A stretch of 64,000 nt of DNA from NCBI GenBank assembly GCA_938045475.1, contig CALIML010000017.1, positions 17,657 through 81,656 on the forward strand. Direction: 5' to 3'. The DNA comes from an uncultured Sulfolobales archaeon. Its GTDB lineage: Archaea; Thermoproteota; Thermoprotei_A; Sulfolobales; Desulfurococcaceae. The notes under the pieces are model-generated. The model did not search any database, was not told the DNA's origin, and saw only the letters and a program-made list of their open reading frames with translations. A program made the position numbers and the translations under genes. Shown here in pieces: positions 1 through 64,000 of the stretch; position 1 is the stretch's first letter; each line of letters starts with the position of its first letter.

Positions 1-851
1 AAGTCAGCTATAGTTATTGGATCCTCTCTAAACTTCCTAATAGTAAAAGTAGATCCGCTTGTAGATACTTCCCTAGAGTAAGTAGCTGCCACCCTATGCC
101 CACCTGGCAGTATTGCATCAAGTATTGGGAAAGCTACTGATAGGTGTTTTCCAGCCTTATGGGCTAGCTTAAGTAGGAATGAATTAAGCTCATCTTCATC
201 GCTGAAGAAAACGTTTGTAGGAATATATTCATACCTTCTATGCCAAATGTAAACAGGCCTTCTTATTCCATCACACGATATGTCCTCTATGTTTGGATCC
301 CTAATCAATGGATCTATTGGGCCAAAGCCTATGGTCTCCCTCTCAACATAGTACAATATCTTACTCCAAAGTATTCCGGGAGTCCTGCCCAGCCTAATCC
401 TGTACTTGAATATTACATCTTTCGCTTGATTAATGAACTCCTTTCTAATTAACTCAGGCTCTCCGCTAACGTACCTCATCTGCCATGATAGGACGTCCAT
501 TATTTCATTGAATACCCTTACCTCCTGCTCATTGAGCGGTATTTCGTCAACTAAGTAAGTTGTTCTCTTAGTCTCAAGGTTTTCAACAATGTACGTCTTA
601 GCCCACGGCTCATATAGAGGGTATGATTCAACTACTTTAATTCCCTTCTGCCTGAGGAAAGTTATTGCGGAAGAAGATAGAGGAGCTGATATAAATAGCT
701 TGAATGCCGCTTCTCTCTCAACCTCCATTTCCTTCTCAATAATGCGCTCAACCCTCTCCCCTCCGCTTGAATGGTGTTCAGCCCCTCCCCCCTTTTCACT
801 CTTGCGGGGCTTAACCTTAAGCTTTCTAAGTATCGACGACAATTCAATCAT
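1..851 (-). CDS. Type II/IV secretion system (archaeal pilus/archaellum-type) ATPase, 3' end beyond window
   Basis: Not in the ORF track because it runs off the edge. Minus-strand translation from ATG at 851 reads MIELSSILRKLKVKPRKSEKGG...RETIGFGPIDPLIRDPNIEDISCDGIRRPVYIWHRRYEYIPTNVFF...GKHLSVAFPILDAILPGGHRVAATYSREVSTSGSTFTIRKF, typical of GspE/TadA/FlaI ATPases. Confidence 0.85.
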   Translation of the reverse strand, partial: MIELSSILRKLKVKPRKSEKGGGAEHHSSGGERVERIIEKEMEVEREAAFKLFISAPLSSSAITFLRQKGIKVVESYPLYEPWAKTYIVENLETKRTTYLVDEIPLNEQEVRVFNEIMDVLSWQMRYVSGEPELIRKEFINQAKDVIFKYRIRLGRTPGILWSKILYYVERETIGFGPIDPLIRDPNIEDISCDGIRRPVYIWHRRYEYIPTNVFFSDEDELNSFLLKLAHKAGKHLSVAFPILDAILPGGHRVAATYSREVSTSGSTFTIRKFREDPITIAD

Positions 852-941
852 CTTCTACACTAAAGTTATTATACTCTCTACTTTAAATCCTCAGCTCCTT
901 AATATGATTAAATGGCCATTGACAAGCAATTTAATTAAACA

Positions 942-1232
942 TTAAACCTGTATTGATGGCTTAGGCTTCCTCTCTTCCTCAGGCCTTACTTTAGCTATTC
1001 CAAGGTATACTGCACAGCTAATGCAGTAACACTTTGTCACAGGGTACTTCATTATAATTGCTCCCTTCTTCTCTAGCTCTTGGGCTAGAGAAGGCTCCAC
1101 TGGTGAGTACATTTTGGTTACGCATATTGCTTTGTCTTCAGGAACCCTCCTCCCACACTGATCGCACTGTACGTAAGTTACACTCCCCTTCGCTCCCTTT
1201 CTCCTACCCCTACTCTCCCTCTTCTTAGGCAC
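942..1232 (-). CDS. rps26e: Ribosomal protein S26e
   Basis: VPKKRESRGRRKGAKGSVTYVQCDQCGRRVPEDKAICVTK...CYCISCAVYLGIAKVR; GTG start at 1232 fits better than the upstream Met at 1301. Confidence 0.88.
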   Translation of the reverse strand: MPKKRESRGRRKGAKGSVTYVQCDQCGRRVPEDKAICVTKMYSPVEPSLAQELEKKGAIIMKYPVTKCYCISCAVYLGIAKVRPEEERKPKPSIQV

Positions 1233-1323
1233 TGCGAGTACACCTACTAATGCAAGCCCTCTTAAGGTATTTCTATATTTTAAAGATATTGGTTTAAGCA
1301 ACTATACCCCGGGCTTGGAGGCT

Positions 1324-3906
1324 CTATTGCTTTAAAAACGATTCGAGCTTAGCCATGCCTATTACATCGCTCCACTCAAGTCCAAAAGGTATTATTAATT
1401 GTTCTAAAGTGCTCTTTATGTGTTCAATGTACTTCTCATGGTCTACTTCATGTATTTTAGCTAGCTGAATAGCTTTCACTCCATCCCTGGATTTAACCTT
1501 AACGTACGACACTATGTCCCCGGGTTCAACGACTACTCCATGGCTCTTCAGCTGTAGAGCCGCCTTTACGTGCGGAGGCCTATTCTTCTTATACTCGCTG
1601 AGAGGCTTTGATAAGGTCACTTTGAACGCTAGCTTATCCAGCATCAACTCCTTACTTCTCAAAGCTGCATATACAGCCTTTATTTGGTTGTAGAGCCACT
1701 CCTTAAAGCTTACAAAGTCCTCTGGAGACTTTATTGTTTGAAGCTTTTCGAAAGCCTCAGCCATAAGATCCTTGAGAAACGTTGGGACATTCCTCTTCTT
1801 GCCGACGAGGCCCTTAATCTCCAAGCCCCCCTCCTCCAGTACTCCAACATAGTTCTTCTTCAATCCAGTGAATAAAGTGTAGTAAAAGACTTTGTCTAGC
1901 TCTATTTCCAAGCCAAGGTTCTTGGAAACCCACTCCTGCAGTAACTGAACTTGAGTATTTGAAGGAGCCCAAAGGAATATGGAGTCGGTGTCTCCGTAGA
2001 GAACCTTGATGCCTAAGTCAGCGGCCTTCTGAAGTATAGTGTACAGGTTCTTTCTACCGAGAGCTGTAACGCTTTCAGCAACTGCTGGAGCATAGAGCGG
2101 AAACGACTCCGATCCAAATACTCCATAGCTAGCATTTATGAAGACTTTTATGGCTCTCTGAACTACCTCATACCAAGCTCTATCAGACTCCGATGCATCG
2201 CGCTCCTTAGCCCTCCTCTTGTATATCCCAACTCTATAGTCCCTGAGCAATCCAACTATTTCTGAGGAGAGCCCCCTTTGATCCATGCAGATGCTGTAGA
2301 GCTTTAACCCAGCTTCATCCTCTACATCCACTGCTTTAGAGCAGTTTTTAACGCTTATAGTTTCATAACTCAAGTTGTACTTCATTATTATGCTTGGATA
2401 TAGCGACGCTATATCTAGCACAACTACGTTGAAGAATATGCCTACTGGAGGCTCTATTACGAGTGCTCCAGCATACTTCTTGCCCTGGATCACGGCTTCC
2501 GACACACTTGATGAGCCCTTAGCAGCCCTCACGTCCTCTGGCTCCGGTATTAAGTAGTTCCTCTTCCTGTGCTCCCAGTACATCAGGTTTTGAATCCACT
2601 TAGATATGGTCTTCCTTGAGACGTCCTCGAGAGGCATCCTCGATATGCGCGCCATTAAAACCATGAGCTTCCAGACGAGCTCTTGATCAAACGTAATTAG
2701 CCTTAGAGTCAGGTAGGAGTCCCTATAGTTGTAGGCTATGAGCTCTCCATAGCTTAAGTCGCTTACGTTTACATCAATAGGTATTTTAGCTATGCCCAGT
2801 AGAGCTGAAGCTATTGAGTCAAGAGTGTACTCCTGGTATTTTCCTCCAAAAGCATAGTTTTGAATAGCCTTATTCTTAAAGAATCTATATAGATCTATAT
2901 GTATCCCATTCTTTACTCTAAACCTGTCTTCAGCTTCAACAATCGCTACGTAATCCCTATCTATGCCCAGCCTCAGGGCTCTGTGATATAAGTAGTTGAA
3001 GTCGAAGTTGTCTCCATTGAATGTCACTACTATTGGGTACCTGGAGATAGTTCTAAAGGCTTCAAGGATCATTGAGATCTCATCGTCGAAGAACTCTATT
3101 ACAGCTCCATACGGATAGTCTTGAGTAACCCTCCCCCAGAAATTCTCTCTAGCCAGTACAAGCACCCTCCCCCGCCCATCGCTTCCAGCGAGAGCTATGC
3201 TTATAACTGGGTACTCTGCTGTTTGAGAGTGAGGCACTCTGCCTCTAAATGGCGTATACACTTCTACATCTATAGCGATCTTCTTAGCGTTAGGGGGCTT
3301 TTCTTCAAAGAGCGGGAGCCATTCAAGCGCTAGCTCAACGTAGTCACCGCGGCCCTCGGAGAAAACCTTCTTCACTAACTCTAAGAGCCTTACATCTATT
3401 TGTGGAATGTGTAAGCGTAATCCACTTTCATTAATTAAATACTTCATTGTTGGTATGAGCTGTCTATCGTAAATGTAGTTATTGTAGTACTTTATTTTAG
3501 CTTCCCAAGCTTTCTTAACTTTATTCCTTAAGCTCCTTACAGCCAGAGGATCGCTAGTCACTACTTTAGTTAACACTACGTCGCTGCCAGTCAATGGATC
3601 ATGCTTCCTCACTTCCTCTATGTGATGGAAGCTCTCGTGCTTAACTATGGATGTGCTCTTGCCCACCTCATCTATGGGTATGTTAGTTAGGAAGTAAGGC
3701 TTATGATCGGTTGGATCGGGCACTAGGAATAGCTGGCCGCCGTCTTCACTGAGCACTTCAAGGATGGCTTTCCCAATTCCTCCATCGTAGTGCACTCCCA
3801 GGATGTATGCTGGCCTGCCATTGCTTTTGAATTCAAAGGCCTTGCGTGAATAGATGCTGTCTACGTCGTTAATTTTATCAATGTTCATTTTAGAGCCTTC
3901 CCTCAT
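1324..3906 (-). CDS. polB: Family B DNA polymerase
   Basis: 860 aa with exonuclease and polymerase motifs (AIDVEVYTP, VTFNGDNFDFNYL, DIASLYPSIIMKYNLS, YGDTDSIFLW). Confidence 0.95.
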   Translation of the reverse strand: MREGSKMNIDKINDVDSIYSRKAFEFKSNGRPAYILGVHYDGGIGKAILEVLSEDGGQLFLVPDPTDHKPYFLTNIPIDEVGKSTSIVKHESFHHIEEVRKHDPLTGSDVVLTKVVTSDPLAVRSLRNKVKKAWEAKIKYYNNYIYDRQLIPTMKYLINESGLRLHIPQIDVRLLELVKKVFSEGRGDYVELALEWLPLFEEKPPNAKKIAIDVEVYTPFRGRVPHSQTAEYPVISIALAGSDGRGRVLVLARENFWGRVTQDYPYGAVIEFFDDEISMILEAFRTISRYPIVVTFNGDNFDFNYLYHRALRLGIDRDYVAIVEAEDRFRVKNGIHIDLYRFFKNKAIQNYAFGGKYQEYTLDSIASALLGIAKIPIDVNVSDLSYGELIAYNYRDSYLTLRLITFDQELVWKLMVLMARISRMPLEDVSRKTISKWIQNLMYWEHRKRNYLIPEPEDVRAAKGSSSVSEAVIQGKKYAGALVIEPPVGIFFNVVVLDIASLYPSIIMKYNLSYETISVKNCSKAVDVEDEAGLKLYSICMDQRGLSSEIVGLLRDYRVGIYKRRAKERDASESDRAWYEVVQRAIKVFINASYGVFGSESFPLYAPAVAESVTALGRKNLYTILQKAADLGIKVLYGDTDSIFLWAPSNTQVQLLQEWVSKNLGLEIELDKVFYYTLFTGLKKNYVGVLEEGGLEIKGLVGKKRNVPTFLKDLMAEAFEKLQTIKSPEDFVSFKEWLYNQIKAVYAALRSKELMLDKLAFKVTLSKPLSEYKKNRPPHVKAALQLKSHGVVVEPGDIVSYVKVKSRDGVKAIQLAKIHEVDHEKYIEHIKSTLEQLIIPFGLEWSDVIGMAKLESFLKQ

Positions 3907-4255
3907 TAATTAAGATTATTGCTTGAGCTAAATCCCCTCCAGACATCTCCAGAGCTCTTATAGCTAGTTCTCTAAGAGCGCCCGTTTGCTTAACTACAAA
4001 TTCTACGTCCTCCTCACTAAACGAAGCCTTTCTCTGCCCAGCTCCGCTCAATCTCTTTACCGTAATTCTCCCAGCTACTACTTGGTAAATCTTCTGCTTG
4101 CCTGAATCCATTAATAAAACATGGGGGGCTTCTATAACTATTTCAGAGTCCTTAGTTCTAATCAATACTTCGCTCACATCACTAACTTCGCTTACTTCAA
4201 TGCCCATCCTCTTGAGCATTCTCTTAAGCTCACTTAACGACACTCCTGGAAGCAA
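3890..4255 (-). CDS. nac: Nascent polypeptide-associated complex protein (NAC alpha)
   Basis: 121 aa with NAC domain and C-terminal UBA-like GDLAQAIILINEGRL; overlaps the annotated polB start by 17 nt. Confidence 0.85.
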   Translation of the reverse strand: MLPGVSLSELKRMLKRMGIEVSEVSDVSEVLIRTKDSEIVIEAPHVLLMDSGKQKIYQVVAGRITVKRLSGAGQRKASFSEEDVEFVVKQTGALRELAIRALEMSGGDLAQAIILINEGRL

Positions 4256-4386
4256 TTCTTAAACACCACAGGAATCTCTCAAATGCCCATATATAAGTGC
4301 TAAACACATAGAGGAGCTGTAAACAGTTAATTAAGGCCTCTAATAATCCCTTAAGGATCCTAAGGAGTGCTGGGAGGATTGCTGAA

Positions 4387-5664
4387 TTGGGGATTGAGGT
4401 AAGAGTGCTTGGCGGTGGAGGAGAAGTTGGGCGGACTGGAGTATTTTTAAGAGACTCATCTAGGAGTAAGGGGCTGTTGCTAGACTATGGAGTGGGCTTT
4501 GATGACTATGGGAGGCCTCTTTTCCCAGAGCACGTTAGGCCAAACGATTTAGCAGGCATAGTGATCTCCCACGCCCACTTAGATCACGTTGGTGCAGCTC
4601 CCTCATTCTACGTTTCAACAAAGCCTCGGGTAGTTACGACTAAGCCAACCATTGAAGTGGGCTCAATATTGATCAAGGATATGCTCAAAATATCAAGCTA
4701 TTACATTGATTATACTGAAGAGGAGCTAAATGAGATGAACAATAGCTCAATAGTCCTAGATTACGGAGGTGAAGTAGACTTAGATGACTACAATATAGCT
4801 TTATCGAATGCAGGCCACATAATAGGCAGCGCACTAACATATGTAGGCACACCGAGCGGGGAGAGAGTCCTATTTACTGGAGACCTAAATACCGTAAATA
4901 CATACACCATTAGTGCAGCCGAGCCCTGGCCCGGGGAAGTAGATGTCATAGTGATTGAGTCAACTTATGGAGGAGTAGAACACCCCGATAGACATAGAGT
5001 TGAGAAGAGCCTTGTTGAAGCTGTTGAAGCAACAGTTGACGGGGGCGGAGTAGTGCTTATACCGGCATTCAGCGTTGGCAGAAGCCAAGAGGTCTTAACT
5101 ATGATTGCTTCAGAAATGCCTTACGTAAACATATACTTGGATGGAATGTCTAGGGAAATCTCTAGAGTATACTTAAGGAACAGCAAGTACTTGAGGAACC
5201 CAGACCTCTTTAGAAAAGCCCTTGAAGTAGCCCACATAGTGAGAGACTGGAGTGATAGAAGGAGGGTTTTTAGAGAGCCGGGAGTAATAATTTCATCAGC
5301 TGGAATGCTTAAGGGAGGTCCAGCGCTATATTACTTGAAGAAGCTGGCTGGCGAACTCAAGAATGCAGTTATACTGGTGAGCTATCAAAGCAATGATAGC
5401 CCAGGCCACGAAATTCTTGAGACTGGAGGCATAGCTGACTTAGGGATAAGCGTGAAGGCGAAACTCATGTGGTTCGACCTCTCCAGTCATGCCGGCAGAA
5501 GAGGTTTATTAAACATAGCTCTCCACTATAAGGGGAGCTTGAAGGCAGTGATACTAGTTCATGGAGACAACGAGTCCAGAGACAAACTAGCTAAGTCAAT
5601 AAATGAAGCGCTACCAGATGTAAAGGTCTACGCCCCCATGAATGGAGAGCACGTATCGCTCTAA
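4387..5664 (+). CDS. Metallo-beta-lactamase / beta-CASP exonuclease (aCPSF2-like)
   Basis: HAHLDHVG, GHIIGSALTYVG, STYGGVEHPDR, LVHGD motifs; no KH domain. Confidence 0.85.
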   Translation: MGIEVRVLGGGGEVGRTGVFLRDSSRSKGLLLDYGVGFDDYGRPLFPEHVRPNDLAGIVISHAHLDHVGAAPSFYVSTKPRVVTTKPTIEVGSILIKDMLKISSYYIDYTEEELNEMNNSSIVLDYGGEVDLDDYNIALSNAGHIIGSALTYVGTPSGERVLFTGDLNTVNTYTISAAEPWPGEVDVIVIESTYGGVEHPDRHRVEKSLVEAVEATVDGGGVVLIPAFSVGRSQEVLTMIASEMPYVNIYLDGMSREISRVYLRNSKYLRNPDLFRKALEVAHIVRDWSDRRRVFREPGVIISSAGMLKGGPALYYLKKLAGELKNAVILVSYQSNDSPGHEILETGGIADLGISVKAKLMWFDLSSHAGRRGLLNIALHYKGSLKAVILVHGDNESRDKLAKSINEALPDVKVYAPMNGEHVSL

Positions 5665-5731
5665 TAGCTAAGCAATAATGGCCTTATTCAACTTAAATCA
5701 ATTAACATCCCAGTGTAGCATCAACTAACTA

Positions 5732-5953
5732 CTAAGGAATTTCATTTATTGGAACGTCTGGATAGGCTTTCCTCAGCTCGTTAACTAACGATTCCAGCTC
5801 GTTTAGAGCAACTTTTAGTGTATACAAGTACTTTTTAGTCCTAGCCTTTACTTTAGCGTACTCTCTCCCCCTCTTCACTCTAATCTCAATAGCTCTTGAA
5901 GCTACATTCATGAAATCCTCCTTATTCTTAACTTCAACTGGCACCGTGAACAC
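5732..5953 (-). CDS. rpl38e: Ribosomal protein L38e
   Basis: 73 aa; FMNVASRAIEIRVKRGREYAKVKARTKKYLYTLKV resembles the L38e core. Confidence 0.7.
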   Translation of the reverse strand: MFTVPVEVKNKEDFMNVASRAIEIRVKRGREYAKVKARTKKYLYTLKVALNELESLVNELRKAYPDVPINEIP

Positions 5954-6115
5954 CCTTCACTAAGTCAGAGAGCTGGAGTATTAAAACATTTGTGAAGAGA
6001 GCTAAGCCATACTTAGCCAGCGTTTAGGAGTCAAGCCCGTTCTTCATATGTTTGCTTGAGAATGTAAGCTCTCATATACTTAAGACGTGGAGTGATTTAA
6101 ATTCATTTAATTAGT

Positions 6116-6206
6116 GGGCCCGGGGGGATTTGAACCCCCGACCACCCGGTCTCCCCGCCCACTGTGCTTATGAGCCGGGCGCTCTACCTGGCTGAGCTAC
6201 GGGCCC
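6116..6206 (-). tRNA. tRNA with anticodon CAT (Met, possibly Ile2), intron-containing
   Basis: GGGCCCG...CCCGG-CTCATA[about 18 nt]A-CCGGG...GGGGGTTCAAATCCCCC-CGGGCCC; the intron sits at position 37/38. Confidence 0.9.
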
Positions 6207-6279
6207 GCTGCTCCCTTTTTTGATAAGAGGGTAGAAGGGAAAATAAGTTTTACTAACAAAGGATGTTCTTTCATTTATT

Positions 6280-7539
6280 CTAGGTGCCATAGCTCCACGA
6301 CTTCATGTACTCTCTCTGCTCGCCCGTCAATTCATCTATCGTTATCCCCATTGTTTCAAGCTTTAGTTTAGCCACTAAGTAGTCTAACTCCACGGGTTGA
6401 TTATGTACTTTAACCGGTATTCTGTGTTTGTTTTTAAACAAGTACTCTATTGCTAAGAATTGATTTGTGAAGCTCATATCCATGACTTCGCTTGGATGGC
6501 CTTCTGCTGCAGCTAAGTTCACAAGCCTTCCATCAGCCAGCAAGTACAGTCTCCTTCCATCCACTAGCGTATACTCTTCAACGTATTCCCTAATCTTTCT
6601 CCTAGACTTCGCCAGGGATTCTAAGTCGGGTATCCAGACTTCTACGTTGAAGTGACCTGCATTAGCTAATATAGCTCCATCCCTCATTAATTCCAAGTGC
6701 TCCCTCCTGATAACCTTAATGTTGCCTGTCGCAGTTATGAATACGTCGCCTACTTTAGCTGCCTCAATCATAGGCATTACTTCAAATCCATCGAAGACCG
6801 CTTCCAGGGCTTTAATGGGATTGACTTCAGTCACTATTACTCTCCTAGCTCCAAGCCCTCTAGCTCTTAAGGCAATTCCTCTGCCAACCCATCCATAGCC
6901 TGCTACTACAACTACTTTGCCGGCTATCAGTATGTTTGTAGCTCTAAGCACTCCATCGAAAGTGCTCTGCCCCGTTCCATATCTATTGTCGAATAAGTAC
7001 TTTGTGTAAGCATTGTTAACAGCTATAACTGGGTATTTCAGTAAGCCCTCCTCCTCAAGAGCCTTCAGCCTCGATACTCCAGTAGTAGTCTCTTCAGTTC
7101 CCCCAACTACTTTAGAGGCTGCATCTACGTAGTCTTTATGCAGCATTACATGTAGATCTGCTCCATCATCTATAACTACGTCCGGACCTGCTTCAGCCAC
7201 TCTCCTTATACACCAGTAGTATTCTTCACTGCTCTCTCCACGCCACGCAAACACGTTTGCGCCATATTTAACTAAAGCTGCCGCCACATCGTCTTGAGTT
7301 GACAATGGATTGCTTCCAGCAATCCATACGTCAGCGCCTGCGTCAACTAAAGCCTTGACTAACACTGCTGTCTCCTTAGTTACGTGCAGTACTGCTCCAA
7401 TAGTCAGGCCACTTAGCTTTCTTTCAGCAGCGCCCTTCTCCCTAAGCCTCATCAATACAGGCATGTGTCTCTCAGCCCACTCAACTTTCAACGACCCCTG
7501 ATCCGCGAGGCCTAGGTTCTTTACTTTATACTCAACCAC
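6280..7539 (-). CDS. ahcY: Adenosylhomocysteinase
   Basis: 419 aa; [72 protein letters not shown]. Confidence 0.96.
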
Positions 7540-7618
7540 CTAGATCACCTGGTTAACTCCATTATCATACAGTGTTTTAAGGCTTTATTAATACTAAGCT
7601 TTCTCAGGTGTCTCAAAG

Positions 7619-8782
7619 ATGCTCATTAGAGTTCCAGCGAGGTTTGAAACTTATGGAGCAGTCAGAATATACGATGTAAGTAGAGTTGTAAGCCTAGATG
7701 CCTTAGGCTTTGAGAAAAGACACGGCGTCTTCAGCTTAGATAGCGCCACGTTAGAAAGCATTGCTGAGTCGACAGCTATAGTAGTGGCAGTTAGAGATGA
7801 AGACCCCGACGTACTTGATGGAGTAATAAAGGCAGTCCCTCTTTACTCACCACTAATAGTAATTTCAGCTTCATCTAGGTACCCAGTAGACATGTACTCC
7901 CATGAAGTCAGCTTAGTGAAAAACCTTTACTCAATTACTGGAAGAAAGGCGGTGCTCATTCATCAAAGAGACCCCGTGCTAACAGACTTACTGCAGGGAA
8001 CGGGCCTTGAAGGCATTATAGATCCTTTAGATGGCTTAGTCAAGTATGGGAAAGGCGAAGGCATGGTTCTTGGAGTGCTTGCAGCAGATGCTGTAGGGGC
8101 AAGGCACGTGGGCTTTATTGATGGAGACAACTATATTCCCGGAGCAGTCCATGAATACGCATGGATTTACTATACAGGGCTATCGTTCCTGAGGACGAAG
8201 TATAAAATGATTAGAGTAGTGTGGTCTTACAAGGGGGGGCTTAAAGAAGAGTACTTTAGGAAAAGTGGAAGAGTGTCAAGCCAAGTAAACAGCGTATTCA
8301 ATCAAGCGCTTTCAATGATTAGGAGGTTTGAGACAGAGATAGTTAAGTCATGTAATAGCGGTGAACACGCTATGTCAATAGATCTAGCTAAAGGCATGAG
8401 CTTTGCAGGCAGCTTTGCTATAGAAACACATGAACTAGTTGAACTACTTGAGGAATGCTATCTAGGCATTAGCGAAGGCTTATGCAAGTTTGTTCCAGGC
8501 AATGTAGAGATACTTCAAGTTGAATCGAGAAATCCACACATACACTCTGAGAAGGGGGAGGCGCATTTAATAAAAATGCTTGCTGAAAGTCTAGGCACTA
8601 TATATCACTCTAAGCTAACTAACGATAAGTTAAGGGAGCATATAAGGAAGATCCTCGAATCATACCTATATGAAGCCGAGCCCCCTGCGCCAAGGAAGTA
8701 CAGTGTTTCTGGAGTAAGTACTAGAAAGATCTTTGGTGAATTGGTTTCTCGAAGCGATTTAGCTGAAGCATTTGGTGTTTAA
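7619..8782 (+). CDS. mpgS: Mannosyl-3-phosphoglycerate synthase
   Basis: 387 aa; glycosyltransferase with GKGEGMVLGVLAADAVGARHVGFIDGDNYIPGAVHEY; followed by the HAD phosphatase partner. Confidence 0.92.
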   Translation: MLIRVPARFETYGAVRIYDVSRVVSLDALGFEKRHGVFSLDSATLESIAESTAIVVAVRDEDPDVLDGVIKAVPLYSPLIVISASSRYPVDMYSHEVSLVKNLYSITGRKAVLIHQRDPVLTDLLQGTGLEGIIDPLDGLVKYGKGEGMVLGVLAADAVGARHVGFIDGDNYIPGAVHEYAWIYYTGLSFLRTKYKMIRVVWSYKGGLKEEYFRKSGRVSSQVNSVFNQALSMIRRFETEIVKSCNSGEHAMSIDLAKGMSFAGSFAIETHELVELLEECYLGISEGLCKFVPGNVEILQVESRNPHIHSEKGEAHLIKMLAESLGTIYHSKLTNDKLREHIRKILESYLYEAEPPAPRKYSVSGVSTRKIFGELVSRSDLAEAFGV

Positions 8783-9584
8783 AGCATTGAGGTATAAAGC
8801 CCTGATTTTCACAGACATTGATGGAACCCTAATCAATAGAGCATTCCCCGAAGACCTGGGCCACTACATCAATAGACTCAGCTCCCTAGGCTTCCCAGTG
8901 ATCCCAGTCACTATGAAAACTGTGAGTGAAGTCCTCTACTTATGGAGGAATCTTGGAGTAGATCTAAGTGCAGCAATAGTTGAAGGCGGAGGAGCCATAT
9001 ATTATTCTTACTCAAATGACTTCATTCTAAGCGGAGGACGCCGCGATCACTGCGTAGACATGTATTTCATAAAGGTAGCTAGGTACTTAACTGAAATAGA
9101 GGGCTACCTCAAGGTTCTTGAGGGGAAGTGCTCGGGTAAAGTGCTTAGGCTCACTAAGCTACCGCCTGAGTCAATAAGTGAATTAACTGGCTTAAGTCTA
9201 GAGGAAGCTGTGCTAGCGGGAAAGAGGCTCTTCTCAGAGGCTTTCTACACTAGTGAAGCATCATGCTTCGAGGAAATAGTTGAGGCAGCTAAATCAATTG
9301 GCTTAACAACTATGACTACAAGCAGGTTCATACACGTATCAACCAGCAGTAAGGGAAGAGCCGTTAGAGAGTTCTTGAGGAGTAGCTTCCTTAAGCATTT
9401 GCCCACAATTGGTTTAGGTGACTCAGAACTCGACGAGGACTTCCTTGAGTTAATGGACGTGGCCATAGTTGTGTCAAGCAATAAGAGGGTCTTTCTGAAG
9501 AGACTTAACTACATCGTCTCCCCTGAAGCTCCCCCAAGCGGGTGGATTAAGGCTGTGGAAAGAACGATCACTAAGTTTATATAG
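8772..9584 (+). CDS. mpgP: Mannosyl-3-phosphoglycerate phosphatase (HAD family)
   Basis: ALIFTDIDGTLINR, TIGLGDSELDEDFLELMDVAIVV; overlaps mpgS by 11 nt. Confidence 0.88.
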   Translation: MVFKALRYKALIFTDIDGTLINRAFPEDLGHYINRLSSLGFPVIPVTMKTVSEVLYLWRNLGVDLSAAIVEGGGAIYYSYSNDFILSGGRRDHCVDMYFIKVARYLTEIEGYLKVLEGKCSGKVLRLTKLPPESISELTGLSLEEAVLAGKRLFSEAFYTSEASCFEEIVEAAKSIGLTTMTTSRFIHVSTSSKGRAVREFLRSSFLKHLPTIGLGDSELDEDFLELMDVAIVVSSNKRVFLKRLNYIVSPEAPPSGWIKAVERTITKFI

Positions 9585-10206
9585 TGAATTCATTTGACAA
9601 CTCTGCAATCCACTCATTCACGCCCATCCTAATCAGCTCTACGGCTGTTGCAGCTATTATTAAAGACATGAACCTAGCTAAAGCCTTAATAAACGACTTG
9701 CTTAGAGCTCTAACGAGCAGCAGAGAGTACTTCAATGTAGCTGCAGCAGTCGCTACAGCTGCTAGAGAAGCTAAGAGTATTAGAGCATAGCCCTGTAGAG
9801 TCGGGTTTTCAGCCGTTAAAACTATTATCGTAGTCAGAGTACCTGGTCCAACAAGTAGTGGAGTAGCTATTGGTATAACAGCTATCTCAGATTCCTCAAG
9901 CCTCTTAGTCCTAGGCATGTCCCCAAGCATATCCACAGCTAGTACGAATAGCACTGCTCCACCAGCAATCCTGAGTGAAGCTATGGATATCCCCAGGAAC
10001 TCGAGCACCCATACCCCTATTAGAGTGAACGCTGTAACCATAACGACCATGGCTAAGAAGGCCTTCCTTACGATCCTTCTCCTCTCCTCGCTACTCATGC
10101 TCTCCGTTAGACTAATGAATATAGGTACGACTGAAAATGGGTTCAGTATGGCAAAGATCTTGCCGTATATAGTGATGAACCAGACGATCAATGCCAATGA
10201 GTTCAA
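9577..10206 (-). CDS. MarC family integral membrane protein
   Basis: KIFAILNPFSVVPIFISLTESMSSEERRRIVRKA; ATPLLVGPGTLTTIIV. Confidence 0.88.
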   Translation of the reverse strand: MNSLALIVWFITIYGKIFAILNPFSVVPIFISLTESMSSEERRRIVRKAFLAMVVMVTAFTLIGVWVLEFLGISIASLRIAGGAVLFVLAVDMLGDMPRTKRLEESEIAVIPIATPLLVGPGTLTTIIVLTAENPTLQGYALILLASLAAVATAAATLKYSLLLVRALSKSFIKALARFMSLIIAATAVELIRMGVNEWIAELSNEFTI

Positions 10207-10295
10207 CGCTGTACACCTTACCTAGTAAATTAATTGCTATTGATTTAAAGCATTTTAAGGCTTTGCATGTATGTTGAATTGATAGGGTAGTTAAG

Positions 10296-10892
10296 TTGAG
10301 AGAAAAAATATTGATGGCTCTAACAACTGCTTTATTCACAGTCCTTACAGTTGCAGTAGTACTTGAGTACTCTAAATCCATCGACGCACTTATAGCTGAA
10401 CTAGTTAGGCCCTATAGCTCAAGCGCTTGGTCTTATGTATCAAGACTCTCTGACTTAAGTGCTTCAGCCGCCACGCTAGCGGCTGTTTCAGCAGCTGAGT
10501 GTTTAAGGAGAAAGAGGGGTGCTTTAAACACTATATTACTCCTACTAGCTTCATTTATGGTTTCCCAGGCTTTAATCATTGCACTGAAGGTATTGATAGC
10601 TGTTCCTAGGCCTACTCACACTAGTGGAAGCGTTTTCAAAGCCTACTCATATCCATCAGGCCACTCCACTCGTGCAGCAGTAATAGCTTACTATCTATTC
10701 AGGAGGTATAAGTTGTTGAGACCTGCCTCAGCAGTCTTTGTGCTACTAACGTGCTTCTCAAGAATGGCTGTTGGAGCGCATTGGTTCACCGACGTTGTTG
10801 GAGGAGTGTTGTTAGGCGTTTTAACATCTAGCTTAACTGAGTACACTTACTTTAGCTTTATGCGTAAGCAGTTCTCCACTAACGGCGCTTAG
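10296..10892 (+). CDS. PAP2 superfamily membrane phosphatase
   Basis: KVLIAVPRPTH...SYPSGHSTRAAVIAYYLF...GAHWFTDVVGGVLLG. Confidence 0.88.
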   Translation: MREKILMALTTALFTVLTVAVVLEYSKSIDALIAELVRPYSSSAWSYVSRLSDLSASAATLAAVSAAECLRRKRGALNTILLLLASFMVSQALIIALKVLIAVPRPTHTSGSVFKAYSYPSGHSTRAAVIAYYLFRRYKLLRPASAVFVLLTCFSRMAVGAHWFTDVVGGVLLGVLTSSLTEYTYFSFMRKQFSTNGA

Positions 10893-10894
10893 CG

Positions 10895-11035
10895 GTATTT
10901 GTTTTTCCATTAGCAGGATTAGCCCCATCTGTGGAGCCTCCTGATTCATCCACGGGGCGTGGGGCCGGGTTGAGTCCAACGCCACAGGGCCCCCATCTGC
11001 ACATACTTTCTGTAGAGCAGATCGCAGTCTCCAAG
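10895..11035 (-). pseudogene. Short relic resembling a TnpB (IS200/605-IS607) C-terminal tail
   Basis: Two minus-strand frames stay open through a GC-rich patch: CRWGPCGVGLNPAPRPVDESGGSTDGAN and KVCADGGPVALDSTRPHAPWMNQEAPQMGL. Both resemble OrfB/TnpB tails from memory. Confidence 0.4.
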
Positions 11036-11089
11036 CTTAGTTTACAAATACCCATAGGTATCTATGTTTATCGTTATATAGAGTGCAGC

Positions 11090-12136
11090 CTACTTAACTT
11101 CCATCAATGATTCCTTAGCTGCCTTAATGTTTAATGCTGACTCAGCTATGCCGTTGCTATAACGCATTATTCTCCTAATGCTGTCGTGCATCATTATGCT
11201 TGTAACTCTTTCGCCTGGGGTCACCTCTTGATCAACCATGATCTTGTCGAACACTACTTCGCGCAGATCCTTTAATGACTTTGCGCTAATGCTTATAACT
11301 TCTTCAGCGATCTTTCTGTGGAGCTTGTATACTGAATCCATTGCTGTATTGAAGATCTCCAGAGCTTTTTCGCCGAAGCCCGCTAATTCATCACAGTACT
11401 TACACACAGCTGGCCTAATGTAGGTGAGCCTGGCTATGTTTACAGAGTGATCAGCTATTCTCTCCATGTTTCTCGCCAATATTCTATAGTTAAGTGCTTC
11501 AACTGAGCTCGTCAACCCTAGAGACTCCATTACTCTAAAGTCTAGTAGAGCTATGGATAGCTGTCTAGCTATAACGAAGTGGAATCTATCCACTTCATCA
11601 TCTCTTTGAATAACTGCTTCAGCCATATCAGTATTCGTAGCTTTAAATGCTTTAACAGCGTCTGAAAGCATATTGTTCACTATTAAGTGCACTCTTCTTA
11701 AAGCCTTCATTAATGGCAGCTCCTCTAGATCTAGGAGGACTTTGAATACTATGCTGTTAAAAGTTTCATCTATGACTTCTATTCCTGCAAGCTTTGACCT
11801 AGCCAGCTTCTTCATTTCATTAATTAGCTTAGGTAATCCAGGCGCGTTCTCCGGCATGACTACTTTTATTGTACTATATCCAGCCAAGTATCCAGCTATC
11901 ACAATCCTGAAGACTTCATCTAGGCTTACATCGGGGCTCAGCACTTTCACTTCAGTACTTAATTGCTGAGCCTCAACAATTGATGGAGCTACAATTAGCA
12001 TATTGCCGTGCCTATAGACCGTCACGTAGTCGCCTGGCCTCATTCCAAGCGAATCAACCCACTCCTTGGGTAGAGTAACTATGTATGATGATGAACCAGT
12101 TTTCTGAATCCTCCTCCTTTCAACCATGGATTTCAC
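11090..12136 (-). CDS. AbrB/SpoVT-type DNA-binding + PhoU-domain regulator
   Basis: N-terminal RIQKTGSSSYIVTLPKEWVDSLGMRPGDYVTV (AbrB-like); C-terminal PhoU-like helices (NRILARNMERIADHSVNIAR). Confidence 0.85.
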   Translation of the reverse strand: MKSMVERRRIQKTGSSSYIVTLPKEWVDSLGMRPGDYVTVYRHGNMLIVAPSIVEAQQLSTEVKVLSPDVSLDEVFRIVIAGYLAGYSTIKVVMPENAPGLPKLINEMKKLARSKLAGIEVIDETFNSIVFKVLLDLEELPLMKALRRVHLIVNNMLSDAVKAFKATNTDMAEAVIQRDDEVDRFHFVIARQLSIALLDFRVMESLGLTSSVEALNYRILARNMERIADHSVNIARLTYIRPAVCKYCDELAGFGEKALEIFNTAMDSVYKLHRKIAEEVISISAKSLKDLREVVFDKIMVDQEVTPGERVTSIMMHDSIRRIMRYSNGIAESALNIKAAKESLMEVK

Positions 12137-12383
12137 CAGTATTGTACGTACTATACTATACGTGGGAGTACTTATGCAAATGGATATATAAATATTACCT
12201 CCATAATCATATGTATGAATTCGATCTATAGGGTAAGCGGATTTAATTGATATAATTGATTCTTTATATCAATATACAATCGGTATTTCTAACAATATTT
12301 CTGATTACTGCATCTATGCTCCCCCAATTCATTTAACTGTCAATAAATTTATATAGGGAGAGAATGTTGTGTGACTTACTATA

Positions 12384-12388
12384 GGGTG
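12384..12388 (+). promoter_or_regulatory. Shine-Dalgarno-like GGGTG, 6 nt upstream of ATG 12395
   Basis: GGGTG TCAGGG ATG; complementary to the archaeal anti-SD core CACC(TCC). Confidence 0.55.
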
Positions 12389-12394
12389 TCAGGG

Positions 12395-13520
12395 ATGAGT
12401 CTTTAGCTATAGCAGTGATTACATAGAGAGGCTGGCTGTAGATAAGCGCAGCTTAAGAAATATACTTGTTGAACTAAGGAAGTGGAGGGCTCCAGCCACA
12501 GTTCTCCTAAGCCTTTATGTGCCTCCGGAAAGACCTATAAGTGATGTACTTAACTTGCTTAGACAAGAGCTTTCAATAACTGATAACATTAAGTTAAAGA
12601 AGACTAGGAACGCTGTTCAAAGAGCTCTTACAGCAACTATAGATAGATTGTCAAAGATCCTTAAAGTGCCTGAAAAAGGTCTGGCAGTATTCTGTGGCGA
12701 AAACATGGATACGGGGGACTTCATATGCGTTACGCTATCCCCGCCTGAGCCAGTGCCAGTGTTCTTCTATAGAACTGACAAGGAATTCCACCTGGAGTTC
12801 CTTGAGCCAATGGTTGAAGAGAGCAATGTAATTGGTTTAATAATAGTTGAGAGAGATGCTGCTACAATAGGGTTACTTAAGGGCAATAGACTTGAAGTTC
12901 TTGACGAACTTGAAGACTACATACCTGGTAAGCACACTAAAGGAGGTCAAAGCCAGAGGAGGTACGATAGAGTCATAGAGCAAATGGTTCATGAATTCTA
13001 CAAGAGAGTTGGGGAAAGAGCTAAAGAGTACTTTGAGCCATACCTTGAAGGCGGGAAGTTAAAGGCAATACTCTTAGGAGGCCCAGCCTACGCTAAGTAC
13101 GACTTCCTAGAGGGAGACTACTTAGACTACAGGTTGAAGCAGCTTCTCATACCGAAGTTCATTGATGTAGCTTATCAAGGTGAAGTAGGCCTTAGGGAAA
13201 TGATCATTAAAGCAAATGATGTACTGAAGGAACAACAATACTTAGAGGCTCTTAAAGCTATAGATGAATTTAAACTACACTTAGTGAAGGACGATGGATT
13301 AACTATTTACGGAGATGAAGAGTTAAGAAAGGCCTTGGAGGCAGGGGCAGTGGAGAAACTCATAGTAAGTGAGGAGAGGAGCGATTTAGATGAGTGGATT
13401 GAGCTAGCTAAAAGAAGCGGTGCAAAAATCGTTGTAATAAACGATGAAATACCTGAAGGAGCCTGGGTCAATAAGACATTCGGTGGAGTAGTTGGAATAC
13501 TTAGATACAGGCTGTTTTAA
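12395..13520 (+). CDS. prf1: Archaeal peptide chain release factor aRF1; full-length product apparently needs a +1 frameshift at 12401-12407
   Basis: Body contains NIKL (NIKS-like), GKHTKGGQSQRRYDR (GGQ), CGENMDTGDF. ORF track starts at GTG 12519, but conserved N-terminal residues SYSSDYIERLAVDKRSLRNILVELRKWRAPATVLLSLYVPPERP are encoded upstream in the same frame, which has no ATG/GTG/TTG back to a TGA at 12396. ATG 12395 reads ATG AGT CTT TAG; a +1 shift at CTT-T-AGC joins the frames (about 374 aa). Confidence 0.85.
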
Positions 13521-13657
13521 CGCTTAAAACTAAAAGCTCTTCACGGAGATCTAACTCTGTTTTCAAGCAACAGCTGTTGCGCAGACCTCTTCCATGGAGA
13601 TGCTGCGGTCAATGGTTTCACGATAAAGATTTAAGTAGACACAAATAGCATTTATCG

Positions 13658-13882
13658 ATGAAGAAGCCTTATATTTTTAAGGAAGCGAAGAAGCTCTTGG
13701 GAGTTACTATGAGAACTATCTAGAGATGGGATAAGGAAAGAAAGATAAGAGTTGTTAGAACTCTCGGTGGTCGTAGGAGAATTCCGGAAAGCGAGATAAA
13801 AGGAATTCTCTGTTTAAGAGAAGAAAGAATCATCGTTGGGTACGCAAGGGTTTCTTGCTTAGCCGAGTATTATGTTTGCTAA
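13658..13882 (+). pseudogene. IS607-family TnpA (serine recombinase) N-terminal relic
   Basis: [73 protein letters not shown]: MerR-like HTH + VGYARVS, in-frame TAG, truncated after ARVS. Confidence 0.85.
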
Positions 13883-13918
13883 TGGAGGTCTATGTCTGAC
13901 GGTAGGTTTGAGTAGTAA

Positions 13919-14275
13919 TTATATTATGAGTAGGCGCGCTATTGCCTCTCTTACAGCCATGTTCACTAGCCTTACGCTGAATAGGAATTGCTGGATGCTT
14001 TTCTCGATTTCCTCAGGCGCAGCGCTCTCGTAGATTTTGCGGCGCAGTTCCCCTGCCTCCTGTTCTAGGATCACTTTCCCTTTTGAGAGGATTCTCCCAA
14101 TCCTGTCGTAAATTATTCCCTTCCCGAAAACTGGGTGCATGATTACTGCTAGAAGGGCATCCATGTCTGCGAACATTAATGAGATGATTTCATTCACTTT
14201 TGCTTCCATTGATCTAAGAGCACTAACGCCTTTGTCAAGCATATCACCATAATCCTCTTCTGTCACTAATATCAC
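13919..14275 (-). CDS. Hypothetical protein, helical
   Basis: 118 aa ORF with plausible codon usage. Confidence 0.55.
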   Translation of the reverse strand: MILVTEEDYGDMLDKGVSALRSMEAKVNEIISLMFADMDALLAVIMHPVFGKGIIYDRIGRILSKGKVILEQEAGELRRKIYESAAPEEIEKSIQQFLFSVRLVNMAVREAIARLLII

Positions 14276-14376
14276 CCTTCCACTTAAAACAGTGCGTGGT
14301 TAGGGTTTAAAAACCGCTCCTCATGGAGGAAACACTTATTCTATCGAAGTGCAGAACATATTGCTAGCGAGCTGGC

Positions 14377-14535
14377 GTGAAGCACTTTCATACATTGATT
14401 ACAGCACTGCTTGCCCTAATACTGCTTCAGCCAGCGGTTGCCGCTCAAGAGACCACTATAGTCGCTGAGCCGTATACCGTGAAGATGACTCTCTCCTCGC
14501 GGTTTCTAGGGATGTATGGCCGTATAGAAATATAA
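14377..14535 (+). CDS. Short ORF with signal peptide (possible gene remnant)
   Basis: VKHFHTLITALLALILLQPAVAAQETTIVAEPYTVKMTLSSRFLGMYGRIEI*; GTG start, classical secretion signal. Confidence 0.4.
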   Translation: MKHFHTLITALLALILLQPAVAAQETTIVAEPYTVKMTLSSRFLGMYGRIEI

Positions 14536-14672
14536 ACAACTCAAGGTTCTTCAGTGAATAGAACCCCGGTCCCCCAGACATCCCCGTGTCCCGGGGCGAG
14601 AGTGAAGGCGGGGCGGGTCTTACTCCCGGCCCACTTTTATAAATAAGAGACGGGCTAGGATAGCGATAAGAA

Positions 14673-15023
14673 TTGGGGATGCGTGCCTTGTTTTTAATAG
14701 TTTCTAAACTTCACTTTCCTATGGATGAGAGCTTGTTAGACATTGCGCTAGTAATTCCACCAACTCCGTGGGGCTATATAATTGAGGACATAGTTAGGGA
14801 AGCTGTATCAATATCAATGAAGCTGGGCGTACTAGTTAGAGTTAAGGTACTTTATTCACCCGATGATGGAATGGCTGTATTGAGCATAGGCGGCAATGAA
14901 GTAGTGTTTAGGAGAGATGGAGGAAAGGAAATAACTATTGAGACCTTAGTAGACATCATAACTATGTACTCTATTCCAACGAGTTTGACTAGGGGCGAGA
15001 ACTCGTTAATCATAGCTACGTAG
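14673..15023 (+). CDS. Hypothetical protein
   Basis: 116 aa ORF. Confidence 0.55.
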   Translation: MGMRALFLIVSKLHFPMDESLLDIALVIPPTPWGYIIEDIVREAVSISMKLGVLVRVKVLYSPDDGMAVLSIGGNEVVFRRDGGKEITIETLVDIITMYSIPTSLTRGENSLIIAT

Positions 15024-15139
15024 ATCATTAAGGGCTTTTCATCTCCCTAAGTTAAATCGCAATCAAATGAATGAAGAAGCTTAGTCCGCCTAATGATGGC
15101 GCTATAGTTAGAGGCGGCAGAGCTGCCCTCAACTCACTT

Positions 15140-16219
15140 CTATTGAGGCAAAAAACTTATTCCATCAGCGCATATTATTCCTCTTCCATTGCTCTCCCTT
15201 ACGTCAAATAAATCTCTTTGTAAGAATTGTTTTGTAACCATGATTGCCGTTAATGCGTGAAGCGTTATATTTGAAACCCCTATGCAGGACCTTCCTTTAG
15301 CTAATGCTATGTATGGTATCAGCATGTCAGCCATGTGGGCGTCAAAGGCCATACCTGTTCTGAGTTCACTTAACAACTTTACGGCGGCTTCTTCGCCAAC
15401 TTTTTCAGCTGGCTTACCTCTTTCGCCTAAAGCGTCCGCCCCTATAACGCTATTATCAGTTATTGCGTAGATAGTTATGCCACTTCCGGGACCTAGGTGA
15501 GGATCCTTAGTTGCTTCGTAGAACTCTACTTCTATCCTTGGCTTAATGCCTAGCTCCTTAAATATGAGTTCTTCAGCGCTCTTAGCTTGCCTAATTGCTA
15601 CATGGCTTGGCAGCTTTACGCTGTGACTGAGCCCTCCAATATTTCTTACTCCACCTCTCTCAATAGCATTAATGGCTATTAACGGCTCTTTAAGTCTTTC
15701 AACGCTTAATACAACTAATCCACCGCCGCGCGGATAATGCCCTCTCTTCTTTAAGTGTATTTCAATGTTTGCCCCAGTTTTTCCTAGAATGCGTTTAAAC
15801 ACAAACCTCATGTAGTCTATTGGCGGGCTATTAGATACATCGGTTCCACCGGTTATTTCAATGAGTGAATAATCCTCTGCGAATAAGAGCGCTGGCAATA
15901 ATGCTTGGATCACTAGGCTAATGCTCCCAGCTGTACCTATATTAAACCTATAGCTTCCTCCAAGCCTTCTCCTAGGCTTAAACATAAGTACTTGACTGCC
16001 TACGCTTGCTCCAACTACTTCAGCCATAGTTATGTCTGCTAAAGCTCTTACAGCAGTTAAATGCTGGGGCCTTAAGCCTGGATTGCTTCTCTTAGCCCTA
16101 ATGTTAATAATTTTTACAGGCCTCAATAGGAGCGCTGATAGGGCTAGGCTATACCTAAGTATTTGCCCTCCCCCCTCCCCCATGCTTCCATCTACTGCAA
16201 CTACTTCTTCACTGCTCAA
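15140..16219 (-). CDS. rtcA: RNA 3'-terminal phosphate cyclase
   Basis: DGSMGEGGGQILRYSLALSALL, IRAKRSNPGLRPQHLTAV, HYPRGGG. Confidence 0.95.
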   Translation of the reverse strand: MSSEEVVAVDGSMGEGGGQILRYSLALSALLLRPVKIINIRAKRSNPGLRPQHLTAVRALADITMAEVVGASVGSQVLMFKPRRRLGGSYRFNIGTAGSISLVIQALLPALLFAEDYSLIEITGGTDVSNSPPIDYMRFVFKRILGKTGANIEIHLKKRGHYPRGGGLVVLSVERLKEPLIAINAIERGGVRNIGGLSHSVKLPSHVAIRQAKSAEELIFKELGIKPRIEVEFYEATKDPHLGPGSGITIYAITDNSVIGADALGERGKPAEKVGEEAAVKLLSELRTGMAFDAHMADMLIPYIALAKGRSCIGVSNITLHALTAIMVTKQFLQRDLFDVRESNGRGIICADGISFLPQ

Positions 16220-16737
16220 TGAAGACCCCTACACAATTCCTTTACTCTTTCAACTCCGCCAATGGACTTTAAGTACTTAGCTACGGGCTCTGGAACTAGC
16301 TCCTCCCAATCACCGTTGTTTGCAATAAGGGTTCTTATCCTACTTCCATTAAATAGCTCAGGTCTATACGGATCTACTTCAATCACTCTCGCCCCAATCC
16401 ATCTATAGATCGCTTTAACGTGGGCATTGCCTGTAGCTATAGCTTCCACTTTAGGAGATAGCCCCAATGCATAGGCAGTCCACGCCAGCGGCTTATTTAT
16501 GTCTGGAACAGTTATGAGCCAAAACTTCTTTGGATCAACGCCTTTGTGCAGCAGTGCATCCCTAATCATTTCCAGTCTTTCACCAGCAGTAAATGGGTTT
16601 TGGCACGTGAAGCCCTCTTGAGCTGACCCTACAGCTATAACTACTTCATCATATTCATTGAGTAAGCTGAGTATAGCGTGTAAATGCCCCTTGTGAAATG
16701 GCTGAAACCTACCTGGGAACAAGACTCTCTTAACCAC
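16216..16737 (-). CDS. nadM: Nicotinamide-nucleotide adenylyltransferase
   Basis: LFPGRFQPFHKGHLHAI, NPFTAGERLEMI, SGSRIRTLI-like NGSRIRTLI. Confidence 0.93.
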   Translation of the reverse strand: MVKRVLFPGRFQPFHKGHLHAILSLLNEYDEVVIAVGSAQEGFTCQNPFTAGERLEMIRDALLHKGVDPKKFWLITVPDINKPLAWTAYALGLSPKVEAIATGNAHVKAIYRWIGARVIEVDPYRPELFNGSRIRTLIANNGDWEELVPEPVAKYLKSIGGVERVKELCRGLH

Positions 16738-16833
16738 TTAAGTACACCCTAGCTAGGCCAACCTTCCTTCAACACATGATTTTAAGCTGTTGAACCCCTA
16801 TTTACATCTTATTTGACTCCATGTTAAAGGGAT

Positions 16834-18792
16834 TCACCGGGCGGTGAGATTTAGTGAATCTAAGTTTGTTGGAGTATATATCCTTGTGTCTAAGCCGTAG
16901 CCCGATTTAGGTTCTTTAACTGCCCTCTTTAACAACATGGACAATGTCATTACTGCCGCCGCTTCACCGTGATTGAGGATTACGTTCCTGGGCTTTGGAT
17001 TTATGGTCTTCACGAATCTTACAAGCTCCCCTTGGTCACTGTGTCCACTAAAGCCATCTATACTATGGATCTCCATATTGACTTTAGTTACTTCAAGCTT
17101 GTTTTCAGTGCTCAGCGTCTGCAGCTCCCTTAAGCCATCCTTAATCCTCCTCCCCAAAGTCCCCTCAGCTTGATAGCCAACGAATATCAGTGAGTTCCTA
17201 TGATCGTTGGCGAGGAGCTTTAAGTACTCTACTGCAGGCCCCCCAGTCAGCATGCCTGAAGTAGCTATTATTACTGATGGCCTGTCCTCAACTATGTCCG
17301 GCCTAGCTACAGGGCCTTCAATGATCTTGAAGTACTCTGCTGTAAATGGATTCTCCCCTCTGTAGATTCTCGCTCTCAAGCCCTTACTCAAGAACTCGGG
17401 GTAGTGGGTGTGCAAAGCTGTAACTTCATTAACTAAGCCTTCAATGTATACATTCATCGGGGGCAGGAGCTTTCTCTCCATAGCGTCATTCAATATAATC
17501 ATTATTTCCTGGCCTCTCCCAACAGCGAAGACGGGTATCAACACTACGCCGCTTCTCTCAGCAGTCCTCTTAACTACATCTATTAACATTGCTTCAGCCT
17601 CCTCCCTAGACTGTTGCTTTGAAGCTCCATAAGTCGACTCCATTATTAATGTCTCTACTCGCGGAAACACGTTTTCGCTCTTCTCAAGCAACCTAGTGCT
17701 AGTGTATTTAAAGTCCCCGGTGTAAACTACGTTATGTAGCCCCGTCCCTATGTGCAAGTGAACCATGGCTGATCCAAGTATGTGTCCAGCGTTGTAGAAT
17801 GTCACTTTTACATCGGGAGCTACATCAGTCACCTCTTCATAGTCCAACGGTATGGTGTGTAGGATAGTGGATACTAAGTCTTTATCAGTGTATGGAGGGT
17901 TCTTCCCCTCCCTCTTTGCTACATCTATAAAGTCCTTGAGCATTAATGCCATTAATTCCCTAGTGGGCTTAGTGACGTAAACAGGGCCTCTGTACCCGTA
18001 TTTAAATAAGAGGGGGACTAGTCCACAGTGATCTAAGTGGGCGTGAGTTACAATTACTGCATCTAAGTCCTCGAGCCTTAAGCCCTCTACGTAGGGAGAG
18101 GCGGATTCAATGTCTTGAGCGCCCATGTTTATTCCGAAATCTACGAGAACCTTGCTTTCCTTAGTTTCTATGAGAACAGCCGATCTGCCGACCTCCATGA
18201 ATCCCCCGAGGCCGGTTACTCTCACATAGTTAGTCTTGTACATAGTCATTCTATGTATCCTCTCACCAATGAGCCTCAGGAAGTCATACCTATACCTACT
18301 TTCATCCAGCAGCTGCCTGACTATAGTGCTTAAAGTCTTAGACTCTATTGGTGAAACTCTAATTACAATAGGTCTCCAGCCAGTCTCAGCCATTATTAAA
18401 TGCCTTAAGACCGCTCCACGTCCAATCACTACTCCAGGCTTCTCAGCCCATATCCATACTTCTCCAAGCTCTTCGTCAAAATACATTGAGTTTACATCTA
18501 CTTTAGCTTCAGGTGGAGCTAGTTCAGCGATCTTCCTTCTAGCTTCCTCAGGCTTCAGTCTAGCCAACGGGTCTACTCTCACTACAACTCTTTTCTTAAG
18601 CTTCTTAGCAACATTCTTTATTAAGTCTAGTTTATCGACTATGGCAGCTCTATTCTTAATGAATACCGATATCTCGGGCCCAATGAATTCAATCCTAGTT
18701 ATACCTACTTCAGGAGGTATTTCGCTTACAAGAGTCCTAAGTATAGCAGCCCTCGATCTATCTATCGACATTAGTTTTCTCGAATTCGCCAT
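16834..18792 (-). CDS. KH-domain beta-CASP ribonuclease aCPSF1
   Basis: 652 aa; N-terminal KH region, MBL VTHAHLDHCG, ESTYGAS, GFSGHSDQGELV. Confidence 0.93.
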   Translation of the reverse strand: MANSRKLMSIDRSRAAILRTLVSEIPPEVGITRIEFIGPEISVFIKNRAAIVDKLDLIKNVAKKLKKRVVVRVDPLARLKPEEARRKIAELAPPEAKVDVNSMYFDEELGEVWIWAEKPGVVIGRGAVLRHLIMAETGWRPIVIRVSPIESKTLSTIVRQLLDESRYRYDFLRLIGERIHRMTMYKTNYVRVTGLGGFMEVGRSAVLIETKESKVLVDFGINMGAQDIESASPYVEGLRLEDLDAVIVTHAHLDHCGLVPLLFKYGYRGPVYVTKPTRELMALMLKDFIDVAKREGKNPPYTDKDLVSTILHTIPLDYEEVTDVAPDVKVTFYNAGHILGSAMVHLHIGTGLHNVVYTGDFKYTSTRLLEKSENVFPRVETLIMESTYGASKQQSREEAEAMLIDVVKRTAERSGVVLIPVFAVGRGQEIMIILNDAMERKLLPPMNVYIEGLVNEVTALHTHYPEFLSKGLRARIYRGENPFTAEYFKIIEGPVARPDIVEDRPSVIIATSGMLTGGPAVEYLKLLANDHRNSLIFVGYQAEGTLGRRIKDGLRELQTLSTENKLEVTKVNMEIHSIDGFSGHSDQGELVRFVKTINPKPRNVILNHGEAAAVMTLSMLLKRAVKEPKSGYGLDTRIYTPTNLDSLNLTAR

Positions 18793-18999
18793 AGCCTATC
18801 ACATCTATAACGGGCAATAAGGATCTCTTTCCTTAAACGATAGACTTAACGCTATTTCATAACATACGTAGGGGACTTATATACTTTCCGCTTAAACCCT
18901 TAATTTGACGCCCCCTAGCTCTCAGACTCTGCCGTAATTGATGGCTGCTCTAGATAAAATCTAGTAAGAGTGGGCCCAGGTACTGGACCCGTGATCAGG

Positions 19000-19632
19000 C
19001 TATTGATGCTTAGCTGTGTGCGCTTTGCTAATTAGAACTGTTTCCTTAGCTACTCCCTTAGAGCCTATGGTTACAACGTCTACTCCCGTCCCTGTCCACG
19101 CATCTCTCTCTACAGCTGACTTAACTGCATTTACGGCTAATTTCTTAGCTTCACCTAACTCCATGCTTCTATCGTAGTGTTGTTCAAGGACTCCTATAGC
19201 TATTGGAGATCCTGAGCCTGTTGCAACGTAGTCCTCTTCACTTAAAGTACCCAGCATATCTATGTAGTAGAGCCTTGGCGCGCTATCGTATCCCCCCAAC
19301 ACTACTTGGACTACGAATGGAATGTATCTGAGGTATATTGATAAAAGCAGTGAAATGTACGATGCAATGCTCCCAACCGATGGCTTCACACCAGTCGATA
19401 GCTCCATGTCTGATGAAACGTACTTAGCTACTTCAGTCAAGTACTGTGCATCAGCTACTAGGCCCGACATAGTCATTGCAGCGTAGTCCTTTATGAAAAC
19501 AACCTTGTCAACATATTTATGCGCTACATATACTCCAGCAGTAGCCCTCTTATCGGCTGCCAGTATAACGTGGTCGCGTAGCTTTATTCCAACAGTAGTT
19601 GTTTTCGACTCAACGCCTCTATATCTATGCAA
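19000..19632 (-). CDS. psmB: Proteasome subunit beta
   Basis: VESKTTTVGIKLRDHVILAADKRATAG; ATGSGSPIAIGVLEQ. Confidence 0.94.
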   Translation of the reverse strand: MHRYRGVESKTTTVGIKLRDHVILAADKRATAGVYVAHKYVDKVVFIKDYAAMTMSGLVADAQYLTEVAKYVSSDMELSTGVKPSVGSIASYISLLLSIYLRYIPFVVQVVLGGYDSAPRLYYIDMLGTLSEEDYVATGSGSPIAIGVLEQHYDRSMELGEAKKLAVNAVKSAVERDAWTGTGVDVVTIGSKGVAKETVLISKAHTAKHQ

Positions 19633-19702
19633 CGCATTACACCTCTGGATTCTTGATACATAGTTTTTAAGTTATATTTATTCATGGAGCGCTAGAGATT
19701 TA

Positions 19703-20809
19703 ATGGGAGGGCAAAAGACTTTGAATACAGCTGTAGAGTGGTTGAATGAATTGAGTCATAAGCACCACATTGAACTACCTAAGAAAGTAGTGGTTGGAGG
19801 CGGCATTATTGAGGAAATCCCAGGCTATTTAAATGAGATTGTTTTAAGGAGGAAGACTATTGCTGTAATAACTGGCCCCCACGTATTTGACCTAGTGAGT
19901 AGGAGGGTTGTTGAATTACTGAAGGACGATGGCTATGAAGTCCACTACTGGCTAGTTGAAAGTGCTTCAAAGGATGTAGCTGAAAGCATACTTACAGAAG
20001 TAAGTGAAGTAAGCCCCAAGGCAGTGATAGGTGTTGGTGGAGGAAAGTCAATTGATGTAGCTAAGTATGTTTCCTCAAAGCTTAATAGATACTTCATTAG
20101 TGTTCCAACTGCGGCAAGCCACGACGGGATAACAAGCCCCTTCGTGAGCTTAAAGGGCTTTGAAAAACCCACTAGCGTAAAAGCTGTAACGCCAACCATG
20201 ATAGTTGCTGACGTGAGCATTATAGCTAAGGCCCCCAAGAGGCTCAACGTAGCTGGAGTAGGAGATCTTGTAGGTAAGCTAGTTGCAACTAAGGACTGGC
20301 TGCTCGCACACAGGCTAAAGGGGGAATACTACGGTGAGTACGCTGCTCAACTAGCCCTTCTTTCAGCTAAACACGTCTTAAAGTACCATGAAGCTATAGC
20401 AAGCAGCAATACTGAGGGAGTGAGAGTCCTTGTAGAGGCTTTAATAAGCAGTGGAGTAGCTATGTGCATAGCTGGTTCTACTAGACCAGCCAGCGGCTCA
20501 GAACACTTGTTCAGCCATGCATTAGACGTAGTTGCATCTAAGCCAGCCCTCCATGGAGAGCAAGTGGGCGTTGGAACAATAATGATGTTATACCTATATG
20601 GCGACCCTAAGTGGAAGCTAGTCAAAAGAGTATTGAGGAAGCTCGGCGCTCCAATAAATGCAAGGGAGCTCGGAGTGCCGAGCGAAGCCGTAATTAAGGC
20701 GCTAACCATAGCTCATACGATAAGGCCTAGGTACACTATTCTTGGAGAAAACGGACTTACTTGGGAGGCCGCTGAAAGACTTGCTAGAGAAACAGGCGTT
20801 ATTGACTAG
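19703..20809 (+). CDS. egsA: sn-glycerol-1-phosphate dehydrogenase
   Basis: VIGVGGGKSIDVAKYV, SVPTAASHDGITSPFVSL, GSEHLFSHALD. Confidence 0.94.
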   Translation: MGGQKTLNTAVEWLNELSHKHHIELPKKVVVGGGIIEEIPGYLNEIVLRRKTIAVITGPHVFDLVSRRVVELLKDDGYEVHYWLVESASKDVAESILTEVSEVSPKAVIGVGGGKSIDVAKYVSSKLNRYFISVPTAASHDGITSPFVSLKGFEKPTSVKAVTPTMIVADVSIIAKAPKRLNVAGVGDLVGKLVATKDWLLAHRLKGEYYGEYAAQLALLSAKHVLKYHEAIASSNTEGVRVLVEALISSGVAMCIAGSTRPASGSEHLFSHALDVVASKPALHGEQVGVGTIMMLYLYGDPKWKLVKRVLRKLGAPINARELGVPSEAVIKALTIAHTIRPRYTILGENGLTWEAAERLARETGVID

Positions 20810-21509
20810 GCCTCTGTTCAGCTTTTTCGAAAACCTCTTGGAATATTACTTTCGCCACAGAGTCCTTGAATAGCTCAAATATGTTTGAGACTAAAGCAAC
20901 CTTTGAGTACTGTATGTCCTTCTTTGTCAATATGCTTGGGCTCAACTTTATTGTAGCGCTCCTTTCATCACTATTGTATGAAACCTCTATTTCCCTAAGC
21001 CCTACTCCAAGGTTTCTTGAAGCCAGTGCAGTTATCTTCTCATTTAAATCCTCTAATTTCTTCACTACTCTAAGCTTATACGCAAGTGTTTTTCCAGCAA
21101 GCGGATTATTGAAATCAACCACCACTCGCCCGCCGCTAATGCTTTTAACGATCCCTGTTGAGCCTCCATACTCAACTACGTCTCCAACGCTAACTTCATA
21201 ACCTCTCTTCCTGAACTCCCTTAAGCTAAGGATCTTGACTTTACCCGGATCCCTCTCTCCATAAGCTTTCTCGGGCGGAACTTCCACCTCTACTTCTGCA
21301 CCAGGCTCTAACTGTTTTAAGGCCTCTTCAACGCCTCTAACAATCCATCCACGTCCAACTACTATTAACATAGGTCCATAGGTCTTACTTGAATCATATA
21401 TTCCCTCCCTCCTTGCTACATCTTCAATAGTTGTATCAACTACGTTCCCCGTCTCCTTCACTTTAGCTACATAGTCTAGGAGTATGAAGTCACCGTCCTG
21501 TATGGGCAT
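20799..21509 (-). CDS. FKBP-type peptidyl-prolyl isomerase (SlyD-like)
   Basis: GDFILLDYVAKVKETGNVVDTT, GRGWIVRGVEEALKQLEPG, VDFNNPLAGKTL. Confidence 0.9.
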   Translation of the reverse strand: MPIQDGDFILLDYVAKVKETGNVVDTTIEDVARREGIYDSSKTYGPMLIVVGRGWIVRGVEEALKQLEPGAEVEVEVPPEKAYGERDPGKVKILSLREFRKRGYEVSVGDVVEYGGSTGIVKSISGGRVVVDFNNPLAGKTLAYKLRVVKKLEDLNEKITALASRNLGVGLREIEVSYNSDERSATIKLSPSILTKKDIQYSKVALVSNIFELFKDSVAKVIFQEVFEKAEQRPSQ

Positions 21510-21634
21510 GGCTTATACCTAGGGAAGACTCACAACAGCTTTAGGTTAAATACTTTTACTAAGCTCAGCGCCGTTGATCGGCTTAACGAAGTTTATTACT
21601 TCTTATAGCCATAGCTACAGTAGGTCCAAGCTGG

Positions 21635-22669
21635 TTGTTTAAAGTGCCTATACCAGAGGATCTTAGAGCCCACATACCGCGTAAAGTGAGTGAATTAATT
21701 GAATTTATCGGTAGAAGGGTTAGAGAAATAGGCATGGGCAGCGTTAAGCATAGGAGCGATGTCGCTAGAGAGCGTTTAAGGAGCTTCAGGAAGCTGGGCG
21801 CAGTGCAAAACATCATCTTATCCGAGCTCTCCAAGTCTGAAAAAGCACTCGTAACTCTAATTAGCCTAGGGGACTTCTATGTTGAAGTATTTAAGTTAAT
21901 TAGCGATCTCGATCCAACTGAATTAGTTAAGCGCTATAAGTCGAGGAAACTCATCGCACACAGGATATTTCATGAATGCAGGAAAGACCTTAGCACATCT
22001 GAAAGCGTTAGTGAAGCCAAGGAAGTCTTCAGGAAGTGCTCTGGGAGAATGATCTCTCTATTGAAGAGAATGGCCTCTACTCACAACACTTTAGTAAATA
22101 CATTAATTGAGGTTTCAAAAATGCCTGCAGTAAGCACGGACGAACTTAAGGTAGTTATAGCTGGTTTACCCCAAGTAGGCAAATCCACTTTAGTAAACAA
22201 GGTCTCGACTGCTAAAAGCAAAGTAGGTGCACATCCATTCACTACAAAAGACATTGTAGTAGGCCACTCTGCTCTAAATGGCGTAAGAGCAGTTTTCATA
22301 GATGTCCCAGGAGTACTAGACAGGCCTATTATTGAGAGGAATGTTGTTGAGAGGAAAGCACTGATAGCTTTAAGGCACTTAGCTGACTTAATCATTTACA
22401 TACTCGACGTTTCACCCAACTCCTACTACACGCTTAGAGAGCAGTTAAACGTTCTTAGGGAAGTCGTAGAAGTAGGTGGTGAAAGAGTCGTTGTTGCAAT
22501 AAATAAAGTCGATGTAACTCCAAGGGATAAAATTGAGGAAGCAAAAGAATATCTGTTGAAGGAGTTAAATTTAGGGGAAGTAGTTGAGATATCGGCTCTA
22601 AGCGGCCTGGGATTAGAGAGGCTCATAAATGAAGTGAAGTCAAGGCTTCTAAAACACGGGTTTTCCTAA
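21635..22669 (+). CDS. NOG1-type GTPase
   Basis: VIAGLPQVGKSTLVNKVSTAKSKVGAHPFTTKDI, DVPGVLDRP, INKVD. Confidence 0.9.
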   Translation: MFKVPIPEDLRAHIPRKVSELIEFIGRRVREIGMGSVKHRSDVARERLRSFRKLGAVQNIILSELSKSEKALVTLISLGDFYVEVFKLISDLDPTELVKRYKSRKLIAHRIFHECRKDLSTSESVSEAKEVFRKCSGRMISLLKRMASTHNTLVNTLIEVSKMPAVSTDELKVVIAGLPQVGKSTLVNKVSTAKSKVGAHPFTTKDIVVGHSALNGVRAVFIDVPGVLDRPIIERNVVERKALIALRHLADLIIYILDVSPNSYYTLREQLNVLREVVEVGGERVVVAINKVDVTPRDKIEEAKEYLLKELNLGEVVEISALSGLGLERLINEVKSRLLKHGFS

Positions 22670-22673
22670 GGGC

Positions 22674-22905
22674 GGGGCTTTGAAACTGTTTCTCCCTAGC
22701 GCAAAGCCTATTACCTTAAAAGGAGCGTGCTAAACCCATGCCTGATATGTAGAGTAGAATTAAGCCCCAATGGACTTGGTTTAAAACATGGATGACCTCC
22801 TTCAACCGTTCACGAGCCCGTAAGGCCCATTGGGCGAAAGCCCCCAATGAAGCGAGGAGAAGGCCTAGCGTTGACTTTCGTAACGCTAGGCCAGAACGAG
22901 TGCAG
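22674..22905 (+). mobile_element. TnpB C-terminal relic with omegaRNA-like right end (copy A)
   Basis: GGGGCTTTGAAACTGTTTCTCC at the left; CLICRVELSPNGLGLKHG (degraded TnpB Zn-ribbon); then CCGTTCA...GGGCGAAAGCCCCCAATGAAGCGAGGAG and hairpin GGCCTAGCGTTgactttcgTAACGCTAGGCC. Confidence 0.7.
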
Positions 22906-23485
22906 ATGCCTTAGAGTACACTCTATTCGCTATTTCCTCAAGCCTCTTAATAGTTGTTTGACTTACGTTAAACATTTCAGCGAGCTCCAGGAGATCCATG
23001 CATTTCCCCAAGGCCTTTAAATAAACTATGTACGCTAAGGCGTATTTAGCTCTTTCAGTTCTAGCTAGTGCTGCAGGTTCAACGTCTTCAATTATTTTAA
23101 GTACTTTATCGAGCACTACATGGATTCCTCCATTAATGACTTTGCCTAAGGCATTAGCGCTCTTTAATGACGTAATGGTCTTTATGAGCTTCCCCTGCTC
23201 ATACAGCTTAACATAGTCTACTCTAAGCCACGGCTTTCCCTTAGTGAGTCTCTTAGCACGCCTTTCCAATGCTAGGTAATTACGGTACTTCCTTGAGTAA
23301 CCTCTTCTTACCTTAAGTAATTTTATTCTACTGCATGCTTCCTCAACACTGGCCTCGCGATTTCTGTAATCGTATATTCTATCTATTACTTCACCCGTAT
23401 CAACACATATTACAAAGCCGCTGCTATAATCCCACACTTCCCCTCTGCAATTGATCAATGCATCCCCCAGGAGTTCTCTCTTCAA
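22886..23485 (-). CDS. Putative TFB-like (cyclin-fold) protein
   Basis: 199 aa; ALAYIVYLKALGKCMDLLELAEMFNVSQTTIKRLEEIANRVYS resembles a TFB cyclin repeat; last residues ALVLA and the stop lie in element copy A. Confidence 0.55.
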   Translation of the reverse strand: MKRELLGDALINCRGEVWDYSSGFVICVDTGEVIDRIYDYRNREASVEEACSRIKLLKVRRGYSRKYRNYLALERRAKRLTKGKPWLRVDYVKLYEQGKLIKTITSLKSANALGKVINGGIHVVLDKVLKIIEDVEPAALARTERAKYALAYIVYLKALGKCMDLLELAEMFNVSQTTIKRLEEIANRVYSKASALVLA

Positions 23486-23615
23486 TTAAGCCACATTAAC
23501 GAGTAAGCTTCACTGAATCTTAGGGAAAGAGTTGGCTGAAACTACTTTTAGATGCTATAGCAACAACTTTTATTACCCCATGTCCACCCTTAGTTAAGGG
23601 TGCTGCGGGGTCGGA

Positions 23616-24221
23616 GTGTTGAGTGAGGGAATTATTGGAGGAACTATCGTAGCCATTAGGGCAAGGGATGGAGTTACTATAGCTGGCGAAAAGAGGTTGT
23701 CCTACGGAGGCTTTATCATAAGTAAAGCTGCTAAAAAAGTCCACCCAATAACTAATACTATTGGAGTGGGGTTCGCCGGAATCTATGGAGACGTGGAGAG
23801 GCTGTTGAAAATGCTTAGGCTTGAAGCCCAATACTATGAAACTGAAGTAGGTAAGCCGATAAGCGTAAGATCCCTTGCAAAGTACTTATCAGTGCTCCTA
23901 TTCTCGTATAAAGTACTGCCGTTTTACGTTGAAACAGTAGTTGGCGGCATTGATGAAGGCGGGCCGAGGATATACTTATTGGATCCTATTGGAAGCCTTA
24001 TAGAAGATAAATATGTTGCTGCTGGAACAGGAGCTCCAATAGCTATGGGATTAATTGAGCCCGCGTATAGAGATGACATGAACGTCGGTGAGGCAAAAGA
24101 GCTTGCTGTAAAAGCAGTCATGGAGGCTATAGAGAGAGACGCCGTATCAGGCGATGGAGTCGACACACTCGTAATCACTAGTGGAGGATATAGCTTAGAG
24201 GAGAGGTTGCTTAAGAGGTAG
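23616..24221 (+). CDS. psmB: Proteasome subunit beta (second paralog)
   Basis: IIGGTIVAIRARDGVTIAGEKRLSYGGFIISK...GFAGIYGDVERL. Confidence 0.92.
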   Translation: MLSEGIIGGTIVAIRARDGVTIAGEKRLSYGGFIISKAAKKVHPITNTIGVGFAGIYGDVERLLKMLRLEAQYYETEVGKPISVRSLAKYLSVLLFSYKVLPFYVETVVGGIDEGGPRIYLLDPIGSLIEDKYVAAGTGAPIAMGLIEPAYRDDMNVGEAKELAVKAVMEAIERDAVSGDGVDTLVITSGGYSLEERLLKR

Positions 24222-24225
24222 CCTA

Positions 24226-24864
24226 TTGATAGATGTTGAAAGAGCGAAGAGACTTCAAAAGCTGCTTGGAGAGAGGGCTTTAAGAGAGCTTGAAGAGTAT
24301 CCAGACATAGATCTAAGTGAATTGACGTATGTAAGTGGAGTAGACGCAAGCTATTCCGGGAATGAAGTAATTGGAGTAGCAGTACTCTTAGACGCGCTCT
24401 CACTTAAGTTAATTACATACTCTACTTCAAGGAAGAAGCCTCAAATACCCTACATACCTGGCCTACTAGCGTTTAGGGAGGCTCCGGCAATAATCTCAGC
24501 TTTAGCTAAGCTACCTGAGAAACCAGATCTAATAGTTGTCGACGGCCACGGCCTCTCGCACCCAAGGGCTTTTGGAATAGCTACTCACATAGGGCTTGTA
24601 CTTAAGAGGGCTTCAATAGGTGTGGCTAAAAAGCCTCTTTACGGAGAAGTTAAGCTTATTGATGGAAGGGAGCTCATAGTAGCTCATGGAAGGGCTGTCG
24701 GCGCCTTAATAAGGCATGGTGGAGCAAGACTCTACGTAAGCATAGGGTATGGAGTTAGCTTAAGGAGCTCTATTAAGCTCGTGGAATTCATGCTTAAACC
24801 TGGAGTTAAGCTGCCTATACCAACGCACGAAGCCGACAACATATCTAGGAAACTGAGTCTATAG
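24226..24864 (+). CDS. nfi: Endonuclease V
   Basis: YVSGVDASY, PYIPGLLAFREAP, LIVVDGHGLSHPRAFGIATHIG. Confidence 0.94.
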   Translation: MIDVERAKRLQKLLGERALRELEEYPDIDLSELTYVSGVDASYSGNEVIGVAVLLDALSLKLITYSTSRKKPQIPYIPGLLAFREAPAIISALAKLPEKPDLIVVDGHGLSHPRAFGIATHIGLVLKRASIGVAKKPLYGEVKLIDGRELIVAHGRAVGALIRHGGARLYVSIGYGVSLRSSIKLVEFMLKPGVKLPIPTHEADNISRKLSL

Positions 24865-24869
24865 CAGCT

Positions 24870-25328
24870 TTAGAGAGTTTCATTAATATCGATGTCTTCA
24901 ACCATCTTCATTTCCCTGAATAGAACTTCGTCGCTTATCTCGACTCTCCTCTCATAAGCTTTAGCGCATCTTCCATCGGGTAGAAGAGCGTTTAATTTAC
25001 ACGATGCATATCTGCACTCGTGGCCAGCGCACTCCGTTCCAGTGAGTCTACAGTATATGACTCTTTGCCTAATGCCTTTTTGAATCTTCTGCTGAAATAT
25101 CATAGCTCTCTGAGTGCATTGAAACAGCGGACATAGCGGCGTACACATACCGTTAATAGGCATAGGTTTAAACTCCTTTTTAGGGAAGCGCTTGTCGCCA
25201 TAGCCTCGATCTCTATCACGGAACTCGCGGGGTCTAGTTTCTCTAGAGGAATTCCTCCTAAATTTAGAAGGCGTGTTTCCCAAGTTGAGACACCGCCGAT
25301 TCTTTCCATGCAGTACTTGTAGCGACAT
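24870..25328 (-). CDS. Cys-rich hypothetical protein
   Basis: 152 aa; MCTPLCPLFQCTQRAMIFQQKIQKGIRQRVIYCRLTGTECAGHECRYASCKLN. Confidence 0.6.
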   Translation of the reverse strand: MSLQVLHGKNRRCLNLGNTPSKFRRNSSRETRPREFRDRDRGYGDKRFPKKEFKPMPINGMCTPLCPLFQCTQRAMIFQQKIQKGIRQRVIYCRLTGTECAGHECRYASCKLNALLPDGRCAKAYERRVEISDEVLFREMKMVEDIDINETL

Positions 25329-25366
25329 ATATAATTATTTTGAAACAAATATAAATCTTTGATGAA

Positions 25367-25924
25367 CTAGGGCTTCCACCACTTAAGCAATAGATAGCGG
25401 CTTACATTCCTATCTACAACGGCTATGATCAGCTTCTTCCTCACTGAGTGAAGGAGCCTGCCCATTCTCACGAAATCTATGGGATCCACGTTGGAATTCA
25501 TTGATACTACTTGGACTCCGTATGGAGCATGATCTATTCCAGGCCCGTGTTCGTAAGCTAAGTAATCACATCCAAACTTTAATCCACGCCTCAATACATA
25601 TCCGTGCTCCCTTAGATCCTTGTATGTCTTGTACAGCTCTAAGAAGCGGGGCACAGTCATCGATGCGTATTCCTCAAGTTCCTTTAAGCTCAACTCTCTA
25701 GATCCTTTATATACCCTTAACCTATTTGCTTCAACTAAGTATAGGGCTTCTATCAGTGAGAGCTCCAGGGGGGCCTTAATATCTTTCTCCTTAGGCTTAG
25801 ACACTCCTAGGAATGAGCCGTAGAAGCCGCTCCAATACATTTTATTTGAACACTCGCTGTCTAACACGACTACTCTATTGTACATTAAGTAGCCGTCGCA
25901 CTTAACTTCACTGCGGTGAGTCAA
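25367..25924 (-). CDS. endA: tRNA-splicing endonuclease
   Basis: YKTYKDLREHGYVLRRGLKFGCDYLAYEHGPGIDHAPYGVQVV; 185 aa. Confidence 0.9.
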   Translation of the reverse strand: MTHRSEVKCDGYLMYNRVVVLDSECSNKMYWSGFYGSFLGVSKPKEKDIKAPLELSLIEALYLVEANRLRVYKGSRELSLKELEEYASMTVPRFLELYKTYKDLREHGYVLRRGLKFGCDYLAYEHGPGIDHAPYGVQVVSMNSNVDPIDFVRMGRLLHSVRKKLIIAVVDRNVSRYLLLKWWKP

Positions 25925-25934
25925 GAAAATTCCC

Positions 25935-26612
25935 CTAGACTATAACAGCCCTCTGTAGAGCTATGTATAGTAGCGTCTCCCCAAGTTCCTTAACGACGTC
26001 CGCAGCATTCTCCATGAAGTCCAGGGACTCCTTTAATAACATTAATGCAGGCACATTTCCCTGAAGCCTTCTATATATCTTTAGTTCAATGGCTCTGTAT
26101 ACGTCATCGAGAGCGTCCTCATATTTAAACACTTTATCAACGTCCCTTAGAGTTTTCCTAGGGTCGCTTCTTAAGCCATTGAGGGATGCCGCCAGGGAAT
26201 TGAATTCGGCAGCTAAGCCTTCAGAGAACTTCACTAGCTCTTGCTGAAGATCTGCATCTATGCTGTGGTTATTTGCTATAGCCATGTAGAGTCTGTACGC
26301 TGAACCATCCATTAATTGAGTAAGCCTGCTTAAACCTATGGCTATTGTTGTATAAAGATCCTTTGTTTCTGCAGGTATGCTTAGCCTTACAGTGTACTCC
26401 ACTAATAGGAGCTTCATGTGATCTGCTTTCTCCTTTAAGCTCCTTACCTGCTGGTGCAGTGAATAAAGCTTCTGCGGACTCTCATTACTCAGTGCATTCA
26501 AGAAGTGTAAGAGCCCCTTAATTGAGTCTTCAACTATTTTCAACATGTTTGTGAGAGAGTCAAACAAGTTCATCTCAGCAATGGTCTCATTGTACTCAGC
26601 CACTCTGCGCAC
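25935..26612 (-). CDS. DUF47/PhoU-like protein
   Basis: Helical; FKYEDALDDVYRAIELKIYRRL...MENAADVVKELGETLL. Confidence 0.8.
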   Translation of the reverse strand: MRRVAEYNETIAEMNLFDSLTNMLKIVEDSIKGLLHFLNALSNESPQKLYSLHQQVRSLKEKADHMKLLLVEYTVRLSIPAETKDLYTTIAIGLSRLTQLMDGSAYRLYMAIANNHSIDADLQQELVKFSEGLAAEFNSLAASLNGLRSDPRKTLRDVDKVFKYEDALDDVYRAIELKIYRRLQGNVPALMLLKESLDFMENAADVVKELGETLLYIALQRAVIV

Positions 26613-26661
26613 CCGGCTGGACTACGGAATTAGAGTTAATAAGGATTGACTTTTATATACT

Positions 26662-28317
26662 TTGTTAGTGAAAGCATTGAAGGCAATAGTCATAGATCTT
26701 CTAGCAAGAGCTAGCGGAGGCAAGTATACAAGCTTTGACGTAGTTGGAGCAGGGCCTAGAGTAGTAGCTGGAGTAGTTGAGTCTCTGGGAATAGAAGTGG
26801 ATTTAGCTAGCTATGAGAAGGCTTTGAAAAGCGTTGACTTCACGGAGTACGATCTAGTGATGGCTTCAGCCATGTCTTCAGACTTAGGCTCCCTCCGAAG
26901 AATTCTAAGGAGGGCTTTCATAAGGAATAGAGATGCTATTAGATTAGTCGGCGGACCAATATCAGCTGAATTTTATGAACTAATGCTTAAGCTGCCTGAA
27001 TTAGATCTTGTGGTAGTAGGGGAAGCGGAGGAGACTTTAAGCACTCTCCTGACTAAGGGATTAAGCTCCCTTATTCAAAGAGAGTTCAATGAGCTCAGCA
27101 ATACAGATGGAATTGCGTATAGAGCGGGAAGTGGAGTAGTTTTCACAGGCTTCCCTAAGTATACGTCGGAGGAAGTACTTAATTCAGTAAAGCCATTCAC
27201 TAGAGTTAGCGAAGCCTACGACAACACATGGATTTACAGGTTTTATGTTGAAGTCGTTAGGGGTTGCAGCAACTTCTCGAGACCTATGGTGAGCCCGGGC
27301 TCCAATAGGGCTTGCTTAAGGTGCTATAACTGTAGGAGCGACGACCTTCTAAAAAGACTCGAATGTCCTGCAAAAATAATGCCTGGCTGCGGCTTCTGCA
27401 GTGTAGTTGCAGTCCACGGACCCCCGAGATCGAGGGTTCAGGATTCGATAGTTAGTGAAGTGAGGGAGCTGATAAGGCATGGAGCTAGGAGAATAGTCTT
27501 AAGCGCCCCCGACTTCCTTGACTACGGGAGGAATTGGCTAGTTAAGCCCAGGCCCCTGACTCATCCATGCATGCCTAAGGCTAACTTAGAGGCTTTAGAG
27601 AGACTTCTTGAAGAAATAAGCAATATAAGTGAAGTAAGCTCGGGGGAAGTAAGGATCTTTGTTGAAAACGTAAAGGCATGCCTCATAGATGGGGAAACGG
27701 CTGAATTACTCGGCACTTACTTGAAGGGGACTCCTGTGAACATAGGTCTTGAGACATGCGTAGATAGATTTAACGACGAAGTCCTTGGAAAGCCAATAAC
27801 TCTAAGGGAAGTCATTAGAGGAGTGAAACTATTGCGAAAGTATGGCGTTAGGCCGTACGTGTACTTAATGTACTATTTACCATACATTGATAGAGAGATC
27901 TATTTAAAGACTATTTCAACTATACCTAAGCTATTTAAGGCTGGAGTAGAGAAGGTCACTCTCTACAAGTTCACTCCACTTCCACTGACTCTATTTGAGT
28001 TACTTAAGCCAAGCATTGGAGAATGCTCTGAACTAGTGGAAGAACTCAAGGCATTTGTAAAGAGGTTTAATGCATTAGCTAAAAAGACTTACTTAGGGAA
28101 GTTTATCGAGGTCTTCACTCTAGTTATTGAAGGAAGGGCTTACGGATACCCAGTAGATCATGGGCCAGTAGTATTCATTAATGACTCCAGCAAGTTGAGG
28201 AGTGGGTGTGTTGCTACAGTAAGGATAACTGACGTTAGATCTAGGCATGTAGTTGGAGAGCTGATCAACGTTAAGAAGTGTTATGAACGATCAGATTCGC
28301 TGAATCCACTGCCTTAA
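26662..28317 (+). CDS. Radical SAM protein with B12-binding-like N-terminus and TRAM-like C-terminus
   Basis: 551 aa; VVRGCSN...RACLRCYNC...MPGCGFCSVVAVHGPPRSR; C-terminal GYPVDHGPVVFINDSSKLRSGCVATVRITDVRSRHVVGELI. Confidence 0.8.
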   Translation: MLVKALKAIVIDLLARASGGKYTSFDVVGAGPRVVAGVVESLGIEVDLASYEKALKSVDFTEYDLVMASAMSSDLGSLRRILRRAFIRNRDAIRLVGGPISAEFYELMLKLPELDLVVVGEAEETLSTLLTKGLSSLIQREFNELSNTDGIAYRAGSGVVFTGFPKYTSEEVLNSVKPFTRVSEAYDNTWIYRFYVEVVRGCSNFSRPMVSPGSNRACLRCYNCRSDDLLKRLECPAKIMPGCGFCSVVAVHGPPRSRVQDSIVSEVRELIRHGARRIVLSAPDFLDYGRNWLVKPRPLTHPCMPKANLEALERLLEEISNISEVSSGEVRIFVENVKACLIDGETAELLGTYLKGTPVNIGLETCVDRFNDEVLGKPITLREVIRGVKLLRKYGVRPYVYLMYYLPYIDREIYLKTISTIPKLFKAGVEKVTLYKFTPLPLTLFELLKPSIGECSELVEELKAFVKRFNALAKKTYLGKFIEVFTLVIEGRAYGYPVDHGPVVFINDSSKLRSGCVATVRITDVRSRHVVGELINVKKCYERSDSLNPLP

Positions 28318-28702
28318 TTGCTTTACTGATGTCGTTCATCAATTCTCTTATTATATTTAAATACACTGCGCCCCCGTTAGACTCTAGATCTCTGATCAAT
28401 TCACTGAGTATATCACTTATGTACGGCAGGCTTACTAGCCTTACATAGCTCATAAAGGTGCTTACTTGAAATGAAGTTGGTGAATCGAGCTCTGAGCCCA
28501 CTCCTTGATATATCTCTATAAACTTATTGAGCTCTCTTAAAGCAAGCCTAAGTTGTTCAGCTAACATATTTATGCGGTCTGTTGATTTAAGCGCTCTATA
28601 CTCACTTAGCACGCTCTTCCCAAGATCTATTCCATTCTCGAGTTTTTCAATGGACTTCCTTAAGCTAGTTAAAAGGTCGTTGATTAAGCTCAAGTAGTTC
28701 AC
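28271..28702 (-). CDS. Hypothetical helical protein
   Basis: 143 aa; overlaps the 3' end of the radical SAM gene. Confidence 0.5.
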   Translation of the reverse strand: MNYLSLINDLLTSLRKSIEKLENGIDLGKSVLSEYRALKSTDRINMLAEQLRLALRELNKFIEIYQGVGSELDSPTSFQVSTFMSYVRLVSLPYISDILSELIRDLESNGGAVYLNIIRELMNDISKAIKAVDSANLIVHNTS

Positions 28703-29097
28703 GCCTTTCTCCTAATAGTTGCAATGCTATTGTTAGCTACGCCATTTAGCCTCAGCTCCTCGGAATTGCAGAATACTGTGTTGTATTGAACGCCGCTGGC
28801 CACTAGTGCTTTATACACAAGCTTCTTTTTCCCTCCAATAACTATTTCAACTAAGTCCCCCTCGCTAACTCTTATTTCGCTGGCCAGCTCTTGCGAGATC
28901 TTAGCTAAATCCTTTGGCAGATGATCATCGTAAATTATTCTCACCCTTCTTTCAACAACTTTAGCCTTTGCCTGCTTTAACTCTGATGCGGGGGGCACTA
29001 TAGTGAGTAGCTTCACTATATCAAGCTTCTTTTCAGCTTCTTTGCTTCTAGAGCTACCGGCTTCTTCGCCTCCATAGATCATTTCAAAATCCCCCAC
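28699..29097 (-). CDS. Hypothetical protein
   Basis: 132 aa; start/stop overlap with 28271-28702. Confidence 0.55.
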   Translation of the reverse strand: MGDFEMIYGGEEAGSSRSKEAEKKLDIVKLLTIVPPASELKQAKAKVVERRVRIIYDDHLPKDLAKISQELASEIRVSEGDLVEIVIGGKKKLVYKALVASGVQYNTVFCNSEELRLNGVANNSIATIRRKA

Positions 29098-29139
29098 TAT
29101 TAATCTTAAATTACTTTAGGTAATAAGTACTTTACGGAC

Positions 29140-30885
29140 TCACTGAGTACCGGCGCTAATTAACTTGCTTAGTGTCGCCATTAATTCATCTATGCTTACT
29201 CTAACTTGGCTTCTAGTGTCGCGGAACCTTATAGTGATAGTTCCATCAGTTATTGACTGATAGTCCACAGTAATGGCGTATGGAATTCCGTATTCATCTG
29301 ATTTCACATATCTTTTACCTATGCTTCCCTCTTCATCATAGTACGTTGGTATTGAGGAATTGAGCAGAGTTCTATAGATCTTTGTTGCCAGCTCTTTAAT
29401 CTTTTGATGCGCCTCCTTCCTCCCAGTAACTAATGGGAAGACTGCTACCTTATATGGAGCTAGCTCTGCTTGGAACTTCATCACTATTCTGCCGTCGCTT
29501 GCCTTACTAAATGAGTACTCTAAGACTGTGTACATGAGTCTCTCTAAGCCGAAGGAGGGCTCCGCTACGTGCGGCACTATCTTCTCCCCATGGATTAAGG
29601 CCTTCTCCTCCTTAACTATGAAGTAGTCTTTGCTGAGCTTAACTCCGCCTACTTCCACATATCCACATGTCTCCAGAGATCTCTCTAAGAGATCGCTGCT
29701 TAACTTAAATACCTCGGATAATATTAGTGGCGCAGACTCCTTAAAGTCCCTCTTTATACTGACGACATCTGGCGTGAGCTTTCTTGAAATGCCCTCAACA
29801 GGCTTTTCATACTTCTTGAAGTAAGTGAGATCTGTTTTAGAATAAGCCATGTGCCCCCTTAAATCATAGTCAGTTCTATATGCATAGCCAGCTACCTCAA
29901 TCCACCCATACCTCTTACTGTACACCAGTTGGTCAAATGTTTGAGCTGAGTAATGGGCTCTTTCATGCGGGAGCTTCTCTTCAAAGTATATAGCCTCCCC
30001 AGGGATCCCGAGGCTCTCAACAAACTTTTGCCCAACGGCCATCCAGTAAGCAAGCCACGGGTTGACTATCACTCCTTTACTGAGAAAATCCCTTAGAGGT
30101 GCTTCAACAGGCTCCTTAACTCCAGAGGCTTTTAAATCATTGTAAAGCACTCTAAGCTTTACGTCAAGCATTTCATCAGTCAAGTACTCCGCAGATTCCT
30201 CAGAGCTCTTAGATTGATCGAAGAAGAACTCCAACTCCATTATAGTGAACTCCCTTAGTCTGACGAGGCCTTGTCTAGGCGATATCTCATTCCTCCCCAC
30301 CTTACCTATTTGAGCTATGCCTATTGGAAGTCTTTCACCCATAGCTGCAAGCACGTGTTTAAATGAAGTAAATATTCCCTGAGCAGTTTCCGGCCTAATG
30401 TAGCCTAAAGCCCCTTTATATGGGCCTATATCCGTTTTAAATAGTAGTAGAGCGTGTTTCGGCGCTGAGAGATTCCCTCCATCGATTGGGCACTTCACTC
30501 CCCTATCATTAATGATGGCTTCAATTTCCTCTAGCGACAGCCCCTCCACCTTTACACCTGCAGACTCTTCAATTAAGTGATCTGCTCTGTACGTTCTGCC
30601 GCACTTTAAGCATTCAACAACAGGATCTGTGAAGTGGTCTTCATGCCCGCTTGCTTTAAGGACTATTTGAGGAGTTACTATAGGCGTCTCTATCTCTACG
30701 ACTAAGCCGTACTGCCTGTATATGAAGTACTTTCTCCACAGTTCAATAATGTTGTTTTTAAGAAGCGTTCCAGCTGGCCCAAAGTCGTAGAGTCCAGCTA
30801 TTCCTCCGTATATCTCATAGGATGGCCATAAGTACCCTCTGTTCCTCAACAATTTATTGAATTCCTCCCATTGCTCCTCCGACAT
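29140..30885 (-). CDS. glyS: Glycyl-tRNA synthetase
   Basis: 581 aa; RGYLWPSYEIYGGIAGLYDFGPAGTLLKNN, RPETAQGIFTSFK, EPSFGLERLMYTVLEYSF. Confidence 0.96.
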   Translation of the reverse strand: MSEEQWEEFNKLLRNRGYLWPSYEIYGGIAGLYDFGPAGTLLKNNIIELWRKYFIYRQYGLVVEIETPIVTPQIVLKASGHEDHFTDPVVECLKCGRTYRADHLIEESAGVKVEGLSLEEIEAIINDRGVKCPIDGGNLSAPKHALLLFKTDIGPYKGALGYIRPETAQGIFTSFKHVLAAMGERLPIGIAQIGKVGRNEISPRQGLVRLREFTIMELEFFFDQSKSSEESAEYLTDEMLDVKLRVLYNDLKASGVKEPVEAPLRDFLSKGVIVNPWLAYWMAVGQKFVESLGIPGEAIYFEEKLPHERAHYSAQTFDQLVYSKRYGWIEVAGYAYRTDYDLRGHMAYSKTDLTYFKKYEKPVEGISRKLTPDVVSIKRDFKESAPLILSEVFKLSSDLLERSLETCGYVEVGGVKLSKDYFIVKEEKALIHGEKIVPHVAEPSFGLERLMYTVLEYSFSKASDGRIVMKFQAELAPYKVAVFPLVTGRKEAHQKIKELATKIYRTLLNSSIPTYYDEEGSIGKRYVKSDEYGIPYAITVDYQSITDGTITIRFRDTRSQVRVSIDELMATLSKLISAGTQ

Positions 30886-31300
30886 ATAGCTCTACGCCTC
30901 CTGCATGAGCAGCTCGACGTTGATTCTATAACTGAAAGTAGGTAGTCAGTAAGTAGGGTTATAAGCTTTGAAGAATGCTTGACTATCTCACTGCAAAGCC
31001 TTAAGATAGGCAGTTTAAGTGAAGTGCTGTGGCAATTTCACTCAGCATAGCGCCTAAGTTCAAGAAGAGCAGTTTACTCAACAGTATTCAAAGTACTTAA
31101 CTGTATAGGAGAGCTGGAAGCCATGCTAGAGCTCGCTTCATTATTAGACTGCTAAAGATCTCGTTAGAGTAGCGGCAGCATTGAACCCAAGGATCCTGTA
31201 GCAACAGGTGGTGCAGAGAGTTCATAGATGTCTGTATAGAGCCTTCTCAGTAGCCTTATTAATTCTAGGCAATACATCGTATCCTGTAAGGGGGATTTAA

Positions 31301-32200
31301 GTGTGGAGCAAGCTATTGAGTGAGACTAGGGCATTCGGGTGCTTGAGAAACCCTGAGTCAATTATAACTATAATTGGAGTTCCTTACGATAGCTCTTCAT
31401 CCTATAGGCCTGGCTCTAGGTTCGCTCCTCAATCAATTAGAGACGCTGCCTGCAACATGGAGTTAAACTCAATGCTTACCGGCATAGACCTTGAGTCAGT
31501 GGGCTTTAACGACATAGGTGATCTAGCTGTAGCGCTAGGCGATGGAGAAAAGACTCTAAGCATGTTGACTAACGTAGTTAGTAATGTGTTAAGCGGGAAG
31601 AGAGTTATTTCAGTTATTGGAGGAGAACACACAATTACTTATGGAGTACTTAGAGCTTTTAAAGAAGACACAGGCTACTTAGTTGTAGACGCCCACTTAG
31701 ACTTAAGGGAGGACTACTTAGGCTATAAGTACAGCCATGCCTCATTCAACAGATTGATAATTGAAGAACTTGGACTACACCCCTTGTACATAGGAGTTAG
31801 AGCATGGTCATCTGAAGAAAGCTCTTATGCAAATAAGCGTGGGTTAAAAGCTATTTCCTCAGAGTTTTTCGAGGATAGAAGCATTAGTGAACTAGTTAAT
31901 GAAGTGAGGCAGTTGATTAAGAGCGTGGATAAGGTATACCTTTCAATAGACTTTGACGCCTTTGATCCATCTTACGCCCCTGGAGTAGGCAATCCAGAGC
32001 CTCTAGGCATAACTCCTAGAAAGCTTCTGAGATTATTGAAGGAGCTGGTGCTGAGTAATGGGTTGGAAGTTGCTGGCTTCGATGTCGTTGAAGTAAACCC
32101 ACTCAAGGATCCATCAGATATAACGAGCGCTCTAGCTGCAAAAATGATCGTAGAAATGTCGTCGCTTGAATTAATAAAATTACGCAAAGTCTCTCAGTAA
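31301..32200 (+). CDS. speB: Agmatinase / ureohydrolase
   Basis: IIGVPYDSSSSYRPGSRFAPQSIR, VIGGEHTITYG, VVDAHLDLR, YLSIDFDAFDPSYAPGVGNPEP. Confidence 0.94.
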   Translation: MWSKLLSETRAFGCLRNPESIITIIGVPYDSSSSYRPGSRFAPQSIRDAACNMELNSMLTGIDLESVGFNDIGDLAVALGDGEKTLSMLTNVVSNVLSGKRVISVIGGEHTITYGVLRAFKEDTGYLVVDAHLDLREDYLGYKYSHASFNRLIIEELGLHPLYIGVRAWSSEESSYANKRGLKAISSEFFEDRSISELVNEVRQLIKSVDKVYLSIDFDAFDPSYAPGVGNPEPLGITPRKLLRLLKELVLSNGLEVAGFDVVEVNPLKDPSDITSALAAKMIVEMSSLELIKLRKVSQ

Positions 32201-32460
32201 CATCGTCTCACGCCCGCATGATCTACGCTATCCACTTCCCAAAGATCTCTTAGGTTCCTAACCCGGAGCTTCATAAGCAGCATATATGAATGCTTTTTGA
32301 AGAGCAGGTTCTGAAGCGAGAGGTAAAGCTCTATGGAGGGAGCTCTTCATTCAGCTAGCCTTCATTGAGGAAGTTGAGACACGTTATTGAAACTATAGCA
32401 TTAATAATCCTTAAATTAATAGTTGCAGTTGGGGCATCGGAGGCGCTATAGAGGCTATGG

Positions 32461-32952
32461 TTGAGAAGATCGGCTATATACGTGAAAATTTCAGGCTTAG
32501 AATCGGCAGGATTTACCCTAAAGGTGAGGTGGTGTCTACTGGCGGTAAGACTTAAGCTAGTGTTAGAATATAGCGTGGGCGCTGTTGAGACTATTGCTCT
32601 TCTCAACAGCGGTTATGAAACCCTAAGACCTGAAATACTCTTACCTATCTCTATTGCAAGAGAGTTAAAGCTATTCCCCCCACCAACAACAGCAACCATT
32701 AAAGAATATACTCTCGCCGACGGCTCTACGATACATCTCATAAAAATCCCTAGAGCCTTAAAAGTCTCCGTTACTGAAGATGATAGAGTTGTCGGACCCA
32801 TAGAAGCTGATGTAACTATAAGTGAAGGTGCTGAAGAACCATTGATAAGCGATAAACTAGCAAGCAAATTAAACATAGCTGTACTAGACTTTGGTGAAGG
32901 AATATGGTGTTTTAGAGATGAAGTAGGGAAGAAAGAGAGAAAGACGTATTAA
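32461..32952 (+). CDS. Archaeal retropepsin-like (clan AA aspartic protease fold) protein
   Basis: AVETIALLNSGYETLRPEILLPISIARELKLFPPP...LADGSTIHLIKIPRAL; N-terminus of the ORF probably over-extended. Confidence 0.6.
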   Translation: MRRSAIYVKISGLESAGFTLKVRWCLLAVRLKLVLEYSVGAVETIALLNSGYETLRPEILLPISIARELKLFPPPTTATIKEYTLADGSTIHLIKIPRALKVSVTEDDRVVGPIEADVTISEGAEEPLISDKLASKLNIAVLDFGEGIWCFRDEVGKKERKTY

Positions 32953-32980
32953 GTTACTAGAGCGCGTGAAGTACAACCCT

Positions 32981-33060
32981 CATCCATTCTAGCCTAGCGT
33001 TCTTTCGTTACGCTAGGCCTTCCTCCCTCTTCTCATGGAGAAAGCGGTTTCAAGACCCCC
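32981..33060 (-). mobile_element. Short omegaRNA-end/MITE-like relic (copy B)
   Basis: Minus strand: GGGGGTCTTGAAACCGCTTTCTCCATGAGAAGAGGGAGGAAGGCCTAGCGTaacgaaagaACGCTAGGCTAGAATG; shares left motif and terminal hairpin with copy A. Confidence 0.6.
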
Positions 33061-33145
33061 TTCTTCACTTTGAGGCTGGGGTCTTAAGCTCATAAGCTTT
33101 GAGAGCTTTAATGAATCCGATCAACTTGCATTAATGCATAAAGAC

Positions 33146-33292
33146 TTAGAGTGCCTTAACTGCTCTAAACTCTCTCTGAACTTTATATATAACTTTATAG
33201 CCGCACTTGGGGCACATAACTCTGCCACCTAAGTTAAGCATCTCTGATTCATTAAATATGTAGCCGCATTTTCCGCATAGATACCTAGGCAC
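33146..33292 (-). CDS. rpoP: DNA-directed RNA polymerase subunit P
   Basis: Not in ORF track. GTG start: VPRYLCGKCGYIFNESEMLNLGGRVMCPKCGYKVIYKVQREFRAVKAL* (48 aa), CxxC...CxxC. Confidence 0.85.
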   Translation of the reverse strand: MPRYLCGKCGYIFNESEMLNLGGRVMCPKCGYKVIYKVQREFRAVKAL

Positions 33293-33387
33293 ATCCCCCA
33301 CCTGAGCTTGAATACATTAAAGGAAGCAACTTTAATAAAGGTATCTGCTTTAGATAGTATTGTAGAGTAACTAAGGAGCAGGAGGAA

Positions 33388-33702
33388 ATGGCGAAATATT
33401 TGGAAAGCGTATGTAGAGGGCTTCCACCAGAGCTATGTGAACAGTTATTTAAGGAGCAGCACTTCGTAAAGATTAGACTAGACAAAAGGAAGTTTGGAAA
33501 GGAAGTAACAGTTGTTGAGGGAATAAATGCCGATCACCATGAATTGAAGGAACTTGCATCAAAGCTTAAAAGTAAGTTGGCTACTGGGGGAACAGTTAAG
33601 GAGGGGCGTATAGAGCTTCAGGGAGACCATAGGTATAGAGTCAAGGAACTGCTCATAAATGAGCTCGGCTTCCCAGAAGAAAACGTAATGATTTTAGATT
33701 AA
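33388..33702 (+). CDS. Translation initiation factor aIF1 (SUI1)
   Basis: [21 protein letters not shown]...[29 protein letters not shown]. Confidence 0.93.
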
Positions 33703-33727
33703 TTCTATAGAACAACGTCTTTTTTAA

Positions 33728-34672
33728 TTATATCTCATCTTCTTGAATAGATGCCTCTAAGCCTACTTCCTTTGCTAACTCCTTGTACCTATTTCTCACA
33801 GTTACTTCAGTCACTCCAGCTACTTGAGCTACTTCCTTCTGCGTCCTTCTCTCATTACATAGTAGTGATGCTATGTAAACAGCTGCTGCAGCTAATCCAG
33901 CTGGATCCTTTCCAGCCGTCAACCCTTTTTCTCTAGCTGTATTTATTACTTCAACGGCCTTCCTTATGACGTTTCCGCTTAAACCCAGTGATCTGGCTAT
34001 TCTTGGCACGTAGTCAACTGGATCGAGTAGTGGTACATTGACTGTCAGCTCTCTTAACAGCAACCTATAGCACCTGGCTATTTCCTTTCTAGAACTTCTA
34101 GTGAACGTAGCTATTTCGTCAAGAGTCCTTGGAACTTTCAGCTCTCTACACGCAATGTATATTGCGGCTGCTACTACGCTCTCAATGCTCCTACCCCTCA
34201 CGAATCCTCTTTCAACAGCGTCTCTGTATATTCTAGCTGCTTCCTCTCTGACGTTTCTAGGGAGATCCAATTGATCGGAGATTTTGTCGAGTTCGTTCAT
34301 TGCTTGAGCTAAGTTCCTCTCCATACTGCTCTGTATCCTGCTCCTAGTCTGCCATCTCCTAAGCCTCTGCATCTCTAGCCTACGCCTTAGCTCAAGTCTT
34401 CTCCCAGCAGCATCTCTATCTCTCCAATCTATTACTGTTGAAAGCCCCATGTCATGTACTGTGGCTGTTAATGGGCCACCGATCCTACTCCTCCTCTCCC
34501 TCTCCTCTGGAGTAAAGGCTCTCCACTCAGGTTTTTCCTCAATAACTCTCTCCTCAATTACTTCCCCCGTTTCTTCACAAATGTACTCTCCTCTCTCAGG
34601 GTCAAAAATGATCTTGTCTTCGGAACACTCCTCTCTTTTACTATCAGTAGGTTGAGATGTGCTCTCGCTCAT
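33728..34672 (-). CDS. tfb: Transcription initiation factor IIB
   Basis: 314 aa; [34 protein letters not shown]; two cyclin repeats. Confidence 0.94.
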
Positions 34673-34765
34673 AACTATAACCAGGAAACTTTAAATTCCA
34701 GACATTGAACACTCTTTTTCAAACATGCTTATAAATTTATCGTAAGAATCTTTAAACCACGTGAT

Positions 34766-34852
34766 AGCCGGGCGGGGATTCGAACCCCGGTCACGGGGTT
34801 TCCCCCGAAACGGACCAAAGCCCCGCATCCTTGGCCGCTAGACGACCCGGCT
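34766..34852 (-). tRNA. tRNA-Gln (TTG), intron-containing
   Basis: AGCCGGG...CGGGG-CTTTGG[about 15 nt]A-CCCCG-TGAC-CGGGGTTCGAATCCCCG-CCCGGCT. Confidence 0.88.
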
Positions 34853-34944
34853 GCTATAGCTTAACTAGGTTTTGCAGGGATTTTAAGCTATGCTCTCAAA
34901 GTACTTAAGGCGTTGCATAATATTTAACTAAGTAAAGCATATAA

Positions 34945-35913
34945 GTGAATGCGGTGCTCAACTTGAATATAGACGTAGAGTACTTGAGTAAGCGTATTTC
35001 GGAAATCATTAATAGGACTTCGAGAAGCGTTGTGACAATATATACGGAGGTGCCGAGCTTTGACATATTCTTTGGGCCGAGGGTCGTAAGAGGCGCGGGC
35101 TCAGGCTTCATAGTTGATAGAGGCCTCTTAGTTACAAATGCACACGTTGTCAGCAATGCATCTAGGGTAATAGTGGTCTTCAGCGATGGAGTTAGGAGTG
35201 AAGGAGGCGTAGTGGCTGTAGATAGATCAAGGGATCTAGCTTTAGCTAGCTTTGAGAGAAGAGATGTGGAGCCCATTGCTATAGGGGATTCAGATGAAAT
35301 TGCTGTAGGTGAAATAGTGTTTGCAATAGGTTCACCGCTTGGTTTAACAGGTCCTTCAGTATCTATGGGTGTAGTAAGCGCTCTTGGAAGAACTATAGCT
35401 GATGAAGAGAGAGGCATAGTTCTAGAGGACTTGATACAGACAGATGCCGCAATAAACCCAGGCAATAGCGGCGGTCCAATAATTAACGTTAGGGGAGAAG
35501 CTATTGGAGTAGCAACAGCCATAATACCATACGCTCAAGGCATAGGGTTTGCTATACCCATAAATACTGTCAAGAGGTTTATTGAAATGATTGCGAAGTA
35601 TGGGCGCCCAATCAGGGCGTGGCTGGGCGTATACGTAGCTCCATTAACTAAGGAAATAGCAGGCCTCTATGGGCTATCGACGAGCGAGGGATTAATAGTC
35701 GTTCAAGTCATGCCTAGATCTCCTGCTGAAGCATATGGATTAAGGCGTGGAGACTTATTAGTTGAGGCAGCGGGGAGGAGGCTTAGGAAGCCAAGCGATC
35801 TCAGGGCATCCATAGAAGATCACATTGATTCAGAGTGCATAAACTTAAGAGTTGTGAGGAGAAACAGGGAATTCAATGTATGCATACCGCCAATAGTGGA
35901 GGTCGTAGGCTGA
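34945..35913 (+). CDS. HtrA/DegP-like serine protease with PDZ domain
   Basis: GSGFIVDRGLLVTNAHVV, RDLALAS, AAINPGNSGGPIINVRGEAIGVATA; C-terminal PDZ. Confidence 0.92.
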   Translation: MNAVLNLNIDVEYLSKRISEIINRTSRSVVTIYTEVPSFDIFFGPRVVRGAGSGFIVDRGLLVTNAHVVSNASRVIVVFSDGVRSEGGVVAVDRSRDLALASFERRDVEPIAIGDSDEIAVGEIVFAIGSPLGLTGPSVSMGVVSALGRTIADEERGIVLEDLIQTDAAINPGNSGGPIINVRGEAIGVATAIIPYAQGIGFAIPINTVKRFIEMIAKYGRPIRAWLGVYVAPLTKEIAGLYGLSTSEGLIVVQVMPRSPAEAYGLRRGDLLVEAAGRRLRKPSDLRASIEDHIDSECINLRVVRRNREFNVCIPPIVEVVG

Positions 35914-35954
35914 TTCCCCCATGCCTTGGAGTACTTAAATAATTGAAGCAATAT

Positions 35955-36042
35955 CCGCCGGAGGGGATTCGAACCCCCGACCACCCGGTTCCTACAGAAA
36001 CCCCCACTACAGCCGGGCGCTCTACCGCTGAGCTACCGGCGG
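35955..36042 (-). tRNA. tRNA-Tyr (GTA), intron-containing
   Basis: CCGCCGG...CCCGG-CTGTAG[about 17 nt]A-CCGGG...GGGGGTTCGAATCCCCT-CCGGCGG. Confidence 0.9.
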
Positions 36043-36163
36043 CCCAAGTACTGTACTTTCTTTCCGCGTTTTTAGTTTTTACGCTTTTATGTAAAAGCGT
36101 AAAACTTTGTATTCAGCAAGGCTTAGAGCTAAAAGCTGTGTGAACTCGCCGAGACATGTGTCC

Positions 36164-36418
36164 CTACGCTTCTACTTCAGCATCTCTTTCTCTAGGCAAT
36201 TGCGTGCTTACATCCTCTAACTCTACTTCATAAGGTATTCCTAGCGCATCTGCTATAGCCTTTATTTGAGCTCTTATGCTTATCAACTCCAGTACTTCAA
36301 CGAGATCTAGGTGATCCCTTGATGAAAGCTCGTGCTCCCTGATTTTTAAGTCCTCTAGATAAGTCACGTACTTCCTATCAATCTTGGAGAGAATCTCTTT
36401 GTGCTTCTCACTAATCAT
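36164..36418 (-). CDS. Hypothetical protein
   Basis: 84 aa charged helical ORF. Confidence 0.5.
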   Translation of the reverse strand: MISEKHKEILSKIDRKYVTYLEDLKIREHELSSRDHLDLVEVLELISIRAQIKAIADALGIPYEVELEDVSTQLPRERDAEVEA

Positions 36419-36544
36419 TTAAGTAACACCTCTCTATAAAGGGCTTTTGCTTGCAGCAGTTTTAGAGCACTTCACTCAGTATTACTTGGCTAGCCGCTAG
36501 CTATAAATGCTGTGAATTTAGTGGCCCACGGATTTGCATAAGCT

Positions 36545-37315
36545 TCACTCATGAATTGTGGAGCCTGGGCGTCTAACATAGGTTGCTAAAGCAGCTATTG
36601 TTGTAGCAATTATTAGCAGTATGATGACCCACCTTAGGGCGCCATAAAGTACTCCTTCATTCCTACTAGTACCGCTGGGGAGGCTGGACTGCTCTAGGGT
36701 TGTTGAAGGAGTAGTTGTCGTTTCTTGAGGCAGCTTTACCTTAACTTCACATACGTTACTTATTTTAAAGTATTCGCCTCTCTTGAATAAATCCTTGACA
36801 TCTGTATTGTTGCATCCAGCTACTTCTACTTTTTCTAAGAGGACTTTAGGCTTTGGAATTTCTTTACTCACAGAGTCACTTATTACTGATACTCCAAAAA
36901 CTCTCCCAACTCCTTCTAAGCCGACCTCCCCCTCTGCGTCGAGTGCTGCGTAATACAGCTTGTTTTCAACTCTATCAATTAAGAGCTTTAGCTCTAAGTT
37001 ACTGCTTGTAGCTAAGCCTATATCACTCCAATTACTTGGGCTATGGATTAAGTAGATAGTTGGATAGCTTTTATCGGGATCCTTGAGTATTATGAATCCA
37101 TAACTATAGATCCCGCGGTCAAGGGAGTCTAAAGCTATGTAGAAGTAGGAGTAGTCGTGGAATTCATAAATCCTTACGCTAGCTACGAGCAGCAGGTACT
37201 CATCATTTAAATCAGCTTCATAATACAATGGTGCTTCAACGAGTTTCTGCACTGATGCTACAAGCGCGTTGACCGCCAGTACAGCTACTGCAACAGCTAT
37301 TAATGCTTTACTCAA
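36545..37315 (-). CDS. Secreted/membrane-anchored hypothetical protein
   Basis: N-terminal signal, T/S-rich linker, C-terminal TM ALRWVIILLIIATTIAALATYVRR. Confidence 0.65.
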   Translation of the reverse strand: MSKALIAVAVAVLAVNALVASVQKLVEAPLYYEADLNDEYLLLVASVRIYEFHDYSYFYIALDSLDRGIYSYGFIILKDPDKSYPTIYLIHSPSNWSDIGLATSSNLELKLLIDRVENKLYYAALDAEGEVGLEGVGRVFGVSVISDSVSKEIPKPKVLLEKVEVAGCNNTDVKDLFKRGEYFKISNVCEVKVKLPQETTTTPSTTLEQSSLPSGTSRNEGVLYGALRWVIILLIIATTIAALATYVRRPGSTIHE

Positions 37316-37390
37316 AGCCTACACTCTCCAACAATAGTAAATGTCTGAGAGCTATTAATTGTTTATAGACAGCGGGGGGTGTGGACAAAG

Positions 37391-37482
37391 GTGGATGCGC
37401 CTCCACCCGTTCAGGGCGAACGCCCATCCGTGAAGTGAGGGGGAGACGTGGCGATAACTTTCGCCACGCCAGGTTAGTGCAG
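37391..37482 (+). repeat. Orphan omegaRNA-like right end (copy C)
   Basis: GTGGATGCGCCTCCACCCGTTCAGGGCGAACGCCCATCCGTGAAGTGAGGGGGAGACGTGGCGataactttCGCCACGCCAGG; aligns with copy A. Confidence 0.6.
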
Positions 37483-37528
37483 TCTCTGATCACTCTAGCT
37501 GTTCTTCGGAGCGAGGGATTAAACGTGT

Positions 37529-38185
37529 TTAATCATTAGCGCTTTTTAAAGAAGCAGTTTTAAGATCTAGTTTCTCCATTAATTTATTAGCGTTATACGC
37601 ATTTATGAATAAGATCTTTGTGTCTTCAATAAGCCTTCGTGCAACATCGACTTTATGCCTTAAGCCCGGAGTTAAGGCATCTGGGAATGACAGCTTCCTC
37701 AACCCTTGATATATTTCCTCCATAATATCTATGTACAAGCTTGCTTCATTAAACGACCCTGCTTTTATTAAATCTATGGCAAGCCTCCTCAGCTCGCCGA
37801 CGACGTCTCCTAGGCCTTGGAGGTATGGTATGTAGGGAACCCCTAGCTCTTGCAGGCCAGCGAGTCTTCTTTCACACGTTAAGTCAAGAAGAATCCTTGC
37901 TTCAACGTATTCAGCTAGACAACCATGTATTAGTCCACAATACATTAAATCAGGGTGGTTTGAGAGCTTCTCTAATAAGTTCTTAACAGCTATTGAGGCT
38001 TCATTCAACAATTTCTCTGCTTCATTAAACTTACGTAAGTGCACTAGCCTAATAGCTTCAGTGCTTAACCTAGTGATCTCTCTACTAACTACGATAGTCT
38101 CCTCCCTAGCCTTATCTTTAATAGTAAGCAGAGATTCTATGAATTCCAAGTCCTTCTCAATGACTTCACTAATGCCTTTAACCAC
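37529..38185 (-). CDS. Translin family protein
   Basis: HGCLAEYVEARILLDL...LGVPYIPYLQGLGDVVGELRRLAIDLI...FPDALTPGLRHKVDVARRLIEDT. Confidence 0.85.
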   Translation of the reverse strand: MVKGISEVIEKDLEFIESLLTIKDKAREETIVVSREITRLSTEAIRLVHLRKFNEAEKLLNEASIAVKNLLEKLSNHPDLMYCGLIHGCLAEYVEARILLDLTCERRLAGLQELGVPYIPYLQGLGDVVGELRRLAIDLIKAGSFNEASLYIDIMEEIYQGLRKLSFPDALTPGLRHKVDVARRLIEDTKILFINAYNANKLMEKLDLKTASLKSAND

Positions 38186-38243
38186 AAGTTACACCACTAA
38201 CACTAGCTTAAGGAAGATGCTAATAACTCCACTTGCTAATCCA

Positions 38244-38330
38244 CGCGCGTAGCGTTACAGAAGCTATGTGAAGTACCGCTGCCCCCGCTTCACAGATGGG
38301 CGTTCGCCCTGAACAGAGCGTCTTCAGAGA
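38244..38330 (-). repeat. Orphan omegaRNA-like right end (copy D), inverted relative to copy C
   Basis: Contains GTTCAGGGCGAACGCCCATC on the minus strand (38295-38314), a 20-nt exact match to copy C (37409-37428), followed by TGTGAAGCGGGGGC. Confidence 0.55.
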
Positions 38331-38443
38331 AATATTCAGGCCTATCCATAGTTATAATACTCGTATAACGCAGTTACCCAAGTATTTGAGTAGTTGAAGA
38401 ATTGACAAAGTTTATTAGAGGTTTTAGCTACTATTATTGAGCG

Positions 38444-38959
38444 GTGTCAACGCTGATAGACGAGTCCATAGATGATGCGATGATAATATCTATTCTGGCT
38501 GAAAATGGGAAAACCAGTTTGAGGAAAGTTTCAGCTAAGGTAGGCACGTCGTATTCATCGCTTAGATTGAAGATGCGCAGGCTTGAAGACAAAGGCTTAA
38601 TGTTGCTTAAGCCATTGGTGCAGGCCAGTCTATATGGATCAGTAGCTGCATTCATTGAAGTAGAGGTAGAAGGCTTCCAGGAAGAGCTGGCTAAACGCAT
38701 GCATAAGTGCAATAGAGTTTTAGCAACAATAGTCGTCAACAACAAAGTCTATGCAATAGCGCTGGCTAGAAGTGTTGACCAAATACACTTACTACTAGAC
38801 GAACTTACGTCAACAGCTAAAGTTAAGTCATACACTGTGAAGTATGGGAGCATCCCTGGAGAAGCCATGGTCCCCATAAAGAGCGGTGGAGGCTGTAAGA
38901 ACTGCATGTTGAGGAAGGCCTATGGAGAAATGGCCTGCATGCCCACTTTAAGGAAATAA
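38444..38959 (+). CDS. Lrp/AsnC-like winged-helix regulator with C-terminal Cys cluster
   Basis: DAMIISILAENGKTSLRKVSAKVGTSYSSLRLKMRRLEDKG; CKNCMLRKAYGEMAC. Confidence 0.7.
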   Translation: MSTLIDESIDDAMIISILAENGKTSLRKVSAKVGTSYSSLRLKMRRLEDKGLMLLKPLVQASLYGSVAAFIEVEVEGFQEELAKRMHKCNRVLATIVVNNKVYAIALARSVDQIHLLLDELTSTAKVKSYTVKYGSIPGEAMVPIKSGGGCKNCMLRKAYGEMACMPTLRK

Positions 38960-39241
38960 TCGCTCTTCACTTAATGAAAGCATAGACTTTATTTCCCCCT
39001 CACTTATCCCAAGGATTCTTTCAGCAACCTTAACTACTGCTTCAAGAGTATAAATCCCCTTAAGACCGTGGAGCGCTCTCCTGTACTTAGGGCAGTACCT
39101 GGATATAATCCTAGTGATCTTTGTGTAGAGCTTTCTACCATCACTGTTCAACACTTCATTGTGAAAGAACCTCCTATTGCCGGCAAGAAGTACTTTCATT
39201 AAGCTAATTGCTTCACTTAAATCCCTGCAAGAATCCTCCAT
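38948..39241 (-). CDS. Hypothetical protein
   Basis: 97 aa; abuts adk. Confidence 0.5.
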   Translation of the reverse strand: MEDSCRDLSEAISLMKVLLAGNRRFFHNEVLNSDGRKLYTKITRIISRYCPKYRRALHGLKGIYTLEAVVKVAERILGISEGEIKSMLSLSEERLFP

Positions 39242-39951
39242 TAATTAGCCTCCACGCACTCCTTTAATACAAGCACTCCTCGATCTTTAAGCAGTTTCTC
39301 CAGCATTGGTATGGCTCTATCGCTTCCAATGGAATTATCTACTTCTATTAATAAGCCTCTATCTCTATAGAATTCTATCACTGGGCTGAGGGTCTGGTAA
39401 TAGACTCTATACCTTTCCCTCACTACATCAGGCTCGTCATCCCTCCTCCTGACTAGAGTCTCTCCATCACGATCGCACCTTAAGTCATTCTTAGGCGGGT
39501 TGTAGGTTAAGTTGTATATAGCGCCGCACTTAGGGCAAATAACTCTTGAGCTCAGCCTCTCTATAGCGATCTCTACTGGGAGATATATGTGTATGGCTGC
39601 GTCTATCCTAGCTATATCCTCGAGAGCTCTTGCCTGGCCCATAGTTCTCGGGAATCCATCGAGTATAAAGCCCCTGGCTACATCTGCTTGGCCAAGCCTT
39701 CCCTTAACGACTTCAATGGTTATTTCATCTGGGACTAGGAGGCCGCGCTCAATATACTCCTTCACTTTTAGCCCCAGCTCGCTCCCCCTACTGATTTCAA
39801 ACCTGAACATGTCTCCAGTACTTATGTGGGGTATGCAGTATTTCTGCGAGAAGTGCTTTGCAAAAGTCCCTTTCCCAGCTCCAGGAGGACCTAAGAGCAC
39901 TGCCTTCAACGATCCCCCCTCATGGAGTAAGCCTTGTTCTATCTCTAACAA
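39241..39951 (-). CDS. adk: Adenylate kinase
   Basis: LLGPPGAGKGTFAKHFSQKYCIPHISTGDMFR; DGFPRTMGQA; CPKCGAIYN. Confidence 0.95.
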   Translation of the reverse strand: MLEIEQGLLHEGGSLKAVLLGPPGAGKGTFAKHFSQKYCIPHISTGDMFRFEISRGSELGLKVKEYIERGLLVPDEITIEVVKGRLGQADVARGFILDGFPRTMGQARALEDIARIDAAIHIYLPVEIAIERLSSRVICPKCGAIYNLTYNPPKNDLRCDRDGETLVRRRDDEPDVVRERYRVYYQTLSPVIEFYRDRGLLIEVDNSIGSDRAIPMLEKLLKDRGVLVLKECVEAN

Positions 39952-41179
39952 ATATTGTGGCTAGCCTAATGTTATCTAAGTTTAATAAGCTCATGAGCAA
40001 CCTCTCAACACCTAGTCCAAAGCCCCCGTGGGGAGGCATGCCGTATTTAAATGCCTCTAAATAGTATTCAAAGTCTCCTGGGCTGAGGCCCTTGAGCTTT
40101 AATGACTCAACCAGCTTCTCATACCTATGCTCTCTCTGCCCTCCACTAGCTACTTCGAGCCCTCTATAATCAAGGTCGAACTTTCTTGCAGCAAGCCCTT
40201 CTCCATCCCTCATGTAGTAGAACCCGGCCGCCGTCCACGGGAACTTCTTTATAAAGTATGCTTCACAGCCTTTTTCAGCCATCGCTTCCCCCAACTCTCT
40301 TTCAGCAGTTTCAGATAAGTCCTCTCCCTCAGGTATCTCCAACCCTCTATTCCTCAATAAATCCACTGCTTCACGGAAGTCCACTCTCTTGAACGGCGTT
40401 GATAGAGGCTTTACTTCAATGCCGAGGAGCTCGAGTTCCTCAGATGCACGCTCTCTAACTCCATTAACTACGTATGCCACTAGCTCCTCTAGAGTCCTCA
40501 TAACATCCTCTTCGCTATCTATGAATCCCTGCTCAACGTCTATCCCCCACGATTCATTTAAGTGCCTCCTAGTGTTGAATTTCTCTGCTCTAAAGTAGGG
40601 GGTTATCTCATAGACTTTAGAGAAGCTGGCCATAAGCATTTGCTTGTAGAGCTGCGGGCTTTGGCTTAAGTAAGCATTTGAATCAAAGTACTTTACTTGG
40701 AATAGCGTTGCCCCTCCTTCAGCGCCTGCTGCAACAATCTTTGGAGTATGTACTTCTATAAACCCCTTGTTCTCCAAGAATTCCCTCGCTAACTTCAGTA
40801 CTATGGCTCTAACTTTAATAATGGATCTTTCAACGGGATTCCTGATCAGCAGATACCTGTACTTAACTCTCGTGTCAAGGAGCGCTGGAACCTTGCCCAC
40901 GAGATCTACTGGCATTGGCTCGCTGGGCTTGGCGTAAACCCTAATGTCTCTAGCCAAGTACTCTACTCCACGCTTACTCCTCTGCTCCGGGGAGACTTCT
41001 CCATCAATGCAGACGGCTGTGCCTATGGGAAGATCCTTTACTTTAGTGAATAGCTCTGGATCCCTATCGCTCTTTACAGCAACCACCGCCGGCCTACTAT
41101 AAAGATCGGCTGCTACTTCAGCTATAGCCACACGTCCAACTACCTTCAATCTAACGATCCAACCGCAGATCCTGGCCAT
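39920..41179 (-). CDS. aspS: Aspartyl-tRNA synthetase (class II, archaeal)
   Basis: N-terminal OB domain; FLENKGFIEVHTPKIVAAGAEGGATLF; GFGLGVERLLMSLLNL. Confidence 0.93.
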   Translation of the reverse strand: MARICGWIVRLKVVGRVAIAEVAADLYSRPAVVAVKSDRDPELFTKVKDLPIGTAVCIDGEVSPEQRSKRGVEYLARDIRVYAKPSEPMPVDLVGKVPALLDTRVKYRYLLIRNPVERSIIKVRAIVLKLAREFLENKGFIEVHTPKIVAAGAEGGATLFQVKYFDSNAYLSQSPQLYKQMLMASFSKVYEITPYFRAEKFNTRRHLNESWGIDVEQGFIDSEEDVMRTLEELVAYVVNGVRERASEELELLGIEVKPLSTPFKRVDFREAVDLLRNRGLEIPEGEDLSETAERELGEAMAEKGCEAYFIKKFPWTAAGFYYMRDGEGLAARKFDLDYRGLEVASGGQREHRYEKLVESLKLKGLSPGDFEYYLEAFKYGMPPHGGFGLGVERLLMSLLNLDNIRLATIFVRDRTRLTP

Positions 41180-41273
41180 AAATCCATACCCTAAGTAACC
41201 TAATAGTCTTCACGGGCTTTTTAAAATAAAATTCTCGCGTCTTATATAAGTAGTGTAGGAAGCGGGGAGCAGT

Positions 41274-41870
41274 GTGCCAAAGAAGTCCAGGGAGTTTAAA
41301 AAGAATAAGACTCTAACCGAGTACTTCACTCACCCCCATGGGTCAAGTAGTGGAATTAGTGAAGGAACTCCAGTAGAACGAGGAGCAGGAGTCTTGGCTG
41401 AACACAGTGAAGTAGAAGTATTAATAGATGAACTCTTACACAGAGGCAAGAAGCACCTTGCCTTAGGAGTGGAGGAGGCAGGTGGGGAGAGGCGTGAAGA
41501 AACTGCGCCTACAAAGGATCTTTTGAGCAACGATCTTCTCGCCAGGCTTCTATCTAAGAAAGTGAGGGCGCTTAAGGAAGTAAGCTGTGATGAAAGCGGC
41601 TCGTGCATTGACGGCAGAAGGCTATCGGAAGTATTTACTGATGAATTTGGAGTTAGGAGGCAGAGAGCATACTTGAAGACGACTAGATACACAATATATT
41701 TAGACTGGGCTGTAGAGGAGGGTAGAGTGAGGAAGATACTTCCAGAGGCACACCTCGTTGAAACAGAGCGCGGTGCAAGAGCTATAGTGCCAACTTCGTT
41801 TCTCTGCGAGCTAGCTAAGAGGTATGGCGTTATATTGAATGACTATAAGTGCAGCAATGGAGGTAAGTAG
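41274..41870 (+). CDS. Hypothetical protein with N-terminal PIP-box-like motif
   Basis: MPKKSREFKKNKTLTEYFTHP...; 198 aa. Confidence 0.55.
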   Translation: MPKKSREFKKNKTLTEYFTHPHGSSSGISEGTPVERGAGVLAEHSEVEVLIDELLHRGKKHLALGVEEAGGERREETAPTKDLLSNDLLARLLSKKVRALKEVSCDESGSCIDGRRLSEVFTDEFGVRRQRAYLKTTRYTIYLDWAVEEGRVRKILPEAHLVETERGARAIVPTSFLCELAKRYGVILNDYKCSNGGK

Positions 41871-41872
41871 GT

Positions 41873-42226
41873 TTACTGCTTGGGAGCTACATAGAATGGC
41901 TTTGCCGCAATATCTAGGTAAATTCTCCTACTCCTTCTCCTCCTCTTCCTTGAGCCAACTCTGTCCGGCCTAGGCTCCATTCCAGGCAGGCCGAAGCTTC
42001 CGTCAGGGAACTCAATTAATATCCCACTATTTATGAGCTTGTTGAGGGCTCTCCTAAGCCTATCTTCACCAACTACTCCACTAAACTCTAAGCGTAGTTC
42101 GTCAAATGCCATAGGGTATCCTTTCTCCTCAATTGCCTCCACAATTAATTCCCCTATTTCAGTATCTCTTGGAGCAACCATTACTACTACGTCTCTGTCT
42201 TCATAAATTTTCTTTTTTGGAGCCAC
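41873..42226 (-). CDS. Putative winged-helix protein
   Basis: 117 aa; MAFDELRLEFSGVVGEDRLRRALNKLINSGILIEFPDGSFGL and basic RKRRRRSRR. Confidence 0.55.
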   Translation of the reverse strand: MAPKKKIYEDRDVVVMVAPRDTEIGELIVEAIEEKGYPMAFDELRLEFSGVVGEDRLRRALNKLINSGILIEFPDGSFGLPGMEPRPDRVGSRKRRRRSRRIYLDIAAKPFYVAPKQ

Positions 42227-42527
42227 ATTCCCACCTGTTAGTACTAGTGTGTATAAAAATATATAAACTAATATGTTTGATGCTGTATTCCCACATAATT
42301 AAGCTTTAATGAAAAACATTAATGAATACTGCTCCCACTAAGTAGTGGGCGACTTGGGCTAAAGCTTAGTCTCCACTTTCTACGCAGCCCATTGACGCTC
42401 CTTGTAAGTTGTTGGAAAGCGCGTTTAGAACTCTTGTTATCCATAGAGCGCATTAATGGAGTTAAACCATCCTTCTTCTACAGCATTTATTAAAACGTTG
42501 TATACAATGATTGTTTGGTGAACTCGC

Positions 42528-44447
42528 TTGGTGGAGAAAAGCTTATTGCTTGAAAGAGGCTCAGTAGCCCTATTACTTGGGAATGAGGCTATAGCTAGGG
42601 CAGCTATTGAAGCTGGCGTTGGTTTTGCAGCAGCTTATCCAGGGACTCCCAGTACGGAAGTAGTTGAATCACTGGCTGAAGTAGCTAAGGAAATAGGTAT
42701 GCATGTTGAGTGGAGCACTAATGAGAAAGTGTCTTTTGAAGCAGCTTATGCAGCATCTATAGCTGGCGTTAGAGCCTTAGTAGCAATGAAGCACGTTGGA
42801 TTGAACGTAGCCTCAGATATATTGATGAGCAGTGCTTACACAGGAGTGAACAGCGGCCTTCTAGTAGTTTCAGCAGACGACCCCAGCCAGCACAGCAGCC
42901 AGAACGAGCAAGACAACAGGTGGTATGGACTCCTATCCCATCTACCAGTTGTTGAGCCATGGTGCCCTAGAAACGCCTACAGATTAACGAAAGTCTCGTA
43001 TGAGATCAGCGAAAAGTACCGCCTACCAGTAATACTTAGAACTACTACTAGGCTTAGCCACACGAGACAGCCCATAGTGTATGAAGCTGATGTGCCAAGG
43101 GAAGTAAGGACTAGGGGGTCGTTTAAGAAGGACGTTGAGAGATACGTCTTAGTGCCAGCGCACAGTAGAAAGCTTAAGGAGGCCTTAATGAAGAAGTGGG
43201 AGGAGATCAGGGAAGACCTTGGGGTAGAGCCATTCATATCCATTGAGAACCCCGGGTTGAGGAGAGCTATTGTGGCTTCAGGAATATCTTACGCACACGT
43301 GGATGAAGCACTGAACTTAATGAATATGAGGAATGACTTCACTGTAGTGAGAGTCTCCATGCCCGTCCCCCTGCCCGTTAAGCCTATGAAGGAGTTGTTG
43401 AGCTATGCGAAGAGCATACTGGTAGTTGAAGAACTTGACCCCGTTGTAGAGCTTCAATTATCTAAGATCGTTGTTGAAGAGAGCGCTAGCGTAGAGCTAT
43501 ACGGCAAGGACTATGTGCCAGCTAACTACGAGCTCAGCCTAGAGATCGTTTATAAGTCAATTAAGGCCTTCCTAGGCGAAGAGCCTTCAGCTCCGTGGAG
43601 CGGAGTTGAGCCAGTGAAACTAGAGCCCCAAGTACCTCCAAGGCCTCCAACGCTTTGCCCAGGCTGTCCACATAGAAACACGTTTTATGTAGCTAAAGTA
43701 GCTGCAAACAAAGCCGGAGTAAGGGATCTAATATACACGGGCGACATCGGCTGCTACACTCTCGGCTACCTCCCCCCATTTAGAGTTCAAGACACAAGCC
43801 TGGAGATGGGGGGCAGTATTGGAGTAGCTCATGGCCTCAGCCTAGTTGTTGAAGACACAGTTATTGCTGTAATAGGTGATTCAACGTTCTACCACGCCGG
43901 GCTCCCCCCGTCAATAAACGTCGTGTATAATGGTGGGAGAGCACTGATCTTAGTGCTCGACAACTTGTGTACTGCGATGACTGGCCACCAGCCCCACCCA
44001 GGCACAGGCCTTACTGCCACTGGTGAGAAGGCTGAGAGAATGTTCATTGAAGACTTCTTGAAGTCCATGGGGTTTAAGACATATGTAATCGATCCAATGA
44101 ATGTGGGGGAATCAATAGGGGAGTTCGTGAAGGCGTATAGAGAGCACTTGAGTGGAAAGCACGTCGCAGTAGTGTCTAGAATGAAGTGCGCTCTAGAAGT
44201 CTTGAGAGCCGCCAGGGCTCGCGGAATAGCCTTGCCGAAGTACGCGATTACTGATGCTTGCACCGGCTGCATGGCTTGCGTAAACCTGCTTGGATGTCCA
44301 GCAATAGTTGTGGAGGAAGGCTCTCGCAAGCCACGGATACTTGAAGAAGCCTGCGCTGGATGCGGTCTCTGCGCATACGTATGCCCATACGACGCCATAG
44401 TTGTGTCGAGAGAGGGAGGAGCGGGGTGGAGAGAGCTGTGGCATTAA
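42528..44447 (+). CDS. iorA: Indolepyruvate ferredoxin oxidoreductase alpha subunit
   Basis: PGTPSTEVVESLAE, TLCPGCPHRNTF, GDIGCYTLG, 4Fe-4S CTGCMACVNLLGCPA, CAGCGLCAYVCPYDAI. Confidence 0.95.
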   Translation: MVEKSLLLERGSVALLLGNEAIARAAIEAGVGFAAAYPGTPSTEVVESLAEVAKEIGMHVEWSTNEKVSFEAAYAASIAGVRALVAMKHVGLNVASDILMSSAYTGVNSGLLVVSADDPSQHSSQNEQDNRWYGLLSHLPVVEPWCPRNAYRLTKVSYEISEKYRLPVILRTTTRLSHTRQPIVYEADVPREVRTRGSFKKDVERYVLVPAHSRKLKEALMKKWEEIREDLGVEPFISIENPGLRRAIVASGISYAHVDEALNLMNMRNDFTVVRVSMPVPLPVKPMKELLSYAKSILVVEELDPVVELQLSKIVVEESASVELYGKDYVPANYELSLEIVYKSIKAFLGEEPSAPWSGVEPVKLEPQVPPRPPTLCPGCPHRNTFYVAKVAANKAGVRDLIYTGDIGCYTLGYLPPFRVQDTSLEMGGSIGVAHGLSLVVEDTVIAVIGDSTFYHAGLPPSINVVYNGGRALILVLDNLCTAMTGHQPHPGTGLTATGEKAERMFIEDFLKSMGFKTYVIDPMNVGESIGEFVKAYREHLSGKHVAVVSRMKCALEVLRAARARGIALPKYAITDACTGCMACVNLLGCPAIVVEEGSRKPRILEEACAGCGLCAYVCPYDAIVVSREGGAGWRELWH

Positions 44448-45040
44448 AGCGCTTCAACATATTGATAGCCGGCGTGGGAGGGCAGGGGCTTTTAACTCTT
44501 GGAGAATTAATAGGGAATGCAGCTATTGAAAGCGGAGTTGACGTAACTGTTGCCGAAGTACATGGGCTTAGCCAGAGGGGGGGCTCTGTAGTAGTTCACG
44601 TAAGGCTTGGCCCCGGTTCTTCTCCAGTTATACCCAAGGGAGCAGCCGATCTAATTATTGGGCTTGAGGCAATTGAAACGGCTAGGTACATAGATTACGC
44701 AAGCAGGGAGTCCTTAGTAGTCATGGATTCGTTCATCTGGCCTCCCCCGCTGTCAAAGCATCCGAGTCTTAAGCAAATAGTGGGTGAATTAAGTGGGAGA
44801 GTCAAGTTATTTGTAATAGATGCTTCAAGGATTGCTAGAGAGGAGCTTAAGGCAGCTGTTGCAGCTAACGTAGTTCTACTGGGCTACTCCCTCGCTTTAT
44901 CAAAGGAGTTCCGCAACTACGTGGATCTAGAGGCTGCAGTTAAAGCTGTTAGAAGAGTGTTTAGGGGAAAGGCTGTTGAAGTAAATGAAAAGGCCCTCAT
45001 TAGAGGCTATAGTGAGGGGGGAAGTCTTGGAGTTAAGTGA
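44426..45040 (+). CDS. iorB: Indolepyruvate ferredoxin oxidoreductase beta subunit
   Basis: FNILIAGVGGQGLLTLGELIG...EVHGLSQRGGSVVVHVRLG; GTG start at 44426 preferred over ORF start at 44360. Confidence 0.92.
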   Translation: MERAVALKRFNILIAGVGGQGLLTLGELIGNAAIESGVDVTVAEVHGLSQRGGSVVVHVRLGPGSSPVIPKGAADLIIGLEAIETARYIDYASRESLVVMDSFIWPPPLSKHPSLKQIVGELSGRVKLFVIDASRIAREELKAAVAANVVLLGYSLALSKEFRNYVDLEAAVKAVRRVFRGKAVEVNEKALIRGYSEGGSLGVK

Positions 45041-45431
45041 AGAAACTAACAAGCTTCTAAGTGAAGCAGTGAAAGTTTTGAAAAACAGCTACGCGCCATA
45101 CAGCAACATACATGTAGCATCAGCCATCCTATCGGATGGGGGGAGGATCTACGTTGGAGTAAACGTAGAGAACTCAAGCTACGGCCTCACGATATGCGCT
45201 GAAAGATCAGCTGTATCAGCAATGATCTCTGGAGGAGGCAGGAACATAGTTGCCATAGCTATAGCAACCGATTACCCGGAGCCATTAATGCCGTGCGGAG
45301 CCTGTAGACAAGTAATTGCTGAGTTCAGTGAAAACCCCTTAATAGTCTCCTACAGTACTTCTACTGGCAAAATATACGCAGTGAGGTTAAGCGACATATT
45401 CCCAAGGCCCTTCAAGTTAATGAAGCAGTAA
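44985..45431 (+). CDS. cdd: Cytidine deaminase
   Basis: SYAPYSNIHVASAIL, GVNVENSSYGLTICAERSAV, PCGACRQVIAEF; true start may be TTG 45027. Confidence 0.9.
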   Translation: MKRPSLEAIVRGEVLELSEETNKLLSEAVKVLKNSYAPYSNIHVASAILSDGGRIYVGVNVENSSYGLTICAERSAVSAMISGGGRNIVAIAIATDYPEPLMPCGACRQVIAEFSENPLIVSYSTSTGKIYAVRLSDIFPRPFKLMKQ

Positions 45432-45883
45432 GAGTTTATTTCCCAGATAAACCTAGTAGTTGGTGGGATGAAGAGGAATCCGGGAGACGATCCATTAATA
45501 GGGTGTGAGTTAAAGCTCTTAAAGCGGGCGCTGACCGCTTAACTAAAAACTATTTAAAGCGCTTGAGCTGAGGCACTGGCCTGAGCACATCTAAGGACTT
45601 TAATGAGGCTTTACAAATAGGCTTAGCCCCCGTCTTACGGCAAGCACTATTAATGGCTCATTGAGGGAGCAGCACGGCATTACAGTAATGCAGTTATTTC
45701 ATAAGAGTTGAGCGGGGCTCGCTAAGCGAGTGAGTCAAGGTATTTAAAGGTATTTGAAGAGGCATATATGTATGCTGAAGCTCGAAAGGGCTGAGCAGTG
45801 ATGAGCCCGCGCAGGTCTTAGCTTATAGCGGCCTTTTCTTCACTCAGAAAGTAATTTAAGGCGGCTTCAATTAAATTGAGTTA

Positions 45884-46513
45884 ATGCTTTGGGGCTCCCC
45901 CTTGATTAAGGGAATAGTTGTTGGATTGAGTGGTGCTAGTGGCTTAATCTATGGACTTAAGTTTATAGAAGCTCTCTGTAGCTTAAAGAAGGAGGGTGTT
46001 GTTGGAGAAGCATACGTAGTGTACACTAGTGGAGCATTAAATGTAGCTAAGTATGAAGTTGGGGGAGACTTAGTTGAACTGCTCAGTGGGTACGAGTGCT
46101 TGAACGGCGTCTACAGTGATAGTGATTGGAGTTCCCCATTGGCTAGCTCAAGCAATACTGTTGAATTCACAGGTGTAGTAGCTCCATGCAGCATGGATGT
46201 AGTTGCAAACCTAGCTAATGGAATTCAACACAGGCTCCTCGAGAGAGTCATGTACAACGTTGTTAGGACTGGGCGGAAGCTAATTCTAGTAATCAGGGAG
46301 ACGCCGCTGACAACAATAGATCTAGAGAACATGCTTAAGCTATCGAGAATGGGGGTGACAATAGCTCCAGCATCACCAGGATTCTACTTAAACCCAAAGA
46401 CTATAGATGATTTAGTGAACTTCATGACGTGGAAGATCCTAGACTTAATAGGAGCAGAGTACAAACACCCGAGGTGGAGCTCGCAAAACAAAAATAATCG
46501 CGAAAACAAGTAG
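45884..46513 (+). CDS. ubiX: UbiX/Pad1-like flavoprotein (flavin prenyltransferase family)
   Basis: VGLSGASGLIYGLKFIEAL; APCSMDVVANLANG; LVIRETPLTTIDLENMLKLSRMGVTIAPASPGFY. Confidence 0.88.
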   Translation: MLWGSPLIKGIVVGLSGASGLIYGLKFIEALCSLKKEGVVGEAYVVYTSGALNVAKYEVGGDLVELLSGYECLNGVYSDSDWSSPLASSSNTVEFTGVVAPCSMDVVANLANGIQHRLLERVMYNVVRTGRKLILVIRETPLTTIDLENMLKLSRMGVTIAPASPGFYLNPKTIDDLVNFMTWKILDLIGAEYKHPRWSSQNKNNRENK

Positions 46514-46518
46514 GGGAA

Positions 46519-46593
46519 GGGCCCGTGGCCTAGCCTGGATAAGGCGCCGGCCTGCGGAGCCGGAGACCCCGGGTTCAAATCCCGGCGGGCCCG
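46519..46593 (+). tRNA. tRNA-Arg (GCG), copy 1
   Basis: GGGCCCG TG GCCTAGCCTGGATAAGGC GCCGGC CTGCGGA GCCGG ... CCGGGTTCAAATCCCGG CGGGCCC G. Confidence 0.93.
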
Positions 46594-46698
46594 CCTCCAA
46601 AACTTTCTCAGTAGGTAGAGCTCGTTATTGTCAATTAGTATGGGTGTGTTCCTCACTGAAACTTTAGAAGCGGAGTAGGAGGGTTTGTGGAACTGAAT

Positions 46699-47097
46699 TT
46701 ACGCAGTGGTAATCTCTGTAGTTGTTGCTACTCTCGTGAATTTTCTAGCAATTTCTGCGAGTTTTTTGTCATCAGTTACTAAAGTTAGTTTATTTCGTGC
46801 CGCAATATGAATGTATGATGCGTCATAAATAGTGATACCTTCTTTCACAGCAATATCTAGTACTTCTTTTTCAGAACCTCTTATGGTGTGTAGGTCTAGC
46901 ACGCTAAGAATTTTAGAGAGTAGCTCAATTAATCTATACGCTGTTTCTACTCGTATTTTCTTAAGTAGGTAGTATTCCTTACAAACCGCGTTAATAACTT
47001 CGTATATAGCGAGATCTACGGTGCATCCTCTCGCGAAAATTCTTATCTCTCCTTTCTTCACGAGATTCAATATAGCGCTAGCGTCATAAAGATACAT
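46699..47097 (-). CDS. vapC: PIN-domain toxin (VapC-type)
   Basis: MYLYDASAILNLVKKGE...DLAIYEVINAV...ITIYDASYIHIAARNKLTLVTDDKKLA. Confidence 0.9.
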   Translation of the reverse strand: MYLYDASAILNLVKKGEIRIFARGCTVDLAIYEVINAVCKEYYLLKKIRVETAYRLIELLSKILSVLDLHTIRGSEKEVLDIAVKEGITIYDASYIHIAARNKLTLVTDDKKLAEIARKFTRVATTTEITTA

Positions 47098-47099
47098 GA

Positions 47100-47327
47100 T
47101 TATCTACCTTCCCTATCCTCCCGTATCAACTCAACTACTTCCTCATCAGATATCTGTGAAAGCTCCTTAGACAACTCCTCAGAAAGTATTTCCAATTCCT
47201 CAAGTACTCTCTTCTTAACTTCTTCTTCAAGAGCTTTCCTGATAATCGGGCCAGGTCTCACACCATACCTATCTAGAAGTTCTTTTAACTTCTTCGGAAT
47301 CTTGGCAGACACTGTAACGTATCCCAC
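47100..47327 (-). CDS. vapB: VapB-type antitoxin
   Basis: TVSAKIPKKLKELLDRYGVRPGPIIRKALEEEVKKRV; directly upstream of vapC. Confidence 0.85.
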   Translation of the reverse strand: MGYVTVSAKIPKKLKELLDRYGVRPGPIIRKALEEEVKKRVLEELEILSEELSKELSQISDEEVVELIREDREGR

Positions 47328-47672
47328 TTAAAACACCTAAGTAGTCATTTTTGTAAACCTATATAAAGTTCTCCTTACCCACCTACGACTTTAGAGAATA
47401 AAAATACCACGAACTAAAAAACCCTCATTTACAAAGATAAGGACGAGGAAATTATGAAATCCTCTATCTATTTAAGATAATCCTCTTTCGCTCATGAACT
47501 GCTTATAAGATTCTCTTATCTCAAAAACATTAATAACTCTCTTTAAGGCATAGTCAAATACATACCTTAAATAGACATCACATACTACTTGAGAACTTTG
47601 GAAATTAAAACTGTTCCTGAACCAGCGAGAAAACAATTATAGGAGAAACAATAAATGTAGTGAGGGGAAATT

Positions 47673-48867
47673 TTGAAAACAAATAAAAGTATTGCTTCAT
47701 GGAAAATCCTCATTGGAGTAGCTGTGATTGCTGGAGTAATAGTGGCTGTTGCTGCAGCAGCTTGGATACTTTAAAAGAGAAATGATTTTAGAAAGCATAT
47801 CCCCGCAAAAAGAACCTGAAAAAATTCCGGTAGAGTTCTTGCCGTTAAAGTTTCCATGGATTATGAGGAAAGGCAGTGCTGGAAGCGATATGTTCTATTC
47901 TTCTTACCTCCCAAGAAAGCCTAAAGTTGTTTTCTCTGTTAATGTTTCTGCTAACATGGGTGGAAGGCTAGCAAACGCCGTAATTGAAGGAGATAAAATT
48001 TTTCTAGCAGATCATCAAGGAATTTACGCTCTTAATAGAGATGATGGAGCTTTAATCTGGGGTGTGGAGGTATATTCTGATAGTCTTGAAGGAAGAAGTA
48101 TTTCATATCCTCAACCAGTAACGAAGTGGAAAGCTTTAGGTTTATGGAGATTTGTTGAAGCTTACGGTGTTGGGAAATACTTATTTGTGGGTACTTCATC
48201 GAGGTTAGATATTGATGATGCTTACCTTCTCGCTCTTGATAAGAATAGTGTTGAGCTTGTATAGAAGGTTACGCTTGAGTCTGAATTGAATGCTTCTTCT
48301 CGTTCATCAGTGACTTCAAACCTCATAGTGGCAGAAGGAAAAGTGTATGTAGGAAGCGTTAGAGATGAAGGCTACGTATTCTGTGTTGCTGAAAATGGAA
48401 GCATTGTTTGGCGCAATAAAGTCGGAACAAACGTTAAAGGCTTAGCTTACGGTGAGGGAATTCTCTTCGTAACATCAGATCTATCAAGGAAACTTTACGC
48501 ACTTAACGCAGAAAGCGGGGAAATTATTTGGGTCTTCGAGCATGATGCGATGTTGAATACGCTATCTTACCGAAACAGGAAAATAATTTTATCAGACTCG
48601 CAAGGAAATCTTTTAGCTTTCTCTAAAATGGAAATCTCTTATGGAAAAATCTCTTGGAGTAAGCGGGGATGTTGAAAGTGATTCCTTTATTGCGGTAAGC
48701 ACTCAAAATATTTATGCTGTTAGAAGTATAGGAGAAAAACTATTAAATCTTTTCATACAAGACTTTGATGGGAATATTGTAGGAAATTCCACTATGGCAA
48801 GCAATGAAAGAGGAGGAAAACTAGTAGTATCTCAAGACGTAATTGTTTTACCGGTAATGCAGGATAG
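47673..48867 (+). pseudogene. Broken secreted PQQ/beta-propeller-repeat protein
   Basis: TTG start MKTNKSIASWKILIGVAVIAGVIVAVAAAAWIL then frameshift near 47770, ORF 47749-48264 ends ELV* continuing in-frame as KVTLESELNASSRSS..., second frameshift near 48650. Confidence 0.8.
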
Positions 48868-49100
48868 TGGGGGCTTTGAAACTGCTCCTATCTAGCATAA
48901 AGTTCATTAACTAGCGTCACTTTAGATTTGCGTTGAGGCTAAGGGCACTTCAAGCCTATGCCCAAAATGCAGGGTTAAGTTAAGCCCAAGAGGGTATAGG
49001 CTGATGAACTGAGAGATGTGGGAGCTTCATCCGTTCACCCCGAAAGTCCTCCCATGATACGAGGAGGAAAGGAATGAAAGTTAATGCTAGACCAGAACGG
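48868..49100 (+). mobile_element. TnpB C-terminal relic with omegaRNA-like right end (copy E)
   Basis: GGGGGCTTTGAAACTGCTCC; VEAKGTSSLCPKCRVKLSPRGYRLMN* (TnpB Zn-ribbon); then CATCCGTTCACCCCGAAAG...CCCATGATACGAGGAGG...GCTAGACCAGAACG. Confidence 0.75.
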
Positions 49101-49232
49101 TAGTAAAATCTACTTGTTATGGCGTGGTTGGGCAAAGCTGAGTGAATTCGTTTTCAGAATGAAAATATGTGGATGCCTGCTGTTAGTGCTGCCTATAACG
49201 AAATGTATTAAGCCCAAATACTCTATATAAGC

Positions 49233-49605
49233 TAGCTGACACAGAAAAACCTGAAATAAGTGCTTTAACGACTAAGTTACTTGGTGAAACCCTAATTTTC
49301 AACGTAACAGCTTACGATGAAGGAAGTGCTCTGCACAAAGTTCTTCCGGTTTATAGCCTAAACTATTCATTATGGAAATACATAGAAATGAATATTTCAA
49401 AAAGATATTTCATAGAACCTGTTGGAGGTTATGGCCTAACAGAAGAAGTCTACACAGCTGAAATACAGGTGCGTCCAAACTCAGCCATAGAGTTTTACAT
49501 AGTAGCAATAGACGAAGCTGGTAATTACGAGACCTCAAAAATTATGCTTACCGCATCTCCAAATAATGTTTTTCGCATATTATTTCTCAAAATCTCCTTT
49601 CAGTA
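49233..49605 (+). pseudogene. Ig-like surface-protein fragment lacking a start
   Basis: Continuous frame DTEKPEISALTTKLLGETLIFNVTAYDEGSALHKVLPVYSL...AIEFYIVAIDEAGNYETSKIML. Confidence 0.6.
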
Positions 49606-49763
49606 ATGATGAAGAACCTAAACATACTCATAAGCTTTTGCTAGTATTACAGTAATACAGTCTAGTCAGGCATACAGACCTCTCAAGTCTCATGACTCAT
49701 ATCCAAATCCTAACTAAAGCTCTCCCAAAACATAATTATTTTTCTCACAATACTGAATTAATA

Positions 49764-49838
49764 TGGCCTGTGGCCTAGCCTGGATAAGGCGCCGGCCTGC
49801 GGAGCCGGAGGCCCTGGGTTCAAATCCCAGCGGGCCCG
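49764..49838 (+). tRNA. tRNA-Arg (GCG), diverged copy 2 (possibly pseudo-tRNA)
   Basis: 5 differences from copy 1: mismatch at 1:72, wobble in acceptor stem, variable-loop A>G, and a compensatory T-stem pair (CTGGG/CCCAG). Confidence 0.8.
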
Positions 49839-50239
49839 CTTTATCCTCCTGGTCGAGGCCGTGATGGAGTCTAATTTTGAACTTTCGTTCAACAAATGAA
49901 GATAAGCTAAAGCCCTACTCCCTCGTCTTTTTACTAGATACCATTCATCTGTCGAAAGCATTAACTTCTTCTCTCCACATTGAACCGCCTCTAAACACAT
50001 TAGAAGTATCTGAGACTTACACACGCTATATGTTTTGAGAAAGCAAGAATGTGGAGAGTAAATGTTGTATGAGAGTTTTAGTGCTAGGGGAAGTCTCCTC
50101 TTCTATTTCTAGATGCGTAGTTTGCAGTCATAGAGTACTCCGGGTTTATGGGGGACTTCATCGTTGATACTTCATCTGAAGAGCTTGGGAAGCTTGCATA
50201 ACTACTTAGAATGCTGAGAAGATAGTAAATTTATTACAT

Positions 50240-50823
50240 GCGTAACGTAAAAACCCTAGTTGGCCTACGTCTTGGACAGAGATCGACTGGGATAAAAACG
50301 AAAATGGATGGCTAGATGATTGGCGTGACGTTGAATACGCTACTACAGCTTTGACAGTAACTTCCTGTACGGCTTAAATGCTATGCTGAACCCGGCGCAG
50401 GATGGCCCAGCCAGAATGCCTGCTACAAATGGTTCATAGACATCGATAATAATCTCTACATTAGTGGTGGAGACATTAACGAGGCAGAATACCTGCTCTT
50501 TGTTGGAGACACTGACAACGACGGGTTTGGAGAACTATACTTTATATGACACTAATAATAACGGCGACTTTGAAGAGTATGAGCCGTGGCCGCCGTCAAA
50601 CCACGCCGATTACGAAATCACTGACCCTAACATAGGAAACTTTGCAATAACGGGTAATTTCATTGAGATGTTATATAAGTTGGAATAGAATCGGTAACCC
50701 GACTTCTTACGGAGTATAGTGGGCTACGGATCAGGCGAACCCCAATCTCAACCAAGCTCTGACGACGGACAGTAGAGACGAACACGTAGCTATTAAGGTT
50801 CGCGATGTGGCTGCCGTCAGTCA
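50240..50823 (+). pseudogene. Frameshifted N-terminal part of a large surface protein
   Basis: Fragments in different frames: DWDKNENGWLDDWRDVEYATTA / GAGWPSQNACYKWFIDIDNNLYISGGDINEAEYLLFVGDTDNDGFGELYFI / AIKVRDVAAVS. Confidence 0.6.
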
Positions 50824-52377
50824 GTGAACGCTACAAGCGTGACTCAAGGAGAGATTGTTGAAATAAATGTGGCTGTGCAGAACTTAGGTATGCAGGCTAA
50901 GAGCTTTGATGTAGCATGCTATTTCTATCCCACAATCATAGGGACGCAGAGAGTAACGAACTTGGGGATCGGGGAGTCAATAATCCTAAGCTTTAATTGG
51001 AATACTTCTGACGTGGAGCCAGGCCTCTACTTTATTAAGACTTTCGTTGATTCAAGTCGAGAAATCCAGGAATATAACGAGGAGAATAACAACTGCACTG
51101 TGGTAACGCCAGTAGCCGTAATAGCTAAAGAATTCCCCGGGATATTATATGTTGGGAAGATTTTAATTAGCGGTCCATCGCCAGCCGTCGTGGGGCAACA
51201 GGCCTCTTTCGAGATATTGATCGTTGCCACCAATGTTGGAGGAGGAGCTTTAACGGAAGTTAATGTCACAGACACTATACCGCTCGATCCACTTAGTTTA
51301 ATCTTGGGGACGCCGAGTAAGAGAGCGGCAACCTACGATCCCGATACTAAAACAATAACCTGGAATGTTGGAGGGCTAAGTGTTTCAGAGTCAGCATCTC
51401 TAACATTCATCTATAGCTTTGTCCCTATACAGGAAGGCATGTACACTCTAAACAAGTGTGAAAATCTTAAGGCAGAGGGATTCGACATCCATGGAAATCT
51501 AGTCGAGGATTTTGGCGAAAATAGCATAACTGTAGTAGCTGTTAGCCGTGATGTGAAGGCAGTTAGCCAGACCCCCCTCAAGGAAACTGTGATTCAGGGA
51601 GAACTAGTGGGGATAGATGTTGTGGTTGAAAATGCTGGCAGTTACTATACTGAAAGCTTTAACGTAACTTGCTACTACAATGGTACGCCCATAGATCCGA
51701 TAAGTGTCATAAGGGTACTTAATTTAGAGCCTGGCGAAAGCCGCGTCATAAGGTTCGTTTGGAATACGTCGGGTGTGCCGCCTGGGAACTATGCTATAAG
51801 GGCTTTCGTAGATAGTGGAGGCGAGATACTTGAAAGCGATGAGGAAAACAATGAGTGTACCTCCGATGCATACGTTAAGATAGTTATTCACGACATAGCA
51901 GTTGTAAGCCAAGTCCCGTATCCGACGGAAGTACTGCAGGGTGAAACCGTAACTATAAGCATTACTGTGGTGAATGAAGGAACGGAATCGGAGTCATTCG
52001 AGTTAATATGCTTTTACTACGGTGAAATCGAGTGCTGCGAGAGCCAAGTAGTTGAAAACCTGGCTCCAGGAGAGACTAGAACAATAACCTTTCTATGGAA
52101 CACTGCAGGCGTTATACCTGGGACCTACTACATAGATGCAAGAGCCATCCCTGTTGATGGTGAGCTGGACACAGATGATAATGCATGCACAAGCATAGCA
52201 GTAGTCACAGTTAAGGCCTCTCCACCCGCGCCTATAGGGGGAATAGTAGTTGATGCAGTGGATTCCCTTATAAACAATCCCTGTATACCTATAGGCATAG
52301 CAGCTATTGCTGCTGCAACAGTGCTTGCAACTGCATTGTTTTTAAAGCGAGAGAGGAAACGCGCTTCAATGAAATAA
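50824..52377 (+). CDS. CARDB-repeat surface protein with C-terminal membrane anchor (3' part of a broken gene)
   Basis: Three repeats of the type (V)xQGExVxIxVxVxNxGxxxxSFxVxCYF...GESxxxxFxWNTSxVxPGxYxI; C-terminal APIGGIVVDAVDSLINN...TM...KRERKR. Confidence 0.8.
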   Translation: MNATSVTQGEIVEINVAVQNLGMQAKSFDVACYFYPTIIGTQRVTNLGIGESIILSFNWNTSDVEPGLYFIKTFVDSSREIQEYNEENNNCTVVTPVAVIAKEFPGILYVGKILISGPSPAVVGQQASFEILIVATNVGGGALTEVNVTDTIPLDPLSLILGTPSKRAATYDPDTKTITWNVGGLSVSESASLTFIYSFVPIQEGMYTLNKCENLKAEGFDIHGNLVEDFGENSITVVAVSRDVKAVSQTPLKETVIQGELVGIDVVVENAGSYYTESFNVTCYYNGTPIDPISVIRVLNLEPGESRVIRFVWNTSGVPPGNYAIRAFVDSGGEILESDEENNECTSDAYVKIVIHDIAVVSQVPYPTEVLQGETVTISITVVNEGTESESFELICFYYGEIECCESQVVENLAPGETRTITFLWNTAGVIPGTYYIDARAIPVDGELDTDDNACTSIAVVTVKASPPAPIGGIVVDAVDSLINNPCIPIGIAAIAAATVLATALFLKRERKRASMK

Positions 52378-52936
52378 GCAAATAACCCTTCAACATTTTT
52401 TAAACGAATATGTTTTTCTTAGGCGGGTTTTGCTCCTCGGCTTCTGTGCTCTGTAAGTCTTGATCTTCTAACCCTTCTTTGCTTCTTAGGCTTGCATACT
52501 TCACTGAGGAAGACAAGAGAGTTTCGGATATGACCATGTTATTTAATCCAGTTCGAATAAAGATGCCGTACTCTACCATTTGGAGAAGCGATCTTGATGT
52601 TAATGCTTATGAATTATCACGCCGATGCATCTATTGAGAGAATACATCAAGCTGCTGACTAGTTTGCATTCACGCAGTATTGGCGCTGGTTTAACGGCAA
52701 GCTTAATTTCATAAATGTTTTGAGGTCCATCAACAAAGCTAGTGATTGTGCTGGCATTCAAATTAACTTCGGAAACGCGCGCTATTATGGGAGACACGTC
52801 TGTGATGCCTTGGGACTAATTGCACAGTTTTCAATTCCCTTTGTTGGGATTTCTATCAAACACCAGGCATAGGGGGGCATGTATACTCTGCGTAGAAATA
52901 TTGAGAGAAAATGGAGGTGTGGTTAAAAACGCCTTA

Positions 52937-53995
52937 TCACGTGTTCCATGTATTTATCCGCCTCTTCAACACTACTACTGCTACCGTCGTGAATGCTATG
53001 GTAATAGCGGCTGCGATAAGCAGTTTAAGCTCCGGAGTCTGCACCACTATACCTCCAACTGGAGCATACTGTTTTAATGCTTTTTCAACGTTGCCTTCAA
53101 GCTCTTCCAATGTGTCGCCCACAGCATATATCATATGGACTGCCTTAGTCTCACCGGGATTCAATTCTCCAAGAACCCAGTCGTAGACAACACAAAAATC
53201 GTCATATAGTGATGTTTTTCCATCAATGCTGATTGAAGCCTTCAATGGATCGTAAATGCCTCGGGAAAGGTAGTCATCCCAATCTAAGTCGTAATCTGTC
53301 GGCGACTCCAGCGATGCGAAACCCATGTAAACGCTGCCCGGCGCAATGGTCTCGTTCAAGAAGGCAACTGCCAAGTTTAGTCTAGGCTTCCTAATGTCGT
53401 CCATCCCCCAATAATTATTGAATGAATCCAAAAGAGGCTTCCAGACATCCCAGTCCACAATCCTCTTGTATTCCAGATCTTCTATGGAAGAGCTCCCTAT
53501 ATTCGTTATATAAGTTTCAATCTTAATGTACTTCTCTTCTTTGAAGAATTCGATTATAAACCGCAGCAATAGAACATTGTCGTTTGTAGTTATCTCAACA
53601 GTGTGGAGGTATCCGTAGGGCGTCGCCGTAGAGGATACAGTTGGCGTAACTCCCACAATAGTTCCCCAAGCATCGTCACCTGGACTGAAACCTGCCCCCT
53701 TCTTGCCATAGAATACTGACCAGCCTTCACCCCACCAGCCTACTGCTAGGGATTCATAGTTGTAACCAATAGGGTATTGAAAGCCAACATCGCCTAAGTC
53801 GCTATCATAGACGCCTAGTGCACCATAGTCATTGACGCCAACCCTTATGTAATTGCCTGTATAAACCAGTCCCCCAAAGTAAGATCCAGGTTTTTCAGGT
53901 GTTACTTCCTGATGGCCAAAAACCACTATAGCAGCTAAAGCATATGTCAAAACCAATAATGTAACGAATATAACTGCAATTTTTTCTTTTGACAT
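52937..53995 (-). CDS. Secreted protein with C-terminal PVGGIVV + TM anchor
   Basis: N-terminal signal/TM; C-terminal YAPVGGIVVQTPELKLLIAAAITIAFTTVAVVVLKRRI. Confidence 0.7.
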   Translation of the reverse strand: MSKEKIAVIFVTLLVLTYALAAIVVFGHQEVTPEKPGSYFGGLVYTGNYIRVGVNDYGALGVYDSDLGDVGFQYPIGYNYESLAVGWWGEGWSVFYGKKGAGFSPGDDAWGTIVGVTPTVSSTATPYGYLHTVEITTNDNVLLLRFIIEFFKEEKYIKIETYITNIGSSSIEDLEYKRIVDWDVWKPLLDSFNNYWGMDDIRKPRLNLAVAFLNETIAPGSVYMGFASLESPTDYDLDWDDYLSRGIYDPLKASISIDGKTSLYDDFCVVYDWVLGELNPGETKAVHMIYAVGDTLEELEGNVEKALKQYAPVGGIVVQTPELKLLIAAAITIAFTTVAVVVLKRRINTWNT

Positions 53996-54204
53996 ATTGT
54001 TTTCCTCCTGATATATTGTATTATCCTATTATAAAAGGTTTTCGATTTATTGAGATCGTTTCAAAGCTAAAGTGAATTTTATTTGAGGGTTGGAAGTAGT
54101 TTTTCTAGCAATGCATTTTTCCTTGGCTTAGGCTTAAAGAGAAGCTCGTAGGAGACATTAATGTTCACGATTTAGGTAGTACTCTAAGCAGCATTAGTAA
54201 GGTA

Positions 54205-55014
54205 TCATGAAGTGAAACAATATAATTGACTTCCATAAATAGGGTCTAGCCCTATTTCATTCATAACTTTTTCTGCAGCTTCCCTTGGAGATAGGGCTTC
54301 CAAGTATAAGGCTTTAACTAGCGCGATGGTCGCTTTATCAGCATGGGATGGGTTTACGTATCCACTCCAAGCAAAGTAGGCCTTCACGCCTTTTTTAAAG
54401 AGGCTCTGTATGAAAGCAATGTCTCCCGTTCCATTGCATCCCATCATTATGATCGTGGAGTTCTTTAAGCCATCCTTCCTACTCATTCCCAGGAAGGCTG
54501 AATTTAGTGCAAAGAATGGGGGTTCGCTTTCATTGAAGGTATATGCTTTCTTAACGATTCCTGAAAGCTGTTGGAAGAAGTACTTCGAATCCACATAGTG
54601 TTCCCCACTGAAAAGGTATAGTATTCGATCGATGTAGATAGCGCTGTGAAGCCTAAGGATCAGGAGGTCGTATCCCCCAATGTTTTCAAGCAATTCTATC
54701 GTTACATTCTCACCTATGAAAACGTCGACCTGGAAACCCGCATCCTTAAGCAAACTAGTGATGTTTTCAATAAATGCGGGATTAGGTCTTGAGACATATA
54801 AGCCATCCAGTAATGCGGCTTTTCGAGCTTCGCCAGCGGAGGGAAAGCTCTTTGAGAGAAAGCTCGTTGAAAACATAATCATAGCAGCTATAATAGCAGA
54901 TCCAGCAATGACAAATGCAACCATGGCCTTCGGCCAGCCACGACGCCTCTTCGCGCGCATTCTTCTCGACGCTCGATCCTTCTCCTTCATAAAGCTCCTC
55001 TCAGCCCTTACCAC
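54205..55014 (-). CDS. Membrane-anchored putative clan CD (caspase-like/CHAT-like) cysteine peptidase
   Basis: TM near N-terminus; candidate catalytic His in DLLILRLHSAIY and Cys in STIIMMGCNGTGDIAFIQSLFKKGVKAYFAWSG. Confidence 0.5.
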   Translation of the reverse strand: MVRAERSFMKEKDRASRRMRAKRRRGWPKAMVAFVIAGSAIIAAMIMFSTSFLSKSFPSAGEARKAALLDGLYVSRPNPAFIENITSLLKDAGFQVDVFIGENVTIELLENIGGYDLLILRLHSAIYIDRILYLFSGEHYVDSKYFFQQLSGIVKKAYTFNESEPPFFALNSAFLGMSRKDGLKNSTIIMMGCNGTGDIAFIQSLFKKGVKAYFAWSGYVNPSHADKATIALVKALYLEALSPREAAEKVMNEIGLDPIYGSQLYCFTS

Positions 55015-55418
55015 TCAACCCTAAGTATCCCTCTCCATCCATCTATAAATCTCTCAACCTCGTGAAAGCGAAAAACATGTAAGCACTTCCCATTTTGAAA
55101 AAGGAAGCATAGTCTAAAGCGCTCAACAACCATCACTCATACATTACATCACTACATAATCATCTACACACTATTTAGGAGAAGAAACTATTGCTTCCCT
55201 ATGAAGTAAGTTAGGCTGAAGCTCTTCCTATCGAAAGCCCACTAGCTTGATCTAAGCATTACGTAAGGACGAGAGAATGCTCATGCATAAAAATACCTCG
55301 AAAAAGGATCGCTGTTATGGGGGCACTAATGATAATTGAGTTGAGGGAGCGTGATCCACGGATGGAGCATCTAATGGTTGTTACTGTACTGCATAAATGC
55401 TATGCATAAAGCAAGTGC

Positions 55419-56936
55419 TTAGTCCTCTCTAGAGTCCTTGATTGTCTCCCTCAACGTTGCTGCTATAAACTTTGCTTTAATCCACAGCTCCTCAATGTTT
55501 CTTGCACCTGCGTAGCCTAGTCCTGCCCTTATTGCTTCAACCATTTCCCTCACTACGCTGTAGACGCTGCCTCGGTATGCGACGAGGCCTTCAATGCCTT
55601 CCGGGACTCTCTTAGCTATCCTGGAGTATCTGTCTACTGCAAACCTCTTCTCCATGGCCCCCCTGCTCGCCATGCCTCTATAAGGCTTGTATAGCTTCCC
55701 GCCTACAGCTATCAGTGGGGCTGATGCTTCGTCGGCTCCAGCTAGTGCGTAGCCAAGCATAGCTGCGCTAGCTCCCGCCGCCAAGGCCTTGACGACGTCG
55801 CCTGGCCCTCTAATGCCTCCATCAGCTATTACTGGCACTCTAACCCCCAGCTTCTCAAGGGCGTCTCTAGCTGAAGCAACTGCCCAGAGCGTTGGTGCAT
55901 ATGCCCCCGCTACTTTCGGCGTAGTGCATATGGAGCCTCCTCCAATGCCTACTCTAAGGCCTCCCAGCTTTTCGATTGAAGCAACAGTATCTTCAACGGC
56001 TTCTTCAGCGCCTACGTTTCCAGCAATGAAGTCTGCTGAAGTCTCTTCTGTGAGCTTCCTAGCGTTCCTCAATACTTCAGCGTTGTGGAAGTGAGCTACG
56101 TCTGAGACGAGAGCATCGACGTACTTATCCAATGCCTTAGCTCTATCTATGTCGAATGGAGATACTGCTGCAGCCACGAGGAGCCTGCCGTCGGCGTCCA
56201 GCGCCGGCGTCAGCTCCTCCAATGCGTCGTAGTAGGCGAGAGTGCCTAAGTAAGCTCCATCCCTAGACACTACTGCAGTAGTGTCACGCCCTCCTCTTAC
56301 AAGCCTATCCCTAGCTTCCTTAATTCCATCGACATTGAAGACCTCTGCCTGCTTAACGAACTGCCCCACGGGCTTAAGGCCATCCATGCACTCCTCCAGT
56401 GCTTTAAAACTCACGTATCCCAGGACTACTCCCCCATCAACTACTGGAATATCCCTGAGCTTCAAGTCCCTCAGCTTAATCAAGGCGTTGCCGCAGGGCT
56501 CCCCTGGCTCGACGTAGAGGCTTCTAAGCCTAGCTGGAGGATGCTCCTTAACTCTCTTAACAACTTCAACTTGCTTCTCTCGCTCCATGTTTCTGTGAAC
56601 CACTCCTATGCCGCCGAGTAGAGCCATGGCTAAAGCCATCTCAAACTCCGTAACGGTATCCATAGGGGATGAAGCGAGAGGTGTGGAGAGCCTTACGCTT
56701 ACCGCGAACTTAGTCGTGAGGTCAACAGCGCTTGGCTCAATGAGAGCCATTGAGGGCAGTAAGTAAACGTCGTCGAAGCCGAGCGCTCTAGCAGCACCTA
56801 AGAGCTTCTCCTTGAAGGAGGGCATAGCCTCAAACTCCTCTCGCCATTGAATGAGCCCTGGGGCCTCGTTGAAATCACTATACCTCGCCATCCACTGACG
56901 CTGAGCGGACCCGGCACTGCCATCACGCACCTTCAC
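55419..56936 (-). CDS. guaB: IMP dehydrogenase family protein with CBS domains
   Basis: FDDVYLLP, SSPMDTVTEFEMALAMALLGGIGVVHRN, VGIGGGSICTT, PVIADGGIRGPGDVVKALAAGASAAMLGYALAG. Confidence 0.92.
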   Translation of the reverse strand: MKVRDGSAGSAQRQWMARYSDFNEAPGLIQWREEFEAMPSFKEKLLGAARALGFDDVYLLPSMALIEPSAVDLTTKFAVSVRLSTPLASSPMDTVTEFEMALAMALLGGIGVVHRNMEREKQVEVVKRVKEHPPARLRSLYVEPGEPCGNALIKLRDLKLRDIPVVDGGVVLGYVSFKALEECMDGLKPVGQFVKQAEVFNVDGIKEARDRLVRGGRDTTAVVSRDGAYLGTLAYYDALEELTPALDADGRLLVAAAVSPFDIDRAKALDKYVDALVSDVAHFHNAEVLRNARKLTEETSADFIAGNVGAEEAVEDTVASIEKLGGLRVGIGGGSICTTPKVAGAYAPTLWAVASARDALEKLGVRVPVIADGGIRGPGDVVKALAAGASAAMLGYALAGADEASAPLIAVGGKLYKPYRGMASRGAMEKRFAVDRYSRIAKRVPEGIEGLVAYRGSVYSVVREMVEAIRAGLGYAGARNIEELWIKAKFIAATLRETIKDSRED

Positions 56937-57254
56937 TACAGTACTGCCTCGGGCTTGTTAAAAAGCTTAACCAGCTGGCATCGCGGTAAGAGACGTTCCT
57001 CCCGCTCTCAGCGTTCAAACGCCTCGCAATGCCTTCACGAAGTGTGAACGCTGATGTAGCTTCAGCTGAGAGGGATGCGGGGGCGAAGTGCGTTAACGCA
57101 CGGTATGCTACGTACTCCTAGCTTCAATTGCTGAAATCATTGGAGACCTTAGTTTAAGCTAGCGGAAGCCTAGTTAACTAAGCAGCTACTAGTAGAACCA
57201 AACCGCGCTCTTTTCTAAAATGTAAGTGGAAGTAAGGAAAAAAATGTTTTGAGC

Positions 57255-57638
57255 TTAAAGCGATCGCTGAGGCGCAGAAGCCTTCAATTGATCGCTTTTA
57301 AATTCATATTTTGCTCTATTAGCCAACAGGGCTTCTCTCGCATGCTGTATTATCTTATTCCCCTTAATCAATTTGCGGAGGTAGGATATTGGTGGAAAGC
57401 TTATTGCTTGTTGAGGGCAAACGTTCATGCATGTAGTGCAGCCAACTACGCAATTTGATGGATTAGCTACAATAGACAAGTTCCTTTCATAGTCAAACCT
57501 GAATACTCCCCGCCCACAGATCATGACGCATATGCCGCAGCCTATGCAAAGCTCTGGCTCCACTGCTGGATACCAGTCTATCTCCCCGCGAGGTATGCCT
57601 ATCCATGTCTGTTTAGCAGCGCCTTCAGAGTTCCCCAT
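57255..57638 (-). CDS. 4Fe-4S ferredoxin-type protein
   Basis: CIGCGICVMICGRGVF, CVVGCTTCMNVCPQQAI. Confidence 0.85.
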   Translation of the reverse strand: MGNSEGAAKQTWIGIPRGEIDWYPAVEPELCIGCGICVMICGRGVFRFDYERNLSIVANPSNCVVGCTTCMNVCPQQAISFPPISYLRKLIKGNKIIQHAREALLANRAKYEFKSDQLKASAPQRSL

Positions 57639-57829
57639 CAGTTACCCACCCTCCTTAGGGCTTCTTCAAATGCCTTCCCGCTTAGAAAAACCCCTGCTGC
57701 TACGTCACTACCGGTTACTACGGCTTGACTTGCCGTTAAGCCATGCTCAACTAGCTTCAAGCCCACTCCACAACAGACTTCAGCTTCTACCCTGCCCTCA
57801 ATCTTGCTCCAGCGCTTCACGCTTAACAC
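57638..57829 (-). CDS. Small hypothetical protein
   Basis: 63 aa; stop/start overlap (ATGA-type) with the ferredoxin gene. Confidence 0.5.
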   Translation of the reverse strand: MLSVKRWSKIEGRVEAEVCCGVGLKLVEHGLTASQAVVTGSDVAAGVFLSGKAFEEALRRVGN

Positions 57830-58233
57830 CTAGCTTGATTAGTAATGGCTCTAGAAATATTTAAGTATAATGCAGTTATTTATAGAATCCTCCCACTGTA
57901 TAGAGAGTGTAAGGAAGCATTGAAGTGATTGAGCCACTCCACTCACTACAAAAGTTAGGGTAAGCGATAAGAATTAGCGGCAAAAGATCTTTGCAGGCTT
58001 CAACGTTTAACTAGACTCTTCCCCAACGATTGTTAGTCCCAAGTCGCCAACAGTATCTACATCAAGCACAATTCTATTTGCTCACAAGATGCATTAAAAC
58101 TCTAAGGGGGAATGTTGCATACATTCTCCACACTCCCTTTAAGCCTCTGATTAATGGTGAGACACGTGGCTTCTCATAGCCTGAAGCAAGGCTTAAAGAG
58201 AGCGCCTTCAGTATGGCTCATCCGTGTCTCCTT

Positions 58234-58899
58234 CTATTGCTTAGAATAGTCTTTTTCGAAAATACCGATAACTACTACTTTATCTCTAGAGTCCTTGGCT
58301 TCTTCCCATGTTGTCTCAACCCATATGTTGTTCTTCTTATCGATTCGCTTTAAACAATACGTTTTCGTGAACTCTATTCGCCCTTCTTTAAGCATTCTAT
58401 CTAGCTCGGAGTGATGGCCTAGCGGTATTGTAACGACTAGCTTTCCACCGGGGGCGAGGAGGTTCTTTAAATGCTCAATAGCTTTAAGGGCTTTCACAGG
58501 TTCCCGCGGCTCCGGTGGATCCCAGCCGATGTGTTCTATTGTTGAAATACTTATAATTAAGTCGTATTTCCCGCCTGGTTGAAAGGACAGTATGTCCTCA
58601 TTGATTACGCCCCTACCCTTCTCATACTTATCCACGATATCGTGGCTTACGGGGAAGTAGTGGGGTAGGACATTCCCTACTTCGAGAATTTCCTTATCCT
58701 TAAACTCACTCAACACTCCCCAGATAATGGGGATTTCTACTGCCCTCGACTTATTCCAAGTCCTGTTATACCTATGTATGAAGTACTTGTAGGTACGTCC
58801 TTGAAATGTAAAGGTTCTCGAAGATCTCGAAATTCTGTAATGCCAACAAAGCAACAGGGATGCGGGGAACCATATAATGTACTTAAGCAACCTCTCCAA
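58234..58899 (-). CDS. SAM-dependent methyltransferase
   Basis: FKDKEILEVGNVLPHYFPVSHDIVDKYEKG...DLIISISTIEHIGWD...LLAPGGKLVVTIPLGHHSELD. Confidence 0.8.
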   Translation of the reverse strand: MERLLKYIIWFPASLLLCWHYRISRSSRTFTFQGRTYKYFIHRYNRTWNKSRAVEIPIIWGVLSEFKDKEILEVGNVLPHYFPVSHDIVDKYEKGRGVINEDILSFQPGGKYDLIISISTIEHIGWDPPEPREPVKALKAIEHLKNLLAPGGKLVVTIPLGHHSELDRMLKEGRIEFTKTYCLKRIDKKNNIWVETTWEEAKDSRDKVVVIGIFEKDYSKQ

Positions 58900-59251
58900 C
58901 CCCTCTTATTTAAGACATCCATAGCTTCATGCAACAGTACCTCCATCTTCCATCGCAATACTTTTACTGCCCTAAACACTATTGCACCCCATCTCTACAG
59001 TATCTACCCCCCTTCCCCTTTATTATAGTAGCAATCAGTGCCCCACTTCATGAAGAGCTCTGGAAGCAGCATCCATGAATGGAGTCTCTGCATGGATGAA
59101 TTTGTATGCAAAGACTGTGTAGCTTTACAGTATATAGCGTGGTTTTCCTATGGTTGTGGGCGCGATATTCCGAAAAATGTTATTTCCTCCCAAATAGGAA
59201 TTAATGGAAGTGGCTCTCAAAACTACTATTTAGCGCAAAAGTGCAGATACT

Positions 59252-60177
59252 GTTAGAGTAATTACGAACGTGTTCCTTGCTCCCGGCCTATACAAAAACA
59301 TTAAGAAAAGTGTTATAGATGGCGTTAGGGTCAGTGAGTTAGACATCTGCGACCCCTCGCTTAAAGAGAAAATACTCAAACATTATCGCAGCATCGTTAA
59401 ATTACGGGCTTTAAAGGAATCGCTTTACTCTCATCGGCTCTCCATAAACGGGGGGATTACGTGCTATTCCATAATGCTGGTAGGATAACCCACGTCGGCA
59501 GAGAGAGTTTTAAGCATCCATTCCCCAATGAACTGGAGCCAGGACAAGTGGAATTCAGCAGCTGCCTAGCTGAAAGCGTTTGAGGCAAGGATGTAGACAG
59601 CAAGACATGGCCTTACATGATCTTCTTGGAAGACGTTAGAGAAATAGATCTTCCATTAGCTAAGCTTAGTGAGTTAACGAGGTATAGAATGAAGGCTGTA
59701 GCTGGATTTATGAAAGTGAGCAACGAAAAGGCGCGGAAAATAATTAAGTACCTACAGCAAATCTATGCTAAGCCCCCCATTGCACATGCGTCAAAGCCAC
59801 CTCAAGAACTTCAACACGATCGAATAATCGACATCATTTACGCGCTCGGCGAGCTCATAGGGTATAAGCCTGAGAAAAAGTGGAGGCATGAAGGATACAG
59901 GTTCGACGTAGTGTGGTTTAAGCCACCTAGAGTTGGCCCGAAGTACGTGTTCGAGGTCCATTTAAGGGGGAGTTTAGAGGCTGCCTTACTAAGGCTTAAG
60001 CATGCTCACGATATTCCTGTTTCAACGGAAGACAAGCTTACGGTTTAAATTTCTAGGCGGGCTCCACGAACTTAAGGATAAAGTAACTTTATTGGACATT
60101 AAAGATATTGGAGAATTCTATGAATTTAAAGGAAGATTCAAATGGCTTGAAAGGAGATTTGGGCTAAGGCCTACATA
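59252..60177 (+). pseudogene. Broken gene: PUA/EVE-like region + PD-(D/E)XK-like nuclease region
   Basis: Frames tile as VRVITNVFLAPGLYKNIKK... / LFHNAGRITHVGRESFKHPFPNE / TWPYMIFLEDVREIDLPLAKLSELTRYRMKAVAGFM... / GYRFDVVWFKPPRVGPKYVFEVHLRGSLEAALLRLKHAHDI / KFLGGLHELKDKVTLLDIKDIGEFYEFKGRFKWLERRFGLRPT*. Confidence 0.6.
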
Positions 60178-60615
60178 AGCTAGCTCGTTTATATGTGAGG
60201 CGAGCTATATTCTTGCGTCATCCTTCAGAAGCTCATTCATCAATGTCCATTCCGCTGTGAGAGGACTTTAAGAAGCTATGCGTAGACATAACTATAAGGC
60301 TCTTGATGGCGTTTAACGCAAGCATCGCTTCCTCAGGTACTTCTACGAGCGTACATTAGCTTATGGATATTCAATAATGAAGCCTTTCTGTATAGATGGG
60401 ATTGTGTGTAGAGTAGAGGAAACCGGGGGGGTAATTCGTGGAGGCGGGGGCTTGTGTACTTATGTTCTTGGCGCATTACCTCATTGCCTACCTCGGACCT
60501 TGCCGGTGTCAGCAGGGGTGAACGCGTACTTAAGGCATGGAGAACTTCAAGCTTTAAAGTCTCTCCTCAAATGGCATCACTCAACAAGAGCTAAAGGCGT
60601 CTACTCATATCATAT

Positions 60616-61501
60616 ATGAGAGCGGGTGCTACTGTAGTGAATGTAGACATTGAAAGACTCTATGAAGTTCTCCCATGGCCTATGAGGCCGGATGATCCTG
60701 AGGCTAAGGCCCGGTTTTCAAGCCTTATTGAGTTGTTTAACTTTCTGTTAGATAATAATTCATTCTTCAAGCTCTTTAGAGTGCCAGGTGTTTATAAAGT
60801 GCTGGACTCTATGGCTGGCTCCGGTATTGCTGGCGCTGCTTTAGCGAAAGCTTTGGCTTCAAGGGGCTGTAAGGTATATCTTACAGTTAGCGATGCGAGG
60901 TCTGCTGATTTGCATCTTGTACATGAGTGGCTTTAAAACGTAAGTAATGTTAAGGCTGAAGTTGTAGTAGGAGATGTTTCCAGACTGCACGAGGTTTTAG
61001 GGGGGAGAGCGAAGTATTATGATATTGCGTTATTGTGGGGGCTTTCAACACCTCACTTAAGTCCCTGGGATCTTGCGAGAGCCTATTGTTCACTATGTTA
61101 TTTGCTAAGTGACGGAGGCATTATGGTGCTTGATGAAACTGATAGAGTCTACAACATTTTTTTACAGAGAGGGTTATAGGAGCTTTTTAATTGAGGGGAA
61201 GGTAAGGGATGGCAGAACACTTATATCTATCCACGCCGGATATGATGAGAGGAGAGGGGTGTTTGTAAGGTCTTTCTACACACTCCCCAGCTTTAACGAA
61301 ATTGCTGCAGTGAAATTCAGGTTCTGGGATTTGGCGGGTGTAGCTTCAATGGGGTGGCTATTCTTTGAGGATGTGGATCTAGTGGCGCCGAGCGTACATA
61401 AGATAACTGGAATACCCTACATTATACTTCTATCAAAGCCTAGAAGGAAGATAACTTATGATGACCTTAAAGCAGACCCAGCATTGTTTCACAGCGAATG
61501 A
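60616..61501 (+). pseudogene. Broken class I SAM-dependent methyltransferase
   Basis: VLDSMAGSGIAGAALAKALASRGCKVYLTVSDARSADLHLVHEWL*NVSNVKAEVVVGDVSRLHEVLG...LLSDGGIMVLDETDRVYNIF then frame change in a T7 run, YREGYRSFLIEGKVRDGRTLISIHAGYDERR. Confidence 0.75.
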
Positions 61502-61950
61502 AGGCGGAGAGCATTTAGGTTTTGGAAAACGCGTAGAACAGTCTATTCCTTGACGGCGTTTCCGAGATACGTGCAAAGAAGAAGTCGCCACTCCTTCCCC
61601 GAGTCTCAATCCCTTGACTTCCCAGCCAATGCTTAGAAGTTCGCCTGCGGCTTTTCCCCGCTCTCATCTAACCCACTTGCCACATCCTCTGAAACACGAA
61701 CTCTGCAGCCCTCCAGCTTAGCGCGTGTTTCAATAAGCTTTGCTTCCGCCCCCAGGCTCTTTTGTCACGGGGAAGTCCTGCTCCTGCATTGCGCAGTAAG
61801 TTAGTTCAAGGTGTAGTTAATGCTTAGTTAACTGCCCGGCAGTGCAGTTAAACGCGTTAACTGCCCACTCCTTGGAACCGCTATAGCTGTCCTCCACTCA
61901 GCACTATGCGCGTCACTGCTTCCCCCACTCATGGGTTATCAGAGCGTTCT

Positions 61951-62397
61951 TCAGCACTTGTGTTCGCGAAGAACTCCTTCACTAACTATGTGGATGACTT
62001 TGAACCCACTTAAGCATAGAGTGCTTGATATAAACCTCCTATGGCACTTAAACCACAGCTTCTCACTACACATTATTGCTGCAGAGCCATTGCATTCATT
62101 GATTAACTCAATTAGTTTCTCCACTCCTTCAGCGTAGCCTTTAGTCCTCATGTACTCTCTATACCCCCCAGGCCTGTATCCACCCAGGGATTCCCCAAGC
62201 CACGCGTACTTCACTCCAACGGCTTTTAAGCGCTCCTCTAAAGAACTTCTATTAAACCACGGAGCCCTCCTACTGCTTGGAAACCTCCTAACGTCAACTA
62301 GTAGCGTTACTCCATGATCTTTAAGCAACTCCAGGAACTCCCCCATGGTTCTATCGCTATGGCCTATAGTGTAGACAAGCTTGGGAAACGCTTTCAC
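61951..62397 (-). CDS. DUF488 family protein
   Basis: VYTIGHSDRTMGEFLELLKDHGVTLLVDVRRFPSSRRAPWFNRSSLEERL...AAIMCSEKLWFKCHR. Confidence 0.9.
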   Translation of the reverse strand: MKAFPKLVYTIGHSDRTMGEFLELLKDHGVTLLVDVRRFPSSRRAPWFNRSSLEERLKAVGVKYAWLGESLGGYRPGGYREYMRTKGYAEGVEKLIELINECNGSAAIMCSEKLWFKCHRRFISSTLCLSGFKVIHIVSEGVLREHKC

Positions 62398-62429
62398 TGA
62401 AGCTCCGCCTCTACTGAATTAGGAATTCA

Positions 62430-63053
62430 TTGCGGGGTAAAGTACTTCATGAATGCTTAATAACTGAGGGAGGCCATATGTGTAGTGCATGGGTGTGTAT
62501 ATTGAGCAACGGCTTAATCGAATTATTCCTCGTATTCCTTAAAGTAGGGCTATTCATGTTTGGAGGAGGATACGCCTCCATAGCCCTACTCCACAGAGAG
62601 CTCGTCGTTGAGCATGGATGGCTCAGTGATGAGGAATTCGCAGACTTAATTGGTTTAGCTGAATCTACTCCAGGGCCTATAGCAATTAATTCAGCTACTT
62701 ACACAGGCTATAGACTTCACGGACTCGCAGGATCGCTTGTCGCCACTATGGGCATTGTACTGCCAGCGTACTTAATTATGGTTTCACTAGCCTCATTACT
62801 AGTGAAGTACTTGGAGAGCCCCTGGATTAAAGCAGTGTTTAGAGGAATTAATGCAGCTGTTGTTGCATTAATACTTTACTCACTAGCTGTTTTAGCTAGA
62901 GCTAACTTCATAGAGAGCGGCGGAATTAAAGCAGTATCAATAGCAATATTTATGTTTAGCTTAGTACTATTAGCCTTCTTAAGACTACACCCAATGTACG
63001 TTATATTAGCATCAATAGCTTTAAGCACGTTTCTTAAGTTAATTGGAGCATAG
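62430..63053 (+). CDS. chrA: Chromate transporter family protein (single-domain)
   Basis: LFLVFLKVGLFMFGGGYASIALLHRELVVEHGWLSDEEFADLIGLAESTPGPIAINSATYTGY. Confidence 0.92.
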   Translation: MRGKVLHECLITEGGHMCSAWVCILSNGLIELFLVFLKVGLFMFGGGYASIALLHRELVVEHGWLSDEEFADLIGLAESTPGPIAINSATYTGYRLHGLAGSLVATMGIVLPAYLIMVSLASLLVKYLESPWIKAVFRGINAAVVALILYSLAVLARANFIESGGIKAVSIAIFMFSLVLLAFLRLHPMYVILASIALSTFLKLIGA

Positions 63054-63547
63054 TATGTAATGTAAAAAAGACAAAGATACATATACCGATACTCAGTCTG
63101 CGAAAACCATCCAAAGCGCTGAGCTAATTACAGTAATACTTAGTTAAATCCCCGGAAGCCAAGTAGGCACAATGAATGCTGCTTAAAGAAGCTAGCTCTA
63201 CTTAAGGAATTCATGGAATGTATTACTTAAGTAGATCATATACTCAGTTAAGTAATCAATTATAGTGAATTAAGACCCCATTCCCTATATCAATCAACAA
63301 TGCATGGATTTGCCGCAAAATATGTCTAAGCAATATATAATACCCTGTATATCATGATATAGCTAAGTATCAATAATAGATTTATTAAATGTCTTAAAGA
63401 TTAAATAGCTAATTAAATGATCAACTATATCCAAAATACAACTACTGTAGCTACAATAGTATGGATTCAAATAATACGAATTTACAGAACTTGTTAAGTA
63501 TAGCTTTTAGTAAAGCTAATTAAGTCTACAATAATTATAGCGTAGCA

Positions 63548-64000
63548 GTGGTGGAGTACTTGAGGACAAGCCACGTCGGGAGCTTCCCTCTGCCTTACTC
63601 AAAGAAGAACTTAGAGACTGTGATCACTGATTTAAAGGAAGTTGAAATAGACGTCCCTCCATACCCTCAGTTGAGGAACTTCATTGATATCTATGTAGAG
63701 CCTCTTGTACGTGGGGGAGTAGTAGTGAAGAGTGGGTCAGCGTACTTCATTAATTTAAGTAGAGTTGACTTAATTGATAGTGTTGAAGTAGTTGTTCCTG
63801 AAGCTGAAGAATCCATTGCATTAATGAAGAGGCTTGGGTTTAAGTGGGCTAGAGCACCTGTCACAGGGGTCTTCACACTGTCTTCAAAGATGTACATTGA
63901 GGGCGGGAAGACAGATCTTTGGTCAAGCCTCCTGTCTAGGAAGGACGTAGTGTTAAACTACGTTGTTCCATACGTGAGGAGGGCTGTTGAATACATGGCT
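63548..64000 (+). CDS. MetE-like (cobalamin-independent methionine synthase family) protein, partial
   Basis: Runs off the window edge: VVEYLRTSHVGSFPLPYSKKNLETVITDLKEVEIDVPPYPQLRNFIDIYVEPLVRGG... Confidence 0.75.
   Translation, partial: MVEYLRTSHVGSFPLPYSKKNLETVITDLKEVEIDVPPYPQLRNFIDIYVEPLVRGGVVVKSGSAYFINLSRVDLIDSVEVVVPEAEESIALMKRLGFKWARAPVTGVFTLSSKMYIEGGKTDLWSSLLSRKDVVLNYVVPYVRRAVEYMA

Follow-up and report, generated by a model that had tools for sequence, protein, structure and literature searches.

A candidate +1 programmed ribosomal frameshift with an autoregulatory role in aRF1, the gene for the archaeal class-I release factor

A stretch of DNA of 64,000 nucleotides from an uncultured Sulfolobales archaeon (contig CALIML010000017.1), referred to here as the window, carries a gene for the release factor aRF1 with no evident start codon at the head of its frame. 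The body of the gene (12405..13520, on the forward strand, as are all features described below) encodes 371 amino acids over positions 12405-13517 and ends with a TAA stop codon at 13518-13520. Its frame is closed upstream by a TGA (12396..12398), after which the earliest in-frame ATG, GTG or TTG is the GTG at 12519. A mini-ORF of three codons was identified at 12395..12406, consisting of ATG (12395), AGT (12398), CTT (12401) and TAG (12404-12406), that is Met-Ser-Leu-stop, followed by a C at 12407. Skipping of a single base, the T at 12404, at the proposed +1 shift site CTT-TAG-C (12401..12407) joins the frame of this mini-ORF to that of aRF1, and the body appears to be reachable only by such a shift. 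The resulting product would begin MSL-SYSSDYIERL and be 374 amino acids in length. An earlier note on this locus had described this arrangement and read it as a possible autoregulatory frameshift in the style of bacterial RF2; its coordinates, the closure of the frame at 12396, the lack of a start before 12519 and a product of approximately 374 amino acids were all reproduced, and the RF2-style reading itself is supported by the comparisons that follow.

The body of the gene is a complete archaeal class-I release factor, aRF1. It matches the NCBIfam model TIGR03676 (aRF1) at 440 bits against a cut-off of 234.7, which agrees with the identity first assigned to it, and it contains the Pfam eRF1 domains 1, 2 and 3 (PF03463, PF03464, PF03465), with the GGQ motif present in the translation as GGQSQRR. 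The closest solved chain is that of aRF1 in PDB entry 3agk (488 bits). Only domains of the eRF1 family were found, and the protein is not a homologue of bacterial RF2. It is known that aRF1 reads all three stop codons, and it is the sole general release factor in many thermophilic archaea, including Sulfolobus.

The start of aRF1 very probably contains a +1 programmed ribosomal frameshift through which the factor regulates its own synthesis. Ribosomes would initiate at ATG 12395 and read Met-Ser-Leu. The UAG would then occupy the A site while tRNA-Leu is paired with CUU in the P site, and aRF1 and slippage would compete at the stop. When aRF1 is abundant, termination at the UAG would follow and the tripeptide, presumably inert, would be lost. 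When it is scarce, a longer pause would allow the tRNA to re-pair one base forward on UUU, after which translation would go on in the frame of the release factor to give the full-length protein. Since aRF1 reads all three stops, it would in this manner sense total termination capacity. Initiation at the mini-ORF, the +1 shift by ribosomes and the dependence of this shift on the level of aRF1 are steps that we infer from sequence comparison.

The 5’ ends of aRF1 genes were compared among approximately 190 genomes of the phylum and 80 named records (the two sets overlapping), with families denoted by codes. The element was found in 96 distinct genomes from eight families of the same class, including finished single-contig assemblies, although counts from these genomes are not independent as the genomes are related. 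It is thus far more widespread than the earlier note knew. In the family of the window (f1; 16 genera, with approximately 61-73% protein identity to the aRF1 of the window), all 38 genomes possess (ATG or GTG)-NNN-(TTT or CTT)-TAG-(C/T) at the start of aRF1, the start codon being ATG in 35. All 24 Sulfolobaceae (f11) possess ATG-AGT-CTT-TGA-N or, once, CTT-TAG-C, again with ATG in every genome, and the exact CTT-TGA-C motif of bacterial RF2 is present in 14 of them. Alignment with sister genomes, as had been suggested earlier, therefore places start-NNN-NTT-stop at the same position throughout both families. Named Sulfolobaceae with the element include Candidatus Aramenus and two Metallosphaera species, M. 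javensis and M. yellowstonensis, and further members are taken by us to be S. acidocaldarius DSM 639, S. tokodaii, M. sedula and M. cuprina. The predicted shift product of S. acidocaldarius would begin MSL-DRYEINR. In families f2 (including Zestosphaera), f3, f4, f5, f12 and part of f10, the arrangement is a start codon, one to three codons, ATT (rarely GTT or TAT) and TAG-Y, with ATT-TGA-T occurring once. Plain in-frame aRF1 starts were found in f6, f7, f8 and f9, which we take, partly by record name, to be the families of Acidilobus/Aeropyrum/Caldisphaera, Ignicoccus, Hyperthermus/Pyrodictium and Fervidicoccus, respectively.

The composition of the junction fits slippage at a stop codon. Among the 96 genomes, the codon before the stop was CTT in 32, ATT in 31, TTT in 30, GTT in two and TAT in one (NTT in 95, NTC in none), the stop itself was TAG in 72 and TGA in 24 but never TAA, and the base following it was C in 71, T in 22, G in two and A in one (C or T in 93). 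The aRF1-frame codon that overlaps the NTT and the stop was TTT in 95 of the 96, with TTT making up only 25-48% of Phe codons in the same genes. A change to TTC would be silent in aRF1 yet abolish the stop of the mini-ORF, and it is therefore this stop that is kept. The CTT-stop-C motif emphasized in the earlier note is present in the window, but CTT is not essential, with relatives using TTT, ATT and, rarely, GTT. In P-site slippage from NTT to TTT, UUU would re-pair perfectly and CUU with a G-U pair at position 1, whereas AUU and GUU would be mismatched; the poor re-pairing of these last two codons with UUU counts against the +1 slippage model. Within the window, a start-N3..9-NTT-stop arrangement in a frame joinable by a +1 shift was identified for one of 54 long frames, that of aRF1, and this rarity, together with recurrence in 96 genomes, argues that the element is more than a product of chance.

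Conventional means of initiation were also considered. An in-frame upstream start was rejected, as none exists between the last in-frame stop and body residue 14 in 46 of 86 genomes, including the window and all 14 Sulfolobaceae of that set; some f1 members, in which TGG stands in place of the closing TGA, do have an in-frame GTG or ATG upstream. Initiation at GTG 12519 would leave out approximately 38 body residues, among them those of the conserved WxAPATVLLSLY region, and reinitiation after the mini-ORF finds no conserved in-frame start codon downstream; both were rejected.

Two purine-rich motifs precede the shift site. The first, GGGTG (12384..12388), had been noted previously as a Shine-Dalgarno (SD)-like site and is consistent with initiation at ATG 12395, with GGTG found 6-8 nt 5’ of the start codon in 23 of the 38 members of f1. 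The second, AGGG (12391..12394), had been missed, and its last base lies 6 nt 5’ of the slip codon. In nearly all of the families, the spacing between an SD-like motif and the slip codon is exactly 6 nt, the motif being AGGG in 24/38 genomes of f1, 22/24 of f11, 4/4 of f4 and 5/7 of f3, as well as in f10, and GGTG or GGGG in f2 (GGTG in 14/16), f5 and f12. The anti-SD sequence used for these assignments was taken from general knowledge rather than from the 16S rRNA of these genomes. The AGGG/GGTG motif may stimulate the shift, as judged from its conserved position. However, its spacing is 6 nt versus 3 nt in the bacterial RF2 gene prfB (PMC12421855), and cryo-EM has suggested that the ribosomal protein eS26 of Saccharolobus is incompatible with an SD:anti-SD duplex (PMC11698992). 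Both points count against the frameshift model, and on their account the motif is treated here as a conserved element with a putative action.

A TATA-box-like sequence, TTTATATA (12348..12355; consensus score 7.2), would place the transcript start at approximately 12378, 5’ of ATG 12395, although a match of this quality was obtained with 12% of shuffled sequences and is weak when taken alone. The spacing of such boxes in relatives resembles that of the window. For Sulfolobaceae and f2, TATA-like boxes identified by a simple consensus score put the transcript start only a few bases 5’ of the mini-ORF, so that no room would be left for an upstream start. Downstream of the shift site, the window and one relative (taken to be S. 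marinus) were predicted to fold no better than shuffled sequences (z of approximately 0.5), and this missing RNA structure counts against the frameshift model.

In three genomes (G156 at locus L133 and G158 at L310 of f2 genus g27, and G043 at L051 of f5), GGTG/GGGG-N6/7-ATT-TAG was found to be kept with no ATG, GTG or TTG in the phase of the mini-ORF. One possibility is that the AUU directly before the UAG acts as initiator in these; their lack of a clear mini-ORF start counts against the frameshift model.

Of the explanations that compete with autoregulation, the strongest is a constitutive +1 shift that occurs at a fixed rate, blind to the level of aRF1. This is considered unlikely. Dependence on aRF1 is inferred rather than seen experimentally, the element has disappeared from several families, which do without it, and stop-associated shifting of a non-regulatory nature is known in Euplotes (in an excerpt of PMC10235951); against this, the site lies in a release factor gene, at codon 3-5 and at a stop that is read by the product, in a single one of the long frames of the window, and UAA is used in none of the 96 genomes. 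Non-canonical initiation in the aRF1 frame just past TGA 12396, with the mini-ORF being meaningless, is a much weaker proposition. Archaea can use rare start codons, and relatives in families f31 and f36 have ATA at the expected start position, but the aRF1-frame codons found there (GTC/GTT/GCT/GTA, TTT, then AGY/GAN) form no near-start set, as they include GCT, GCC, GGA and GCA. Furthermore, such initiation leaves the kept ATG, NTT and TAG/TGA of the other frame, and the near-invariant TTT, unaccounted for.

Less probable still is slippage of RNA polymerase on a run of T, which would put a fraction of mRNAs in one frame. TTTTT is present at the site in many f1 members, but most other members have only TTT (CTTTAG, ATTTAG, CTTTGA), a run too short for RNA polymerase slippage from what is known of the process, and polymerase slippage requires neither a stop at this position nor an ATG two codons upstream. 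Lastly, a mistake in sequencing or assembly, or decay of the gene, has a negligible likelihood, for although the genome of the window is a draft of 24 contigs, an assembly error (named in the earlier note as the main alternative) is refuted by the same junction in its relatives, many of them finished single-contig genomes and one a sister genome at 94% protein identity, and the remaining frame is intact with all aRF1 domains present.

The autoregulatory frameshift proposed for aRF1 can be compared with recoding systems already described. That of bacterial RF2 is a textbook example of a protein whose production is governed by the very reaction that it carries out. Shared with prfB are a C favoured after the stop, a purine-rich SD-like motif upstream and a widespread distribution with clade-wise losses (PMC12421855, PMC13245932 and an excerpt of PMC5009743). 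In both, a release factor gene is split by an early stop that its own product reads, with the body in the +1 frame, and the slip site is NTT-T; the CUU-U slip of prfB (CUU UGA C) is that of the window and all 24 Sulfolobaceae, CTT being the codon in 32 of the 96 genomes and TTT, ATT, GTT or, once, TAT in the rest. The aRF1 element differs in that it belongs to an unrelated factor of the eRF1 family, its stop is mostly UAG, the prfB stop being a UGA in weak context (UGA C), the shift would occur at codon 3-5 rather than at approximately codon 26, the SD-like motif lies further from the slip codon, and the slip codon may also be UUU or AUU. In addition, as aRF1 is understood to read every stop codon, it would respond to termination capacity as a whole.

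A nearer relative in terms of protein family is found in viruses. Mimivirus R726 and Megavirus mg280 encode eRF1/aRF1-type factors with a +1 shift at CUU-UAG-C (CUU-UAA-C in Megavirus), and the frameshift product was detected on expression in E. coli (PMC3521657). The earlier note knew of no archaeal case, and none was found here in the open-licence literature searched, but because of the published R726 site the eRF1/aRF1 superfamily is not without precedent. R726 differs in being viral, in having an additional stop that is read through and in a shift that is not at the third codon (PMC3521657); aRF1 possesses a single stop, the rest of its frame being open. The authors of that study took the mechanism to be confined to bacterial factors, with no counterpart in archaea or eukaryotes (PMC3521657). 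In a crenarchaeal cellular gene, programmed frameshifting has been described for fucA1 of Saccharolobus solfataricus, but there it is a -1 shift at A-AAA-AAT rather than at a stop, with no release factor and no feedback involved; a review of archaeal recoding gave fucA1 as the sole -1 case reported in archaea and listed no release factor (PMC8211752).

No mention of a frameshift in archaeal aRF1 was found in the excerpt of PMC5009743, the GeneTack survey (PMC3711429) or the prfB survey (PMC12421855), from which the word 'archaea' is absent, and no earlier description was identified in the open-licence PubMed Central literature, to which the search was confined. What appears to be new, and is well supported by the comparisons above, is a putative stop-driven +1 autoregulation of a release factor, no earlier report having been found either for this factor or for archaea. 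If correct, it would clearly exemplify convergent evolution, an unrelated archaeal factor having arrived at the logic of RF2 and, in Sulfolobaceae, at its CTT-TGA-C motif as well. As far as was found, no +1 programmed frameshift would have been known before in a cellular gene of archaea, nor any archaeal recoding whose purpose is obvious, and aRF1 start sites would likely be misannotated in many archaeal genomes. Genetic tools exist for one genus that has the element (Sulfolobus acidocaldarius), making it directly testable.

In a tree of 96 aRF1 proteins, the distribution of shift and plain states requires at least six changes. The element may have been gained once, following the divergence of f7, and later lost from f6, f8, f9, some members of f10 and genus g27 of f2, where G035, G157 and G159 have an in-frame GTG; several independent gains are also possible. 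The bacterial prfB frameshift has likewise been lost clade by clade (PMC13245932).

It is conceivable, though doubtful, that thermophilic archaea generally adjust the amount of their one release factor through recoding at a stop close to the start. Such recoding would be ancestral in most of the order studied and would have a second origin in f31 and f36, where GAA-UAA/UAG would be the site of a -1-type slip or of a restart at AUA; the aRF1 genes of these two families likewise have a conserved tiny ORF and no near in-frame start after it.

Other unusual aRF1 genes were observed among the genomes compared. That of G172 (L054), possibly Pyrolobus fumarii by our assumption, has no in-frame start, unlike that of its sister G173, which begins with a plain ATG; the cause may be an error of one base in the sequence or else another kind of shift, at GGT-TGA-C. 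In G234 and G255 of family f20, one in-frame TAG lies inside the aRF1 match, and these are possibly pyrrolysine users. Many aRF1 genes of f31 (L271-L285, L302-L305), which we take to be the family of Caldivirga and Vulcanisaeta (Caldivirga maquilingensis, Vulcanisaeta distributa), have no near in-frame ATG, GTG or TTG. A tiny ORF, (A/G)TG-...-CTG-GAA-TAA or ATG-GAA-TAA, precedes the body in f31, in a phase that needs a -1 (or +2) shift and with GGAATA invariant. Here the ribosome could slip by -1 at GAA-UAA, or translation could begin at an AUA that overlaps the stop. In f36, G288, G298 and G313 (L183, L296, L297) have ATG-GAA-TAG-C before aRF1 in the same phase as in f31, and G303 (L182), of a sister genus, has a plain ATG at the site where these three have ATA.
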